This document shows positions 1 through 64,000 of a stretch of DNA of 64,000 nucleotides, piece by piece (position 1 is the first letter of the stretch; every line of letters begins with the position of its first letter). The stretch is from the NCBI GenBank assembly GCA_001899065.1, contig MKUZ01000009.1, positions 186,001 to 250,000 on the forward strand, given 5' to 3'. A program made the position numbers and the translations under genes. Source of the DNA: Devosia sp. 66-22 (lineage in GTDB: Bacteria; Pseudomonadota; Alphaproteobacteria; Rhizobiales; Devosiaceae). A model generated the notes under the pieces. It had not been told where the DNA came from, did not search any database, and was given only the letters and a program-made list of their open reading frames with translations.

Positions 1-146
1 ACACCTAACCGGAGAATCGCCACCGGCGCCGTGGACGCGCCGAACACCCTGTGAATCATAGCAGACAAGGGCGGAAATATGGACAGGAACCGGCCGCGGC
101 GGCTCCCGGACGCGCCGCTGGCCCGCCCGGCGTTGCCGCAATGCCA

Positions 147-1445
147 CTATTGGGCGGCCCGGACCGCCTCGAAATAGCCCTCGACGCCGCTCGCCACCGC
201 CGTCACCACTTTGTCGCGCCATTGCTGGCTCTCGAGGTTCTTGATGTCGGCCGCGTTGCTCATGAAGCCCAGTTCGATGAGCATGGAGGGAATATCGGGC
301 GCCTGCAGCACGAAGAAATCGGCCTGTCGCACCGGAAAGCGCCGCAGCGTCACCGACGGCTCCATGGCCTTCACGATATCGCCGGCGGCGAGATAGGCCT
401 GCTGCCGCACCTGCCGGCGCATCAGCTCGACCAGGATGTCGACGACCGCCGGCTGGGCGTCGGACGGCGCATAGCCGGCGACCACGTCGGCGCGCGTCTC
501 GCCGGCGCTCAGCACCTTGTCGAGGATGTCGGCCGCCCGCTCGTCGCGCGTATAGATGCTGGCGCCCCGGATGTCGGCTTCCTGGAAGGTGTCGGCATGG
601 AGACTGATGAGCAGGTCCGCCTTGTTCTGGCGCGCCAGATCCACCCGCTCATTGAGCGTGAGGTAGGTGTCGTCGTCGCGGGTCAGCGCTACGTCGAACT
701 TGCCCGAGGCGACCAGCAGGTCGCGCAGCTGCAGGGCGAAGGCGAGCGTAATGTCCTTTTCATGGATGCCCGAGGGCGAGCTCGCGCCATTGTCGACGCC
801 GCCATGGCCCGGATCGAGCACGATCAGCGGCCGGCTGCTTGCCGGCACCTCGGTGACCGGCGCTGCCGCGGGGGCTTCCGCCACCGCCTCGCTGCTCGGC
901 GCCGGCGACGGCTCGGAGGACGGGGCGACCGGCTCGGCCGATGCCACCGCATCGGGCACCACGCGGTCGATCGAATTGGCGAGGTCGGCGGCGGCACGCG
1001 CCGCGAAATCCTCGGGCGTCGTGGTCACGAGGTCGACCACCAGCCGCGCCGGCTGGTCGGCAACTGCGTCGAGCAGGTAGGCCTGCTGCACGATCGAGGG
1101 CGTTGTCAGCGTCAGCTCCACCCGCACCCGGTCGTCGCCGGCAATGGTGGTGGTGAAGCTCGCGACGATCCCCTGCCCGGCGACGGGCTGGGTGGCGATC
1201 GTGGGCACGCTCCCGGCGCGCACGTCGACGACAATGCGGTTGGGGTCGGCGATGGAGGCGACGGCGTATTCGGTGACGGCCGACAGGTCGAGGATCAGGC
1301 GCGCACGGTCCGGAGTCGTGCTGACGCGGGCCGCCTCGACCGACGGCAAATCGTCCTGGGCCAACGCGGAGTACCCGGTCAGCCCGACGGAAAAGAGCGC
1401 AAAAACAACAGCAAGTGCTCCGCGGAGGCCCCGCGCGGACACCAT
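147..1445 (-). CDS. amiC: N-acetylmuramoyl-L-alanine amidase with AMIN domain
   Basis: Periplasmic zinc amidase that cuts the amide bond between MurNAc and the stem peptide, used in septum splitting. The 432-residue product has an export signal ending at a Leu-Ala-Gln site near residue 30, an N-terminal AMIN domain (about 35-140), an Ala/Pro/Ser-rich linker, and a C-terminal Amidase_3 domain (about 205-425). Visible zinc ligands and catalytic residues are the His of DPGHGG, the Glu of IHEKD, the His of SLHAD and the Glu of LIELGF. The ATG at 1445 gives a conventional signal peptide; an in-frame TTG at 1490 with a GAGG motif upstream is an alternative start. In many alphaproteobacteria a class A penicillin-binding protein gene follows; that would lie off the left edge here. 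Positions 1-146 hold no gene I can support. Confidence 0.93.
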   Translation of the reverse strand: MVSARGLRGALAVVFALFSVGLTGYSALAQDDLPSVEAARVSTTPDRARLILDLSAVTEYAVASIADPNRIVVDVRAGSVPTIATQPVAGQGIVASFTTTIAGDDRVRVELTLTTPSIVQQAYLLDAVADQPARLVVDLVTTTPEDFAARAAADLANSIDRVVPDAVASAEPVAPSSEPSPAPSSEAVAEAPAAAPVTEVPASSRPLIVLDPGHGGVDNGASSPSGIHEKDITLAFALQLRDLLVASGKFDVALTRDDDTYLTLNERVDLARQNKADLLISLHADTFQEADIRGASIYTRDERAADILDKVLSAGETRADVVAGYAPSDAQPAVVDILVELMRRQVRQQAYLAAGDIVKAMEPSVTLRRFPVRQADFFVLQAPDIPSMLIELGFMSNAADIKNLESQQWRDKVVTAVASGVEGYFEAVRAAQ

Positions 1446-2035
1446 CGAATTGAACAAGTAGCTGGCGCTCCCCAGATAGGCTGAAGCCAAGAGACCTCAG
1501 TCTTTAGGCGATTCTGCGGCGCCCGACCTCGGAATGCCGCAGACGACCGGGTCTGCGACTACCGGCTTAACCCTATGGTTTCGTTACTTCCGGAGTTTTC
1601 GGTTGCCAATCCGGCGCAACGGTCATACACGCATGAGCGAGGCGGACTGTCTTCTCGCCCGGTGGAAGATCGGCTTGGCCGTTCCCGGAAATGACGAAGA
1701 CAGAGGGACTTGCGCGGATTCTTGCGAGTCTCGGATGCGGCACATTTCACCGCCTCGACGAGTTTTCGGCCCCGTTTTCCGGGCCGAGCGGCGCGCCGGT
1801 CACGGCCGCCATCTAGGAAGAGGTCGGATGACCACAGGGTCGACAAAGCCTGACGCAAAGCACCAGTTGTCTTGCGCATTTGTCATTGCTCGCCCGCCGG
1901 TTGACCGCCTCGCATCGCCCCGATGCGCCTCTGGCGCACTCTCACTCAACCCATTGGCCGCGCATGGCGCTGCATTGAGGAGCCCGGCTCGCCGGGTCCA
2001 AAGTGTTGGCGCGCGACGGCCCGGAGCATTTGTAT
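1446..2035 (+). promoter_or_regulatory. long divergent intergenic region, leader of the RNase E gene
   Basis: About 590 bases separate the amidase and RNase E genes, which point away from each other. No convincing coding frame is present. Two hairpins can be read on the plus strand: 1707-1714 pairs with 1723-1730 (8 bp with two G-U pairs), and TCGGCCC at 1766-1772 pairs with GGGCCGA at 1781-1787 around a loop containing TTTT. In E. coli the rne 5' UTR is long and its hairpin lets RNase E limit its own mRNA; the same role here is only an inference. Confidence 0.4.
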
Positions 2036-4870
2036 ATGGCTACCAAGCGCATGTTGGTGGATGGCACCCACCCGGAAGAAACGCGGATCGTTGTCAGCAA
2101 CGGTAACAAGCTCGAAGAGTTCGACTTTGAATCGCAGAGCCGCCGCCAGCTACGCGGCAACATCTACCTCGCCAAGGTCACGCGGGTAGAACCCTCTCTC
2201 CAGGCGGCGTTCGTCGAGTATGGCGGCAACCGCCACGGCTTCCTCGCCTTCAGCGAAATCCATCCCGACTACTACCAGATCCCCGTCGCCGACCGCGAGG
2301 CGCTGATGCGCGCCGAAGAAGAGGCCGAGGACGAGGAAGACGACGAGCACGACGACGAGCGGCGCAGTTCCCCCGCCGCCGCGCCGGCCCGGCAGAGCGT
2401 GGCCGAACTCGCCACCGAAGGCGCCGAAGTCGCCGAGCAGGATGCCGCCGCCCCCTCCGAGGCCGAAGCCGGCGAGGATCCGCAGTCGGTCGCTCCCGAA
2501 TTGCAGTCGCATGGCGACGAGCCGGCCGAAGGCCCGCGCGACGAGCCCAGCGAAGCCGAGGTCGCCGAAGCGCACGCCGCCGAGGAAGACGATGAGGCGC
2601 CCGCGCCCGAGCTCGGCCACATCGAAGAGGCCCCGGCCAACAACGAGCCGGTCGAGTCCCTGGGCGGCAGCGCCGACGTGCTCGAAGAGAGCCGCGAGCG
2701 CCGGCAGCGCGCGCCGCGCCGCCACGCCTACAAGATCCAGGAAGTGATCAAGCGCCGGCAGGTCATGCTGGTGCAGGTCGTCAAGGAGGAGCGCGGCAAC
2801 AAGGGCGCCGCCCTCACCACCTATCTGTCGCTCGCCGGCCGCTATTCGGTGCTCATGCCCAATACCGCCCGTGGCGGCGGCATCTCGCGCAAGATCACCA
2901 ACGCCGCCGACCGCAAGCGGCTCAAGGACATCGTGGGCGATCTCGAAGTGCCGCAGGGCCAGGGCATCATCCTGCGCACCGCCGGCGCCTCGCGCACCAA
3001 GGCCGAGGTCAAGCGCGACTTCGAATATCTGCAGCGGCTGTGGGAGAGCGTGCGCACTCTCACCCTCAAATCCACCGCGCCGTGCCTGGTCTACGAGGAA
3101 GGCTCGCTGATCAAGCGTACTATCCGCGACCTCTATTCCAAGGACATCGACGAGCTGTGGGTCGCGGGCGAGGATGCCCACCGCGAAGCCAAGGACTTCA
3201 TGCGGATGATCATGCCGAGCCACGCCAAGAACGTGCAGCTCTACAAGGACGATCAGCCGCTGTTCTCCAAGTACAATGTCGAGGGCCAGCTCGACCAGAT
3301 GTTCTCGCCGCAGGTGACCCTGCCCTCGGGCGGCTATCTGGTCATCAACCCGACCGAAGCCCTGGTCTCGATCGACGTGAACTCGGGCCGCTCCACCAAG
3401 GAGCACAATATCGAGGACACCGCCCTCCAGACCAACCTCGAAGCCGCCGAGGAAGTGGCGCGGCAGCTTCGCCTGCGCGACCTTGCCGGCCTCATCGTGA
3501 TCGACTTCATCGACATGATCGAGAACCGCTCCAACCGGGCGGTCGAACGCAAGCTCAAGGACGCGCTCAAGAACGACCGCGCGCGCATCCAGGTCGGCCG
3601 CATCAGCCATTTCGGCCTGATGGAAATGAGCCGCCAGCGCATCCGCTTCGGCGTGGTCGAAAGCTCGACGCACAAATGCCCGACCTGCAACGGCACCGGC
3701 CTCGTGCGCTCGGTCGAATCCGTGGCGCTCATGGTCATGCGCAATGTCGAGGACCACGTCCTCAAGCGCCCCGGCCAGTCGATCAATGTGCGCGTACCGG
3801 TCGACGTCGCGCTCTACATCCTCAACACCAAGCGCGGCACCCTCGCCACGCTCGAGCACAAGCACGGACTGTCGATCACCATCGTGGCCGACGATCATGT
3901 CGGGCCGCAGCATTTCACCATCGAGAAGGGCGAGGCCCGCATCTCGAGCGGCGACCTGCCGCCGCCCTCCCATGTCCGCGTCGACACCGCCGCCATCGAC
4001 GACATCGACGATGATGCGGTGATCGAGGACGAGGAAGAAGACGAGGCCGAGGACACCGGCAGCCGCGAGACCCGCTCCGACGAGAGCGAGCGCGGTGGCC
4101 GTGGCCGCCGGCGCCGCCGCCGTGGCGGCCGCGACCGCGATCGTGACGATCGCCGCGACCGCCCGCAGGCGCAGCCGCAGCTTGCCGAAGGCAGCGAGGG
4201 GCCGACCGGCGACGATGCCGAAGCCGAGGATGAAGGCGACGAGGGTCGCGCCGCTGGCGAGGCCGCGCGTGGCGAGGATGGCGAGCGCCGCCGCCGCCGT
4301 CGTGGCCGCCGCGGTGGCCGCCGCAACCGTCGTGAGAATGGCGAGGCGGTCAGCGACGCCCCGGTCGAGGCTGCCGGCGAGGCGGCGATGAGCGAGGATG
4401 GAGCCGAGCGGGTCGCCGCGGCGGTTCTGGCCCAGGACGCCATCGCCGACGAGGCCGGCGTCGACGCGCCGATCAGCGTCGTGGCTGCCGAAGCTCCGGC
4501 CGAAGCGCCCGCGGTCGAGGAAAAGCCGCGCCGGGCCCGCCGCAGCCGCAAGTCGGCCGACGCGGATGGCGAGGCGCAGGATGCCGTGGCCGCCGAGGCC
4601 GAAGGCGACGCCGTTCGCCCCAAGGGCCGCGGCCGCCGCGCCAAGGCCGCGCCGCCCACCGAGGAGGAGGCCGTCGCCGCGGCCGAAGCGATCGCCGTGG
4701 CCGAGCCCGAGCCGATCCCGGAGCCTGTCGCCGCCGAAGAACCGGCGCGCCGCCCGAGGAAGGAACTGCCGCCCGAAGGGATCGTCGTCAGCTCCACCTC
4801 CGCGGCGCCCGCCGAAGAGGCCAAGCCCAAGAAGGCCGGCTGGTGGCAGCGGGGCTTCTTCGGAAACTAG
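2036..4870 (+). CDS. rne: ribonuclease E (RNase E/G family)
   Basis: Endoribonuclease and scaffold of the RNA degradosome. The 944-residue product opens with an S1 domain split by a very acidic, Ala/Glu/Pro-rich insert (about residues 94-240), as known in alphaproteobacterial RNase E. The DNase I-like catalytic core follows, with metal-binding Asp residues in SIDVNSGRS and VIDFIDM. The zinc-link CPTCNGTG that joins protomers is at about residue 548. The C-terminal ~280 residues are low-complexity, alternating Arg-rich blocks and Glu/Ala-rich blocks, as expected for the RNA- and partner-binding tail. The ATG at 2036 was chosen because the upstream in-frame ATG at 2003 adds residues with no family similarity. 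A terminator follows at 4889. Confidence 0.96.
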   Translation: MATKRMLVDGTHPEETRIVVSNGNKLEEFDFESQSRRQLRGNIYLAKVTRVEPSLQAAFVEYGGNRHGFLAFSEIHPDYYQIPVADREALMRAEEEAEDEEDDEHDDERRSSPAAAPARQSVAELATEGAEVAEQDAAAPSEAEAGEDPQSVAPELQSHGDEPAEGPRDEPSEAEVAEAHAAEEDDEAPAPELGHIEEAPANNEPVESLGGSADVLEESRERRQRAPRRHAYKIQEVIKRRQVMLVQVVKEERGNKGAALTTYLSLAGRYSVLMPNTARGGGISRKITNAADRKRLKDIVGDLEVPQGQGIILRTAGASRTKAEVKRDFEYLQRLWESVRTLTLKSTAPCLVYEEGSLIKRTIRDLYSKDIDELWVAGEDAHREAKDFMRMIMPSHAKNVQLYKDDQPLFSKYNVEGQLDQMFSPQVTLPSGGYLVINPTEALVSIDVNSGRSTKEHNIEDTALQTNLEAAEEVARQLRLRDLAGLIVIDFIDMIENRSNRAVERKLKDALKNDRARIQVGRISHFGLMEMSRQRIRFGVVESSTHKCPTCNGTGLVRSVESVALMVMRNVEDHVLKRPGQSINVRVPVDVALYILNTKRGTLATLEHKHGLSITIVADDHVGPQHFTIEKGEARISSGDLPPPSHVRVDTAAIDDIDDDAVIEDEEEDEAEDTGSRETRSDESERGGRGRRRRRRGGRDRDRDDRRDRPQAQPQLAEGSEGPTGDDAEAEDEGDEGRAAGEAARGEDGERRRRRRGRRGGRRNRRENGEAVSDAPVEAAGEAAMSEDGAERVAAAVLAQDAIADEAGVDAPISVVAAEAPAEAPAVEEKPRRARRSRKSADADGEAQDAVAAEAEGDAVRPKGRGRRAKAAPPTEEEAVAAAEAIAVAEPEPIPEPVAAEEPARRPRKELPPEGIVVSSTSAAPAEEAKPKKAGWWQRGFFGN

Positions 4871-4888
4871 GCAGACATGCAGATACAG

Positions 4889-4919
4889 GAGGGCGGCCGC
4901 GAGCCGCCCTCGGTCTTTT
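4889..4919 (+). terminator. intrinsic terminator of rne
   Basis: A perfect 9-bp stem (GAGGGCGGC at 4889-4897, GCCGCCCTC at 4903-4911) with a 5-nt loop, followed by a T-rich GGTCTTTT. It separates rne from the next gene and argues against starting that gene at the in-frame ATG at 4877, which lies before the hairpin. Confidence 0.85.
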
Positions 4920-4936
4920 GTGGGGGGAGGAGCTTG

Positions 4937-5908
4937 ATGAAATCCGTTCTGATGGTGGGGCTGGCAACGGCGGGTGCAGTGTTCGCGCCGATAGCATCCG
5001 CGGCCAACCTCGAGTTCGTTGTGCCCGCTCCGGTGAACCTGATGCTGACGATCAGCGGCCACGGCTCGGATGGCGCGCAGTTGTTCAGCCAGACCACCAA
5101 TCAGGTCGTCATGCAGGGCGACCAGCCGACCTATATCGTGCGGGTCGAGGACAGTGTTGTCGCAGGCAAGCTCGGACGCTGGTGTGTTCTGGATCGTACC
5201 GGGACCTGGGCCGAGCTTCCCGGGTCGGAGGCCTGTATCGACGCGCCGATCCAATCCGATGGCGCCTACACTTTCGACATCGCCATGGCCCAACCGGCCA
5301 AGCCCGTCGAGCCGGCGCCCGTCGCCCTTTCGGACGAGGAGAAGACCTCGTGCGTTCAGGCCGCGCTCAACACGGTGGGCTTTGACGCCGGTCCCGTCGA
5401 CGGGCAGTTGGGCAACGGGACGCGACGCGCCTTCGCCGCCTTCGCGGCAAGCACGAACGGCAAGGTCAACGAACGCTGGCAGCTCAATGGTGGGACGCTC
5501 GGGGCGCTCTGCCTCTACCTCGCGCGCGAACATGAGCTCGACGCGGACACCGAAGCCCTCGCCGTGCGCCACGCGGCGACAACCGAGATCGCTTTTGCAA
5601 TCGGCCTCCCGCCCGAGGCCTTCGCCGCCTTCGCCATGGCGGACGAAAAGGACAGCGCAGTGGCACGGCTCGAGACCTATGAAGAGTACACCAATCCGGC
5701 TGACGGCAAGCAGATGCTCGGGCTGAGCTTTGCTTACCCGGAGGTCAGTGCAAGCGCCCGCGCCTGCACCTTCGTCAAGGAGGGCTGGGTCCTCAAGAAC
5801 AAGGAGGGCAAGGGTTTCCGCGGCAGTTGCACGCCGTTGGATCCGGCCCTTGCCACCGCCGGCCGGCTGACGATCGTCTACACCGCGGAACGCGGGCAGC
5901 CCGGCTAG
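4937..5908 (+). CDS. exported protein with peptidoglycan-binding-like domain
   Basis: A 323-residue protein of unknown function. It begins with a signal peptide ending Ala-Ser-Ala-Ala near residue 20. After a ~100-residue beta-rich segment there is a stretch around residues 125-165 (CVQAALNTVGFDAGPVDGQL) that matches the PG_binding_1 fold used to dock onto cell walls, including the typical DGxxGxGTRRA pattern. The C-terminal half is not recognised. The start at 4937 has a strong GGAGGAG ribosome-binding site at 4926-4932 and lies just after the rne terminator, so the gene is probably transcribed from its own promoter. A periplasmic or cell-wall role is inferred from the domain alone. Confidence 0.8.
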   Translation: MKSVLMVGLATAGAVFAPIASAANLEFVVPAPVNLMLTISGHGSDGAQLFSQTTNQVVMQGDQPTYIVRVEDSVVAGKLGRWCVLDRTGTWAELPGSEACIDAPIQSDGAYTFDIAMAQPAKPVEPAPVALSDEEKTSCVQAALNTVGFDAGPVDGQLGNGTRRAFAAFAASTNGKVNERWQLNGGTLGALCLYLAREHELDADTEALAVRHAATTEIAFAIGLPPEAFAAFAMADEKDSAVARLETYEEYTNPADGKQMLGLSFAYPEVSASARACTFVKEGWVLKNKEGKGFRGSCTPLDPALATAGRLTIVYTAERGQPG

Positions 5909-5920
5909 CGTCGGGCCCTC

Positions 5921-6622
5921 CTATTGGCCGGGGTGCTCGGCCTTGTCGCGCTCGATCGGGCTGTCGCGCCGCTCGGGTGCCGTCGCGAGGGCGCACAGGA
6001 TCGCCCAGGCGCCGCCGAGCGCCCAGCCGGCCGCAACATCGGTCGGATAGTGGACGCCCAGATAGAGGCGGCTGAGCCCCACAATGCCGGTCAGGAAGAT
6101 CGCGGCCAGCAGGTAGAACACCTTCATCCGGTGCCGGCTGCTCGCCCGCGCCAGCACCACGCCCAGCGTCAGATAGGCCACCGCCGACACGGTGGCGTGC
6201 CCGCTCGGAAAGCTCGCCGTGGCCACGTGCACGATGCCGGTCAGGTCCGGCCGCGGCCGGTCGAAGAACGCCTTGAGCGCGTTGCTGATCAGCGTCCCGG
6301 TGATCACCACGAAGGCGAGGAACGCTCCGGTCCGCCATTTCCCGCGCAGCACGAAATGGATCACGATGAGGGTGACGAGCAGCGTCAGGAACGCCACGCC
6401 GCCCAGCGCCGTGATGTCCCGCGCCGCTTCCTCGAGCCAGGGCGGGCCGATCGGGTTCTGCATGTCGCCCGGTTCGCGCAGCGCGGCGAGCACGGCCTTG
6501 TCGAAATCGAGCGTATCGCCCTCGCCCACTTCGTCCGCAATCAGCCCGAAGGCGACGAGGAGCGCGGCGACGACGCCCATGAGCGCGTAGCGAAGCTGCA
6601 GGATGCCGGTACCGGGTTTCAT
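5921..6622 (-). CDS. PAP2-family membrane phosphatase
   Basis: Integral membrane acid phosphatase of the PAP2 superfamily, 233 residues with about five or six hydrophobic segments. All three signature motifs are present: KAFFDRPRPD (KX6RP type), SFPSGHA (PSGH with the catalytic His) and SRLYLGVHYPTD (SRX5HX3D). Substrates in the family include phosphatidic acid, undecaprenyl pyrophosphate and phosphatidylglycerophosphate; which applies here cannot be told. The ATG at 6622 is preceded by GGAAGGG at close spacing. It converges with the exported-protein gene to its left (12-base gap) and diverges from the WYL regulator on its right. Confidence 0.9.
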   Translation of the reverse strand: MKPGTGILQLRYALMGVVAALLVAFGLIADEVGEGDTLDFDKAVLAALREPGDMQNPIGPPWLEEAARDITALGGVAFLTLLVTLIVIHFVLRGKWRTGAFLAFVVITGTLISNALKAFFDRPRPDLTGIVHVATASFPSGHATVSAVAYLTLGVVLARASSRHRMKVFYLLAAIFLTGIVGLSRLYLGVHYPTDVAAGWALGGAWAILCALATAPERRDSPIERDKAEHPGQ

Positions 6623-6720
6623 GTCCCTTCCATAGCCGTGCCGCGCGCCCTGCGGTAGCCGTCGCGGTCCGGGCATCGCCGCTCTTGCCCTTCCCCGCCG
6701 CGCGATCATAATCCGCCGCC

Positions 6721-7419
6721 GTGTCGCGCACCGAACGCCTGCTCGAACTGCTGCAGATTCTGCGCCGCCACCGCGCGCCGGTGGCCGGCTCGACGCTGGC
6801 CGCCGACCTCAACATTTCGCTGCGCACGCTTTATCGCGATATCGCGACGCTGCAGGGCCAGGGCGCCGAGATCGAGGGCGAGCCGGGTCTGGGCTATGTG
6901 CTGCGACCGGGCTTCATGCTGCCGCCGCTGATGTTCTCGATCGATGAGCTCGAAGCGCTGATCCTGGGCGCCGGCTGGGTGGGCAAGCAGCGCGATGACC
7001 AGCGGCTCAGCAAGGCCGCCGGCAATGCCCTCACCAAGATCGCGGCGGTGCTGCCGCCCGACCTCCGGCAGGAGCTCGACAGCGGCTCGCTCTATGTCGT
7101 GCCGTCGCGGCAATTGCCGACATCGGTCGATCCGTCGCTGCTGCGCGACGCCATCCGCAAGGAGCACAAGATCCGCATCGCCTATCGCGACGATGCCGGC
7201 AAGGAGACCGAGCGCGTCATCTGGCCGTTCGTCATCGGCTTTTTCGAGCAGCACAAGACGGTGGGCGCCTGGTGCGAGCTGCGCCAGGATTTCCGCCATT
7301 TCCGCATCGACCGCATCGCCGCGCTGGCCGCCACCGGCGAGCGTTCCCCCAAGCGGCGGCACGCGCTGATGAAGGAATGGCGCGAGCGCTGGGGCACCGA
7401 CACTGCTGCCAGGAACTGA
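6721..7419 (+). CDS. YafY-type transcriptional regulator with HTH and WYL domains
   Basis: A 232-residue regulator. The N-terminal ~60 residues form a DeoR/HTH_11-type winged helix (RTERLLELLQILRRHRAPV, then an SLRTLYRDIATL recognition helix). The C-terminal half is a WYL domain (about 140-215, KIRIAYRDDAGKETERVIWP), a likely ligand- or nucleic-acid-sensing fold. The start codon is GTG at 6721. It reads in the same direction as the VOC gene 46 bases downstream, so the two may be cotranscribed, and the VOC gene is a candidate target. The ligand is unknown. Confidence 0.9.
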   Translation: MSRTERLLELLQILRRHRAPVAGSTLAADLNISLRTLYRDIATLQGQGAEIEGEPGLGYVLRPGFMLPPLMFSIDELEALILGAGWVGKQRDDQRLSKAAGNALTKIAAVLPPDLRQELDSGSLYVVPSRQLPTSVDPSLLRDAIRKEHKIRIAYRDDAGKETERVIWPFVIGFFEQHKTVGAWCELRQDFRHFRIDRIAALAATGERSPKRRHALMKEWRERWGTDTAARN

Positions 7420-7465
7420 CGCCGGGGCCGCTTAGGCATGAGGCTCCACAACCCTGGAGCCCGCC

Positions 7466-7843
7466 ATGTCCCCTCCTGCCCTCAATTGGGTCCTGCTCTA
7501 TGTCGCCGACACCAGGCGCAGCGCGGCGTTCTACAGCCGCCTGCTCGGGGTTCCCCCCGTGGTCGAACCGAAAAGCGCGACCGACTTCACCATGTTCAGC
7601 CTGCCCGGCGGCTGGACGCTCGGCCTGTGGAACCGCAACGAGGTCGAGCCGCGCGCGACGCTCCCCGGCGGCGCCGAGCTCTCCTTCACCGAGGCGACCG
7701 GCGACGTCGTCCGGCAGCGCTTCGAGGACTGGAAAGCGGCCGGCATCCGCATGCTGCAGCCGGTCACCCAAGCCGATTTCGGCCTGACCTTCACCGCCGC
7801 CGACCCCGACGGCCACCGCCTGCGCGTGTTCAGCCCGAGCTAA
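7466..7843 (+). CDS. VOC-superfamily (glyoxalase/bleomycin-resistance fold) protein
   Basis: A 125-residue single-module VOC protein with the paired beta-alpha-beta-beta-beta units of the family (VLLYVADTRRSAAFYSRLLG in the first half, FTAADPDGHRLRVFSPS at the end). VOC proteins include lyases, dioxygenases and drug-binding proteins; nothing here fixes the substrate. It follows the WYL regulator by 46 bases. Its stop codon overlaps that of the convergent aminotransferase gene by four bases. Confidence 0.87.
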   Translation: MSPPALNWVLLYVADTRRSAAFYSRLLGVPPVVEPKSATDFTMFSLPGGWTLGLWNRNEVEPRATLPGGAELSFTEATGDVVRQRFEDWKAAGIRMLQPVTQADFGLTFTAADPDGHRLRVFSPS

Positions 7844-8979
7844 CGCCTGAGGAAGCCCGCCATGCGCTCCAGCGCCTGCTCGATCGTCGCGCGGCTGCCG
7901 GCATAGGAGAAGCGCACGAAGCGGCCGCCATTGGTGCGGTCGAAGTCGACGCCTGGCGTTGCGGCAACACCCGCCTGCTGCAGCAGGTCGCGGCAGAAGC
8001 GCAGCGAGTCGTTGGTGAAGCGGCCGACATCGGCATAGGTGTAGAACGCGCCGTCGCCCTCGGCCGCATCGAGGCCGAGCGCCCGCAGCCCCTGTCCGAG
8101 CAGCAGGCGGTTCTCCGCATAATGGGCCTTCTGCGCTTCGTAATAGTCGCGCTCGTCCAGGGCCGCGATGGCGGCCACCTGGCTCAGCGTCGGCGCCGAG
8201 ATGAACAGGTTCTGCTGCAGGATCTGTGTGCGGCGCAGCAGGTCGTCCGGCACCACCATCCAGCCGATGCGCCAGCCGGTCATGCAGTAGTATTTGCTGA
8301 AGCTGTTGATGACGATCGCGTCCCGGCCGAGCTCGAGCGCACTGACCGAGGGCCCGCGATAGTCGAGCCCGTGGTAGATTTCGTCGGAGATGAACCGCAC
8401 GCCGAGCCGCGCGCAGGTGGCGACGATCTCCGCCAGTTGCGGACGCGACAGCGCCGCCCCCGTGGGATTTGCCGGCGAGGCGAGCAGCAGCCCGTCGAAC
8501 GGCGTGCGGGCATGGGCCGCTTCGATCTCCGCCGCGCTCAGGCGCCAGCCATTGGCGGCGCTCAGCGGAATCTCGACCGTGCGGAAGCCCATGCCGACCA
8601 GCCCGTTGACATAGGCCGGGTAACCCGGCCGCGTCACGGCGATCGTCGCGCCGGGGCCGAAGGCGCCGTGGAAGCCGAGGATGAAGCCCGACGACGAGCC
8701 CATCGTCACCACGATGCTGTCGGGCGCGACCGCCACCTTGTGCTGCTCGGCATAGTAGCGGGCGAGTCCTTCCCGCAGCGCCGGCAGGCCGGCGAAATGC
8801 GTGTACTTTTGCGCACGTTCGAGGACATCCCGCACCGCGTCGCGCACCCGCGGCGCCGGCGGCGCGTCCGGTTCGCCCACCTCGAGATGGCAGACCGACC
8901 GTCCTTCCGCCTCCAGGCCGCGCGCCAGGGCGTTGATCTCCATCGCGTAAAAGGGCTGCAGCCCCGTCGTCTCGTTCAT
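7840..8979 (-). CDS. PLP-dependent aminotransferase, class I/II
   Basis: Cytosolic fold-type I aminotransferase of 379 residues. The pyridoxal-phosphate lysine is in INSFSKYYCMTGWRIGW (about residue 225), with the following Arg of GWRIGW typical of the aspartate aminotransferase superfamily. The Asn of SPANPTGAALS and the Asp/Tyr of ISDEIYHGLDY also match cofactor-binding positions. The substrate pair is not determinable from sequence. It is divergent from the DsbA-like gene and convergent with the VOC gene, so it is probably monocistronic. Confidence 0.93.
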   Translation of the reverse strand: MNETTGLQPFYAMEINALARGLEAEGRSVCHLEVGEPDAPPAPRVRDAVRDVLERAQKYTHFAGLPALREGLARYYAEQHKVAVAPDSIVVTMGSSSGFILGFHGAFGPGATIAVTRPGYPAYVNGLVGMGFRTVEIPLSAANGWRLSAAEIEAAHARTPFDGLLLASPANPTGAALSRPQLAEIVATCARLGVRFISDEIYHGLDYRGPSVSALELGRDAIVINSFSKYYCMTGWRIGWMVVPDDLLRRTQILQQNLFISAPTLSQVAAIAALDERDYYEAQKAHYAENRLLLGQGLRALGLDAAEGDGAFYTYADVGRFTNDSLRFCRDLLQQAGVAATPGVDFDRTNGGRFVRFSYAGSRATIEQALERMAGFLRR

Positions 8980-9121
8980 TACTTTGCCGTCTTGTTCCGC
9001 GATGGGTGCTTCCGCCTACCGTCCGGGCCCCGATCTCTCAACAGAATTTGATCCGCGGCCCGGGAGTGTGCATAGCGTCTATGGTGTTAGCGTCTCACCT
9101 GCCCTGTTTCCCGGAGCCCGC

Positions 9122-9976
9122 ATGTCCCGCCTGAGCTTTGGCCTCGTCCTCCTGGTCGGCATCCTCGCCGGCGGACTTGGCGTGTCCCTGATCGATCGCG
9201 GCCCGGCGCCGCTCAGCGACACCGATGTGCGCGGCATCATCGGCGAGATGATCGCGGCCGACAAAGCCGGCACCGCGCCGCCCGAGCTCGACCGCACTGA
9301 GGTTACCGCGCTGGTCGAGGACTATCTGATGAGCGATCCGGCGATCCTCGATCGCATGTCGGCCAAGCTCGCGGTGGCCAAGAAGTCCGCGCAGCGCAAG
9401 GCGCAGGCCGAGCTGATTGCCGCCAACCATGCGGCGATCTACGACGATGCCGGCAACGTCATCCTCGGCAACCCGGATGGCGACGTCACGCTGGTCGAGA
9501 TGTTCGACTACAATTGCGGCTACTGCCGCAGCGCCCTGCCCGATCTCGCAACGCTCATGGCCGAGGACCCTGGTCTCAAGGTCGTGCTCAAGGAGTTCCC
9601 GATCCTGTCGGAAGGCTCGATCGACGCCGCCAAGGTGGCCGTCCTCGTCGCCGAGGATGCCGGGCTCGACTACTGGGCCTTCCACCAGAAGCTGTTCGCC
9701 ACCCGTGGCCAGGTCGACGCCGGGGCCGCGCTCACCGCCGCCGAGGCGATCGGCGGCAACCGCGTCACCATGATGATCGACATGAACAGTCCGCGCATCA
9801 ACGACACGCTGCAAAAGAGCTACAAGCTCGCCGACGCGCTCAATATCTCGGGCACTCCCACCTACATCATCGGCGACGAGCTGATCCCGGGCGCGGTGGG
9901 GCTCGACGCGCTGCGCGGCAAGATCGCCAATATGCGCGCCTGCGGCTCGACGGTGTGCGACACGCCGGCCGGCTGA
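9122..9976 (+). CDS. DsbA-family periplasmic thiol oxidoreductase
   Basis: Membrane-anchored or secreted thioredoxin-fold protein, 284 residues. An uncleaved anchor or signal spans about residues 4-24. A helical segment (about 30-110) resembling the N-terminal dimerisation region of such proteins precedes the DsbA domain, whose active site CGYC is at residues 132-135. The cis-proline motif GTPTYIIG is near residue 246. A further Cys pair (ACGSTVC) lies near the C-terminus. The likely role is disulfide formation or isomerisation in exported proteins. The ATG at 9122 has GGAG 6 bases upstream; an earlier in-frame ATG at 8984 would add residues before the signal and is disfavoured. Confidence 0.92.
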   Translation: MSRLSFGLVLLVGILAGGLGVSLIDRGPAPLSDTDVRGIIGEMIAADKAGTAPPELDRTEVTALVEDYLMSDPAILDRMSAKLAVAKKSAQRKAQAELIAANHAAIYDDAGNVILGNPDGDVTLVEMFDYNCGYCRSALPDLATLMAEDPGLKVVLKEFPILSEGSIDAAKVAVLVAEDAGLDYWAFHQKLFATRGQVDAGAALTAAEAIGGNRVTMMIDMNSPRINDTLQKSYKLADALNISGTPTYIIGDELIPGAVGLDALRGKIANMRACGSTVCDTPAG

Positions 9977-10050
9977 ACCCGCCGTTTTCCGTGCATTTTG
10001 GGGCCTGAGTCTTGCGCGGGAGGCGCCGCCCGGTGCAAACAGGCGGGACC

Positions 10051-10491
10051 ATGCCCAAGCGCGTTCTCGTCCTCAACGGCCCCAACCTCAACATGCTGGG
10101 AATCCGCGAGCCCCAGACCTACGGCTCGCAGACCCTGGCCGACATCGAGAAGATGTGCGTTGCCGAGGGCAAAAGGCTCGGGCTCGCCGTCGAGTGCCGG
10201 CAGAGCAACCGCGAAGGCGAACTTTGCGAATGGATTCAAGCCGCTTACGGCAAGAAGGACGGGATCGTCATCAATCCCGGCGGCTATTCGCATACCTCGG
10301 TCGCCATTCGCGACGCGATCAGCGCCGTCGCCATCCCCACCATCGAAGTTCATCTCAGCAACATCCATGCGCGGGAGGAATTTCGCCATCATTCCTTTGT
10401 TTCTGCGGTCGCCGTCGGGGTGATTTGCGGCCTCGGCGCAGCAGGATATAGACTGGCCCTCGAGGCCCTGGCCGAGCGGCTGGGCGCCTGA
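10051..10491 (+). CDS. aroQ: 3-dehydroquinate dehydratase, type II
   Basis: Third enzyme of the shikimate pathway; removes water from 3-dehydroquinate to give 3-dehydroshikimate. The 146-residue product has the family's dodecamer-forming flavodoxin-like fold and motifs: [10 protein letters not shown] at 8-17, the catalytic Tyr24 in [13 protein letters not shown] at 74-83 and [11 protein letters not shown] at 99-109. Length is typical for the family. It starts the stretch aroQ-accB-accC; a 47-base gap to accB suggests cotranscription. A type II dehydratase next to accBC is a familiar alphaproteobacterial arrangement. Confidence 0.97.
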
Positions 10492-10538
10492 GCCGCCGCC
10501 CGGCAAGAACAAGAACAATTGCCCAAGGAGGCAAGTAG

Positions 10539-11030
10539 ATGCCCAAGGACGCCCCGGCCGATCAGGCCCTGATCGAAGCCATCGCCAAGCTCCTCAACGA
10601 GCAGAACCTGGCCGAGATCGAGATCGAGCGTGAAGATCTCCGCGTCCGCGTCACGCGCAGCTACGCCTCCACCGGCGTCCAGCAGGTGATGGTTCCAGCC
10701 GCGCCGCCGCCGGTGGCGCATGCCGCTCCGGCGCCCACCGCGCCTGCCGGCGCCGCCGCGAGGGCCGGCGCGCCCGCCGACGACCTCGCCTCCAATCCGG
10801 GCACGCTGACCTCGCCCATGGTCGGTACCGCCTATCTCTCGCCCGAACCGGGCAAGCCCGCTTTCGCCGCCATCGGCACCCGCGTCTCGGAGGGCCAGAC
10901 CGTCCTCATCATCGAGGCGATGAAGACGATGAACCAGATTCCGGCGCACAAATCGGGCGTCGTCACCCGTATCCTGGTCGACGATGCCGCGCCGGTCGAA
11001 TACGGCCAGCCGCTCGCGGTCATCGAATAA
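10539..11030 (+). CDS. accB: biotin carboxyl carrier protein of acetyl-CoA carboxylase
   Basis: Carries the biotin that is carboxylated by AccC and passed to the AccAD carboxyltransferase, the first committed step of fatty acid synthesis. The 163-residue product has a helical N-terminus, an Ala/Pro-rich hinge (about 53-80) and a C-terminal biotinyl domain with EAMKTMN; the biotinylated lysine is residue 129. The E. coli version is EAMKMMN, and the Met-to-Thr change after the lysine is seen in related bacteria. One base separates its stop from the accC start, so translation is likely coupled. Confidence 0.97.
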   Translation: MPKDAPADQALIEAIAKLLNEQNLAEIEIEREDLRVRVTRSYASTGVQQVMVPAAPPPVAHAAPAPTAPAGAAARAGAPADDLASNPGTLTSPMVGTAYLSPEPGKPAFAAIGTRVSEGQTVLIIEAMKTMNQIPAHKSGVVTRILVDDAAPVEYGQPLAVIE

Positions 11031-11031
11031 G

Positions 11032-12375
11032 ATGTTCAACAAGGTCCTGATCGCAAACCGGGGCGAGATCGCGCTCCGCGTGCTGCGCGCCTGCAAGGAA
11101 CTGGGCATCTCGACGGTCGCGGTCTATTCCACCGCCGACCGCAACGCCATGCATGTGCGCCTCGCCGACGAGAGCGTGTGCATCGGCCCGCCGCCCGCCA
11201 AGGACTCCTACCTCAACGTCCCCTCGATCCTCGCCGCCTGCGAGATCACCGGCGCCGACGCCGTACATCCGGGCTATGGCTTCCTCAGCGAGAATGCGCG
11301 CTTTGCCCGCATCCTGAGCGAGCACAAGATCACCTTCATCGGCCCGTCCGAGCACCACATCTCGATCATGGGCGACAAGATCACGGCCAAGCAGACCGCC
11401 GTGGAGCTGGGCATTCCCGTGGTGCCGGGCTCCAAGGGCGAAGTCGCCACCGAGGCCGAGGCCAAGGCGACTGCCGCCGAGATCGGCTACCCCGTGCTCA
11501 TCAAGGCCACCGCCGGTGGCGGCGGACGCGGCATGAAGGTGGCCCACACCGAGGCCGACGTCCTCCTCGCCTGGTCCACCGCCCGCTCCGAGGCCAAGGC
11601 CGCCTTCGGCAACGACTCCGTCTATATGGAGAAGTACCTGGGCAAGCCGCGCCACATCGAAGTCCAGGTGATGGGCGACGGCCAGGGCAATGCGGTGCAT
11701 CTGGGCACCCGCGACTGCTCGCTGCAGCGCCGCCACCAGAAGGTGTGGGAAGAAGCCAACGCCCCCACCGTCCCCGCCGACCAGCGCGCCAAGATCGGCG
11801 AGATCTGCGCCGCCGCCATGCGCAAGCTCAAATATTCCGGCGCCGGCACCATCGAGTTCCTCTACGAGAACGGCGAGTTCTACTTCATCGAGATGAACAC
11901 GCGCCTGCAGGTGGAGCATCCGGTCACCGAACGCATCACCGGCGTCGATCTCGTCTACGAGCAGATCCGTGTCGCCTCGGGCGAAAAGCTCAGCCTCGAG
12001 CAGAAGAACATCACCTTCACCGGCCACGCCATAGAGGTGCGCATCAACGCCGAGGACCCGCAGACCTTCACGCCGTCCCCCGGCAAGATCAGCTTCTACC
12101 ACCCCGCGGGCGGCGTCGGCGTCCGCATCGATTCAGCCGTCTACGCCGGCTATTCGATCCCGCCTTACTACGACAGCCTGATCGGCAAGCTGATCGTCTA
12201 CGGCCGCACCCGCGAAGAGTGCCTGATGCGCCTCCGCCGCGCCGTGGACGAGTTCGTCGTCGACGGCGTCAAGACCACCCTCCCCTTGTTCCAGCGCCTC
12301 ATCAAGGAACCCGAAATCCTCGCGGGCAATTACGACATCCACTGGCTGGAGAAGTATCTGGGGATGAAGCACTAG
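11032..12375 (+). CDS. accC: biotin carboxylase subunit of acetyl-CoA carboxylase
   Basis: ATP-grasp enzyme that carboxylates AccB-biotin with bicarbonate. The 447-residue product has the expected N-terminal MFNKVLIANRGEIALRV, the glycine-rich ATP loop KATAGGGGRGMK (about 156-167), the metal-binding Glu residues in FYFIEMNTRLQVEHPVTE (about 283-300) and a C-terminal biotin carboxylase domain. Length equals that of E. coli AccC. The stop codon is followed after one base by the left arm of a 41-bp inverted repeat (see 12377). Confidence 0.97.
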   Translation: MFNKVLIANRGEIALRVLRACKELGISTVAVYSTADRNAMHVRLADESVCIGPPPAKDSYLNVPSILAACEITGADAVHPGYGFLSENARFARILSEHKITFIGPSEHHISIMGDKITAKQTAVELGIPVVPGSKGEVATEAEAKATAAEIGYPVLIKATAGGGGRGMKVAHTEADVLLAWSTARSEAKAAFGNDSVYMEKYLGKPRHIEVQVMGDGQGNAVHLGTRDCSLQRRHQKVWEEANAPTVPADQRAKIGEICAAAMRKLKYSGAGTIEFLYENGEFYFIEMNTRLQVEHPVTERITGVDLVYEQIRVASGEKLSLEQKNITFTGHAIEVRINAEDPQTFTPSPGKISFYHPAGGVGVRIDSAVYAGYSIPPYYDSLIGKLIVYGRTREECLMRLRRAVDEFVVDGVKTTLPLFQRLIKEPEILAGNYDIHWLEKYLGMKH

Positions 12376-12376
12376 G

Positions 12377-12417
12377 CCTTCGAGGCTCGCTGCGCTCGCA
12401 CCTCAGGCTGAGGGGCG
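12377..12417 (+). repeat. left arm of 41-bp inverted repeat flanking a GIY-YIG gene
   Basis: A 41-base sequence starting CCTTCGAGGCTCGCTG and ending CTGAGGGGCG, one base after the accC stop. Its reverse complement recurs at 12802-12842 with 39 of 41 positions identical. It holds small internal palindromes (GAGG...CCTC and CCTCAGGCTGAGG), the character of REP-type repeats. Confidence 0.9.
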
Positions 12418-12470
12418 CCGGTGGACAGGCCGCCGGCCGATCGCCTACGATCCCTTCTTGGGGCATCTTC

Positions 12471-12785
12471 ATGGGCGCTTGGGTCTACATCATTCGATGC
12501 GCCGACGGCTCATACTACGTCGGCAACACGCGCAAGCGCGTCGAGCAGCGCTTTCAGGAGCACGTTGACGGCGTGTTCCCCGGATACACCTCTGCCCGTC
12601 GTCCTCTCGAACTGGTCTATGCAGAGGCGTGCGAGACGCTCATCGCCGCCTTCAATCGCGAGCGCCAGATCAAAGGCTGGAGCCGCCGGAAGAAGGAAGC
12701 CCTGATCGGCGACCGTGCAGACGCGCTACCTGCGCTCTCGCGACGCCTGTCCGTCCAGAGAACGCCACCACGCTCGCCGGAGTAA
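12471..12785 (+). CDS. small GIY-YIG nuclease-domain protein
   Basis: A 104-residue stand-alone GIY-YIG protein of the UPF0213/YhbQ-like type. The core motif reads VYIIRCADGSYYVG (residues 5-18), followed by the conserved Arg of RVEQRFQEH and the metal-binding Glu of FNRERQIKGW, so the active site looks complete. The family cuts DNA in repair, recombination and homing contexts; the role of these minimal members is not settled. The gene is bracketed by two inverted 41-bp repeats and, with them, fills the whole gap between the convergent accC and ABC permease genes. The Arg-rich C-terminal ~25 residues are poorly conserved-looking. Confidence 0.88.
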   Translation: MGAWVYIIRCADGSYYVGNTRKRVEQRFQEHVDGVFPGYTSARRPLELVYAEACETLIAAFNRERQIKGWSRRKKEALIGDRADALPALSRRLSVQRTPPRSPE

Positions 12786-12801
12786 CTCGCCACGACCGCG
12801 A

Positions 12802-12842
12802 CGCCCCTCATCCTGAGGTGCGAGCACAGCGAGCCTCGAAGG
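12802..12842 (-). repeat. right arm of 41-bp inverted repeat flanking a GIY-YIG gene
   Basis: Inverted copy of 12377-12417 differing at two positions (C/T and C/A). It ends four bases before the stop codon of the ABC permease gene, so the repeat-gene-repeat unit abuts coding sequence on both sides. The palindromic core reads CCTCATCCTGAGG. Confidence 0.9.
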
Positions 12843-12846
12843 ATGC

Positions 12847-15423
12847 CTACCCCAGCGCCCGCAGATACTGGGCCGGCCGCGTCGACAGCGCGCTCCACGT
12901 CGTCGCCGCGCCCGTCACGATCGTCAGCACCACCGAACCCGCCAGCACGCCAAGGATCAGCACCGGGTCGACGCCGAAGCCGACGTCCATGCCCGCGAGC
13001 TTGATGATCGCATAGGCGCCGGCGATGCCCACCACCGTGGCGAGCGCCGCCGCGAACGTGCCCAGCAGCGCGTATTCGAGCGCGAACACGCGCACGACAT
13101 TGCCGCGCGTCGCGCCCAGCACCTTGTTCACCACCGCGTCGGATTCGCGCTGCTTGCGGCCGGCGGCCATGGTGCCGGCGAGCACCAGCAGGCCGTTGAT
13201 GACGGCGAGGCCGCCCACGATGTTCACCGCCACCGAGAGCTGGCCGAGGATATCGGCCGCCTGGTTGAGCGCTTCGCCCACCGGGATGAAGGTCACGTCC
13301 TGGTACTGGCGCGCGAGGGCCCGTTCGAGGTCCTTCTCGTGGCCTTCCTCGGCCTTGATGGTTGCCAGGTTGGTGCCCGGGAAGTCGGCGAAGGTGCCAG
13401 GCGTCGCCGTCACCATGAAGTTGAGGCCGCTCTGGAACTGGAAGTCGCGCAGATTGGCCACCGTTACCTCGATCGACTCGCCGAACAGCGACAGTTCGAT
13501 CGTGTCGCCCGGCTTGATCCCGAGATTGTCGGCAATGTCGTCCTTGAGCGAAACCAGCGCCGGGCCGTCGTAGTCGGCCGGCCACCATTCACCCGCGGTG
13601 ACGGTGGAATTGTCCGGCATGACGTCGCTCCACGTCATCAGGATTTCCTGCGCCCCGATGAAGTACTGCGTCTCGCCGCCGAGATTCTTGTTGCCGCGCA
13701 GTTGCTCCGACGGCACGCCCTTGATCTTGGTCACGGCGGCCTTGATCATCGGCGAGTGCTGGTAGCTGGTGACATAGCCGGTGCTGTCGAGGAACTCGCC
13801 CAGGGTCACCACTTCGTCGTCGAACAGATCGGTGGCAACGAATGTCGGCGCGTCCTTGAGCACCTGGCCGGTGAGCTGGTTGCGCACATTGGCAGTGAGG
13901 ATCACGATCACCAGCAGCATGGCGAGGCCGAGACCGAGCGACATGATCACCAGCGGCGCCGGCGAGCCGGGGCGGTGGATGCCGCGGAAGGCGTTGCGCA
14001 GCGTCGCGCTCGGCATCGGCGGCAGGATGCGCAGCACCCATTGCAGCGCCACACCGGCGAAGCGGAGCAGCAGGAACGCCACGATCACGCCGATCGCGTA
14101 CCAGAAGACGAGGCCAAAATCCTTGGTCGTGATGTAGGCGAGCCCGAAGATCAACAGCCCCGCCACGATCAGCGGCACCAGCACGCCGAACTCGATATAT
14201 TCGCGTGCGCGCAGGCCCTGGACGCTGGTGCCCACGGTGCGGAACAGCATCGCCGGCTTCATCTTGCGCGCGTTGACAAGCGGCAGGTAGGAGAACGCGA
14301 AGGCCGCCAGCACGCCGAAGCCGAGCGCCGTCGCCAAAGACGGGAAATGCACCGAGGGCGGCAGCTCGACCGCGAGGATGCGGCCCAGCACCGGCAGCGC
14401 CGCGGCCGTCAGGCCCGCGCCGATCACCAGCCCGATGACGATGCCCACCAGCGAGAGCAGGCCGATCTGGGTGAAGAAATGCACCATGATGCGCGAACCG
14501 GTGGCGCCCAGGCTGCGCAGCGTCGCGATCGCCTTCTGGCGCTCGCCGATATAGGCGCTGACGGCGTTGGAGATGCCGATGCCGCCCACCAGGAGGGCGC
14601 TGAGGCCCACGATCAGCAGGAAGCGCACGAACAGATCGTAGAGCCGCGACAGGTCGCCTGCCGCGTCATAGGGCGACTGCACCTTCCACTGCGGATCGCC
14701 GGCGAAATGCGCGGTCACGGCCGGCTGCTGCGTGCGGTAATCGCCCTCGTTGAGCTTGATCTTGTAGCCGAACTGCGTCAGCAGCCCCGGCAGCGGGGCG
14801 CGGGTATTGGGGTTGGACTGCTGCGCCTCGATCGACATCACCGCCGTCAGGCCCAGGTGGAAGCCGCGCAGCGCCCCGTTGGGGAGCGACCCGAGCAGGC
14901 CGCGGACCTCGAACTCGGTCTGGTTGACGCGGAAGCGCCCGCCCAGATCGATGCCGAGGCGGTCGAGGATCACCGGGTCGACGATGGCGCCATAGACGCC
15001 GTCCACCGGCTTCAGCAGATCGGCCGGCTTGGCGCCCGTTTCGAGCTGCGGGCTGACCACATTGCCGTAGAGCGGGTAGTTGTTGTCGACGGCATAGATA
15101 TCGAGGAACACCGTATTGCCGCTGTCGTCCACGGCGTCGGCGCGGGCGTTGGAGCTGATCGTCTCGGACACCGTGCCGAGCGACTGCAGATAGGCCAGTT
15201 CGCCCGCATCGGCGCGGCGGTCGGCGCGGACCGCCTGCAGATCGCCGCCCATCAGCGTGTTGGCGTTGCGCAGGATCGCGTCCTGCAGCGCCGCACCCAC
15301 CGAGCTCACGCCGGCAATGGTGCCGACGCCGAGCGCAAGGCAGGCGAGGAGAATGCCGAAACGGCGGAGATCGCCGCGCAGGTCGACGATGGCGACCCGC
15401 ATCCAGTTGCCGAGCGCGTTCAT
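12847..15423 (-). CDS. FtsX-family ABC transporter permease (YbbP-like)
   Basis: Inner-membrane permease of 858 residues. It has an N-terminal transmembrane helix (about 22-45), a large periplasmic domain (about 50-255), a first FtsX block of three helices (about 260-385), a second membrane pair near 415-470, another periplasmic domain and a final FtsX block (about 735-850). This duplicated arrangement matches YbbP-type exporters of unknown substrate, related to LolCE and MacB mechanotransmission systems. Its start overlaps the stop of the ATPase gene in an ATGA, so the two are translationally coupled. Confidence 0.92.
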   Translation of the reverse strand: MNALGNWMRVAIVDLRGDLRRFGILLACLALGVGTIAGVSSVGAALQDAILRNANTLMGGDLQAVRADRRADAGELAYLQSLGTVSETISSNARADAVDDSGNTVFLDIYAVDNNYPLYGNVVSPQLETGAKPADLLKPVDGVYGAIVDPVILDRLGIDLGGRFRVNQTEFEVRGLLGSLPNGALRGFHLGLTAVMSIEAQQSNPNTRAPLPGLLTQFGYKIKLNEGDYRTQQPAVTAHFAGDPQWKVQSPYDAAGDLSRLYDLFVRFLLIVGLSALLVGGIGISNAVSAYIGERQKAIATLRSLGATGSRIMVHFFTQIGLLSLVGIVIGLVIGAGLTAAALPVLGRILAVELPPSVHFPSLATALGFGVLAAFAFSYLPLVNARKMKPAMLFRTVGTSVQGLRAREYIEFGVLVPLIVAGLLIFGLAYITTKDFGLVFWYAIGVIVAFLLLRFAGVALQWVLRILPPMPSATLRNAFRGIHRPGSPAPLVIMSLGLGLAMLLVIVILTANVRNQLTGQVLKDAPTFVATDLFDDEVVTLGEFLDSTGYVTSYQHSPMIKAAVTKIKGVPSEQLRGNKNLGGETQYFIGAQEILMTWSDVMPDNSTVTAGEWWPADYDGPALVSLKDDIADNLGIKPGDTIELSLFGESIEVTVANLRDFQFQSGLNFMVTATPGTFADFPGTNLATIKAEEGHEKDLERALARQYQDVTFIPVGEALNQAADILGQLSVAVNIVGGLAVINGLLVLAGTMAAGRKQRESDAVVNKVLGATRGNVVRVFALEYALLGTFAAALATVVGIAGAYAIIKLAGMDVGFGVDPVLILGVLAGSVVLTIVTGAATTWSALSTRPAQYLRALG

Positions 15424-16127
15424 GCGGGGATTGCGACCTTGGTGGCTTCCGTGAGCTGGCCCTTGTTCATGGTCAGCATACGGTCGGCCTTCTTGGCGAG
15501 GTTGGGATCGTGCGTGATCAGCAGGATCGCCGTGCCCTTCTTGCGGGCGAGATTGAACATCAGGTCGATGACCTTGGCGCCGGTATCCTGGTCGAGGTTG
15601 CCGGTGGGCTCGTCGGCCAGCATCAGCTTGGGGCTGGTCACGATCGCGCGGGCGAGGCCGACGCGCTGCTGCTCGCCGCCCGACAGGGCGCTGGGCAGAT
15701 GGGTGGTGCGGTCGCCCAGCCCCACTTCGGTCAGCGCCTCGGCGGCGCGCTTGCGGATGTCGGCATAGCTGAGGCCGGTTTCAGCGATTTCGAGCGCCAG
15801 CGCGACGTTCTCGAGCGCGGTCATGGAGGGAATGAGATGGAAGTTCTGGAACAGGATGCCTAGGTTCTGGCGGCGGAAGATCGCCAGTTGATCCTCGTTG
15901 GCGGTCGAAATGTCCTGCCCGCCCACCACGACCTTGCCGCTGGTCGCCCGTTCGAGGCCGCCCAGGATCATCAGCAGCGAAGTCTTGCCACTGCCCGAGG
16001 GTCCCACCACCGCTGTCACTTCGCCGCTGTTCACCTGCAGGCTGACGTCCTTGAGAATGTGCAGCATTGACTTGCCGCTCATCAGCTCGAGATTGGCTTT
16101 TTCGGTCTGGATGACGGGAACGGACAT
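15420..16127 (-). CDS. ABC transporter ATPase subunit (LolD/YbbA-like)
   Basis: Cytoplasmic ATPase of 235 residues that pairs with the FtsX permease encoded next. Walker A is VGPSGSGKTSLL, the signature is LSGGEQQRVGLARA, and Walker B is LMLADEPTGNLD followed by the H-loop LLITHDPNLA. The LADEPTGNLD form is characteristic of the MacB/LolD/YbbA branch. The ATG at 16127 is preferred; a TTG 33 bases upstream is in frame. The gene diverges from aat across a 120-base region that must hold both promoters. Confidence 0.94.
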   Translation of the reverse strand: MSVPVIQTEKANLELMSGKSMLHILKDVSLQVNSGEVTAVVGPSGSGKTSLLMILGGLERATSGKVVVGGQDISTANEDQLAIFRRQNLGILFQNFHLIPSMTALENVALALEIAETGLSYADIRKRAAEALTEVGLGDRTTHLPSALSGGEQQRVGLARAIVTSPKLMLADEPTGNLDQDTGAKVIDLMFNLARKKGTAILLITHDPNLAKKADRMLTMNKGQLTEATKVAIPA

Positions 16128-16247
16128 CAGCGGGCGGACTCGCGGTAGCTTCGGGTTCAAAACGGCGCCTTCTTAGGCGATAAAATATGAACGCTGGCAA
16201 TACATGATGTCGCGCCAGCATCACTTCTCGGGCACTTTGAGCGCCTC

Positions 16248-16877
16248 ATGTCGCGAAAAACCGACCCTTTTGCGGTCGAACTGACCCCCGAACTGATCCT
16301 GCGGGCCTACCAGGCGGGCATCTTCCCCATGGCCGAGGATGCGCAGTCCGACGACCTGTTCTGGGTCTCCCCGCAGATGCGCGGCATCATTCCGCTCGAG
16401 GCCGCCCACATCTCGCGCAGCCTGCGCAAAACCCTGCGCACCCACCCCTACTCCGTCCGCGTCGATACCGATTTCGACGCCACGATCGAGGGCTGCGCCA
16501 CTTCGGGCACCGACCGCGACACCACCTGGATCAACGCCGCGATCCGCCGACAGTATGGCGAGCTCTTCCGCCGCGGCTATGTCCACACGGTCGAGGTCTG
16601 GGACGGCCCGGACCTGGTGGGCGGCCTTTATGGCGTCTCGATCGGCGCCGTGTTCTTCGGCGAGTCCATGTTCCACCGCAAAACCGATTGCTCCAAGATC
16701 GCCATGGCGCACCTGATCGCCCGTCTCCGCGCCGGCAATTACCGCCTGCTCGACACCCAGTTCGTCACCGACCACCTCAAGACCTTCGGCGGCATCGAAA
16801 TCCCGCGCGAAGACTACGAGCTCCGCCTGGCCGACGCGCTCGGCCACAAGGCCGACTGGCGGGCGATCGAGCGCTAG
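16248..16877 (+). CDS. aat: leucyl/phenylalanyl-tRNA--protein transferase
   Basis: N-end-rule enzyme that adds Leu or Phe to the N-terminus of proteins starting with Arg or Lys, marking them for ClpAP. The 209-residue product shows the family's motifs: AYQAGIFPMAE near the N-terminus, FWVSPQMRGIIPLE, TWINAAI, the ENGxLVGGLYGVxxGxxFxGESMF-type core (here DLVGGLYGVSIGAVFFGESM) and LLDTQFVTDHL near the end. In related genomes aat sits beside accC and beside the DUF2155/NDUFA12 pair; here both junctions are interrupted. Confidence 0.96.
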   Translation: MSRKTDPFAVELTPELILRAYQAGIFPMAEDAQSDDLFWVSPQMRGIIPLEAAHISRSLRKTLRTHPYSVRVDTDFDATIEGCATSGTDRDTTWINAAIRRQYGELFRRGYVHTVEVWDGPDLVGGLYGVSIGAVFFGESMFHRKTDCSKIAMAHLIARLRAGNYRLLDTQFVTDHLKTFGGIEIPREDYELRLADALGHKADWRAIER

Positions 16878-16961
16878 CCGGGCGGCCGCTTGAACCGAGC
16901 ACATCTCCCTGCCGTAGCACCCACGTGACAACCCTGCTCACCTGTGGGCGTTATTCCCACC

Positions 16962-17990
16962 ATGTCCGACACCGAGCCCAGATCCCCGATCGAGCCCATG
17001 GAGGCGCTCCTCGTCGATGCCCTGCCCACCGAGGGCGGGTGGCAGTTCGAGCCCAAATGGGACGGCTTCCGCTGCATCGCGGTCAAGCGCGGGAGTGACG
17101 TCCAGCTCTTTGCCAAGTCCGGCAAGGTCCTCCACCGCTACTTCCCCGAAATCGTCGCGGCGCTCGGCGGGCTCGACGCCGACTTCATCCTCGATGGCGA
17201 ACTGGCCGTACCGGTCGGCGACAGCCTCGACTTCGACGCCATCCAGCAGCGGCTGCATCCGGCGGAGAGCCGCATCCGCAAGCTCGCCGCGCAGACCCCG
17301 GCGCTGCTGATCCTGTTCGATGCGGTCGAGCTCGACGGCGAGACCGTCACCGGCATGGCGCTCTCGGCCCGCCGCAAGCTGCTCGAACTGTTCTTCGCCC
17401 GGCACCCCTCGCCCATCCTGCGGCTGTCTCCCGTCACCACGGACCCGGCGATGGCCCGGCGCTGGCTCGACGCCACCAATGGCGCGCTCGATGGCGTCGT
17501 GGCCAAGCGGATCGGCGACGCCTACCGGCCCGGCGAACGCGCCATGCTCAAGGTCAAGAATATCCGCTCGGCCGACTGTGTCGTCGGCGGGTTCCGCTAC
17601 GCCACCGGCAAGCCGGTCGTCGGCTCCCTGCTCCTCGGTCTCTACAATAATACCGGCGCGCTCGACCATGTCGGCTTCACCTCGGCCCTCGGCCACGAGG
17701 ACAAGCAGGCGCTGACCGCACGGCTCGAGGCGCTGCGCGGCGACGGCTTCACCGGCAACGCGCCCGGCGGGCCGAGCCGCTGGTCCACCGAGCGGACGAG
17801 CACCTACGAGCCGCTGCGGCACGAACTGGTGGTCGAGGTCACCTATGACCACATCACCGGCGGCCGCTTCCGCCACGGCACCGGGCTCCACCGCTGGCGG
17901 CCGGACAAGGCGCCGCGCCAATGCACCTATGACCAGCTCCAGCTCGAAGCGCGGCCGTCCGAGCTGATCGGCAAGCCGCTCGACGCCTGA
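16962..17990 (+). CDS. ATP-dependent DNA ligase (LigC/LigD-ligase type)
   Basis: Seals DNA nicks using ATP. The 342-residue product has the adenylation motif I FEPKWDGFR with nucleophile Lys32, motif III-like ILDGELAV, motif IV LDGVVAKRIGDAYRPGER, motif V LKVKN, and a C-terminal OB-fold ending PLDA. This is the size of stand-alone LigC ligases or of the ligase module of LigD. No Ku gene, polymerase or phosphoesterase module lies nearby, so it is not an operon-encoded end-joining system in this window. Start chosen at the ATG that begins the family's N-terminus; it is 8 bases from the convergent SDR gene. Confidence 0.93.
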   Translation: MSDTEPRSPIEPMEALLVDALPTEGGWQFEPKWDGFRCIAVKRGSDVQLFAKSGKVLHRYFPEIVAALGGLDADFILDGELAVPVGDSLDFDAIQQRLHPAESRIRKLAAQTPALLILFDAVELDGETVTGMALSARRKLLELFFARHPSPILRLSPVTTDPAMARRWLDATNGALDGVVAKRIGDAYRPGERAMLKVKNIRSADCVVGGFRYATGKPVVGSLLLGLYNNTGALDHVGFTSALGHEDKQALTARLEALRGDGFTGNAPGGPSRWSTERTSTYEPLRHELVVEVTYDHITGGRFRHGTGLHRWRPDKAPRQCTYDQLQLEARPSELIGKPLDA

Positions 17991-17997
17991 GCGCGCC

Positions 17998-18783
17998 TCA
18001 GTCGACCTGCGCCCCGCCCGTGGCGTTCGCCATCGTCGCCGTCATGCCCGCCGTATAGTCCGAGGCCAGCATCACGGCGGCATTGGCGACCTGCGCCAGC
18101 GGCGTGATGTAGCGCAGCGGCGTGTCCTTGGCGAACAGCGCGTGGACCTCGTCGAACGTCATCTTCCACTCGTCGGCGCGCAACTGCCACGCTTCGCGCA
18201 CGCCCGGGGCATCGGGCGAGCCCGGCGAGCGCACCCAGTTGACCCGGACGCCTTTGGGGCCGTTCTCGACCGCCAGCATGCGCAGGAAATGCTCCACCGC
18301 GGCGCAGGCGACACCGAACCCGCCGGTATGGGGGAAGGCCTGCCGGCCGGCATTGGCGGTGATCCCGACGATCGCGCCGCCGCCCGTCTCGGCCATGTGG
18401 CAGGCCAGCGCCGTGCCGGTGTGGAACCATGTCGTCAGCCCGTTGCGCACCGGGCGGATGAAGCGTTCGAGGTCCATGTCGGCAACGTGCTGGCCCTGCG
18501 TGTCGCCCCATTCGACGCCGTTGAACATCACCTTGACCGGCCCCGCTTCCTTGACGATGCCGGCAAGGTGCGCCGCCACCGCGTCCCTGTCGCTCGCATC
18601 GACCGGCGCCACCTCGACCCTGCCGCCGGCGTCGCGGATATCGCGCGCGACCGCCTCCAGCGGCTCGACGCGCCGTGCCGCGATGAACACGCGGGCGCCT
18701 TCGCGCGCGAAAGCCCGGGCGACGGCGCCGCCGACCGCGCCGCTGCCGCCATAGACGATGGCCGTCTTCCCCTCGAGCAGCAT
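17998..18783 (-). CDS. short-chain dehydrogenase-like protein with altered active site
   Basis: Rossmann-fold SDR protein of 261 residues. The N-terminal nucleotide loop reads YGGSGAVGGAVARAF instead of the usual TGxxxGxG. Where classical SDRs have Tyr-x-x-x-Lys, this protein reads GGFGVACAAVEHF, so Tyr is replaced by Phe and Lys by Cys. I recall other SDR-like proteins with this same GGFGVACAA stretch, so it may be a subfamily trait, but standard SDR catalysis is unlikely. It is last in the operon ArsR-SRPBCC-GyrI-like-SDR, three bases after the GyrI-like gene. Function unknown. Confidence 0.88.
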   Translation of the reverse strand: MLLEGKTAIVYGGSGAVGGAVARAFAREGARVFIAARRVEPLEAVARDIRDAGGRVEVAPVDASDRDAVAAHLAGIVKEAGPVKVMFNGVEWGDTQGQHVADMDLERFIRPVRNGLTTWFHTGTALACHMAETGGGAIVGITANAGRQAFPHTGGFGVACAAVEHFLRMLAVENGPKGVRVNWVRSPGSPDAPGVREAWQLRADEWKMTFDEVHALFAKDTPLRYITPLAQVANAAVMLASDYTAGMTATMANATGGAQVD

Positions 18784-18786
18784 GGT

Positions 18787-19278
18787 TCAGCCCTTCGCCT
18801 TGATCCAGATTTCGGTTTCGAATTTGTTCGGATCGGGCTCGTCCATCGGGCCGTTATTGTAGATCTCGAAGCGCGACGCGAAGCGTTCGCCATCCGGTCC
18901 CCCGGTGGAATCCCACTCCACTCCGACCAGCCGCGCCCAGCCGATCACCACCGCCGTCGCCTGTTCGAGGTCCTCATAGGGTCCCACATAGGTGACAGTG
19001 ACGTACTTGCCCGCCGGCAGCACGCCCGGCTTCACGCTGTCATTGCCGGCGACCGGCGCGGGCGTCACGAAGCCGAACTGCATTTCGAGCCGCGGCATGT
19101 CGATGACGTCGTATTTGAACAGCGCCGGACCGAAATCCTTGACGCCGGCGCCGTCGAGATATCCCGCCGCCGCGTCCATGCGTGGGCCGATCGCGTCACC
19201 GAAGGGAATGCGCACCTCGGCGGCGACCGCAGCGTAGTGCGTCGCCTGGCGCTCGACGATCCTGGGCAGTGTCAGCAT
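18787..19278 (-). CDS. GyrI-like small-molecule-binding domain protein
   Basis: A 163-residue protein with the SHS2-type fold of GyrI/AraC effector-binding domains (VERQATHYAAVAAEVRIP at the start, and YVTVTYVGPYEDLEQA plus ETEIWIKAKG near the end). Such domains bind small hydrophobic or cationic molecules and sometimes hydrolyse them. The ATG at 19278 overlaps the stop of the SRPBCC gene in an ATGA, so translation is coupled. It belongs to a four-gene operon controlled, presumably, by the ArsR gene at its head. Confidence 0.85.
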   Translation of the reverse strand: MLTLPRIVERQATHYAAVAAEVRIPFGDAIGPRMDAAAGYLDGAGVKDFGPALFKYDVIDMPRLEMQFGFVTPAPVAGNDSVKPGVLPAGKYVTVTYVGPYEDLEQATAVVIGWARLVGVEWDSTGGPDGERFASRFEIYNNGPMDEPDPNKFETEIWIKAKG

Positions 19279-19787
19279 CAGTAATCTCCCGGTTGTCTTG
19301 GTTGACCCACAACGACGCCTCCCGCGTCGCGCACCTTGCACACGTAGCTCGCGAGGATGCTGAGCGTGCTGGTCCAGCCATAGCCGTGGCCATCGCGCTC
19401 GCCGACCGAAAGGAAGGGCGCCTGCCGGAAATGCATGCGCGTTCCCTCGCCTTCGGCCTCGAAGTCCATCTCGACCAGCATCCGGAGGCCGTCGAAATCG
19501 TTGATGTAGGTGAAGCAGAGCCGGCGCGGTTCATCGATCTCGGTGAACACGCCATGCACCGGGTGCTCGAAACCGTCCGCGCGCGCCATCGTCACGCGCC
19601 AGACCCCGCCGACCCGGAAGTCGACCTCGCAACGCGTCGGGCCCATGCCGCTCGGGCCCCACCAGCGGACGCGATGCTCGGGCTCCGCCCACAGGCGGAA
19701 CACCAGTGCCGGTGGCGCATCGAAGCTGCGGCTGAGCAGCAGCACCTCGTCCTCGACGCGCCGCTCGACCTTACTGGCGAGGGCCAT
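19278..19787 (-). CDS. SRPBCC (AHSA1-type) ligand-binding domain protein
   Basis: A 169-residue START/Bet v1-like protein. Family hallmarks are SRSFDAPPALVFRLWAEPEH near residue 15, WWGPSGM, the GGVWRVTM strand and HGVFTEIDEPRRL. AHSA1-type proteins bind lipophilic ligands in a deep pocket. Encoded directly after an ArsR regulator, a pairing common across bacteria, where the regulator represses both. Its ATG at 19787 lies inside the last codons of the ArsR gene (17-base overlap). Confidence 0.9.
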   Translation of the reverse strand: MALASKVERRVEDEVLLLSRSFDAPPALVFRLWAEPEHRVRWWGPSGMGPTRCEVDFRVGGVWRVTMARADGFEHPVHGVFTEIDEPRRLCFTYINDFDGLRMLVEMDFEAEGEGTRMHFRQAPFLSVGERDGHGYGWTSTLSILASYVCKVRDAGGVVVGQPRQPGDY

Positions 19788-20133
19788 TGGGCTTCCCTTT
19801 CTGGATCTGCGCGAGATAGGCGTCCATGCGGTCGAACTTGCCCTGCCAGAGCCTGCGATAGGCACCGACCCAGCCGTCGAGCTGTTCGAGCGCCGCCGTC
19901 TCGATCCGGCATGGCCGCCATTGCGCGTCGCGTCCGCGGCTGATCAGCCCCGCCTTCTCGAGCACCTTGAGGTGCCGCGAAATCGCCGGCAGGCTGATGG
20001 CGAACGGCTCGGCCAGCTCGAGCACCGTCGCTTCCCCGGTCGACAGCCGCTCCAGGATCGCCCGCCGCGTCGGATCGGCGAGCGCCGCAAATGTCGCCGT
20101 CAGCGGATCGGCTTGCATGGAATTTCGCACCAT
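19771..20133 (-). CDS. ArsR-family winged-helix regulator
   Basis: A 120-residue repressor-type protein. The winged helix spans about residues 10-85, with FAALADPTRRAILERLSTGE and the recognition helix LPAISRHLKVLEKAGLI. No ArsR-type metal-binding cysteine motif is visible, which agrees with the metal-independent subgroup that is encoded with SRPBCC proteins. Start at 20133; an ATG at 20118 is also in frame. Neither has a clear ribosome-binding site, so the mRNA may be leaderless. Probably autoregulates through the repeats at 20134-20158. Confidence 0.92.
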   Translation of the reverse strand: MVRNSMQADPLTATFAALADPTRRAILERLSTGEATVLELAEPFAISLPAISRHLKVLEKAGLISRGRDAQWRPCRIETAALEQLDGWVGAYRRLWQGKFDRMDAYLAQIQKGKPNGPRQ

Positions 20134-20158
20134 CGTTAAATAACACGTACGTTAAATA
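20134..20158 (-). promoter_or_regulatory. direct-repeat candidate operator of the ArsR operon
   Basis: Two copies of CGTTAAATA (20134-20142 and 20150-20158) lie immediately upstream of the ArsR start, 16 bases apart, with the self-complementary ACGTACGT at their junction. Spacing of about 1.5 helical turns and position at the gene start fit a repressor site overlapping the promoter. Confidence 0.5.
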
Positions 20159-20321
20159 TGAAGGCCGGACACGCGTCAAGCCCGGCGCTGTGGGAAACAT
20201 GGCGCAGATGCGGCGGCACCGCGCCCAAGCTGTGAAGAAAACCTTTACAGCGCCCTAGAGCCCTGTTTTTGATGCCGAAAGCGGACTTGAATGGTCCCGC
20301 GTGCTTCTTGGGATCTCAGTG

Positions 20322-22993
20322 ATGTCTAGGTTCGTCCGCCCGCTTTTCGCGCTGCTCCTGCTGTTCGCCGGCGCTCTGCCGACTGCCGCCTTCGCGCAGG
20401 AGGCGGACCTCTCGGTGGTGATCGCCGACCAGAGCGCCTACAGCGTCGATCGCGGCGACACGCTGACCTTCTCCATCACCGTCATCAATGGCGGCCCCGA
20501 CGCCACGGTGGCGACGCTGACGAACCAGTTGGTGACGTCCGATCTCACGGCGACGAGCCTTTCGGGACCGGGCGCGACCTGCACCCTGGGCACGCTGCAA
20601 TGCACGATGGCGCTTGGCGACGGCGAAAGCACCGTCATCACCCTCGTCACCGACGTGTCGATGGCCGCCAGCCTCGGCGCCTTCCCCGGCATCAAGGCCT
20701 TCGTGACGGGCACCACATACGACCCATCGACCGACGAGGGCAACGAAGCCTCGGCCTTCGCGCTCGTCAACGGCGCCGCAATCGCGGACCTGGGCGTCAG
20801 CGTCTCCGGGCCCTCGGGCATCGAGGCGGGCCACACCGGAACCTTCACCGCCGAGCTGGTCAATGCCGGCCCCGCCGATGCGAGCGGCGTCTCGTTCAAC
20901 CTCGTGATCGACGCCCCGGATCGGCAGCACGATCGGAAGCGTCTCCCACTCCAGGCGGCTGGAGCTGCGCCGGCAGCAACTGCACCATCGCAACCATGCC
21001 GGCCGGTGCCACGGCGTCCTTCACCGTCGACGTGACGGTCGTCGGGGCCGCCCCGATCGGCACCGAACTCGCGGCCACGACGTGGGCCACACAGACGAGC
21101 ACCGACAACAATTCCGAGAACGACAGCTCGCGGATTTCGGCCTATGTGGTCGGCCCCGCGACCGCCACCGCGCTGTCGGCGACGCCGTCCGATCCGCTCG
21201 TCGGCGATACGGTGACCCTCTCGGCCACGGTCACCCCGACATCGGGCGGCCCGGTCAACTCAGGCACCGTGACGTTCTACGACACCGGCTGGGTTCCCCT
21301 CGCGACGGTGAACGTCTCCCCGACGGGCACCGCGACCCTGACGACCTCCACCCTCGCGGCCGGAGCGCACGACCTCGTTGCCATCTATACCGGCCTCTTC
21401 GGCCAGTTCCAGGACTCGACCTCGTCGGCGCAGACGGTGACCGTGCACAAGCACGACACCACCACGACGCTGGCGACCTCGCCCAATCCCGTTGTCTTCG
21501 GCGAAACCGTCACCCTGACGGCGACGGTGGCCGGCAGTGGCGGCGGAACGCCCACCGGCACCGTCACCTTCTACGACGGCGGAACCGTCCTCGGCACGGT
21601 CGCCCTCTCGGGCAGCACGGCGACCTTTGCAACCGACGCGCTGGGCACCGGCGACCACAATCTCACCGCCAGCTATGGCGGCGACGACCGCTTCGCGATC
21701 AGCAGCTCGGCCGGCATCGTCCAGACCACCTCCCCCGCGCCCAGCGGCATCACCCTCGCCTCCTCGGTCAATCCGAGTGTGATCGGCACCTCGGTGACCT
21801 TCAGCGTCACCGTCGCCAGCACGTCCGGCACGCCCACCGGCAGCGTCACCTTCTATGACGGCGCGGCGGCCATTGGTACCGCAACGCTCAGCGCCGGCCA
21901 CGCCAGCCTCGCCACGCCCGACCTGACGCTTGGCGAGCACGCCATCACCGCCGTCTATGGCGGCGACACGAACTTCGTGGGCAGTAGCTCCGCTGTCCTC
22001 ACGCAGCAGGTGCTGGTCGACACGGCGGCCGTCGAGGCGGTGTTCAACAAGCTCACTGAAGACTTCGTGGGTGTGCGCGGCAAGCTCCTCTCCTCCAACA
22101 TCAAGCCCCCTGGGCTCCAGGGCGGCCAGGGCACCGGCGCCAGCTTCGGCGGCTCCGCCGAGACACCCGAGCTCAACTTCGCCATGAGCAGCCGCTCGCT
22201 CACCGGCGCGGGCAGCGCCGCGGAGAGCCTCGCTCTGGGCGAGGTCGCGGACGCGCCGTTCGGCTTCTGGATCGACGGCACACTGGCACTGCATCAGCGG
22301 CCGGGCGCGGGCGGCCAGTTCGCGCTCATCGGCATGGGCGCCGACTATCTGGTCAGCGAATCCCTCCTGGCGGGCGTGGCGCTCTATCTCGACTACATGA
22401 CCGACACGACCAGTGCCGGTGACGTCGTCGGGCGCGGTGCATTGGTCGGCCCCTACATCTCGGCGGAGCTGGCGGATGGCCTGTTCTTCGACGCGAGCTT
22501 CCTCGTCGGCCGCTCCTGGAACGATGCGCATGCCGAGCTGTTCGGCGCCGATTTCTCGGGCAGCTTCGCCACCACCCGCTGGATGCTCAATTCGAGCCTG
22601 AGGGGGGACATCGACCTCGGCGAGTTCCAGCTCCGGCCCGACGTGTCGGTGGCCGCCGCCAGCGAAACGTCCGACGCCTACACGGTCACCGGCGGCGGTG
22701 CCTCCGTCGTCATCGGCGCCGTGACCGTCGAGACCCTGCGCATCAGCGCCGGGACCACCATTTCGCGTGCCTTCGAGTTGGGCAACGGCCTCACCCTGAC
22801 GCCGTCTCTCGGCGTCCGGCTGGGCAGCGCCGCCGATGGCGCCGTGGTGTTCGACAACGTGTTCGGCGCGCTCACGGGCGGCTTCACCCTTGCGAGCGAC
22901 AACTGGAAGGTCACCGGCGAAGCCCAGCTCAATGGCGACAGCGCGGGGCTGCGGTCCCAGTCGGTCAGCCTCGGGGTCGGCGGGCGCTTCTAG
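20322..22993 (+). pseudogene. frameshifted Ig-repeat autotransporter-type outer membrane protein
   Basis: One long surface protein split between reading frames. A signal peptide (residues 1-28, ending AAFAQ) leads two DUF11/CARDB-like repeats, then three bacterial Ig-like repeats with the TVTFYDGG signature (about 21170-21450, 21460-21730, 21750-22010), a helical linker, and an autotransporter-type beta-barrel (about 22240-22993) ending in the expected C-terminal Phe. The frame breaks within the second DUF11 repeat: up to CCCC at 20914-20917 one frame gives sense, a short second frame (GSTIGSVS) carries to CCC at 20945-20947, and a third frame continues to the stop. Two one-base insertions in C runs explain this. 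It is either a genuine pseudogene or a consensus error. The ATG at 20322 was preferred to a GTG at 20301. Confidence 0.82.
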
Positions 22994-23002
22994 CGGCGGG
23001 CG

Positions 23003-23431
23003 CTACTGCGCCGGCTGCTCGGCGGCCGAAGCGGCGGCGGTGTTCTGGTCCGGCGGCGGGGTGTCGGACTGCTGCTTACAGTCGACCAGCCAGATATCGT
23101 AGACCGGATGGTCGATGGCGTTGAGCGCCGGGCTGTCGGCGAACATCCAGCCGGTAAAGATGCGCTGGCTGCCGCCCTTGAGCGACACCTGGTCGACCTC
23201 GAGGAACACGCTGGTGCGCTGCGTCTCGGTGGGCGGCCGCGTGTAGCAGACGCGCGGCGTCAGCTGCAGCGCGCCGAACTGCACCGTCTCGTCGATATAG
23301 ACGTCGAAACTGGTGATGCGGCCGGTGATCTTGTCGAGCCCGGAGAACGCCGCGATGGGGTTGGACAGCGTCTCGGCCGCCGCGGGCGTCGCCAGCCACA
23401 GGGCCGCGAGCAGGGGCGCTAGGGCGCGCAT
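23003..23431 (-). CDS. DUF2155-family exported protein
   Basis: A 142-residue secreted protein. The signal peptide ends at TPAAAET near residue 20. The DUF2155 domain covers about residues 25-125 with the conserved LDKITGRITSFDVYIDETVQFG, RVCYTRPPTE and IFTGWMFADSPALNAIDHPVYD segments and two Cys. A Gln/Ala-rich tail follows. Function is unknown; it is typically encoded next to the NDUFA12 gene in alphaproteobacteria, as here (13-base gap, same direction), which suggests but does not show a link to envelope or respiratory complex biogenesis. Confidence 0.92.
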   Translation of the reverse strand: MRALAPLLAALWLATPAAAETLSNPIAAFSGLDKITGRITSFDVYIDETVQFGALQLTPRVCYTRPPTETQRTSVFLEVDQVSLKGGSQRIFTGWMFADSPALNAIDHPVYDIWLVDCKQQSDTPPPDQNTAAASAAEQPAQ

Positions 23432-23444
23432 GCGACGACCCCGG

Positions 23445-23858
23445 TTATTCGGGCGACCAGGCGTCGTAGTCGCCGGTAACGCGCGGGCGCTCGCCCTTGT
23501 TGAGCAGGCTGCCGTCCGGCCGATAGGCCAGCACCGTCCCGGTGTAGTTCGGCTGATGCGGCTGTTCCCAGTCGCGCGGCGTGTAGGCGGCCGGGACCTC
23601 GTTGGTCCGGTAGTGCATCCAGCCGTACCAGCCGGGCGGGATCGAGGTGGGGTCGGCGTAGCCGACATTGAACAGCACCATCCGCCGTTCCATGCCGTGC
23701 GGCCCGTTGGGCGTCTTGGAGCGGTAGTAGCGGTTGCCGAACTCGTCGCAGCCCACGAACACGCCCTGCGTCGCCACCCAGAGCCGCGTTCCCCACGTAT
23801 TTCCCCGCCACCAGGCGAAGATCTCGATGAGGAAGTCCTTGAAGCCGCCATATGCCAT
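23445..23858 (-). CDS. NADH:ubiquinone oxidoreductase accessory subunit, NDUFA12 family
   Basis: A 137-residue homologue of the mitochondrial complex I 17.2-kDa subunit, an accessory subunit that alphaproteobacteria share with mitochondria. Recognisable segments are WGTRLWVATQGVFVGCDEFG near the N-terminus, RYYRSK, RRMVLFNVGYADPTSIPPGW, the central GWMHYRTNEVP and WEQPHQPNYTGT. It is expected on the matrix-arm (cytoplasmic) side of complex I. First gene of a two-gene unit with DUF2155. It supports an alphaproteobacterial source. Confidence 0.95.
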   Translation of the reverse strand: MAYGGFKDFLIEIFAWWRGNTWGTRLWVATQGVFVGCDEFGNRYYRSKTPNGPHGMERRMVLFNVGYADPTSIPPGWYGWMHYRTNEVPAAYTPRDWEQPHQPNYTGTVLAYRPDGSLLNKGERPRVTGDYDAWSPE

Positions 23859-23928
23859 TCGTGCCGGAATCCTTGAAGTCCAGTTCCCCTGCCCTTAGCA
23901 CCTGAACTGTGGCGGGGCTAGGGCCCGT

Positions 23929-26178
23929 CTAGTTGCCCAGCAGCGTGTCGATCTCGGCGATCCGGCCGCGGAAATAGGCATCGTCGTCGGCGCTGAGCGG
24001 GCCGTAGACCGCATTGGCGTCCGCGAAGCGCTGCCGGGCTTCCTCGAGCCCTTCGCGGGTGGGATCGAGCTGCGCAATTTCCATCAGCGCAAATCCCAGG
24101 ATCGCGCTCGTCTGGGCGAAATTGTCCGGCGACGATTCCGGTGTGAAGACATCGAGCGCGGCCCGATAGGCAGCCGCCCCCTCCCGCAGCAGCCCGAGGT
24201 CGCCCGTCATCACGCCGTAAGTCTTGAGCGCCAGCCCCAGATTGCGCTGCGTGAGGGCCCAGGGCAGCGGCGCGGCCTCCCGGCTGCGGACTTCGAGCGT
24301 ATTGCGGAACGCGGCGACGCCCTCGGCGAACAGGTCCGGATCGCCCGTCCGAGCCGCCAGGGAGGAGAGCGCGCTGCCGAGGTTGTCATTTGCCGCCGCC
24401 CAGTCGAGGGGCGCGGCGGCGCGGGTGCGGATTTCGAGCGCCAGGCGGAACGCCTCGATCGCCGCTTCGAGCGTTTCCGTGCCCTGTTCGTGCTCACCGA
24501 TCCGCGCCAGCGCATTGCCCAAATTCATCTGTGCCGTCGCCCAGTCGGCCGGCCGCGTCTCGCGCGTCAGGATTTCGAGCGCCGCGCGATGCGCCTCAGC
24601 CGCCTGCAGGTAACGCGAGGGATCATTCTCGCGGTCGCCCAGCTTGTGCAGCACATTGCCCAGATTGCTCTGCGCCCGCGCCCAGTTGACCGGGTCGCTG
24701 GTCTCGAACACCGCCAGCGAGGCTTCGAGGGCCTGTGCGGACTCTTCGAGCGTGGCCGTGCCCGTCTCGTGTTCGCCGCGCTCCATCAGCACGACGCCCA
24801 GATTGTTGCTGTAACCGGCGGTCAGCGTCTCGTCCCAGCCCTCGACCTGCCCGATGGCCTTGCGCCACATCTCGGCCGAGCGCGCATAGTCGAAATTGAG
24901 TTCCGCAGTGATCGCGTGCTCGGCATAGGTCGCGCCGATCTGCAGCCGGTCTGCCCGCAGGTTCGCCTCGTTCTCGTCAACCGTCAGCTCCAGCGCATCG
25001 GCCCGCGCGCTCGCCTGCTCGCGGAAGCCGAGCGCAACGTCGATGGCGCCTTCGGCTTCGGCCTCGTCGGCAAGGTCCGACAGCCGCTTGAGCTCGACAT
25101 CGGAGATCGTTGCGCCGGTCCGGCTCTCCATCAGCGTCTTCAGCCGTTCGGCCCCGGCCTTGAGCTGCGCCTCGAGCTGGGCCGGATCGGCCGCGTCGAC
25201 GCCCAGCACCTTGAGCATGCCGTAAAGCGCGTCGAGCGGCACCCCCTCGGTGCTCGCGACCGCTTCGACATAGCGGCGCGTTGCTTCGGGCGCACTGGCG
25301 ATGGTCAGCAGCAATTGGCGGCGTCCGTCGCGGATCTGCGCCGCGTCGCCGCCCGCTTCCTCCACCGGCGTGCCGAACTGCAGCACGCGGCGCAGCGACG
25401 AGTTCACCCAGGGCAGTTGCTGCGCGCGGGTCTTGAGGTAGACCTCCTCGCTGACCATCGTCATCAGGTCCGCGAGCGAATAACCGCCCGCGGCAAAGTG
25501 CTTCACCAGCGCCGCGGCGTAGGGCGAATTGCCGCCCGGATCGCCGTCGAGGGCCGGCTGTCCGGGGCTCGCGGCAAAGCCAATCACCATGCCGAGGCTG
25601 TCGGCCGGCACGTCGGCGCGGCCGACGGGCGTTGGTCCCTTCACCGCTTCGAGGCCGGGGCCGCCCACCGGCAGCGCCGCGCCGCCGGGCAGTTCGATCA
25701 CCTGCCCCGCCGGAAACGCATCGGTACGGCAGGCATCGAGCAGCACGATGGTGACCGGTACGGTCTTTGCCAGCTCCGCCAGCAGCGCATCGACTGGAAC
25801 GAGACTCTGCCCGGCGCTGGCGGGCGTCGTCAGATCCGTATCGGTGGGCACGAGGTAGTTCTGCCCGCCCAGCTCCACGCCGTGGCCGGAATAGTAGACG
25901 AGCGCCACATCGGCATCGGCCGCGTCCTCGACGAACTCGGCGATCTCCTCACGCAGCTCGTCGGCATCGCCGTCCAGCACCCGGCTCACATCGAAGCCGA
26001 GATCGCCCAGCAGCTCATCCATCGCCCGCGCATCGCGTTCAGGATTGCCGAGGTCCGCGAGCTGCGCGTAATCGGTCTCGCCGATCACCAGCGCCACCCC
26101 GCGCAGCGGCTCCTGCGCCAGCACGGAGGTTGCGACGCCGGCCAGCAGCAGCGCCAGCAAAAGCCTGAGCCCGGTCAT
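23929..26178 (-). CDS. exported caspase-domain (C14) protein with TPR array
   Basis: A 749-residue protein with a signal peptide (about 1-21), a caspase-like peptidase domain (about 25-270) and a C-terminal helical region (about 430-749) with repeated LGNALARIG/NLGSALSSL/NLGLALKTYG TPR-type units. The catalytic dyad is His99 in YYSGHGVE and Cys150 in LLDACRTDAF, both in canonical contexts, so it looks active. It is the second of two tandem paralogues; its ATG overlaps the upstream stop in an ATGA. Prokaryotic metacaspase-like proteases are linked in other bacteria to stress, aggregation or programmed death, but no substrate is inferable here. Confidence 0.92.
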   Translation of the reverse strand: MTGLRLLLALLLAGVATSVLAQEPLRGVALVIGETDYAQLADLGNPERDARAMDELLGDLGFDVSRVLDGDADELREEIAEFVEDAADADVALVYYSGHGVELGGQNYLVPTDTDLTTPASAGQSLVPVDALLAELAKTVPVTIVLLDACRTDAFPAGQVIELPGGAALPVGGPGLEAVKGPTPVGRADVPADSLGMVIGFAASPGQPALDGDPGGNSPYAAALVKHFAAGGYSLADLMTMVSEEVYLKTRAQQLPWVNSSLRRVLQFGTPVEEAGGDAAQIRDGRRQLLLTIASAPEATRRYVEAVASTEGVPLDALYGMLKVLGVDAADPAQLEAQLKAGAERLKTLMESRTGATISDVELKRLSDLADEAEAEGAIDVALGFREQASARADALELTVDENEANLRADRLQIGATYAEHAITAELNFDYARSAEMWRKAIGQVEGWDETLTAGYSNNLGVVLMERGEHETGTATLEESAQALEASLAVFETSDPVNWARAQSNLGNVLHKLGDRENDPSRYLQAAEAHRAALEILTRETRPADWATAQMNLGNALARIGEHEQGTETLEAAIEAFRLALEIRTRAAAPLDWAAANDNLGSALSSLAARTGDPDLFAEGVAAFRNTLEVRSREAAPLPWALTQRNLGLALKTYGVMTGDLGLLREGAAAYRAALDVFTPESSPDNFAQTSAILGFALMEIAQLDPTREGLEEARQRFADANAVYGPLSADDDAYFRGRIAEIDTLLGN

Positions 26179-29027
26179 GGCATCTCCTCCGCTTCGATCG
26201 TGGCGATGAAGCTCTCGAGCTGCCCCCGCAGTCCCGCGACATAGTCCGCATCCGCGTTCCCGGTCGCGATGTATGTCTCCCCGGCCTCGTCCAGTTCGGC
26301 CAGCGCGTCGCGCACCGGGCCGGCGTCCCCCTCGAGGATACCGAGCACGCTGAGCGCGATGGCGAGGTTTATCTTGGCCACAGCCCAATCGCCGGACGTG
26401 TCGTCCCTCGACCAGTAAGTCAGCGACGCCCGGATATCCTCGACGCCCGCGGCGGCAAGCTCGGCATCCACCTCGATGCGGGCGATGCCCGACACCACCC
26501 AGCCCAGATTGCGGGTGAGCAGCGCCCATTCATAGGCATCGACCTCGGGCGTGTAGACGTCGAGCGCCGCCAGATAAGCCTCGGCCGCCTCGCCGAGCGC
26601 CTGGGTGTCGGGCAGCATCATGCCGATGTCGCGCAGCGAATTGCCGAGGTTCTGCTGCGTGTCGGCCCACAGCAGCGGCGCGCGCTCCCGCGTGCGCTCG
26701 GTCAGTGCCAGGCGGTAAGCCGCCGCCGCGTCGCGCTTGAGCGTCTGGTCGCCGCCGACATTGGCGAGCGCATGGAAGGCCGAGCCGATGCTGTTCTGCA
26801 CGTTGGCCCAGGCGAGCGGCGCCGCCTCGCGCGAGATGGTGCGGAGCGAGATTTCGTGCGCCGCGATGGCGTCCTCGATGTAGCCCGGCTCGCCGGTGGC
26901 GCGCCCCAGCGAGACGAGCGTGTTGCCCAGATTGTTCTGCGTTGCGCCCCAGTCGAAGGTCGAACGGTCCGTGCCCGGCGCGTCGAGCACGGCCTTGAAC
27001 GCCTCCACCGCCTCGGTGAGCAGGCGAGGATCGTCGTCCGCCTCGCCCAGCAGCTTGAGCGCCGAGCCGAGGCTGTTCTGCGTGATGGTCCATTCGGCCG
27101 GCTGCGTTGCCACGTCGAAGACGGTCAGCGCATGGCGGAACGCCGCGACCGCTGCGTCGATGCGCCCGAAATCGCCGGTCTCGGTGGCGAGCAGCATCAC
27201 GCTGGTGCCGAAATTGGTCTCGGCCCGCGCATAAGTCACCGCATCGGCCGGATCGGTCGCGGCCAGCGCCGCTTCGTAGCCGTCCGCCGACTGCGTCAGC
27301 CGGCCGATATCGAGGTAGCGCTGCCCCAGCTTGGACTGCACGCCGGCGAGGTTCCCCTGCGCCACCGCCCATTGCGCCGGCTCGTCCGTCCGCGACCACA
27401 CTGTAAGGACGTTCTGGAACGCCGCCTCGGCCCGCGCCAGGTCGGCAACGTCGCCGCCCCAGTCGCCCAGCGCCGTGTAGGCGAGGCCCATATTGTTCTG
27501 CAGCGCGCCCCATTGCTCGAGCCGCTCGTCGCGCGGCGCGAGCGTCAACGCCTCCTCATAGGCGGCCACGGCGGCGCGCAGCGGCTGCAGCGTGCCGGCA
27601 TAATAGCCCTCATAATAGAGCGCATCGGCGTGCCATTGCAGGTAGTCGATGGCGAGCCCGGCGTCCCATTTCTCCACCTGCGCAAAGGCGTCGCGATAAC
27701 GCGCGGCGGCTCCGGCGAAATCGAAGTTCAGCGAGGCCGTGTTGGCGTAGTCGACATAGGTCGCGGCGATCTCGAGCCGGTTCTGCCGCACCAGCGCCTC
27801 GTCACGGTCCACGTCCTGCGCCAGTTCGTCGGCACGCGCCGCCGCCTGTTCGCGGAATCTCAGCGCGACGTCGATCGCGCCCTCCTCCTCGGCCCGCAGC
27901 GCCAGGTCGGCGAGGCGGATCAGTTCCTCGTCGGTGCGCGCCACCACGGGGCGCTGCGCGAGGATGGTCTTGAGCTGCTCGGCCCCCTGCCGGAGCTGCG
28001 TTTCAAGCGAGTCCCCAGCCGCCGCGTCGATGCCCAGCACCTTGAGCATGCCGTAGAGCGCCTCGAGCGGCACGCCCTGTTCGGCGGCCGCGGCCTCGAC
28101 CAGCGCCCGCGTGGTGGGCGGCGTCGCCGCCACCGTCAGCAGCAGGCTGCGCCGGCCGTCGCGGATCAGCGCATCATCTGTGCCGTCCACTTCGGGCGCC
28201 GCACCAAAGGTCAGGAAGCGGCGCAGCGACGCGTTCACCCACGGCAATTGCCGCGCATCGGTCTCGAGATAGACCTCCTCGCCCACCAGCGTCATCAGGT
28301 CGCCGAACTCGTAGCCGCCGGCGCGCAGATGCTTGAGCAGCGCCGCCGCATAGGGCGAGTTGCCGCCCGGCGCACCATCGAGCGCCGCCTGCCCCGGGCT
28401 CGCGGCAAAGCCGATGACCATGCCCAGCCCGTCCGCCGGCACGCCGGGCCGTGCGATCGGTGTCGGCCCGCGCATCGCCTCGAGCCCCGGCCCATCGACC
28501 GCCACCGGCACGGCGCTGCCGGGCAGCGCGATCACCTGGCCGGCGGGGAACGCGTCGGTGCGGCACGCGTCGAGCAGCACGATGGTGACCGGCACCGTCC
28601 GCGCCAGCTGGTCCAGCATCTCGTCCACCGCGATCAGGCTCGCGCCCGCGCTTTGCGGCGACGTCAGGTCGGTGTCGACCGGCAGCAGAAAATTGCGCCC
28701 CGCGAGCTCCACGCCGTGGCCGGAATAGTAGACCAGCGCCACATCGGCGTCGGCCGCGTCGGTAATGAAGTCGGCGATCTCCTCGCGCAGCTCGTCGGCA
28801 TCGCCGTCGAGCACCCGGCTCACATCGAAGCCGAGATCGTTGAGGAGATCGTCGAGCGCGCGCGCATCCTGCCGGGGATTGGGCAGGTCGCCCAGCATCG
28901 CGTAGTCGCTCTGGCCGATCACCAGCGCCACGCCGCGCAACTTGTCCTGCGCGAGCGCGCCCGGCGCCGACAGCGCAGTAGCGAGCAGCAGGCCGGCGAT
29001 CAGCCGCTTGGCGAACATTGGTCCCAT
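26175..29027 (-). CDS. exported caspase-domain (C14) protein with longer TPR array
   Basis: A 950-residue paralogue of the next gene. Signal peptide to about residue 27 (GALAQ), caspase domain with His104 in YYSGHGVELAG and Cys155 in LLDACRTDAF, a charged helical connector (about 290-430) and about ten TPR-like repeats marked by the pattern NNLGNTLVSLG. The caspase domains of the two proteins are near identical in the catalytic segments, while the TPR arrays differ in length. The ATG at 29027 has GGAG six bases upstream; an ATG at 29018 is possible. Both proteins should lie in the periplasm. Confidence 0.92.
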   Translation of the reverse strand: MGPMFAKRLIAGLLLATALSAPGALAQDKLRGVALVIGQSDYAMLGDLPNPRQDARALDDLLNDLGFDVSRVLDGDADELREEIADFITDAADADVALVYYSGHGVELAGRNFLLPVDTDLTSPQSAGASLIAVDEMLDQLARTVPVTIVLLDACRTDAFPAGQVIALPGSAVPVAVDGPGLEAMRGPTPIARPGVPADGLGMVIGFAASPGQAALDGAPGGNSPYAAALLKHLRAGGYEFGDLMTLVGEEVYLETDARQLPWVNASLRRFLTFGAAPEVDGTDDALIRDGRRSLLLTVAATPPTTRALVEAAAAEQGVPLEALYGMLKVLGIDAAAGDSLETQLRQGAEQLKTILAQRPVVARTDEELIRLADLALRAEEEGAIDVALRFREQAAARADELAQDVDRDEALVRQNRLEIAATYVDYANTASLNFDFAGAAARYRDAFAQVEKWDAGLAIDYLQWHADALYYEGYYAGTLQPLRAAVAAYEEALTLAPRDERLEQWGALQNNMGLAYTALGDWGGDVADLARAEAAFQNVLTVWSRTDEPAQWAVAQGNLAGVQSKLGQRYLDIGRLTQSADGYEAALAATDPADAVTYARAETNFGTSVMLLATETGDFGRIDAAVAAFRHALTVFDVATQPAEWTITQNSLGSALKLLGEADDDPRLLTEAVEAFKAVLDAPGTDRSTFDWGATQNNLGNTLVSLGRATGEPGYIEDAIAAHEISLRTISREAAPLAWANVQNSIGSAFHALANVGGDQTLKRDAAAAYRLALTERTRERAPLLWADTQQNLGNSLRDIGMMLPDTQALGEAAEAYLAALDVYTPEVDAYEWALLTRNLGWVVSGIARIEVDAELAAAGVEDIRASLTYWSRDDTSGDWAVAKINLAIALSVLGILEGDAGPVRDALAELDEAGETYIATGNADADYVAGLRGQLESFIATIEAEEMP

Positions 29028-29122
29028 CGAGCTCCAGACGCTCCCCAAGTCTGAGACGCCCGTCAAGCGCCCCGTCTTGGTCGACCCTGCCGCGGCGGGC
29101 CTGAGCCCAGCCTGAACGGCCG

Positions 29123-30484
29123 CTAGGTGGCGTCGGTGAGCGCCTTGACCAGCCGCTCGGGCCGGTAGCCCTGATCGCTCGGCGTCAGCCCGAGCCGCAC
29201 CACCACCAGCTCCTCGGAGGGCACGATGGCGACCGTCTGCCCGTCATGACCGATCAGCCAGAACGCGTCCTCCGGCACGCCTTCGGCGGCGTCCTCGTCA
29301 TTGGGGCCCTGCAGCCAGCTCTGCATCTGGGAGTAATTGCCCGGCAGGCCGTTGCTGGCATTCATCGCCGCCACCCAGCCCGGCGGCAGCAGGCGGGTGC
29401 CGTTCCACACCCCGTCCTGCAGCAGGAACAGGCCGAAGCGCGCCCAGTCGCGGGCGGTGGCATACATGTAGGAGCTGCCCACCAGCGTCCCCGACGCATC
29501 CGCCTCCAGTTCGGCGCTGGTCATCCCCAGCGGGTCGAACAGCGCGCCGCGTGGATAGGCGAGCGCCGCAACGGGGTCGCCGATCCGGTCCATCCAGATG
29601 CGGGCGAGCAGCGTCGCCGTGCCGCTCGAATAGGTGAACTGCGCGCCGACGGCCTCCGCCTGCGGCTGGGCGGCGGCAAAGCGCGCCATGTCGGGCTCGA
29701 GGAAGAGCATGCGGTTGACGTCCGACACGTCGCCATAGTCCTCGTTGAAGGCGAGGCCGCTCTCCATGCCGAGCAGGTCGCGCAGCGTGATGTCCCTGCG
29801 GGCATCGGTCCATTCCGGCCGCAGCGCGGCGTCGTCGAGGCCGATCAGGCCGGCCGCCGAAAGCCGCCCGATCAGCGCGGCGTTGGCGGTCTTGGTCATC
29901 GACCAGCCCAGAAGCGGCGTGTCCGCGGTGAAGCCCTCGCTATAGGCCTCGGCGATGATCTCGCCGCCCTTGACCACCACCACGGCGCGCATCCCCGGTC
30001 CGGTCAGCGCAGCATTGCCCATGATGTCGGCCAGCGTGGGCGTCGCCATCATCTCGACCCGCCCGCCCATCGGCCATACGGCATCGCCGGGCGGCGCGAT
30101 CTGAGGGGCTTGCGCCAGCTGCACCGCCTGCGCGGCGGCGACATTGCCGTCGGGCACACTGGCGCAGCCGAGTCCGTTGCGGTGGATGGCGATGCTGGTG
30201 GCGAACAGTCCCAGCATCCGCGCCGTCACCGTTCCCGCCGACATATCGACGCTCTGGCGCACGAATTTGAGTACCGGATGACCCGGTGCCTGCACGTCCA
30301 CCGCCAGCACCTCGTCGGGGTCGCGCCCGGCGATGAACACGTTGGAGCACACGGTCTTGGCCGCATAGCCCGTCGCCACCCGCAGCAGCTCGGGCGGCGC
30401 GACGACGAGGTAGGCCACCGCGCCCGCAACCGCCACGACACCCACGGCCACAAGGCCCGTCACAATACGCAGAAGGATATTCAT
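29123..30484 (-). CDS. beta-lactamase-fold serine hydrolase (class C / esterase family)
   Basis: A 453-residue protein with one N-terminal membrane anchor (about 8-30) and a penicillin-binding fold hydrolase domain (about 150-450). The nucleophile motif SMTK is at 195-198. The second motif is YSSGT, and the third KTG-like triad is replaced by GHDGQ, as in many CubicO/EstB-type esterases and amide hydrolases. A true beta-lactamase role is unlikely. Located in the periplasm facing outward by topology. It follows the caspase genes on the same strand but 95 bases upstream of them, so cotranscription is possible. Confidence 0.9.
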   Translation of the reverse strand: MNILLRIVTGLVAVGVVAVAGAVAYLVVAPPELLRVATGYAAKTVCSNVFIAGRDPDEVLAVDVQAPGHPVLKFVRQSVDMSAGTVTARMLGLFATSIAIHRNGLGCASVPDGNVAAAQAVQLAQAPQIAPPGDAVWPMGGRVEMMATPTLADIMGNAALTGPGMRAVVVVKGGEIIAEAYSEGFTADTPLLGWSMTKTANAALIGRLSAAGLIGLDDAALRPEWTDARRDITLRDLLGMESGLAFNEDYGDVSDVNRMLFLEPDMARFAAAQPQAEAVGAQFTYSSGTATLLARIWMDRIGDPVAALAYPRGALFDPLGMTSAELEADASGTLVGSSYMYATARDWARFGLFLLQDGVWNGTRLLPPGWVAAMNASNGLPGNYSQMQSWLQGPNDEDAAEGVPEDAFWLIGHDGQTVAIVPSEELVVVRLGLTPSDQGYRPERLVKALTDAT

Positions 30485-31126
30485 GCCCGCCGTCTCCCCG
30501 CCGCGACCCTATACGGTTGCGGGGCGGCGGCAAGCGCGGGGAGCGCCCGCCCATGGTGACGAGCCGCAGACGCTTTCCCCAGCCGCGCCAAAATTCTGCC
30601 CTTGACAGGATTCGTCCGAAATCGACTGCGCCGGGAGTGTATCCCGGCGCCCTCCTCGGGCCTCGCGCGAACCGATAAAACTCTTTCGATTCCGGGCGGG
30701 CTTAGCGTGGATTCCCGCCTCATTTCTGGAGCTTTCGGCGCGGCCGATTGCTCGCGATTCGACGTTTTGTGAACGTCGATTCCGGTCCTGCTGGTTGTCC
30801 CCGCTATTCACAATCTCTATACTAAATCTAGCGAAAGAGGCCCTGCCAAACACAAGCTATGGCCCCTTTCGTCAGTTTCGCCCGTTGACGGGTTTTCTGA
30901 ATCGGACCAGATTTTTCGACGCTGTGACGGCCGCTCTTTGGCGGGCGGCACCGACAAGTCCCCGGCGGCGGAGTTCGGCATCAGACCGAACGAGTTTCGG
31001 GGCACGGGGCGATGGGTTCAGCCGTGGCGATGGCTGGCCCGAGTACTGCGTTGAACATTCTGGCGGAACTGCTGCGACCGCAGCAGCGGACCACTTGTGT
31101 CCGCACCATTTGGGGACTTTTGGACT
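30485..31126 (+). promoter_or_regulatory. 642-base region between divergent serine hydrolase and nrdJ genes
   Basis: No gene is evident. Three perfect inverted repeats stand out: GCGCCGGGA (30628-30636) with TCCCGGCGC (30642-30650), TCGACGTT (30759-30766) with AACGTCGA (30772-30779), and GCGGAC (31086-31091) with GTCCGC (31099-31104), the last just ahead of the nrdJ ribosome-binding site. A TTGACA at 30602 is a possible -35 box without an obvious -10. I looked for a B12 box and for a clear NrdR box and found neither. Confidence 0.4.
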
Positions 31127-34100
31127 ATGCACATCGAACGTCGGTACACCGAAGCCAACAAGGGCGCCTATGCGGGCATCGAATTCCGCGCGGCGACCAG
31201 CGAGATCCGCAATCCGGACGGCTCGGTCGTGTTCAAGCTCGAGAACATGCACGTGCCCACGACGTGGTCGCAGGTGGCCGCCGACATCCTGGCGCAGAAG
31301 TATTTCCGCAAGGCCGGCGTCGCCAAGATCCTCAAGAAGGTCGAGGAGAACGACGTTCCCTCCTGGCTGTGGCGCTCGGTCCCCGACGAGAAGGCCCTCA
31401 AGGCGCTGCCCGAGGGCGAGCGCTACGGCTCGGAAACCGACAGCCGCCAGGTTTTCGACCGGCTTGCCGGCACCTGGACCTATTGGGGCTGGAAGGGCAA
31501 GTACTTCAACACCGAGGCGGACGCCCGCGCCTTCTTCGACGAGCTGTGCTTCATGCTGGCGACGCAGAAGGTCGCGCCCAATTCGCCGCAATGGTTCAAC
31601 ACGGGCCTGCACTGGGCCTATGGCATTGACGGCCCCGGCCAGGGCCATTTCTACGTCGACCCCTTCACCAAGAAACTCGTCCAGTCCAAGAGCTCGTACG
31701 AGCACCCGCAGCCGCATGCCTGCTTCATCCAGTCGGTCAATGACGACCTCGTCAACGAGGGCGGCATCATGGACCTGTGGGTGCGCGAGGCGCGACTGTT
31801 CAAATACGGCTCGGGCACCGGCTCCAATTTCTCGCGCCTGCGCGGTGAAGGCGAGCGCCTGTCGGGCGGCGGCAAGTCGTCGGGCCTGATGAGCTTCCTC
31901 AAGATCGGCGACCGCGCCGCGGGCGCCATCAAGTCGGGCGGCACCACCCGCCGCGCCGCCAAGATGGTGGTGGTCGACATCGACCATCCCGATATCGAGG
32001 CGTACATCGACTGGAAGGTGAAGGAAGAGCAGAAGGTCGCCGCGCTCGTCACCGGCTCCAAGGTCGTCAGCAAGCATCTGAAGCTGATCATGAAGGCCGC
32101 CGTGAACTGCGAGGGGTCGGGCGACGACTGCTTCGACCCCAACAAGAACCCGGCCCTCAAGCGCGCCGTCAAGGACGCCAAGAAGGCGCTCGTGCCCGAG
32201 AACTATGTCGGCCGCGTCATCCAGTTCGCGCGCCAGGGCTACACCGACCTCGAATTCCCCATCTACGACACCGACTGGGACAGCGAGGCCTATCTGACCG
32301 TCGCCGGGCAGAACTCGAACAACACCGTGCGCGTCACCGACGGCTTCCTCAATGCCGTCGAGGCCGACGGCGACTGGCAGCTCAAGGGCCGCACCTCGGG
32401 CAAGATCACCAAGACGCTCAAGGCCCAGGATCTGTGGGAATCGATCGGCTATGCCGCCTGGGCCTCGGCCGACCCCGGCATCCATTTCCACACCACCATC
32501 AATGAGTGGCACACGAGCCCCGAGGCCGGCGAGATCGTCGCCTCGAACCCGTGCTCGGAATACATGTTCCTCGACGACACTGCGTGCAACCTCGCCTCGG
32601 TGAACCTGCTGCCCTATCGCAACGCCGACAGCAGCTTCGACGTCGCCGCCTTCGAGCACACCTGCCGGCTGTGGACCGTCGTCCTCGAAATCTCGGTGAT
32701 GATGGCGCAGTTCCCCTCCAAGGCCATCGCCGAGCGCAGCTTCGTCTACCGCACGCTGGGCATCGGCTACGCCAATATCGGCGGCCTGCTGATGACCTCG
32801 GGCATCCCCTATGACTCGGCCGAGGGCCGCGCCATCGCCGGCGCCATCACGGCGCTCATGACCGGCACGTCCTACAAGACCTCGGCCGAAATGGCCGGCG
32901 AGCTCGGCGCCTTCCAGGACTATGAGCGCAACGCCCCGCACATGCTGCGCGTCATGCGCAACCACCGCACCGCCGCGCACGGCAAGGCCGAGGGCTATGA
33001 GGGCCTGTCGATCAACCCCGTGCCGCTCGACCACGCCTCGCTCAAGGACGCGCCGCTCAGCCACCGCGCCCGCACCATCTGGGACGAAGCCCTGGCGCTC
33101 GGCGAGCAGCACGGCTACCGCAATGCGCAGGTCTCGGTGATCGCCCCCACGGGCACCATCGGCCTCGTGATGGATTGCGACACCACCGGCATCGAGCCCG
33201 ATTTCGCGCTGGTCAAGTTCAAGAAGCTCGCCGGCGGCGGCTACTTCAAGATCATCAACCGTGCCGTGCCCCCGGCCCTGCGCACCCTGGGCTATTCGGA
33301 ATCGCAGATCGCCGAGATCGAGGCCTATGCCGTGGGCCACGGCAATCTCAACCAGGCGCCGGGCGTCAATCCGGCGACGCTGCGCACCAAGGGCTTTACC
33401 GACGACAAGATCGAGGCCCTCAACAAGGGCATGGCCTCGGCCTTCGACATCAAATTCGTGTTCAACCAGTGGACGCTGGGTGCCGACTTCCTCAAGTCGC
33501 TCGGCGTCACCGCCGAGCAGCTGAGCGACATGTCGTTCGACCTGCTGGCGCACCTGGGGTTCAGCAAGAAGGACATCGAGGCGGCGAACCTGCATGTGTG
33601 CGGCGCCATGACCCTCGAGGGCGCGCCCGGCCTCAAGGCCGAGCACCTGCCGGTGTTCGACTGCGCCAATCCCTGCGGCAAGATCGGCAAGCGCTATCTC
33701 AGCGTCGACAGCCACATCCTGATGATGGCCGCCGCGCAGCCCTTCATCTCGGGCGCCATTTCCAAGACCATCAACATGCCCAATGAGGCGACGGTCGAGG
33801 ACTGCAAGAGTGCCTACATGCTGAGCTGGCGCCTCGCCCTCAAGGCCAACGCGCTCTACCGCGACGGCTCGAAGCTCAGCCAGCCGCTTAACGCCTCGCT
33901 CATCGCCGACGAGGACGACGAGGACGACGACGCGGTCGAGACGCTGCTCGCCGCCAACCAGGCGGCGCGCGTGCCGCAGGTGGTCGAAAAGATCGTCGAG
34001 AAGATCGTCGCCATCCACGACCGCGAAAAACTCCCCTCGCGCCGCAAGGGCTACACCCAGAAGGCGATCGTGGGCGGCCACAAGGTCTATGTGCGCACCG

Positions 34101-34813
34101 GCGAATATGACGACGGCCGGCTGGGCGAAATCTTCATCGACATGCACAAGGAAGGCGCCGCCTTCCGCGCCATGATGAACAATTTCGCCATCGCGATTTC
34201 GCTCGGCCTGCAGTATGGCGTGCCGCTCGACGAATATGTGGAGGCCTTCACCTTCACGCGGTTCGAACCGGCGGGAATGGTGATGGGCAACGACCGCATC
34301 AAGAACGCGACGAGCATCCTCGACTACGTGTTCCGCGAGCTCGCCGTGTCCTATCTCGACCGCGAGGATCTCGCCCATGTCTCGCCCGACGCGTCCAACA
34401 CGGCGCTCGGCAAGGGCGTCGCCGAAGATGCGCCGATCCGCACCCCGGCGCAGTCGCTGGTGTCGCGCGGCATGACGCGCGGCAAGGTCAAGGACCAGAA
34501 CCTCATGCTCGTCTCGGGCGGCCCCACCGCCCAGGCCTTCAACCCGGTCGCCGCCATCCAGTCGAACACCGTTACAGCGCTGAAGTCGTCAACGGCTTTG
34601 AAGGTGGACCCTGCTCCCGTGGCGTTCAACGCCGGTGAACTCGACCCCATCCCCTCCCCGCCCCCCAGCCTCGACATCAAGGCGCTGCGGCAGGAAGCCC
34701 AGATGAAGGGCTATACGGGCGACCAGTGCAGCAACTGCAACTCGATGCGCATGAAGGTCAGCGGGCACTGCATGGTGTGCGAGGATTGCGGGACGACGAC
34801 GGGATGTAGTTAG
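31127..34813 (+). CDS. nrdJ: vitamin B12-dependent (class II) ribonucleoside-diphosphate reductase
   Basis: Makes deoxyribonucleotides using adenosylcobalamin instead of an oxygen-dependent radical subunit. The 1228-residue product has the long alphaproteobacterial architecture: N-terminal extension, ten-stranded RNR barrel (about 90-850) with [20 protein letters not shown] and the active-site NPCGKIGKR region, then a TSCPD domain (about 1000-1100) and a C-terminal zinc-ribbon-like segment with [21 protein letters not shown]. The start MHIERRYT at 31127 matches the family N-terminus; the preceding in-frame ATG at 31097 would add ten unrelated residues. GGGGA at 31112 serves as a distant ribosome-binding site. 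A terminator follows. Confidence 0.96.
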
Positions 34814-34843
34814 TGAGACCTGGATTCGAGACTGAACGCCAGA

Positions 34844-34865
34844 AAGCGGCCGCATGGCCGCCTTC
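34844..34865 (+). terminator. hairpin after nrdJ, probable terminator
   Basis: GCGGCC (34846-34851) pairs with GGCCGC (34856-34861) around GCAT; a bulged AAG/CTT extends the stem. It lies 33 bases after the nrdJ stop. No long T run follows, so termination strength is uncertain. Confidence 0.55.
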
Positions 34866-34935
34866 GCATTTCACTCATCAGAGCAGCTAGACAACGGCAA
34901 GATTCCCAATATCGTTACTGATGGGGGACTAGCTA

Positions 34936-36159
34936 ATGTCGCGCTATTTTAGGCTATTGCGAGCGTCCGGGAGTTTCGAGCGTCGTAGCATCCTAGCCAC
35001 TTCATCAGTAGGTCCGATTTTGGATCTCAAGGTTAGCTTTGGGCGGAAGGAGCGAAAGGCGACAGTTGCGTCTTGGACGACTGTCGTGATTGGCAAGAAT
35101 GGTGTCGGGAAGAGCCGCCTTCTTGCAGGCCTAGCAGACTTATTTGAGGCGGCGGACCGAAAGGCTGGGCGCCGACGCTCCGACGACATTCTGGTGTCTC
35201 GATGCGAGTACGTAGTCGACGACTCTGTCTACGAAATCGAAGTAGATGGGAACTTCCGTCTTCTAGCCAGGAAGGATGGAAAGCGGTGCGATCTGGGGGA
35301 CCTAGCCCTTCCGACCCGAGTCATCGCCCTAACTACTACGCCGTTCGACAAGTTTCGTGCCTCACGGGCGCTTAGATCTGCTGGCGTTCCCCGAGAAGCT
35401 GAACAGGTCGAACGCTATTCCTATCTTGGCCTACGGGACCGAACAGGGCGAGCCTCGCCCACAGCAGCGCTTTTTCGTGCACTTGAGGTGCTATTTGAAG
35501 CCTCAGAATCTGACGCAGTAAGACGTACGCGTGTCGCCGAAGTGTTCCGCTTCTTAGGGTATCATCCGCGTATCGTAGTGCGCTATGAGTACTCGCCCAT
35601 CGCACGCGCGCGCCTTGAGCGTATCGTGAACGGAGAGCCGCTTGACCAAATACTTGGTGAGCGACGCACGGGATACTCACTCTCGGTAATACGACTTCTG
35701 GAGAGGGACCCAAGAAGCTTGGACGACCTACGCGCCGTGGGACGCGATGTGCTAAGCAGATACAACGGTCGAGCGATCGACCTGCGCGCCGACTTCGCGG
35801 GAGAGTCCGATGATCGCGACTTCTTCCGTCGCCTTCAAGTCTTGCGCCGCGCCGACATCATTCGGATGCAGGCAGTTGAGGTAGAGCGCGAGGTTGATGG
35901 TGCCTTTCTCGATCTGCGTTTAGCGAGCTCCGGGGAACTGGGCATCGTCACTGGCTTCTTGGGGCTGGCTTCCGTCATAGAGAACGGTAGCCTAGTCTTC
36001 ATTGATGAACCCGAGATCAGCCTTCACCCTGAGTGGCAGACAAAGTACGTCGACCTGCTTCGAAGTACATTCGAGAGCTTCACGGGCTGCCATTTCATTC
36101 TGGCTACGCACTCGCCACTTATCCTCCCCTTCCCTCCAACGCCCACCAGCGCCGCGTGA
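34936..36159 (+). CDS. AAA/ABC-type ATPase, probably 3'-truncated, in a low-GC island
   Basis: A 407-residue ATPase of the AAA_15/AAA_21 (SMC/ABC-like) group found in many phage-defence and toxin-antitoxin-like loci. Walker A is GKNGVGKS at 53-60, the ABC-signature-like segment is SSGELGIV, Walker B is LVFIDEPEISLHPEW (about 353-367), and the H-switch is ILATHSP near 388. Homologues normally continue well past this point. Here similarity ends at THSPLI and the last 11 residues are Pro/Thr-rich read-through into GC-rich DNA, so the 3' end seems lost. GC and codon use (cta, tta, aga codons) differ sharply from neighbours, indicating transfer. GGGGGA precedes the ATG at good spacing. Confidence 0.75.
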   Translation: MSRYFRLLRASGSFERRSILATSSVGPILDLKVSFGRKERKATVASWTTVVIGKNGVGKSRLLAGLADLFEAADRKAGRRRSDDILVSRCEYVVDDSVYEIEVDGNFRLLARKDGKRCDLGDLALPTRVIALTTTPFDKFRASRALRSAGVPREAEQVERYSYLGLRDRTGRASPTAALFRALEVLFEASESDAVRRTRVAEVFRFLGYHPRIVVRYEYSPIARARLERIVNGEPLDQILGERRTGYSLSVIRLLERDPRSLDDLRAVGRDVLSRYNGRAIDLRADFAGESDDRDFFRRLQVLRRADIIRMQAVEVEREVDGAFLDLRLASSGELGIVTGFLGLASVIENGSLVFIDEPEISLHPEWQTKYVDLLRSTFESFTGCHFILATHSPLILPFPPTPTSAA

Positions 36160-36407
36160 AGCGCATCGCGCTGCGGTTGCTCGATCTGCTCGAGGCGCTC
36201 GATCTGCCGGATCGGCGGGCGCTGTTGCCGGCGGCCTTTGCCGGCGCGGCGCGGCGGACGCTGAGCGAGGCCGAGGCGGTGCTCGGGGGCGGGCTGCTGC
36301 CGCCGGACAGCACGCGCCGGCCGGGCGATCTGTTCGTCTCGACGCTGCTTAATCTCAAGCTCATTTCTCATCGTAACCGGTTGTCGCGGCGCGTGAATTC
36401 GCGCTGA
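36138..36407 (+). pseudogene. possible 3' remnant of a host-like gene fused to the ATPase island
   Basis: Right after the low-GC ATPase ends, an open frame of normal host composition runs from 36138 to the TGA at 36405. It reads as a Leu/Ala/Arg-rich helical segment (RIALRLLDLLEALDLPDRR, then TLSEAEAVLGGGLLPP) with no start of its own. I do not recognise a family. It may be the tail of a gene interrupted by arrival of the ATPase DNA, or non-coding. The final ~25 residues after the PGDLF segment look less protein-like. Confidence 0.25.
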
Positions 36408-36555
36408 GGGCGGAAAGTTATCCCCGGGCTGTGCGGCGGGTGTATTGTGGCGTCACCAGCGCGCTGGAGAGCGTGGTTGCAAACGAGCAGCCGGCGCGCG
36501 GGGACCGGGTGGTGTGGGGGTCGCTCCACATCAGGCGGGGACATCGTCGGAGCCG

Positions 36556-36850
36556 TGGGTGAGTATCCTGCACCCAGGGTCCGGAGCCGGGCGGGGCCAT
36601 GGTCGGCGCCGCTCGCGGACGCTTCGGGCGGATCGTCGCCCGCGGCGTCCAGAACGGCTCCGCGCGCCGCAGTCAAGTTGGCCGGCCGGCACGATGCCCC
36701 GACACAAGCTCCCGGGTCGCGAGGCGGGACCGATGGTCCCCATTCTCGCCGGACTAACCGGCTGGACCACTGGTCCCGCCTCGCCGCTCTCTTCCTCCAG
36801 GGGAAAAGAGCCCTCCACCCGAGCGACCGGTCGAGCCCGGTCAGGGCTTC
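36556..36850 (+). other. non-coding stretch of nested hairpins, candidate structured RNA
   Basis: The ~500 bases from 36408 to 36913 have no convincing gene. They contain a string of hairpins: 36556-36576 (TGGGTG/CACCCA); 36617-36650 (GGACGC..CGGGCG / CGCCCG..GCGTCC), enclosed by GGAGCCG 36583-36589 with CGGCTCC 36655-36661; 36719-36784, where two 21-base arms match at 19 positions and enclose a further GCCGG/CCGGC stem with loop ACTAA; and 36808-36849 (two stacked stems). A palindrome CCAGCGCGCTGG lies at 36457-36468. High GC makes chance hairpins common, but the 21-base arms are not readily explained that way. It could be an ncRNA, the leader of the gene at 36914, or palindromic repeats. 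Confidence 0.35.
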
Positions 36851-36913
36851 CGCTCGCCCAAGATTCCGCCTACTGCCGACGTCCTACCGCGCGACCTGAA
36901 ACGGAGTTTTCGC

Positions 36914-37426
36914 ATGGGCCTCTTCGACTTCATCACCGGTAGCAAATCCCCCGCCGCGGGCATCGCCCGGCAGCCGCCCGCGACGCTGCGCGCGGCCCTC
37001 CTCGGGCTCAACCGCGACAGCGCACCCTGGCAGGTCCGCGACGGCGCCCCCGAGGGCGTCGACCTCGTCGCCGAATGGAAGATCGTCGAGGCGCGCTGGG
37101 TCGAGATCTTCGCCAAGGCGTCGCTGACAAAGGTGTTCAAGATCCTCATGAAGCTCGACGCGGCCAAGGGCGAGGTCCGCGCCGTCGACCAGGACTGGAC
37201 CGTCGAATGGCGCGCGGGCGTCCCCACCCTCGCGCTCAGCGCCGAAGCGTTCCGCGGCCAGAAGGTCGAGATGAGCTTTGGCACCGCCATCGGCTTCCGC
37301 GAGGATTTCTCGCCCGGCGTCATCTACGAATACCGCTTCGCCACCGGCGAAATCAAAACCCCGCTCCAGGACGCTGTTCTCGCCAATGGCTGGCGCTGGC
37401 AGGGCGTCGCCTTCGGCAAGCTGTGA
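36914..37426 (+). CDS. conserved-looking hypothetical protein
   Basis: A 170-residue soluble protein that I cannot assign to a family. There is no signal peptide or membrane segment. The sequence is balanced and protein-like (VDLVAEWKIVEARWVEIFAK, then EMSFGTAIGFREDFSPG) with several Trp and a compact alpha/beta pattern. A GGAG at 36903 precedes the ATG with suitable spacing. It stands alone: upstream is the hairpin-rich non-coding stretch, downstream a palindromic repeat cluster and a convergent YaiI-family gene. Confidence 0.78.
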   Translation: MGLFDFITGSKSPAAGIARQPPATLRAALLGLNRDSAPWQVRDGAPEGVDLVAEWKIVEARWVEIFAKASLTKVFKILMKLDAAKGEVRAVDQDWTVEWRAGVPTLALSAEAFRGQKVEMSFGTAIGFREDFSPGVIYEYRFATGEIKTPLQDAVLANGWRWQGVAFGKL

Positions 37427-37469
37427 GCTCTCAGGGTGTCCGGAATGCTCACCGGCCCCTCCCCTGGAC

Positions 37470-37543
37470 TTCCCAGCGAAGGCTGGGGACCCATCCCACC
37501 CCTTTGCGCCTGCGGACAAAGGAGTCCCTGCCTGCGCAGGGAC
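37470..37543. repeat. cluster of three palindromes (REP-like element)
   Basis: Three hairpins in 74 bases between convergent genes: CCCAGC/GCTGGG around GAAG (37472-37487), CCTTTG/CAAAGG (37501-37522) and GTCCCTGC/GCAGGGAC around CTGC (37524-37543). The CCCAGCGAAGGCTGGG form resembles short interspersed palindromes that I recall from many alphaproteobacterial genomes. It could also act as a two-way terminator. Confidence 0.65.
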
Positions 37544-37544
37544 G

Positions 37545-37997
37545 TCACCGCGGGGCGAGGCGCCCCGCCTTCACGACCGCCTCGTCCAGCGCCTGGAGGA
37601 ACATGCTGCGGTCCTTCGCCGTGAACCCGGCATTGAGTCCGCGGCTCTCGCCGGTCTCGCGCAGGTGCTGGTTGAGCTCGCGCATCGCGAGCGCCATGCC
37701 GATCGAGCTTTCGGTGAACGGCCGCCCGGTCGGCCCGAGCACCGTGGCGCCCTGCTTCAGCGCCCGGCCGGCCAGCGGGATGTCCGAGGTGATAACGATG
37801 TCGCCGGCACCCGCATGCTCGACGATCCAGTCGTCGGCGGCGTCGGCGCCCTGCGGCACCAGCACATGCGCCACCATCGGGTCGCGCGAGGGCCGTAGCC
37901 CGCGATTGGCGACGAGCGTCACGCGCACCCCGTGCCGCTCGGCCACGCGCAACACTTCGTCCTTGACCGGGCAGGCATCGGCATCGACCAAAATCAT
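37545..37997 (-). CDS. yaiI: YaiI/YqxD (DUF188) family protein
   Basis: A 150-residue PIN-like protein of unknown function, widely conserved. Family motifs are MILVDADACPVKDEVLRVAE at the N-terminus, LVANRGLR, GADAADDWIVEHAGAGDIVITSDIPLA and GRPFTESSIGMALAMREL. Length is typical. The Asp-rich start and the DADxxI / TSDIPLA acidic residues resemble a nuclease metal site, but activity is not established for the family. The stop codon lies one base after a palindromic repeat cluster. Confidence 0.95.
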   Translation of the reverse strand: MILVDADACPVKDEVLRVAERHGVRVTLVANRGLRPSRDPMVAHVLVPQGADAADDWIVEHAGAGDIVITSDIPLAGRALKQGATVLGPTGRPFTESSIGMALAMRELNQHLRETGESRGLNAGFTAKDRSMFLQALDEAVVKAGRLAPR

Positions 37998-38210
37998 GGC
38001 AGCGTTCTAGCCGGACGGCCCGCGCGCGTCATCTCGCGCCGTTCATCTTGCATTTTTCGTCGTAAACCCGCATATCCCCCCGCATACGCTTCGCTACCGT
38101 CTCCTGCTGCTGACGGTCCGGTACGCCCGGTCCGTGATCTCCTGAGAAAGACCCGAACGTCGCCGACGGCATGTCGCCGCCGGAAATTGCCTCTCTCAAG
38201 GATCCATTAA

Positions 38211-38417
38211 ATGACCGAAGGCACCGTCAAATTCTTCAACTCCACCAAGGGCTACGGCTTCATCGCTCCCGATGATGGCGGCAAGGACGCGTTCGTCCAT
38301 ATCTCCGCCGTCGAGCGCTCGGGCCTGTCGACCCTCAACGAGGGCCAGAAGGTCAGCTACGAGCTGCAGACCGGCCGCGACGGCAAGGTGTCCGCCGCCA
38401 ACCTCAAGGCGCTCTGA
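38211..38417 (+). CDS. cspA: cold-shock domain protein
   Basis: A 68-residue single-stranded nucleic acid-binding protein of the CspA family. RNP1 is KGYGFI and RNP2 is DAFVHIS, both intact; the start TEGTVKFFNSTKGYG is typical of alphaproteobacterial members. It melts mRNA secondary structure. AAGGA lies nine bases before the ATG. The 213-base upstream gap (37998-38210) has no gene and contains an imperfect hairpin (ACGG-T-CCGG / CCGG-T-CCGT near 38113-38135), consistent with the long structured leaders of cold-shock mRNAs. Which CSP paralogue this is cannot be told. Confidence 0.95.
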   Translation: MTEGTVKFFNSTKGYGFIAPDDGGKDAFVHISAVERSGLSTLNEGQKVSYELQTGRDGKVSAANLKAL

Positions 38418-38441
38418 GCTCCCGCTCGATCGCCGACCTTT

Positions 38442-38463
38442 GAAGGGCCCTACGGGGCCCTTC
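38442..38463 (+). terminator. intrinsic terminator of the cold-shock gene
   Basis: A perfect 9-bp stem, GAAGGGCCC (38442-38450) with GGGCCCTTC (38455-38463), loop TACG, followed by GCTTCTCC. It lies 24 bases after the stop codon. Confidence 0.8.
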
Positions 38464-38633
38464 GCTTCTCCGGGGGCGCCATTTCGTCTGAGCCGTCCCG
38501 CGCAAGCCGTTCCGCCGGCTCACCGATCCGGCCCTCCGCCGTCAAACTTATCCCCGTATCACCGGCAGCCCTTATACTGGCGGCCGGTCGGGTTTGGCCG
38601 CATGGCGGGAGGAGCCGGGAGTGCAGACGCGAG

Positions 38634-39119
38634 TCAGCCTCTTTCCGCCACCGCTGTCTCGTAGGCCGCGTTGAGTTCGGCCAGCACGGAGCGCGCCGGC
38701 GCTGGCGCCCCCAGATGCAGGTGGCGCAGCTCCGCCATGAACGCCTCCGCCATCGCCGCCCCGCCCCGTTCGAGCGCGATCGAGCGCGCGGCGAAAGTGG
38801 GTTCGGCCGGCTGGTAGCGTACGCCCCAGCTCCCCAGCGCCACCATCACCGGCACCAGCGCAATCGCCTTCTCGGTCAGGCTGTAGATCGTGCGCTGCTT
38901 GTGCGACGGGTCCGCAGCGGCGCTGATGAAGCCTTGCGCCTCGAGGTGCCGCAGCCGCGCCGCGAGGATGTTGGTCGCGATCCCTTCCAGCGAGTTGCCG
39001 TGCAGCTCGCGATAGGTGCGGAAATTGCCGAACATCATGTCGCGCAGCACCACAAGGCTCCAGCGATCGCCCAGCACCTCCACCGACAGGTTGATGGGGC
39101 ATCCCGACCTGATCTCCAC
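38634..39119 (-). CDS. HxlR-family winged-helix regulator
   Basis: A 161-residue regulator. The HxlR domain covers about residues 5-95: CPINLSVEVLGDRWSLVVLRD at the start with the conserved Cys and the DRW motif, then RTYRELHGNSLEGIATNILA and the wing HKQRTIYSLTEKA. A C-terminal ~60-residue extension is specific to a subset of the family. It is divergent from the MFS transporter gene and the intergenic region holds two matching palindromes (39135 and 39171), so it very likely controls itself and the transporter. The inducing signal is unknown; HxlR proteins often respond to aldehydes, redox or xenobiotics. Confidence 0.92.
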   Translation of the reverse strand: MEIRSGCPINLSVEVLGDRWSLVVLRDMMFGNFRTYRELHGNSLEGIATNILAARLRHLEAQGFISAAADPSHKQRTIYSLTEKAIALVPVMVALGSWGVRYQPAEPTFAARSIALERGGAAMAEAFMAELRHLHLGAPAPARSVLAELNAAYETAVAERG

Positions 39120-39134
39120 AGCAGCTCCTTTCTA

Positions 39135-39193
39135 ACCGCTTGCACTTTACAAGCGGTATGGACATCGGTAACCGATTGCAGTTTACAAGCGGT
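39135..39193. promoter_or_regulatory. twin palindromic operators for the HxlR regulator
   Basis: Two inverted repeats with identical geometry: ACCGCTTG-7-CAAGCGGT at 39135-39157 and ACCGATTG-7-CAAGCGGT at 39171-39193, start points 36 bases apart. They lie between the divergent HxlR and MFS genes, the first only 15 bases from the HxlR start. The first is a perfect palindrome in its arms; the second has one mismatch. Confidence 0.8.
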
Positions 39194-39279
39194 TGGCCCG
39201 CACGAATCTTTCGCCCAGCGTGTCGAATTGCTCGCCTGCCATTCGTTGAGACGGCAGAGTTGTCCCGGAGGAACTTCAT

Positions 39280-40530
39280 ATGAACTCGCAAAGCGGCTTT
39301 CACTACGGGTGGGTCGTCGTCGCCGCCGGCGCGGTGATCACCTGCGTGGCCATGGGCGCCCTGTTCGCCCTGCCCGTCTACCAGACCCCGATGGCCGACG
39401 ACACCGGCTGGGCGCGCGCCGGCATCGCGGGCGCCATGACCATCGGCTTCATCACCATGGGTATCGCCGGCTTCCTCTGGGGCGCCATCAGCGATCGCAT
39501 CGGGGCCCGCCCAGTACTCGTCATCGCCTCGGTCCTGCTCGGCGGCGGCCTCGTCATCGCGAGCCAGGCGCCCAACCTCCTCGTGTTCCAGATCGCCTAT
39601 GGCGGCCTTGTCGGCGCCGCAGGCAGCGCGTTCTTCGCCCCGCTAATTTCGACCACTGTGGGCTGGTTCGACAAGAACCGCGGCCTCGCCGTGGCACTCG
39701 TATCGGTGGGCGGCGGTGTGGCGCCAATGGTGCTCACGCCCCTCGCCGTCATCCTCACCGAATCCTTCGGCTGGCGCTCGGCGATGCTGTTCATCGCCAT
39801 CGGCGCGCTGCTGGTCCTCGTGCCCGCGAGCCTCCTGGTCCGCCGTCCCGCGATCGTCGACGACGCGCCGGCAGTTCCAGCGACGCCCGACGCGGCCGCC
39901 GCGGCGCCGGCGAAGACGCCGCTCGGCACGGCGCTCTCGGCGCTGCGCACGCCGCAATTCATCGTGCTTGCCGCGACGTTCTTCTTCTGCTGCGGCGCCC
40001 ATTCCGGCCCGATCTTCAACACGGTCGCCTACGCCGCCTTCTGCGGCATCGCTCCGCTTGCCGCCGCCAGCGTCTATGGCGTCGAGGGTGTGGCGGGCCT
40101 GTTCGGCCGTATCGTGTTCGGCCTCCTCTCCGACCGTTTCGGACCGCGCCGGGTCATCGTAGGCGGCCTCGCGCTGCAGGCCGTCGGCATCTATGCCTAT
40201 ATCTACGTGTCCGAGCTGCAGCATTTCTACATCATGGCCGTGGTTCTTGGCCTCGTCTATGGTGGTGTAATGCCGCTCTATTCGGTGCTGGCGCGCGACT
40301 ATTTCGGCCAGCGCATCATGGGCACGGTGCTGGGCGCGGCGACGATGGTGTCGAGCTTCGGTATGGCGCTCGGGCCGATCGCCGGCGGCTGGATCTTCGA
40401 CACCTATGGCAGCTATCACTGGCTCTACGTGTCGTCCGCTGTCATCGGCCTCGCCGCGGCAGCCATGGCGCTCGCCTTCCCGCCGCCCAAGAAGCAGGAA
40501 CCCGAGGGCGGCACCCTGCAGGCCGCCTAA
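39280..40530 (+). CDS. major facilitator superfamily transporter (OFA-like)
   Basis: A 416-residue inner-membrane carrier with twelve predicted helices in two halves, separated by a Pro/Ala-rich cytoplasmic loop (about 190-215). The MFS loop motif appears as GAISDRIGARPVL after helix 2 and again as GLLSDRFGPRRVI in the second half. The N-terminal FHYGWVVVAAGAVI resembles the oxalate/formate antiporter and monocarboxylate porter branch. Substrate unknown. GGAGG 8 bases before the ATG. Probably repressed by the divergent HxlR protein through the twin operators. Confidence 0.92.
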   Translation: MNSQSGFHYGWVVVAAGAVITCVAMGALFALPVYQTPMADDTGWARAGIAGAMTIGFITMGIAGFLWGAISDRIGARPVLVIASVLLGGGLVIASQAPNLLVFQIAYGGLVGAAGSAFFAPLISTTVGWFDKNRGLAVALVSVGGGVAPMVLTPLAVILTESFGWRSAMLFIAIGALLVLVPASLLVRRPAIVDDAPAVPATPDAAAAAPAKTPLGTALSALRTPQFIVLAATFFFCCGAHSGPIFNTVAYAAFCGIAPLAAASVYGVEGVAGLFGRIVFGLLSDRFGPRRVIVGGLALQAVGIYAYIYVSELQHFYIMAVVLGLVYGGVMPLYSVLARDYFGQRIMGTVLGAATMVSSFGMALGPIAGGWIFDTYGSYHWLYVSSAVIGLAAAAMALAFPPPKKQEPEGGTLQAA

Positions 40531-40625
40531 CCGGCTCGCCGCAACATCACGGAGGCGCGCCGGCAATTCCGGCGCGCCCGCTGGATGCGATAGGCATCGT
40601 GCGGCAATCCGGCTAGTGTCGCGGC

Positions 40626-41207
40626 ATGTGCAATGCCTACGAGCAGCAGGTCAGTCACGCGCAGTATCGCCAGGCGATCGAAGCGCTGGAGTTGGCCGCG
40701 TCCGCCGGTGAGGACGCGCTCGACACTTCGGGCGAAGTCCGCATCGGCGATCTCGGGCCCGTCCTCCGGCCCGCGGGCAACGGCGTCGAGCTGGTCCTCA
40801 TGCGCTTCGGCTGGCCGCCGGCCCGGCCGAAAGCTGGTCCGGTGTTCAACTTTAAGTCCGACAAGCGCAGCTTCGCCGACTCGCGACGCTGCGTGATCGT
40901 GCTCTCGGGCTTCTTCGAGTTCACCGGAACCAAATACCCCAAGGCCAAGCACCGCTTCAGCCTCAAGGGAGCGCCAGTCATGGGGATTGCGGGGCTATGG
41001 AGCGAGGACGATGCGGGCCAGCTGAGCTTCACCATGCTCACGACGGCCCCCGGCCCCGATATCGAGCCCTATCACGACCGGCAGGTCTGCGTGCTGACGC
41101 CAGAAGACTGGGCGCACTGGCTGTTCCTGAGCAAGCCGCAGGAGGAACTGCTGCGGCCCCTTCCGGCCGGCACGCTCGATGTCGTCACGGTGCGCGAGGG
41201 CGGTTGA
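40626..41207 (+). CDS. SRAP-domain (HMCES/YedK) abasic-site-processing protein
   Basis: Forms a stable thiazolidine crosslink with abasic sites in single-stranded DNA, shielding them during replication. The 193-residue product keeps the catalytic Cys2 exposed after removal of Met1 (MCNAYEQ), the active-site Glu in SGFFEF and the His in EPYHDRQVCVLT. The second residue after Cys is Asn as in many YedK relatives. The gene is followed 52 bases later by a VOC gene on the same strand. The C-terminus is shorter than YedK of E. coli (222 residues) but all known key residues are present. Confidence 0.93.
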   Translation: MCNAYEQQVSHAQYRQAIEALELAASAGEDALDTSGEVRIGDLGPVLRPAGNGVELVLMRFGWPPARPKAGPVFNFKSDKRSFADSRRCVIVLSGFFEFTGTKYPKAKHRFSLKGAPVMGIAGLWSEDDAGQLSFTMLTTAPGPDIEPYHDRQVCVLTPEDWAHWLFLSKPQEELLRPLPAGTLDVVTVREGG

Positions 41208-41259
41208 GGCGCTGCCACAATCGAGTGCTAGGGTTCCGTTCCCGACATGGAGGAATGTC

Positions 41260-41676
41260 ATGGCCCAGACCCTCAACCCCTACCTCAACTTCCGGAACAA
41301 CGCCCGCGAGGCGATGGAATTCTACAAATCCGTCTTCGGCGGCGAGCTGTCGATGAACACGTTTGGTGAGTTCGGCCAGTCGTCGGACCATCCGGGCTCC
41401 GAAAATCTCATCATGCACGCGTTCCTCGAGAGCCCCAGCGGCTTCAAGCTGATGGGCGCCGATACACCGCCGGAGATGGGATACAAGGGCGCCGGCAACA
41501 TCACCGTCTCCCTTTCGGGCGACGACGAGGCTGCCCTCACCGGCTATTGGGACAAGCTCAAGGACGGCGCGAGCATCACCCTGCCGCTCGCGAAGGCCCC
41601 GTGGGGCGACAGCTTCGGCATGCTCACCGACAGGTTCGGGATCGCCTGGATGGTCAATATCGGCGCCACCAAGTAG
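41260..41676 (+). CDS. VOC-family protein, PhnB type
   Basis: A 138-residue VOC-fold protein of the PhnB/3-demethylubiquinone-methyltransferase-like group. Marked by LNPYLNFRNNAREAMEFYKS, VFGGEL, then SGFKLMGADTPPEM and the C-terminal WGDSFGMLTDRFGIAWMVNI. Function of the group is largely unknown. A strong GGAGG precedes the ATG at 41260. Converges with the small membrane protein gene to the right with a six-base gap. Confidence 0.92.
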   Translation: MAQTLNPYLNFRNNAREAMEFYKSVFGGELSMNTFGEFGQSSDHPGSENLIMHAFLESPSGFKLMGADTPPEMGYKGAGNITVSLSGDDEAALTGYWDKLKDGASITLPLAKAPWGDSFGMLTDRFGIAWMVNIGATK

Positions 41677-41682
41677 CGCGAT

Positions 41683-42000
41683 CTACTGCCGGCCGAACCG
41701 CGCGCGCCACCGCCGCCGCGTGGTGGAGATGAAGCGCTGCAGGCGCACGATCGCGTCGCCCACCGGGCGGCGCAGCGGCGGGATGTCGACGGCAAGGACC
41801 AGCAAGCCAAGCGGCAGCATCCAGATGCCCAGCACCGGCAGGAAGCTGAAGACGCCGCCCAGCACCAGCAGGATCGCCAGCGGAATGCGCACGAGATGCA
41901 GCCGCGGCTTGCGCACCCAGTCAAGAAAGCCCCGCGTCGCGGGCACCTGGCGGGAAATGCGCTCGAACTGGCGGTCGAGTCGGGCGTCGGCTGCATTCAT
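41683..42000 (-). CDS. small membrane protein of unknown function
   Basis: A 105-residue protein with a charged N-terminal helix (about 1-30) and a hydrophobic hairpin (about 42-72, LAILLVLGGVFSFLPVLG then WMLPLGLLVLAVDIPPLRR), ending in an Arg-rich cytoplasmic tail. The IPPLRRPVGDAIVRLQ pattern is common in uncharacterised proteobacterial proteins. The ATG at 42000 has GGAG nine bases upstream; an in-frame ATG at 42018 is possible. Divergent from the pseudogene at 42109. Confidence 0.85.
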   Translation of the reverse strand: MNAADARLDRQFERISRQVPATRGFLDWVRKPRLHLVRIPLAILLVLGGVFSFLPVLGIWMLPLGLLVLAVDIPPLRRPVGDAIVRLQRFISTTRRRWRARFGRQ

Positions 42001-42108
42001 GCGGTCGGTCTCCTTCATTTCGGCATATGGGAACCCTTGGCCGTCACGCAAGGGGCGGAACTTGCACGCGGATTTCCGCCGTTACCTGCTCAACCGGAGG
42101 TTGAACCC

Positions 42109-42426
42109 ATGTCCTGGCTCGAACGTATCGATGAACGTGATGCCCGCCGCGTGGCCAAGGCGATGACCGCTGGCGCGCTCGAAACGCGCGAGCTCGCGCA
42201 GGATCACCTGACGCAGTTCGCCGAGCAGGCGAGAGCCATCGCAGAGCCCCGGCTGCACGAGGCCGCCGAATAACTGCGCCAGGAGGGCAAGGCCGTCGCA
42301 AAGGTGGCCGCCCATCAGGCGGCGCGAGCGAGTCGCGCGGTGCGGGCCGACCCCCTTCCGGTCATCATGGGCGTTGTCGGCGTCGCGCTTCTGGCGAGCC
42401 TCCTGCTGGGGCGGCGGCGTACCTAA
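42109..42426 (+). pseudogene. membrane-anchored helical protein (DUF883/ElaB-like) with in-frame TAA
   Basis: A clear ribosome-binding site (CCGGAGG) and ATG at 42109 open a frame that stops at TAA 42271-42273 after 54 residues. The same frame continues without further stops to 42424, giving LRQEGKAVAKVAAHQAARA and a C-terminal membrane segment PLPVIMGVVGVALLASLLLG with an Arg tail. The join reads naturally if the TAA were a sense codon. The N-terminal part is helical and charged. Together this looks like an ElaB/YqjD-type tail-anchored protein broken by one nonsense change; a base-call error would also explain it. Confidence 0.7.
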
Positions 42427-42485
42427 CAGCTTCTTAACCCGCATCGCTCATTGTTGAAACGCTAGTATTGCGTTCGGAGTGATGC

Positions 42486-42929
42486 GTGTTTCGTGCCCTG
42501 GCCCTTGCCGCCGTCGTCGCGGGCACGTCCCTGCTCGGCGGCTGTGCGCTATCCCCCTTCTCGTTCCTCAGTCCCACCGAATGCATGACACGTGTCATGT
42601 ACTTCGAATCCAACCGCTCGAGTGCCGAGGGGATGCTGGCCGTCGGCACGGTTGTGATGAACCGCATGCATGACCCAAAATTCCCCAACAGCGTGTGCGG
42701 TGTCGTGGGGCAGAGGAACCAGTTTGCGCCTGGCGTCCTCTACAAGCCGATGAAAGAAGGCAGGAGCCTCGCCCTCGCGCGTCAGGTCGCTGAGCAGGTC
42801 CTGGCGGGCGCACGCCATCCGGGCGTCCAGGGCGCCAAGTTCTTCCACACGCAGGGCTACAGTTTCCCCTACACCAACATGCACTATGTGCTGAATGCGG
42901 GTGGAAACTCCTTCTACGAGAAGCGCTGA
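42486..42929 (+). CDS. cell wall hydrolase of the SleB (Hydrolase_2) family, lipoprotein
   Basis: A 147-residue protein with a lipoprotein signal (LLGGC, lipidated Cys near residue 20) and a SleB-type domain. The core motif is MYFESNRSSAEGMLAVGTVVMNR with the catalytic Glu of FES, then FPNSVCGVVGQRNQFAPG and FFHTQGYSFPYTNMHYV. In spore-formers SleB is a cortex lytic enzyme; in Gram-negatives the domain is taken as a transglycosylase or amidase of peptidoglycan. Start is GTG at 42486, with GGAG six bases upstream. An outer-membrane or periplasmic location is inferred. Confidence 0.9.
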   Translation: MFRALALAAVVAGTSLLGGCALSPFSFLSPTECMTRVMYFESNRSSAEGMLAVGTVVMNRMHDPKFPNSVCGVVGQRNQFAPGVLYKPMKEGRSLALARQVAEQVLAGARHPGVQGAKFFHTQGYSFPYTNMHYVLNAGGNSFYEKR

Positions 42930-42953
42930 ACCGGCGAGATGTAGAACGGCGAC

Positions 42954-43502
42954 CTAGAAGTCGCCGCCCATGTCGAAGCCACCGCCGTCGAACCCGCCAC
43001 CGTCGAAGCCGCCGGCATCGTCCGTGCCCGCATCCGCACCGGGGTCGCTGCCCTCGGTCGAAGCGTCGCCGGCCGACCTGTCGAACTCGCTGGCGTTTGC
43101 CGCGCCGCTCGAGAAGATCGAGCCGATCAGGCTGCCCAGCATCATGCCGCCGGCAACGCCGAGCGCTGTCTGCGCGGCACCGGCGAGGAAGCCGCCGCCA
43201 CCGAACCCGCCGGCCTGCTGGCGGCGATCGTCGTAGCTCGGCTCGCGATCCCATGGACCGCGGCGCTGCTCGATCTGGCGGCTGCCGCGCTCGAGCTCTT
43301 CCATGCGGCGCTCAGCCTCCCTGAGGGCCTCCTGCTGCACGACGACGGTCTGTGCCAGGTAGTAGGCGGCGCCTGGCTGGCCGGCCATCTTCTGGCGGAT
43401 ATAGGCCTCGGCCTCCGCATCGCGCGGTCCGCCGCGGCGCTCGGCCTCATGCAGCCGGTCGAACAGGCCGTCAATGGCATTGCGATCTTCGCGGCTCAGC
43501 AT
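42954..43502 (-). CDS. DUF2076-family protein
   Basis: A 182-residue cytoplasmic or peripheral protein. The N-terminal MLSREDRNAIDGLFDRLHEA and the YIRQKMAGQPGAAYYLAQTVVVQ segment define the DUF2076 family. A coiled-coil stretch rich in Glu/Arg follows, then a glycine-rich hydrophobic middle (GGFLAGAAQTALGVAGGMM) and an acidic tail with repeated GGGFD units. Function unknown; relatives are sometimes annotated as periplasmic ligand-binding sensors without proof. GGAGG precedes the ATG at 43502. Divergent from the sulfite-oxidase-like gene. Confidence 0.9.
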   Translation of the reverse strand: MLSREDRNAIDGLFDRLHEAERRGGPRDAEAEAYIRQKMAGQPGAAYYLAQTVVVQQEALREAERRMEELERGSRQIEQRRGPWDREPSYDDRRQQAGGFGGGGFLAGAAQTALGVAGGMMLGSLIGSIFSSGAANASEFDRSAGDASTEGSDPGADAGTDDAGGFDGGGFDGGGFDMGGDF

Positions 43503-43628
43503 AGCAACCTCCGTGTTGGTCGCATTGCACATGGTGAGCAACCTCGCGCTGTACAATGCGCGGGGCGGCGAAACGTGCATTGACAACGCTGTGAGTCCGA
43601 CCCACCTCGTCCGCAGCGGAGGTCGCCC

Positions 43629-44279
43629 GTGCCCGATACGCCCGAAGATTCAAAGCTCACCCGGACCAAGTCGCGCTGGGCGGAGCTCGGCAGGTTTCTC
43701 ACCGGCAGCACGTCGCGCCCGGAGGATACGCGCCTGCCGCCGGGCCAGCATCTGGTCAGGAACTGGCCCGTCCTCGATCTGGGGCAGACGCCCGATGTCG
43801 CGCGTGAGAACTGGCGGCTCGACATCGCCGGCGCCGTCGAGCATCCGACCACCTGGACCTGGCACGATTTCACCTCGGCGCCGCAGACGCGCAAGCTGAG
43901 CGACATCCACTGCGTCACGAGCTGGTCGCGCTACGACAACCACTGGGATGGCGTCACCACGCAGGATCTGACGGAGGCGGTGCAGCCGACGGCCGACGCC
44001 ACGCATGTGCTGCTCACCAGCAATGACGGCTACACGACCAATCTCACGTTCGAGGATTTTACCTCGCCCGAGGCAATCCTTGCGCATAGCTGGGAGGGAC
44101 AGCCCCTGCCCCTCGAGCACGGCGGGCCGGTGCGGCTCGTCGTGCCGCACCTCTATTTCTGGAAGAGCGCAAAGTGGCTCCGGCGGATCGAGTTCGCGAC
44201 CCGTGACCATCCCGGCTTCTGGGAGGTCCGCGGCTATCACAACCGCGGCGACCCGTGGAGCGAGGAACGCTACTCGTGA
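43629..44279 (+). CDS. sulfite oxidase-like molybdopterin oxidoreductase
   Basis: A 216-residue protein with the molybdopterin-binding sulfite oxidase fold and no dimerisation domain, as in the short YedY/YuiH-like group. The Mo-ligating Cys is in SDIHCVTSWSRYDNHWDGV. LEHGGPVRLVVPHLYFWKSAKW and WEVRGYHNRGDPW are further family landmarks. No Tat signal is present, so it is likely cytoplasmic. Physiological substrate is unknown. Start codon GTG at 43629 with GGAGG seven bases upstream. Ends three bases before the convergent DUF1993 gene. Confidence 0.93.
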   Translation: MPDTPEDSKLTRTKSRWAELGRFLTGSTSRPEDTRLPPGQHLVRNWPVLDLGQTPDVARENWRLDIAGAVEHPTTWTWHDFTSAPQTRKLSDIHCVTSWSRYDNHWDGVTTQDLTEAVQPTADATHVLLTSNDGYTTNLTFEDFTSPEAILAHSWEGQPLPLEHGGPVRLVVPHLYFWKSAKWLRRIEFATRDHPGFWEVRGYHNRGDPWSEERYS

Positions 44280-44282
44280 GCG

Positions 44283-44780
44283 TTACTTCGTGTAGTCGGA
44301 CTTGCCGATCGGCACGCCATTGGCACGCAGGATGTTGTACGCCGTCGTGACGTGGAACCAGAAGTTCTGCTGCGCCCGGCCGAGCAGATAATCCTGCCCG
44401 CTGAGGGTGTAATCCTCGCCGTTCCGCTTCAGCGCGATCACCTTGTCCTCGCTGCCGTCGACATCCTCCGGCTTGAAGGTCGCGAGGTAGTCGAGCGCCT
44501 TCTTCACGCGGGCCTTCAGGTCGCCATACGTCTTCTCGTCATCGGGCCAGGAGGGAACTTCGCGCCCGCTGAGCCGGGCGGCGGCGCCCTTGGCGTGATC
44601 GGTGGCGTTCTGGATCTGGAAGCTGAGCGGTGCCATGTCCCAGATCAATCTCTGGTTGACCAGCGTTTCGACCTTGAACTTGCGTTCGGTGGCCATGGCC
44701 TCGGCCTTCTCCAGCTGGGCGAGAAGGTTGGTGAGCTGGCGGGTGAAGACCCCGACGGAGGCGGCATACATAGACGGCAT
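44283..44780 (-). CDS. DUF1993-family protein
   Basis: A 165-residue cytoplasmic helical protein of the DUF1993 family, related to the DinB-like four-helix bundle. Landmarks are MYAASVGVFTRQLTNLLAQL at the N-terminus, RLIWDMAPLSFQIQNATDHAK, and GQDYLLGRAQQNFWFHVTTAYNILR with His residues where DinB-type proteins bind metal. Function unknown. The ATG at 44780 was chosen; longer versions would add low-complexity residues. Divergent from the DUF1801 gene. Confidence 0.93.
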   Translation of the reverse strand: MPSMYAASVGVFTRQLTNLLAQLEKAEAMATERKFKVETLVNQRLIWDMAPLSFQIQNATDHAKGAAARLSGREVPSWPDDEKTYGDLKARVKKALDYLATFKPEDVDGSEDKVIALKRNGEDYTLSGQDYLLGRAQQNFWFHVTTAYNILRANGVPIGKSDYTK

Positions 44781-44916
44781 TGTTGGATTCCACTTGGCTG
44801 AGGTGATGGCTGGGCTCCTCCCATCCATCGTCAATCGCCGATGTTGTACTCGCCGTGATGTCGATTGCAACTGCCGATGCGGCCGCTAGCATCATGCCCG
44901 GACAGGGAGGCAAATC

Positions 44917-45345
44917 ATGGCCGAAGCCAAGTTCAAGCCTGCTGAGACGTCGGTCGGCGAGTTTCTGACCGCGCTCGACGATCCCAGGCGACGCGCCGAG
45001 AGCAAGACGCTGGTCGAGATGATGACCCGCATCACCGGCCAGAAGCCCCGATTGTGGGCGTACGGCATCGTGGGGTTCGGCGAGTATCACTACAAATACG
45101 CGTCGGGTCGCGAGGGCGACAGCCCGTTGGCCGCGTTCTCGCCGCGCAAGGCCGATTTGTCGATCTATCTGTCGGCGCATGACGATGTTGACGAGCGCGA
45201 CGCCCTCCTCGCCAGGCTTGGGAAGCATCGCATGGGCAAGGGCTGCCTCTATGTGAAGCGCCTCGACCAGGTCGATCTGACCGTGCTGGAGCAGCTCGTC
45301 CGCAACGCGATGCGGGCAGCCACCGCGCCGGAATCGTACAAATGA
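44917..45345 (+). CDS. DUF1801-family protein
   Basis: A 142-residue cytoplasmic protein of the DUF1801 (YdhG-like) family. The pattern RAESKTLVEMMTRITGQKPR, LWAYGIVGFGEYHYKYASG, then ADLSIYLS and KGCLYVKRLDQVD is typical. The fold is related to frataxin-like or SufE-like proteins in some comparisons, but the function is unknown. Strong GGGAGG ahead of the ATG. A perfect hairpin begins one base after the stop. Confidence 0.93.
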   Translation: MAEAKFKPAETSVGEFLTALDDPRRRAESKTLVEMMTRITGQKPRLWAYGIVGFGEYHYKYASGREGDSPLAAFSPRKADLSIYLSAHDDVDERDALLARLGKHRMGKGCLYVKRLDQVDLTVLEQLVRNAMRAATAPESYK

Positions 45346-45346
45346 A

Positions 45347-45382
45347 AGGGGCCACAGTCCCGTTTCCAGAACTGTGGCCCTT
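45347..45382 (+). terminator. long hairpin after the DUF1801 gene
   Basis: Stem 45347-45358 pairs with 45371-45382 (12 bp including one G-U; core GGGCCACAGT/ACTGTGGCCC), 12-base loop. It starts one base after the stop codon. The following 250 bases to the AMP nucleosidase start hold no gene; they contain runs of seven A and six G near 45505 and an 8-bp pairing CCCGCCGC/GCGGCGGG (45392-45428). Confidence 0.7.
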
Positions 45383-45634
45383 GGGGAGACACCCGCCGCA
45401 CTGTTGAGGGCTTGGGGGCAGCGGCGGGCGCCTCGCGGTTCACCGGTGCATGGGTCGTTTGCAGAAATCCAGCGAACACCGAATAGATGGACCGCCTGTC
45501 CGGCAAAAAAAGGGGGGTTCACCGATTGGTGATGTTCATGGACGATTTGTTAGGCGGATTGCCCCCGCCGACCAAAATCCCTAAGACACCACGGCAACGC
45601 CGCGCTTTCGTGCCGGCAATGCAACGAGATCCGA

Positions 45635-47110
45635 ATGGACATCCTTTCCCCACCCCCTGCCCCGCAAAAGGCCTTCCAGAGCCCCGAGGGCGCCTGGGCC
45701 TATGTTGCCGAGCTCTATGAGCGCAACACCGCCTTCATCCGCGATCACCTGATCGGGCTCAGCAAGGGTATTGTGCCCAAGGGCCGCGTGCGCGCCTTTT
45801 ATCCCGAAGTCCAGGTGACTTCGCGCAGCTACGGCAAGACCGATTCCACGCTGGCTTATGGCTACCTCCACACGCCGGGCGTCTACCGCACCACCATCAC
45901 CGCGCCGGACCTGTTCAAGGACTACCTCGTGCAGCAGTTCTCGGTGATCTTGCGCAACCACGGCGGCACCATCGACGTCGGCGAGAGCGCGACGCGCATT
46001 CCGCTGCATTTCGCACTCTCCGCCAATGAGCGCATCGACGGCGAGGCCATCAACGCCCTCCCCATCCCGTTGCGCGACCTGTTCGACGTGCCCGACCTCC
46101 AGGACACCGACGACGAGATCGCCAACGGCACCTTCGTACCGCCGCCCGGCGGTCCCTATCCGCTGGCGCATTTCACCGCGCCGCGCGTCGACTATTCGCT
46201 GGCGCGCCTCAGCCACTACACCGGCACAGATGCGGAGCACTTCCAGAACTTCGTGATCTTCACGAATTACGGCTTCTACATCGATGAGTTCTGCCGGCTG
46301 TCCAAGCAGTACATGGCCGACGGCCACCCCGACTACGATGCCTTCATCGAGCCGGGCAACTTCATCACGGCCAACTCGCGCCTCGGCGGCGGGACCATCG
46401 GCACCCCGGCGAAGCGCGCCCCGCAGATGCCGGCCTATCACCTGCGGATGAGCGGCGCGCGCGGCATCACCTTCGTCAACATCGGGGTCGGGCCGTCGAA
46501 CGCCAAGACCATCACCGACCACATCGCCGTGCTGCGTCCGCATGCATGGATCATGCTGGGGCACTGCGCGGGCCTGCGCAATTCGCAGGAGCTGGGTGAC
46601 TACGTCCTCGCCCACGCCTATCTGCGCGAAGACCATGTGCTCGATGCCGACGTGCCGGTCACCGTTCCCATCCCTGCCCTCGCCGAAGTGCAGGTGGCGC
46701 TCGAGCAGGCCGTGGCCGAGATTACACATATGGAGGGCATCGAGACCAAGCGCATCATGCGCACGGGAACCGTCGCCACCTTCGACAACCGCAACTGGGA
46801 ACTGCGCGACCAGGCCGAGATCACTCGCCGACTCTCGCAGTCGCGCGCCGTCGCGCTCGACATGGAGTCGGCAACAATCGCGGCCAATGGCTTCCGCTTC
46901 CGCGTCCCCTACGGCACGTTGCTGTGCGTCTCCGACAAGCCGCTCCACGGCGAGCTCAAGCTCCCGGGCATGGCCTCGGACTTCTACCGCACGCAGGTCA
47001 ACCGGCATCTGCTGATCGGCCTGCGCTCGATGGAAATCCTCCGCGACCAGCCCCCCGAAAAGCTCCACAGCCGCAAGCTGCGCTCGTTCGCGGAGACGGC
47101 GTTCCAGTAG
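45635..47110 (+). CDS. amn: AMP nucleosidase
   Basis: Hydrolyses AMP to adenine and ribose 5-phosphate, balancing adenylate pools. The 491-residue product has the N-terminal AMP-regulatory domain (about 1-190, with VPKGRVRAFYPEVQVTSRSY) and a C-terminal nucleoside phosphorylase-like domain (about 225-480). Landmarks are the GHCAGLRNSQELGDYVLAHA loop, the MESATIAANGFRFRVPYGTL segment with the ribose-binding Met-Glu, and the catalytic Asp in CVSDKPLHGE. Length matches E. coli Amn (484). No ribosome-binding site of note. It converges with the phosphotransferase gene. Confidence 0.96.
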   Translation: MDILSPPPAPQKAFQSPEGAWAYVAELYERNTAFIRDHLIGLSKGIVPKGRVRAFYPEVQVTSRSYGKTDSTLAYGYLHTPGVYRTTITAPDLFKDYLVQQFSVILRNHGGTIDVGESATRIPLHFALSANERIDGEAINALPIPLRDLFDVPDLQDTDDEIANGTFVPPPGGPYPLAHFTAPRVDYSLARLSHYTGTDAEHFQNFVIFTNYGFYIDEFCRLSKQYMADGHPDYDAFIEPGNFITANSRLGGGTIGTPAKRAPQMPAYHLRMSGARGITFVNIGVGPSNAKTITDHIAVLRPHAWIMLGHCAGLRNSQELGDYVLAHAYLREDHVLDADVPVTVPIPALAEVQVALEQAVAEITHMEGIETKRIMRTGTVATFDNRNWELRDQAEITRRLSQSRAVALDMESATIAANGFRFRVPYGTLLCVSDKPLHGELKLPGMASDFYRTQVNRHLLIGLRSMEILRDQPPEKLHSRKLRSFAETAFQ

Positions 47111-47113
47111 GGT

Positions 47114-48046
47114 TCAGAGGTCGGCGAGCGCCTGTCGGTAGAGCCCGAGGAGCTTGTTGCGCGCCTCGGGCGACGACGGCCGCTCATTGCCGTTGAAGCG
47201 CTGACCGTGCTCGCTCATGAAGTCGAGCAGGAAGGCGGCGACGTAGAAGCGGAAGACATGGTCATCCGCCCAGCCCGCCGCGGCCATCAGATAGGTCGCA
47301 TAGTCCTCGCGCAGCCCGTTGGCGCGCAGCGCGACGGTGATCAGCGCCGCCACGAAGCGCGGATCGCCGAAGCACAGGTCGTCGACGTCCACGATCCCCG
47401 AGAGGGTTCCGGCGTCGGACACGATCACGTTCTTGGTCGTCGTGTCGTGGAGGAAGGGCGTCGCCGGCAGCGCGTCGAAATCGCGTGCCAGCTTCATCCG
47501 GATGCCGTCGAGCCGCTCGACCTCACGCAGGTCGAACAGACCAGCGGCGGCGATCCGCTGGCGCGATCGATCCAGATCGGCCACCATCACTTCGGCCCAG
47601 CTCGCGAACGGTGCCGCTTCCGGCGACGGCGCAAAGCCGTAGCGTCCCGCCGATGGCGTGCTTCCGGCGATAGTCTGCGCCGCGGCCACGCCCCCGGCGA
47701 TGGCGCGGAGGCTCGCATCGGGGAGCGAGCCGACCACTTCCCACAGATCGACCCCCGGCAGCCGCGTGAGCAGCATCCAGGGCATCTCCGCCTCCACGTC
47801 GGCTGCCAGCACTTCCGGCAGCGGCACGCCGAGGGGCCGCAACTGCCGCGACAGCCGCAGCGCGTTGCGCGCTACCGCCCTCTCGGCCGGCCGCGTCATG
47901 CGGATCACCGTGGTCCGGCCGTCGGCGAGCGTGACCTCGTAAACGAAGTGCTGCAGCCCCGTCGTGAACCGGCGCGCACCGATCGCCGCCGTAGCCAGGG
48001 CCGCGGCGGTCAGCCGGCACGCGTCCTCGGCGGTCGGATCGCTCAC
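47114..48046 (-). CDS. aminoglycoside phosphotransferase/choline kinase-like protein
   Basis: A 310-residue protein-kinase-fold phosphotransferase (APH family). The nucleotide-binding lobe is at the N-terminus; the catalytic loop reads FLHDTTTKNVIVSD with Asp and Asn in the usual register, though His-Gly-Asp is here His-Asp, and the metal-binding GIVDVDDLCFGDP follows. Substrate unknown; most chromosomal members phosphorylate small metabolites rather than antibiotics. Start codon GTG at 48046, overlapping the stop of the Dabb-domain gene by four bases. Last gene of the operon maeB-Dabb-APH. Confidence 0.88.
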   Translation of the reverse strand: MSDPTAEDACRLTAAALATAAIGARRFTTGLQHFVYEVTLADGRTTVIRMTRPAERAVARNALRLSRQLRPLGVPLPEVLAADVEAEMPWMLLTRLPGVDLWEVVGSLPDASLRAIAGGVAAAQTIAGSTPSAGRYGFAPSPEAAPFASWAEVMVADLDRSRQRIAAAGLFDLREVERLDGIRMKLARDFDALPATPFLHDTTTKNVIVSDAGTLSGIVDVDDLCFGDPRFVAALITVALRANGLREDYATYLMAAAGWADDHVFRFYVAAFLLDFMSEHGQRFNGNERPSSPEARNKLLGLYRQALADL

Positions 48047-48332
48047 AGCGGCTCGTAGTCGATTTCGAGGAATCTCTCGACTTCGCGGTTCCAGCGATCC
48101 TGCACGAAGTTCACGTGCTTGGGGTGCTTGTCGTAGGCGTCGTAGGCCTTCTGGTCCGCGAACTCCATCGAGAAGCCGAAGCGATAATCGTTCTTGCGGC
48201 TCACCTGCCGCAACTGTTCGAACTTGCCCACACCCGGAATCCCCTCGAGCGCGATCCTGGCGTCGCGCAGGAACGCCTTTTCCTGCAGCGAGCCATGCGC
48301 GTGCTTGAGGGTAAAGATGACGGTGTGGCGGA

Positions 48333-48336
<4 letters not shown>
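48043..48336 (-). CDS. Dabb-domain (stress-responsive alpha/beta barrel) protein
   Basis: A 97-residue ferredoxin-like fold protein of the Dabb family, which forms dimeric barrels. Recognised by MIRHTVIFTLKHAHGS at the start, the FEQLRQVSRKNDYRFGFSM strand and YDKHPKHVNFVQDRW near the end. Some relatives are enzymes such as olivetolic acid cyclase, others have no known activity. It overlaps the malic enzyme stop codon (ATGA) upstream and the phosphotransferase start downstream, so all three are translationally linked. Confidence 0.93.
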
Positions 48337-50627
<2,291 letters not shown>

Positions 50628-50718
50628 TGCTATCCCTCGTAGACTCCCCGCTTGGTGCCACCAAATCGTAGGCTTGGGAAGCACGGCAGAACAGGGAATA
50701 AGTCGAAGCGGCCCCGGC

Positions 50719-52359
50719 TCAGGCCGCCGCGTCCGCGGTAATTGCGGATTCGGCCGCTGCCGCCGCCAGCGGAATGGCTCGCGGACCGCCATTGAGAGCC
50801 CGCGCCAGCTCCTTGAACGCTCCCACCTTGAGCGCCGGAGCGAACAGGAAGCCCTGCGCCATCACCACGCCGCGCGAGCGCAGGTACAGCGCCTGCGCTT
50901 CGGTCTCGACGCCCTCCGCGACGATTTCGGTGCCGAGGTCGCGGCACATGGCGATCAGGCCGTCGAGCACGGACACCGCCTGGGTGTCCGATTTGATCAT
51001 GTCGACGAACACCCGGTCGATCTTGATCACGTCGACCCCCAGCGTCTGCATGTAGGCCAGGTTCGAGTGGCCAGTGCCCACATCGTCCATCGCCAGCCGG
51101 ACGCCCAGCGCGTGGAAACCGGCAATCACCGTATGGGCGCTCGCCGAATTGCCGATCGGCGTCCGCTCGGTGATTTCGAAGACGAGCTGGCGGAACGACA
51201 CGGTCGAGCCGCCGAAGATCGCCTGCACGTCCTCCACGATCGTCGTGTCGCGAAAGTGCCCCTCGAACAGGTTGATGGACACCTTCATGTCCGGCATTTC
51301 GAGGCAGAGGTCGGCGAGATCGTTGCGTACCTGCTGCATCAGGCCCAGGGTCATGGGAATGGCGAGCCCGGTGATCTCGGCATATTCGATGAACTGCCCC
51401 GGCATCACCACGTCGCCGTTGCGCTTCTCCCAGCGGCACAGCATCTCGCAGCCCGCGAGCTTGCCCGTCTTGAGGTTGATCACCGGCTGGTAATACGGCT
51501 TGAGCTCGCCCGCCGCGATCGCCCGCTCGAGGTCGAAAGCCGGCAGCTTGGAGCGCCGCACATATTGCAGCGCCAGCACCAGGAAAGCGCCGCTCATGAT
51601 GCAGGCGATGATCGTGAAGCTCACGTCGAGGTCGGTGTAGTCGGCCCGCACCATGGCGAACGGCACCGCCGCCTCGATGCGGATCGGCAGTTCGCCGGCA
51701 AATACCGACGAGGCGATGAAGTCGGTCTCGCCGCGGTCGAATGCCGAGGTATCGCCTGCCACCAGCACCGGCGTGCCGTTGGTCAGCGTGATGCGGACCA
51801 TCGCGGTAGGCTTGAAGCGGCTGAGCAGGCCCGATCGGTTCGCCGAAATGATCGGGACGATGGCCGAGACCAGCCGCGTGCTGCCGAATGCCTGCGTCAC
51901 CTTGAGCACCGGCGTTTCGAGCCCCGCCAGCGCCCCTACGGCAAGGGTTTCGGTATGCCCCGGGATCGCAAGGCTCTCCGACAGCGGCGAGTACGAAACC
52001 TGCATGCCGAAGGCGTCGCAATACTGCACGCCATCGGCATTTTCGACCACCACCTGCTTGAGATAGAGGCTGCGCTGGATCTCCTGGTGGACATTGGCGA
52101 TGAAGGTCGGCGTGCACAGCGACGGGCTGTCGGCCAGGATCTTGCGCAGCGACGCGATGCCGTCATAGGCGCCCGTCTCAATGCGCTCGCTGATCGCCTC
52201 CAGCGACGACTGGAGCTGCACGCGCTCGCGCACGCGCACGTAATTGTCGAGCAGCCAGTCGACGCCCATCACCGGCACGAACGCCAGGATAGCCGCGATC
52301 AGCGTCAATATGTGCGAGTACCGCGATGCCACGCCCGAGCCCGACTCCCCCTTGTGCAC
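50719..52359 (-). CDS. CSS-EAL cyclic-di-GMP phosphodiesterase
   Basis: Membrane enzyme that degrades cyclic-di-GMP in response to a periplasmic signal. The 546-residue product has a transmembrane helix (about 18-38), a periplasmic CSS-type sensor (about 40-245) with Cys82 and Cys114 that could form the redox-sensitive disulfide of the family, a second helix (about 247-267) and a cytoplasmic EAL domain (about 272-525). EAL catalytic positions appear intact: Glu305 in CEMLCRW, NLFE, FEITER, DDVGTGHSN, KIDRVF and AEGVET. No GGDEF domain is present. DsbA/DsbB-linked regulation is known for CSS phosphodiesterases in other bacteria. Confidence 0.94.
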   Translation of the reverse strand: MHKGESGSGVASRYSHILTLIAAILAFVPVMGVDWLLDNYVRVRERVQLQSSLEAISERIETGAYDGIASLRKILADSPSLCTPTFIANVHQEIQRSLYLKQVVVENADGVQYCDAFGMQVSYSPLSESLAIPGHTETLAVGALAGLETPVLKVTQAFGSTRLVSAIVPIISANRSGLLSRFKPTAMVRITLTNGTPVLVAGDTSAFDRGETDFIASSVFAGELPIRIEAAVPFAMVRADYTDLDVSFTIIACIMSGAFLVLALQYVRRSKLPAFDLERAIAAGELKPYYQPVINLKTGKLAGCEMLCRWEKRNGDVVMPGQFIEYAEITGLAIPMTLGLMQQVRNDLADLCLEMPDMKVSINLFEGHFRDTTIVEDVQAIFGGSTVSFRQLVFEITERTPIGNSASAHTVIAGFHALGVRLAMDDVGTGHSNLAYMQTLGVDVIKIDRVFVDMIKSDTQAVSVLDGLIAMCRDLGTEIVAEGVETEAQALYLRSRGVVMAQGFLFAPALKVGAFKELARALNGGPRAIPLAAAAAESAITADAAA

Positions 52360-52411
52360 CTAGGGTTAGTCGGGCCGCCTTAAGGCATCGTTAATGACTG
52401 TTAACCATGTC

Positions 52412-52804
52412 CTATGTTGGCGTATCGGCGAACGGCGTCGCCACGACCTGGTGCTCGTCCTCGTACACTATGTAGCCAGGACGCTCCGTCTTGAGCATCT
52501 CCGTGTCGACGCCGTGGGAAGCAAGGATTGCAGCGATCTCCCTCATGCCGGAGATGAACTCCTCGGCGTCGTCCTTGAACCAGCTCAACGCGACATCGGC
52601 AGCGCGTGGATACTTGCTCCTAGTAAACCGTGTCGGTGCCGGAAGGTTCTTGGCGAACCAGTCATAAATCGACTGATATCGCGCATCCTGCTCGGCGCTG
52701 AAGTGCCCGCGTACATTGTCGATACCGTTGAACAGACCTAGTCGATGCCCAGTCTGCGGAGAGCGCTCCGCTACGACAAATCTGACGTAGCGGAGTGGCT
52801 TCAT
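52412..52804 (-). CDS. small hypothetical protein overlapping aspS
   Basis: A 130-residue soluble protein; I do not recognise the family. The sequence is protein-like, with aromatic and charged residues ([20 protein letters not shown], then [20 protein letters not shown]). No signal peptide or membrane segment. Its ATG overlaps the aspS stop codon in an ATGA, so it is translationally coupled to aspartyl-tRNA synthetase. Codons are somewhat less GC-rich than neighbours, so it may be a recent arrival at the end of the operon. Confidence 0.75.
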
Positions 52805-54585
52805 TTATCCTGGACATTGAGCCGGAGGTGCAGCTCGCGCAACTGCTTGCTGCTTGCCGCACTCGGCGCGCCCATCAGCAGGTCCTGTGCCTGCTGGTTC
52901 ATCGGGAACAGCGTGATCTCCCGGAGGTTCTCGGCACCGCACAGCAGCATCACCACGCGGTCGATGCCGAACGCCGCGCCGCCATGCGGCGGGGCGCCGT
53001 ACTGGAAGGCGCGGTAGAGGCCGCCGAACTGTTCCTCGACCTCGTCCCGGCTCTTGCCGGTGAGCTCGAACGCCGCGACCATGGTCTCGGGTTCCTGGTT
53101 ACGGATCGAGCCCGATGCGATCTCGAAACCGTTGCACACCGCGTCGTACTGAAACGCCTTGATGGTCAGCGGATCCTGCGACTGCAGCGCCGCGAGCCCG
53201 CCCTGCGGCATCGAGAACGGGTTGTGCGCGAAGTCGACCTTCTTTTCTTCCTCGCTCCACTCGTAGAACGGGAAGTCGACGATCCAGCAGAGCTCGAAGC
53301 GGTCCTTGTCGACGAGGTTGAGTTCGGTGCCCACCTTGGTGCGCGCCTCGCCGGCAAAGCGGTACATCTTGTCGGGCCGGCCCAGCACGAAGAACACCGC
53401 GTCGCCCTCGCCCAGCCCAAGCTGCGTACGGATCGCCTCGGTGCGCTCCGGTCCGATGTTCTTGGCCACTGGACCCGCGCCCTCGAGCACCTCGCCCTCC
53501 TTGCGCCAGAAGATGTAGGCGAGGCCCGGCTGGCCCTCGCTCTGGGCCCAGCCATTGATGCGGTCGCAGAAGGCGCGGCTGCCGCCGGTCTTGCCCGGCA
53601 CGGCCCACACTTCGGTCTTGTCGTCGGCGGCAATCTGGCCGGCGAACACCTTGAAGCCGGAGCCGGCGAAATGCGCGGTGACCGCCTGCATCTCGATCGG
53701 GTTGCGCAGGTCGGGCTTGTCCGAGCCGTATTTGCGGATCGCCGTCTGGTAGGGGATGCGCGGCCACTCCTTGGTGACGGGCTTCCCCTCGGCGAACTCC
53801 TCGAACACCGCCGTCATCACCGGCTGCACCGTGTTCCAGATGTCTTCCTGCGTGACGAAGCTCATCTCGAGATCGAGCTGGTAGAACTCGCCCGGCAGCC
53901 GGTCGGCGCGCGGATCCTCATCGCGGAAGCACGGCGCGATCTGGAAGTAGCGGTCGAAGCCGGCGACCATCAGCAATTGCTTGTACTGCTGCGGCGCCTG
54001 CGGCAGCGCGAAGAACGTGCCGGGATGGATGCGGCTGGGCACGAGGAAGTCGCGCGCGCCCTCGGGCGACGAGGCCGTCAGGATCGGCGTCGAATATTCG
54101 GCAAAGCCGGCATCGCCCATGCGCCGGCGCATCGAGGAGATCACCTTGGTGCGCTTGACGATATTGGCGTGCAGCGTCTCGCGGCGGAGGTCGAGGAAGC
54201 GGTAGCGCAGTCGGATATCCTCGGGATAGTCCGGCTCGCCGAACACCGGCAGCGGCAGCTCCTTGGCTTCGCCCAGCACTTCGAGCTCGCGGATGAACAC
54301 CTCGATCTCGCCGGTCGCCTGCTTGGCGTTGATCGTCTCGGGCGTGCGCTTCTTGACCTCGCCATCGACCCGGATCACCCACTCGGAGCGCACGGTTTCG
54401 GCCAGCTTGAACGCGGCGGAATCGGGATCGATCACCAGCTGCGTCATGCCGTAATGGTCGCGCAGGTCGATGAACAGCAGGCCGCCATGGTCGCGAACGC
54501 GGTGCACCCAGCCCGAAAGGCGCACATTATTGCCCACGTCCGCCGTAGTCAGAGCGGCGCATGTGTGGGAACGATAACGGTGCAT
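52801..54585 (-). CDS. aspS: aspartyl-tRNA synthetase
   Basis: Charges tRNA-Asp (and, in bacteria without AsnRS, also tRNA-Asn if non-discriminating). The 594-residue product has an N-terminal OB-fold anticodon domain (about 1-110, [20 protein letters not shown]), a class II catalytic core with motif 2 around [19 protein letters not shown] and motif 3 [14 protein letters not shown] near 535-548, and a bacterial GAD insertion domain (about 290-415). Length fits the bacterial type. The ATG at 54585 begins the family N-terminus MHRYRSHTC. The small gene at 52412 follows with overlapping codons; rnd lies divergently upstream. Confidence 0.97.
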
Positions 54586-54784
54586 TTTCGGGTCTCTTTT
54601 GAGGGTTGGAGTCGGGCCAAAATGGCGCCGGACAAGCGCATGCGAGGCCCGGATTGTCAAGATTCCGGCCGCCGGGCGCGGTAACCCTGTCCGATTCGCC
54701 GCTGGAGCGGCGCATAAACCCCTGATAAGAGCGACACTTCAAAGCCCTGGTGTCCCGGGGCGCCTAGACCGAGACTGGACGATT

Positions 54785-55939
54785 ATGGAGCTTGTGACCT
54801 CGACCGACGCGCTGGCTGCCTACTGCGCGCGTGCCACCAAATTCGATTTCATCACCGTCGACACCGAATTCCTCCGCGAAACCACCTACTGGCCGAAGCT
54901 GTGCCTGTTGCAGGCCGCAACGCCCGATGAAGCGATCCTCGTCGATCCGCTCGCCGATGGCCTGAGCCTCCAGCCATTCTTCGAGCTCCTCGCCAACAAG
55001 CATGTGGTGAAGGTCTTCCACGCCGCCCGGCAGGACATCGAAATCTTCGTCAAGCTGTCCGGCGTGGTGCCGCAGAACATCTTCGACACCCAGGTCGCGG
55101 CCTCTGTGTGCGGTTTTGGCGACAGCGTCAGCTACGACAACCTCGTCCGCTCCGTCACCGGGGTCGACCTCGATAAATCCTCGCGCTTTACCGACTGGTC
55201 GCACCGGCCGCTCACCGAAAAGCAGCGGCTCTACGCCCTCGCCGACGTCACCCATTTGCGCGATATCTACGTCAAGCTGCGCGCGCAGGTCACCGAGACC
55301 CATCGCTGGGACTGGGTCGAGGACGAGCTGCAGGTGCTGCGCTCGATCGACACCTATGTCGTCAGGCCCGAGAACGCCTGGGAGCGCTTCAAGTCCAAGC
55401 TGTCGCGCCCGCGCGACCTCGCTGCGCTCAAGGTCATCGCCGCCTGGCGCGAGCGCCGCGCGCAGGACACCGACCAGCCGCGCAGCCGCATCCTCAAGGA
55501 CGACGCGCTGATCGAGCTCGCCATGCAGCGGCCGCAGACTCCCGAAGCGTTCGACAAGCTGCGCGCCGTGCAGCGCGGCTATGGGCGCTCGTCCGCCGCG
55601 CAGGAACTGGTCGCCCTCATCAAGGAGGTCGAGGCGCTGCCCAAGAACGAATTGCCGCCCGCTCCCGAGCGTTACCGCGGCCCTTCGCCCAAAGGCGCCG
55701 TCGGCGATCTGGTTCGCGTCCTGCTCAAGGCGGTCAGCGAAGAGCACGGCGTCGCCGCGCGCATCCTCGCAACCTCCGACGACATCGATGCGCTGGTACT
55801 CGACGACGAAGCCGACGTCCCGGCCCTCCGCGGCTGGCGCCGCAAGCTCTTCGGCGAGAAGGCGCTGGCGCTCAAGCACGGCAAGATCGCCCTCGCCGCC
55901 ACCCGCAAGGGCATCATCGAGTTTCCGATCGAGCGTTGA
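54785..55939 (+). CDS. rnd: ribonuclease D
   Basis: A 3'-5' exoribonuclease that trims tRNA and other stable RNA precursors. The 384-residue product has the DEDDy domain (about 1-180): Asp26 and Glu28 in TVDTEFLRE, VFHAARQDIEIF, and YALADVTHL with the fourth Asp. An HRDC domain follows (about 205-290) with AAWRERRAQDTDQPRSRILK. Length matches E. coli RNase D. The ATG at 54785 is the family start; longer in-frame extensions run through the region upstream of aspS. Stop codon abuts that of the convergent ppx gene. Confidence 0.95.
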   Translation: MELVTSTDALAAYCARATKFDFITVDTEFLRETTYWPKLCLLQAATPDEAILVDPLADGLSLQPFFELLANKHVVKVFHAARQDIEIFVKLSGVVPQNIFDTQVAASVCGFGDSVSYDNLVRSVTGVDLDKSSRFTDWSHRPLTEKQRLYALADVTHLRDIYVKLRAQVTETHRWDWVEDELQVLRSIDTYVVRPENAWERFKSKLSRPRDLAALKVIAAWRERRAQDTDQPRSRILKDDALIELAMQRPQTPEAFDKLRAVQRGYGRSSAAQELVALIKEVEALPKNELPPAPERYRGPSPKGAVGDLVRVLLKAVSEEHGVAARILATSDDIDALVLDDEADVPALRGWRRKLFGEKALALKHGKIALAATRKGIIEFPIER

Positions 55940-57481
55940 CTACTTCGCCACGACTTCCGAACTCTTGATGCCCGCGACGCCGGCCAGTTGGTCGAGCCGG
56001 CCGGCGAGGTGTTCGCCCGCGAGGAAGGCGAGGTCCTCGGGCAAATGCAGCCGCAGCCGACTGCCCTCGAGCGAGAAATGCGTGCGCTGCAGCACGCCCG
56101 GCATGGCCGCCGACATCGGATAGGCCACGCGGAAGGTCGCGCCGAGAAGCCGGGCCTTCATGTTGGCGGCCGGGCCGGCCAGCTCCATCAGTTCGTGACT
56201 GATCGATTTGTGCTTGAGGCCCATATAGCGGACCGCCAGCGCCTCCGCGAGGAAAGCGCGGCCGGGATGGTCGACGCCGGCGAGAGCGCCATAGGCGACC
56301 ATGTCGACGCTCTGCTCTCCGCGATAGTCGGGATGCCCGCGCCAGCCGATGTCGCTCAGATAGCAGGCGACCTTGCGCAGCCGTTCCTCGGCGGCCGTCT
56401 CCTTGACCTGGATGGCGTCAAGGAACCCGGCGGTGAACCTGATCAGGTCTTCGGCATGGGCAGGTGAGCGCGAGCGCAGGATCGAGATTTCTTCGGCGCC
56501 CTGCAGCAGTGGATCGAGCGCCCGCTCCTCGGGCGGCAACAGGCCGTACAGATATCCCTCGCGGACCCCCTGTGCCGAGAACAGCACGCTGTCGAATTTG
56601 CCGGCGCGCAGCACTTCGCCGAGCACGGCGGCGCCGAACGGCACCAGGTCGCGCCGCGACGAGCTTGTGTGGTCGCTGCCCGGATAGGCCTTGCCGGCCG
56701 TGGCGGCGTCGACGATCTCGTCGCACAGTTTCGCCAGGTCGCCGGCCTTGGTCACATAGTGCTGCACCATGTGCAGCGGATAGTTCCGCAGCACCTGATG
56801 CATCTTGGCCATCGAGCGCCAGGTGCCGCCGATGGCGCAGAACTGCCCGCCGGGTTTGCAGCTCAGGAGTTCGGACCTGGCGAGCCGCTCCCGCGCGATT
56901 TCGCGCGCCCGCGCCACTGAACGGCCGGCATCGTCCTGCATGCGGATGACGCCCAGCTCATGGGTCTCGCCGACCGCATCGACGCCGTCCACAATCGAGG
57001 ACAGCTCGAGGCTGCCGCCGCCCAGATCGCCCACGATGCCGGTGAAGTCGGGGATCCCCGCAACGACGCCGAGCGCAGCGAAATGCGCCTCGGCAGCGCC
57101 GCTCAGCACTTCCACCTTGGCGTTCATCGTCGCTTCAACCGCATCGACGAAGGCCTTGGAATTGCTCGCATCCCGGACCGCCGAGGTGGCGAGGATGTAG
57201 ACTTCCCCGGCCTTCATCAGCTGCGCCACCAGCGCGAAGCGCTGGATCGCCGTCAGTGCCCGGTCGATGTTCTCGTAGGCGAGCCGCCCGGTCTGGGCGA
57301 GCCCGCGCCCCAGGGCGCAGGACGACTTCTCGTTGTAGAGCAGCGTCAGCGAGCGTGCGAGCCGCTCATAGACGACGAGACGCACCGAGTTGGAGCCGAT
57401 ATCGAGCACAGCGACGGGCCGGGCGCCCTTGATGCGCCCTTGCGCCGTCGGGTCCGCGTCGAGACCCCAGAATTGGTTCAA
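55940..57481 (-). CDS. ppx: exopolyphosphatase / pppGpp phosphohydrolase family protein
   Basis: Removes terminal phosphate from polyphosphate. The 513-residue product has the Ppx/GppA actin-like domains, with [15 protein letters not shown] near residue 25, the catalytic-Glu region [14 protein letters not shown] (about 125), [12 protein letters not shown] (about 150), and a C-terminal HD-like helical domain (about 335-500) containing RGHPDYRG. The start is a TTG at 57481 that overlaps the ppk stop in TTGA; this rare start in a coupled position is plausible but not proven. A GTG or other later start would shorten the N-terminus by up to 22 residues without loss of motifs. Confidence 0.94.
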
Positions 57482-59649
57482 TCGTCGTTCTCTTCGTTGT
57501 CGCGCTGCAGGGCGCTGCCGCGGCCGGACAGGCTCGCATTGGTCATGAAGTAGTTGTGGGCACTGTAGGGCTCTTCGCCCTCCTCCAGTGGCCGGCGATG
57601 CGAACTGCCGTCCGGCAGTACCTCCCAGCTCTGCGTGTTGTCCTTGAGATAGGCCACCAGCATGCGGTCGAGGATCTGCCTATGCACGGTCTTGTTGAGG
57701 ATGGGAACCATCACTTCGACACGCCAGTCCAGGTTGCGCTGCATGATGTCGGCCGACGACATATACACCTTGGCCCGCCGCGAGGGCATCTGTTCGCCAT
57801 TGCCGAAGCAGAAGATGCGCGAATGCTCGAGGAAGCGGCCGACCACCGACTTCACCCGGATATTGTCCGAAAAGCCCGGTATTCCGGGCCGCAGGCAGCA
57901 GATGCCGCGCACGATCAGCTCGATCTTCACGCCCTTCTGGCTCGCGTCGTAAAGCGCGTCGATGATTTCTGGATCGACCAGGGCGTTCATCTTGAGCCAG
58001 ATCGTCGCCGGCTCGCCGCGTTCCGCGAAGCGGACCTCGCGGGCGATATGGTCGAGCAGCGTCGAGCGCAGATTGACCGGAGAGACCGCGACGGCCTCGA
58101 GCTCGGTCGGTCGCGCATATCCTGTTATGAAGTTGAACACCCGCGCCACGTCGCGCGTGATCGACGGGTCCGTCGTGAAGTAGCTGAGGTCGGTGTATAT
58201 CTTGGCCGTGATCGGATGATAGTTGCCCGTGCCGAGGTGGCAGTAGCTGACCAGCTTGCCGCTCTCGCGCCGCACCACCTGGCTCATCTTGGCGTGCGTC
58301 TTGAGCTCGATGAAGCCGAAAACCACCTGCGCCCCGGCGCGTTCGAGGTCGCGGGCCCAGCGGATGTTCGCTTCCTCGTCGAAGCGCGCCTTGAGCTCGA
58401 CCAGCGCCGTGACCGACTTGCCCTGCTCGGCGGCGTAGACGAGTGCCTTCACGATCGGGCTGTCGCGCGAGGTCCGATAGAGCGTCTGCTTGATCGCCAC
58501 CACGTCGGGGTCGCGCGCCGCTTGACCGAGGAACTGCGCCACGACGTCGAAGCTCTCGAACGGGTGGTGGACGAGGAGATCCTTGGCCTTGATGGCGGCG
58601 AACAAATCGCCATTGTAGTCGCGGACGCGTTCTGGATAACGCGGTATGTACGGCTGGAACTTCAGGTCCGGCCGGTCGATCTCGCAGATCTTGCTGGCAT
58701 CGGCGAGGCCGAGAAAGCCTTCGACCTCGAACGTATCGGCCGGCGTGGCGCCCAGCCGCTCCGAGATTTGCCGCCGCAGGGCGCGCGGCATCTTCTTTTC
58801 GATCTCGAGCCGGATCACCAGGCCGCGGCGGCGTTGCCGGAGCGCGGATTCGAATTCGACCACGAGGTCGGCCGCTTCGTCGTCGATTTCGATTTCGCTG
58901 TCGCGGATGATCCGGAAGGCGCCCGAACCGGCCACTTCGTAGCCGGGAAACATCTTGTGCAGGAACAGGTTGATCAGCGTGTCGATGGTCACGACCTCGA
59001 TCCGCCCCTCGGCCGTCAGTCCCGCCGGCAGGGTGATGAAGCGGTCGAGGTTGGATGGCACGCGCACCAGCGCCGTCAGCGCCGTCACGGAGCCCGGCCG
59101 CGTCAGCTCGAAGGCCAGCGTGAAGCCCAGATTGGGGATGAACGGGAACGGATGCGCCGGGTCGACGGCGATCGGCGTCAGGACCGGGAAGATTTCCTCG
59201 CGGAACAGCCGCTGCAGGTATTTCACCTGGTCCGGGGTGAGGTCGTTGGCTTCATGGATGACGACGCCGGCCTCGTGCAGCTCCTCGCGCAGCGTCTGCC
59301 AGTGGTCCTGCTGCTCGAGCTGGAGGTGCTGCGCGAGCGTCGCGATCTCGTCGAGCTGCTCGGCCGGCGTCAGGCCGTCGGCGCTCTGCTTCTGCAATCC
59401 GGCACGCAGCTGGCCCTTGAGGCCGGCGACGCGCACCATGAAGAACTCGTCGAGATTGTTGGCCGAAATCGACACGAAGCGCATGCGCTCGAGCAGCGGA
59501 TGGTTCTTGTTGCCCGCCTCCTCCAGCACGCGCATGTTGAACTGCAGCCAGCTCACCTCGCGATTGACGAACCGGGCCGGGCTCTGGCGCAGCGCCTCGA
59601 TGTCGGGCGAGGCGGCCTCCTCGGGCAGGATTTCGGTCATCTCATTCAT
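57478..59649 (-). CDS. ppk: polyphosphate kinase 1
   Basis: Builds polyphosphate from ATP (reversible). The 723-residue product has the four PPK1 domains: N-terminal helical (about 15-125), head (about 126-325), and two PLD-like catalytic domains. The autophosphorylated His is in [14 protein letters not shown], and the second catalytic His corresponds to that in the [16 protein letters not shown] region. Length is typical. ATG at 59649 or 59640 are both possible. It overlaps hdaA by eight bases upstream and ppx by four downstream, so AI-2E, hdaA, ppk and ppx form one coupled operon. Confidence 0.97.
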
Positions 59650-60361
59650 CGTCGCCGCCTTCCAGATCCAGTTCGTCGTCGCTCACACCGCGTTCGGCCA
59701 GTGCCGCGGCGGCCACCGAGCGCGTGATGGCCGTGCCCCGGCTGAGGGCAATGCGGTCGACAAGCTCCGCCAGCGCCACTGCCTCTTCCGGCGAGCGCTC
59801 CATCCTTGCCACGAGATAGCTGACGATTTTCGGATCGACCGCAACCTGCCGGTCGCCGAACAGCTTCACGAACATCTGTGACAACTGGATGTCATCGCTC
59901 AGGGCCACCGTGAACCGCGCCGCGAGTCTCGCCCGCGACTTGAGATCATCGGTCTGGTAGGGCCAGTTGGCAATCGGCTCCCGGCTCGTCATCAGCACGG
60001 CTCGGCCATCCCGCATGGACTGGTTCAGCAGATGGAACAACGCATCCTCGCCGTAACCGCTCCGCTCAACATCCTCGACCGCCAACGGCGCCGTGCCGCC
60101 GCGGCGCGACAGGTCCTCCAGCTCGCCCGGCTCGGCCATCCGGGCCCCTGCCCGCTTCGCCCAGATGCGGGCCAGATGCGACTTGCCGGATTTTGCCGGC
60201 CCTTCGATCAGCGTCAGCGGTCCCGGCCAACTGGGAAAGGCCCGGATATGGGCCAGCGCCAGCCGGTTGCCCTCGCCCTCGATGAAGTCGTCTTCGAGAT
60301 GCGACGGCTCGTGCCCATAGTCGAAGGGCAGCTGCGAGGTACCGGTACCGGTCGGGCTCAT
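59642..60361 (-). CDS. hdaA: HdaA, DnaA-related regulatory inactivator of replication initiation
   Basis: A 239-residue AAA+ protein related to domain III of DnaA. With the beta clamp it stimulates hydrolysis of DnaA-ATP after initiation. A clamp-binding motif QLPFDYG lies at residues 10-16, Walker A GPAKSGKS at about 54-61, a degenerate Walker B PLAVEDVE, and sensor 2-like sequences near [14 protein letters not shown]. Sits in the alphaproteobacterial hdaA-ppk-ppx context. Start codon overlaps the stop of the AI-2E-family gene (ATGA). Confidence 0.95.
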
Positions 60362-61554
60362 TTTGTCGGCGTCAACCTTTTGCGGCGCCGCGGCGCCACG
60401 TCCGGCGCCGCCTCCGCGGCAACCGGTGGCTCGGGCGCCACGGCGGGCATGCTCAGGGCCAGCTCGGGTTCCCCCGTCGCCAGCTTCTGCGGCCGCTCAC
60501 CGTGATAGAGCGCACTCTCCTTGTAGCGCTTGATGGCATAGCGGGTCAGCGTCGCGGTGATCGCCGCCAGCGGCACCGCGAGCAGCAGGCCCACGAAGCC
60601 GAAGAGGAACGAGAATGCGAACAGCGCGAACATCAGCCACACCGGGTTGATGTTGATGCTCTGCCCCACGAGCCGCGGATACAGCACATTCCCTTCGAGG
60701 AACTGGCCGACCATGTAGACGGCGAAAACGATCAGGACGAACCACCAGTTGGGCGAAAACTGCACCAGCGCAATGCCCATCGACAGGATGAAACCGGTGA
60801 GGAATCCAGCGAATGGAATGAAGCTGAACAGCCCTGTGATCAACCCGATCACCAGGCCGAAATTGAGCCCGGTCAGGCTGAGGGCCATCGAATAGTAGAC
60901 GCACAGCACCAGGATCACCGAGCCCTGGCCGCGAACAACGCCGGCCATCGAGCGGTCGATCTGATCAAGTACCTGTCTGATTTCGCGCCTGTGCTCTCGC
61001 GGCAGCAGATCGTCGACGCCCTTGATCATGCCCTCCCAATCGAGCAGCAGATAGAACGTCACGACCGGCGTGATCAGGAGGAAGCCGAGCGTATTGAGCA
61101 CCGTGAGGCCGCTCTGGAGAATCTGCGCGGTCAGGTTGCCGATGAATTCGACGCCGGTGCCGATGAACTGGGTCAGGCTCGCTTCGAGCTGCGCCGCGCG
61201 CTCGGGTCCGAGCCACTCGGTGAACTGCGGCGCCAGTCGGCGGATCAGTGCCTGCAGGTCGCCGACATAGCCCGGTACATCCCGGGCCAGCCCCACGATT
61301 TGGGTGACGATGAGCGGGGTCACGAGAAAGAACACACCCACGATCAGCGCGATCACGATCAGCATCGCGATGAAGGTCGACCAGCCGCGCCCGATCACCG
61401 GAAGGCGCTGGATCAGGTTGACGAGCGGGTTGAGGATGTAGGCGAGCGCACTGCCAACCACGAACGGCAGCAGGATGGGGCGGAGCAGCCAGACGGCGAG
61501 AATCACGGCGACGGTGAAGCCGACCCAGACAAGCACCTGAGTTCTGAGTGTCAT
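60358..61554 (-). CDS. AI-2E family (PerM) membrane transporter
   Basis: A 398-residue polytopic membrane protein of the AI-2E/PerM family, with about eight helices (LVWVGFTVAVILAVWLL at the start, then pairs near 55-85, 145-165 and 205-320). The LPREHRREIRQVLDQIDRSM amphipathic segment, GLLFGFVGLLLAVPLAA near residue 315 and PVVTFYLLLDW are family marks. Members export autoinducer 2 (TqsA) or act as Na+/H+ antiporters in some studies; the substrate here is unknown. It is the first gene of the operon with hdaA, ppk and ppx. Divergent from purM. Confidence 0.94.
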   Translation of the reverse strand: MTLRTQVLVWVGFTVAVILAVWLLRPILLPFVVGSALAYILNPLVNLIQRLPVIGRGWSTFIAMLIVIALIVGVFFLVTPLIVTQIVGLARDVPGYVGDLQALIRRLAPQFTEWLGPERAAQLEASLTQFIGTGVEFIGNLTAQILQSGLTVLNTLGFLLITPVVTFYLLLDWEGMIKGVDDLLPREHRREIRQVLDQIDRSMAGVVRGQGSVILVLCVYYSMALSLTGLNFGLVIGLITGLFSFIPFAGFLTGFILSMGIALVQFSPNWWFVLIVFAVYMVGQFLEGNVLYPRLVGQSININPVWLMFALFAFSFLFGFVGLLLAVPLAAITATLTRYAIKRYKESALYHGERPQKLATGEPELALSMPAVAPEPPVAAEAAPDVAPRRRKRLTPTK

Positions 61555-61640
61555 GCCCCGTCGTACCCTTGCGTCGCCCCAGTTGAGCGGCTATCAGCGC
61601 CTCAGTTTTCGCCCCTCCCAGAGCCGGCACAGAGCGCCCC

Positions 61641-62717
61641 ATGTCCGACGCATCGAACCTGCCATCAAACGGGCTCAGCTACAAGCATGCGGGTGTCGAC
61701 ATCGACGCCGGCAATGCGCTGGTGGACGCCATCAAGCCCGCCGTCCGCTCGACCCGCCGTCCCGGCGCCGACGCCGAAATCGGCGGCTTCGGCGGCCTGT
61801 TCGACCTCAAGGCGGCCGGCTTCATCGATCCGGTGCTGGTCGCCGCCAATGACGGTGTCGGCACCAAGCTCAAGATCGCCATCGACACCGGCAGCCACTC
61901 GACCATCGGCATCGATCTCGTCGCCATGTGCGTCAACGACATCGTCGTCCAGGGTGCCGAGCCGCTGTTCTTCCTCGACTATTTCGCCACCGGCAAGCTC
62001 GACGTCGAGGTCGGCAAGGCCATCGTGGAGGGGATTGCCGAAGGTTGCCGCATCTCCGGCTGCGCCCTCATCGGCGGCGAGACGGCCGAAATGCCGGGCA
62101 TGTATCACGGCAACGACTACGACCTCGCAGGCTTTGCCGTCGGCGCCGCCGAGCGTGGCACCCTCCTGCCCCGCCCCGACGTGAGGCCGGGCGACGCGAT
62201 CGTCGCCATCGGCTCGTCCGGCGTCCATTCCAACGGATACTCGCTGGTCCGCAAGATCGTCGACATCTCCGGCGTCGACTGGTACCTGCCGGCGCCGTTC
62301 GACGAAGCCCGTACGCTCTCGGGGGCGCTGCTCACCCCCACCCGCATCTATGTGAAGCCGATCCTGTCGGCGCTCAAGGCCGGCATCGGCCTCAAGGCGC
62401 TGGCGCACATCACCGGCGGCGGCTTCATCGACAACATTCCGCGCGCCCTGCCAGAGAACGTTTCGGCGCATATCGACCTCAATGCCGTGCAGGTGCCGAA
62501 AGTGTTCGGCTGGCTGGCCCGGGTCGGTGGCATGGGCGAGCGCGAAATGCTGCGCACGTTCAACTGCGGCGTCGGCATGATCTGCGTGCTCGATGCGCGC
62601 GAGGCCGAGCAACTGGTCTCCCACCTCTACGAGCAGGGCGAAAAGCCCGCCATCATCGGCCGCATCACCGAAGCGGGCGCCGAGCCGGTGACGTTCGAAG
62701 GCAAGCTGGCGCTGTGA
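61641..62717 (+). CDS. purM: phosphoribosylformylglycinamidine cyclo-ligase (AIR synthase)
   Basis: Fifth step of purine synthesis: closes FGAM to AIR using ATP. The 358-residue product has the family N-terminus with [48 protein letters not shown], the Asp-rich [17 protein letters not shown] and [17 protein letters not shown]. The length is typical. The last bases overlap the GTG start of the PurN gene by four, so the two are coupled, as in many bacteria. Confidence 0.97.
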
Positions 62718-63790
62718 CCGCGAGGCAGCGCGTCGCCATCCTCATTTCCGGCCGCGGCTCGAACATGAGCGCGCTGATCGCCGCCGCGAAGGCCGGGGAC
62801 TATCCGGCTGAGATCGCTGGCGTCTTTTCGAACGATCCCGGCGCCCGGGGCCTCGCTATCGCTGCCGCCGACGGCATCGCCACGGCCGCCCTGGCGCACC
62901 GGGACTACGCCAGCAAGGCCGCGTTCGAGGCGGCGATGACGGCCATCCTCGAGGGCTGGCAGGCCGACATCGTCGCCCTCGCCGGCTTCATGCGCGTGCT
63001 GTCGCCCGAATTCTGCACCCGCTGGGCGGGCCGCCTCATCAACATCCACCCCTCGCTGCTGCCCCGGCACAAGGGCCTTCACACGCACGAGCAGGCGCTC
63101 GCCGACGGCTCTGTCGAGCACGGCTGCACCGTCCACTTCGTCACCCCCGGCATGGACGAAGGCCCCACGATCGCGCAGGCATCCGTTGCCATCCTCGCCG
63201 GGGATACGCCCGACATCCTGGGGGCCCGCGTTCTGGTTGAAGAGCACAAGCTCTACCCCCGCGCCCTCGCAATGGTGGCCGCATCGCTCGCAGGCACGGC
63301 GCCGCTCATCCGCCGCCTCGGGGCGGCCGATGCCGCAGCCTATCGGGCGATCCGGCTCGAGGCCCTGCAGGATGCCCCGACCGCCTTCGGTTCGAGCTAC
63401 GAGGCCGAGTGCACCCGCGATCTCGCCGAGTTCGAGAGCACCGTCACGCGCAACTACATCGCCGGAGCCTGGCTTGGCGGCGCGCTCGTCGGCACTGCCG
63501 GCTTCCACCGTCTGGATGCCACCAAGGTCGCCCATCGCGGCAACATCTGGGGCGTCTATGTCAGGCCCGAAGCCCGCGGCCACGGCGTGGCCCGCGCCCT
63601 GATCGCCGACGTCCTCGCCTTCGCCCGGACGCAGGTCGAGCAGGTGCATCTGTGCGTCGTCACCGACAACGCCCCCGCGCTCCGCCTCTACGAGCATCTG
63701 GGCTTCGTCAGCTACGGCATCGAGCCGCGCAGCCTGCTCGTCGATGGCCGCTATCTCGACGAGCACATGATGGTGCTGCGCTTCGACTAG
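62714..63790 (+). CDS. purN: PurN (GAR formyltransferase) fused to a GNAT acetyltransferase domain
   Basis: A 358-residue two-domain protein. The first ~190 residues are phosphoribosylglycinamide formyltransferase, which adds the formyl group from 10-formyl-THF in purine synthesis. Catalytic Asn110, His112 and Asp148 are present in [13 protein letters not shown] and TPGMDEG with the same spacing as E. coli N106/H108/D144. From about 195 ([20 protein letters not shown]) to the end lies a GNAT N-acetyltransferase domain with the acetyl-CoA loop [15 protein letters not shown] and [15 protein letters not shown]. No stop codon separates them. Start is GTG at 62714 overlapping purM. GNAT substrate unknown. 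An internal ATG at 63272 could start a separate GNAT product. Confidence 0.93.
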
Positions 63791-63800
63791 CGCATCGGCT

Positions 63801-64000
63801 ATGAAGCGTCCGATGAACACGCAAATAGACGTTGCGATCGTCGGCGCCGGCCCCGTCGGGCTGCTGCTGGCGATCGAACTCAAGCTGGGTGGCGCCGATG
63901 TGCTCGTCCTCGAACGGCTCGCCGCACCAGACCGCGCGATCAAGGCGCCCTCGATCGGACCCGTTGGCGCCGAGGCGCTGCAGCGCCGCGGCATGGGCCC
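63801..64000 (+). CDS. FAD-dependent monooxygenase, N-terminal fragment cut by window end
   Basis: Only the first ~66 residues are visible. After an initial MKRPMNTQI the protein reads DVAIVGAGPVGLLLAIELKL, the GxGxxG dinucleotide-binding motif of PheA/TfdB-type flavoprotein hydroxylases, then a VLVLERLAA segment and KAPSIGPVGAEALQ. Such enzymes hydroxylate aromatic compounds with NAD(P)H and oxygen. Either ATG at 63801 or at 63813 may be used; they are in the same frame. Eleven bases follow the PurN-GNAT stop. Confidence 0.8.
   Translation, partial: MKRPMNTQIDVAIVGAGPVGLLLAIELKLGGADVLVLERLAAPDRAIKAPSIGPVGAEALQRRGMG

Follow-up and report, generated by a model that had tools for sequence, protein, structure and literature searches.

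Stand-alone GIY-YIG nuclease genes between inverted tagged palindromes: a candidate spreader for a class of bacterial REP-like repeats

Closest described systems and the unit in the window

CGTC REPs were described by Di Nocera et al. (2013; PMC3733652) as repeats that "apparently lack a dedicated transposase," and what moves them is a question raised by that survey. Its CGTC-1 repeat is dRS3, which, according to an excerpt of PMC3898611, has the form ATTCCC(N8)GGGAAT and occurs in nearly 700 copies in each meningococcal genome. In RAYT/TnpA-REP systems (GTAG REPs, REPtrons), short, dispersed palindromes tagged on one side, often in inverted pairs, flank the gene of a DNA-processing enzyme. 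The locus described here, which lies in a 64,000-nucleotide stretch of DNA from Devosia sp. 66-22 (the window), resembles the latter systems in all of these features but differs in its enzyme, a GIY-YIG nuclease and not an HuH/Y1 transposase, and in its tag, which is CCTCAT in the window class and GTCAT/CGTC in a sister set of related genes, and not GTAG. The system behaves like a RAYT-REP unit yet is not one, as it lacks the transposase and the tag that define such units; by function, it belongs with the REP-plus-enzyme systems, its enzyme being unrelated to theirs. The free-standing GIY-YIG homing endonucleases (I-TevI type) share with the window protein the catalytic domain family and presence or absence at fixed sites, whereas the window protein is of the stand-alone Slx1/UPF0213 type, is surrounded by its own dispersed repeats, and is encoded in intergenic DNA.

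The link of GIY-YIG genes to CGTC REPs is the new part. We found no relevant paper linking GIY-YIG with REP, RAYT, or dRS3 in the open-access literature (preprints excluded), the ten papers in which GIY-YIG and RAYT both occur having been set aside as irrelevant from their titles. PMC3733652, according to which these repeats have no dedicated transposase, contains no occurrence of "GIY," which is also absent from PMC12306157 and PMC6006769, both of which cite that survey, and from PMC8266576, on TnpA-REP.

The features of the window unit and its neighbors are as follows.

10984..12375, + strand: left neighbor, biotin carboxylase accC (named in the preliminary description of this DNA and by eye)
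12377..12420, + strand: left arm, a repeat of the CCTTCGAGG...CCTCAGGMTGAGG class; 43 of 44 bases the same in the related locus L009
12421..12470, no strand: left spacer, weakly conserved (29 of 52 aligned columns against L009)
12471..12785, + strand: GIY-YIG nuclease gene, 104 aa, Slx1/UPF0213 type (PF01541; Protein Data Bank entries 1zg2 and 1ywl; alignments)
12799..12842, − strand: right arm, inverted copy of the left arm; 42 of 44 bases the same in L009
12847..15423, − strand: right neighbor, ABC-type permease (named in the same way)

The two 44-nt arms are inverted and 93% complementary, with 2 differences in a 41-nt core, which bears out the earlier claim of a gene between inverted arms with 39 of 41 identities. 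When the upstream flank of the gene was aligned to the reverse complement of its downstream flank, the score was 42, whereas 1000 shuffles gave at most 19 and 611 other anchors in the window at most 20; the pairing of the arms is thus far above chance level. The tight fit that had been noted was also confirmed by the ORF ends: a single base separates the upstream ORF end at 12375 from the left arm, and four bases lie between the right arm and the convergent ORF end at 12847. The claim that the arms carry REP-like internal palindromes holds only in part for these two copies, where the hairpins are short (chiefly the 5-bp CCTCA-GGA-TGAGG) and the arms fold no better than shuffled sequence (z −0.5 to −1.3); it often holds for related copies, as described below. 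A search of positions 12200-13000 against Rfam matched no family, an NCBIfam search gave no match, and the GTAG tag is absent from the window arms. Set against the description of CGTC REPs, the right arm reads CCTC-ATCCT...AGGAT with a long inside, the arm as a whole folding no better than shuffles, and it does not contain ATTCCC(N8)GGGAAT, nor does its partner; the window arms are at best a divergent, CCTC-tagged relative of CGTC REPs. In the window's own genome, three copies of the arm were found at up to 3 mismatches, two of which are the window arms. The lone third copy (L008; C7:60745-60781) lies just 3' of a gene, with no partner and no nuclease gene nearby.

The ORF at 12471-12785 matched Pfam PF01541 (GIY-YIG, E 8e-16) and no other family. 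Among solved structures, 1zg2 (E 4e-11) and 1ywl (E 8e-8), both of UPF0213 proteins, are closest in sequence; UPF0213/YhbQ is presumably the same group as COG2827. Such UPF0213 proteins are assigned to the minimal stand-alone Slx1-like branch of the GIY-YIG nucleases, and the marks of the domain are its GIY and YIG motifs together with an Arg in the center and a Glu toward the C terminus (excerpt of PMC1564403). The window protein agrees with this branch in being a stand-alone domain of ~100 aa with conserved Tyr, Arg, and Glu. Tyr-6, Tyr-16, Gly-18, Arg-27, His-31, Glu-64, Lys-68, Trp-70, Arg-72, and Lys-75 are invariant in alignments of 25 and 24 proteins that cover the window subfamily and the sister set, and, in our reading, Tyr-6, Tyr-16, Arg-27, and Glu-64 probably correspond to the marking residues of the domain. 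The excerpt of PMC1564403 describes no repeat association for the UPF0213 and Slx1 nucleases, and that paper has 0 occurrences of "palindrom." Matches at ~35% identity were also obtained in 10 phage records.

Association of GIY-YIG genes with their own palindromes

Two further GIY-YIG genes in the same genome (L002 and L003) adjoin clustered palindromes of a different sequence, of which 30 copies were found genome-wide (up to 2 mismatches), 6 of them within 500 nt of these two genes; therefore, a systematic test was begun. An alignment of the proteins of the window, L009, L002, and L003 matched 92 of the 150 genomes searched from the order, and the first 100 places listed outside the own genome, with up to 20 kb each, were taken as the sister set. 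Inverted flank pairs (score ≥25) were detected at 58 of 100 sister-set genes (1 of 101 gene hits having been dropped for want of flank), compared with 14 of 1848 anchors within these loci. Among tetramers beside 7-bp hairpins within 400 nt of the sister genes, TCAT (16.8-fold) and GTCA (14.6-fold) were the most enriched, followed by TGGA and GGAT, which represent the other end of the element; GTAG was not among the 25 top-listed tetramers. The sister-set element has the form GTCAT-hairpin-ATCCA with a variable stem. Elements of our classes A and B agree with the text description in PMC3733652 in having a CGTC/TGTC/CCTC tag, an AT stem start, a 4-5-nt loop, and a CCA tail. As in REPtrons, these are genes flanked by their own dispersed repeat.

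A TCAT-hairpin was present within 400 nt of the gene at 74 of 100 sister loci, and two or more at 62. The raw density of elements fell from 3.33 per kb in the nearest 250 nt to ~0.3 per kb far away from the gene, but we did not rely on this alone because the flanks are intergenic, and hence used intergenic, length-matched, and gene-size controls, all based on a home-made gene caller. The element was found in 113 of 180 intergenic segments adjoining the GIY-YIG gene compared with 75 of 866 others, and the difference held across all length classes. In the size control, at least one element adjoined 63 of 90 GIY-YIG genes, 17 of 165 other small genes, and 93 of 940 larger genes; elements on both sides were seen at 38 of 90, 2 of 165, and 3 of 940, respectively. 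Covariation counts on a further alignment (A3) were rejected as evidence, being biased, as the elements had been picked for pairing.

The subfamily of the window protein was matched (alignment A4, E ≤1e-20) in at least 46 of 397 genomes, the best 12 candidates per genome having been scored. Its repeat is of another class. The core CCTCAGGATGAGG (up to 1 mismatch) was present within ~600 nt of the gene in 28 of the 30 window-subfamily loci listed, the window included, and on both sides in 21 of the 30, an approximate figure given that a contig end displaces at least one locus; within 500 nt of the sister-set genes, it was found at 1 of 101. Further, CTTCGAGG (up to 1 mismatch) accompanies 102 of 112 core matches (37 loci), at a distance of up to 75 nt and on the side expected. 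The sequence that the core and CTTCGAGG enclose varies and can often form a hairpin, with 47 of 72 distinct inner segments exceeding 95% of mononucleotide shuffles; in these copies, the claim of internal palindromes stands. In Methylobacterium bullatum and M. aquaticum, window-class repeats bracket the gene on both sides, the M. aquaticum gene being matched in two pieces. The earlier statement that similar repeats are abundant in related genomes, often beside GIY-YIG genes, is correct for the relatives (2757 exact core copies across the 397 genomes) but not for the own genome with its three arm copies. Rather than arms scattered with no enrichment beside GIY-YIG genes, we observed the opposite, a strong and subfamily-specific enrichment (63 of 90 versus 17 of 165 in the sister loci, and 28 of 30 versus 1 of 101 for the window core). 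In-frame stops interrupt 13 of 51 window-subfamily matches (e.g. L191, L197, L203, L205-L207, L213, and L215), as expected for a decaying selfish gene.

On Sphingomonas plasmids, window-like GIY-YIG genes lie beside nrdR and an RNA methyltransferase gene and between rnc and era (L187 and L188). No window-class repeat was found at these operon-embedded genes, the sole nearby TCAT-hairpin being inside a neighboring coding gene, and they are possibly a domesticated housekeeping branch.

The association extends beyond the taxonomic class. In a sample of 299 genomes from one phylum, 77 contained the gene at E ≤1e-20. Of the 30 loci listed, the 24 new ones were examined; an element lay within 400 nt of the gene in 23 of these (14 of 15 in other classes, where the element at one locus, L241, resembles a chance match in coding DNA), and the inverted flank score was ≥25 in 12. 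A 2.17-Mb record of Neisseria gonorrhoeae, which is filed as a plasmid, has its GIY-YIG gene flanked by GTCATTCCCGCGCAGGCGGGAATC-like copies, that is, by dRS3; these class A elements have the form ATTCCC(N8)GGGAAT.

Each nuclease also tends to have its own palindrome. In 13 genomes with several sister genes, stems were identical in 29 of 48 pairs within a locus and in 14 of 114 between loci. Upstream stems of a gene agree with its downstream stems in 56 of 80 cases, but agreement is also seen in 11 of 27 repeat pairs distant from the gene, and part of the agreement within loci is a local effect. When mapped on the protein tree (n = 71), the hairpin class required 19 changes, compared with a minimum of 24 in 300 shuffles. 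The signal across families is modest: the nearest protein of another family had the same hairpin class in 34 of 71 cases (shuffled mean 25.9, maximum 41). One genome contains three paralogues, 74-77% alike, at unrelated places; synteny of close pairs by tblastx, which is noisy in GC-rich DNA, was used solely for pairs with zero shared flank.

At the level of whole genomes, at least 5 class A/B elements were counted in 81 of 92 gene-bearing and 19 of 58 gene-less genomes (p 4e-12, relatedness ignored; counts near ~47 per genome are lower bounds), and at least 5 exact window-class cores in 35 of 46 genomes with the subfamily and 35 of 351 without it (p 3e-21, relatedness ignored). Repeats also occur without the gene: a count of 10 or more is reached for class A/B elements in 16 of the 58 gene-less genomes and for window-class copies in 29 of the 351. 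The gene-less state may include misses, as the best 12 candidates were scored, and those 29 genomes were rescored, which gave weak matches in 12 (best 4e-17, in G072) and none at E ≤1e-20. Judged by genus codes, 21 of the 29 fall in genera with a gene-bearing member, which fits gene loss with repeats left behind; in genera holding both states, no clear difference in repeat number was apparent by eye.

Y1 (RAYT-type) transposases were found in 24 of the 150 genomes and in none of the other 126, and they showed no significant association (p 0.06 to 0.5). The Y1 transposase family PF01797 was absent from the window's own genome at E 0.001. A RAYT as the driver of the repeats is not supported by these results, and of the parallel to RAYT and REP sequences drawn in the preliminary description, the likeness in behavior is apt, while the transposase itself is not found in this genome.

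Presence and absence of units at fixed junctions

Comparison of related genomes at the window site had been proposed as a means of finding empty-site alleles, and alleles without the unit were found. Among the 30 permease loci listed from 81 genomes, accC and the permease gene lie side by side in 5 genomes, the own genome included. The unit is present at this junction in the own genome and in G004 (MAG PMG_193, locus L009, identical across 3843 bases), and it is absent from the other three (G005, G008, and G018); two further junctions, described below, likewise exist with and without a unit. The same unit is thus not a constant of this place in all relatives. The G005 junction consists of a short gap holding a terminator-like palindrome. 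In G008 (L012:849-1479), a small gene pair replaces the unit, its second protein being weakly HicB-like (PF15919, below the cut-off), and a pair of the same kind was recognized by eye in G018 (L014:2341-3060). The accC-permease junction seems to take up small insertions repeatedly. Between the window and L009, the arms are identical in 43 of 44 and 42 of 44 positions, the gene in 235 of 316, the left spacer in 29 of 52, and the end of the left neighbor in 537 of 601.

The second junction, at hisS (named by eye), was compared in 12 congeners, in 7 of which both neighbors are kept with a gap of <800 nt; the remaining 5 loci are not comparable, the left gene not being found or another gene lying in between. 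Three of the seven carry a class B unit (L170, L175, and L179). In three others, gene-less window-class repeats occupy the site, L172 and L173 having inverted copies of the repeat and L176 a single one, and L171 holds a CCTTCGAGG remnant next to a hisS segment 98% identical to that of a carrier. In genus g34, we also note related GIY-YIG units just 3' of aminoacyl-tRNA synthetase genes (thrS and hisS by eye; L163 and L168).

The third junction, between fnrL and a regulator gene on Sphingobium plasmids (records H50-H61), holds a 383-nt unit in 7 records (H50-H56; 3 aligned), the filled copy of TomTYG73 being frameshifted. In L259 and L260, a solo palindrome lies exactly where the filled unit sits; that of L260 reads exactly like the sequence that would remain if the stretch between the ACCCCGGG copies in the left and right arms were deleted, and that of L259 is off by two bases. 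The solo palindrome is absent from L261, L262, and L266, and by eye, L261 and L262 have another hairpin-like sequence. No target-site duplication was seen by eye at this junction, the one site that was aligned for this purpose. On Rhizobium plasmids, the same GIY-YIG gene is accompanied by two inverted repeat pairs in L184 (1801-3017) and by one in L265 (1552-2490), a difference that represents recent gain or loss of a repeat pair.

What may spread the repeats

We consider that the GIY-YIG nuclease probably cuts its own repeat and spreads it, as a minimal selfish REP-like unit, a reading to which we assign a probability of roughly 0.6. The build of the unit, the specific association, the cognate pairing, the presence and absence at fixed junctions, the solo-repeat alleles, and the conserved domain residues are observed, while cutting of the repeat, the form of DNA that is cut, and the mode of transfer are inferred. 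Speaking against the reading are the repeat-rich genomes without the gene, the lack of a clear difference in repeat number within genera of both states, the modest signal across families, the stems shared by some pairs distant from the gene, the three arm copies in the own genome, the aligned site with no visible target-site duplication, and the two Sphingomonas genes with no window-class repeat. The unit would consist of a stand-alone Slx1/UPF0213-type nuclease gene between inverted copies of a palindrome recognized by its enzyme, and every nuclease subfamily, often every paralogue, would have its own cognate palindrome. Where DNA is single-stranded, as at replication, the palindrome may extrude to form a hairpin, and the nuclease would read this hairpin together with its tag (GTCAT/CGTC-like, or CCTCAT in the window class) and nick or cut at the hairpin base or at a resident repeat. 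Repair would then copy the repeat, or the whole repeat-gene-repeat unit, to a new intergenic place, by homing-like copying or by transposition. Deletion between the arms would remove the gene and leave gene-less repeats or a solo repeat; the dispersed REP-like copies would then be footprints and non-autonomous copies.

The GIY-YIG enzyme is thus a strong candidate for the spreader of a large bacterial repeat class. More tentatively, and with a chance that we place somewhat below even, the repeat-nuclease units may constitute a class of mobile element that is absent from the papers searched, in which a Slx1-type enzyme of ~100 residues alone mobilizes tagged palindromes, supplies the missing enzyme of CGTC REPs and dRS3, and follows a palindrome code specific to each subfamily. 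The units would deserve a class of their own if movement were demonstrated. Given a GIY-YIG partner that is specific and cognate, what moves CGTC REPs can be addressed directly with a single small protein and an oligonucleotide. If the reading is true, dispersal of the REP type has evolved on two occasions from nucleases that are unrelated, and the common "GIY-YIG nuclease family protein" would have a role.

The main rival is that the enzyme is a homing-type parasite of existing repeats: the REPs would spread otherwise, and the gene would be copied into a cut resident REP or REP pair, the repeats being target and not cargo. Consistent with this, two Sphingobium plasmids have a solo repeat exactly where others have the filled unit, and three have none; so are the many genomes with repeats and no gene and the fact that the gene lies in the same "+-" arrangement as gene-less pairs do (23 of 41 and 13 of 20). 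However, the CGTC repeats have no other known dedicated enzyme (PMC3733652), a Y1 transposase was not found in 126 of 150 genomes, and the association at the genome level and the cognate stems of individual paralogues also count against it. We regard the homing parasite as unlikely, though to be taken seriously.

Less probable still is a host or domesticated structure-specific nuclease that trims or resolves palindromes and whose flanking repeats regulate its own gene or terminate its transcription, with no mobility involved. Slx1 cuts branched DNA (excerpt of PMC6902002), the window arms occupy the spot of the terminator-like palindrome of the congener G005, and between two species the arms are more conserved than the gene, all of which would suit a host function; against it stand the patchy presence at fixed junctions, the 13 window-subfamily matches (of 51) that contain in-frame stops, and the location of paralogues at unrelated places.

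That repeats simply gather around small intergenic accessory genes of whatever kind could explain the low-density elements throughout the sister loci, but it is made very improbable by the difference between GIY-YIG and other small genes within the same loci, by the length-matched intergenic control, and by two gene sets having two different repeats. Finally, the equal-length inverted arms around one gene recall the terminal inverted repeats of an ordinary insertion sequence whose transposase has been replaced, an explanation that we can scarcely credit, as no transposase gene lies between the arms and as the arms belong to a dispersed class that occurs without the gene, too.
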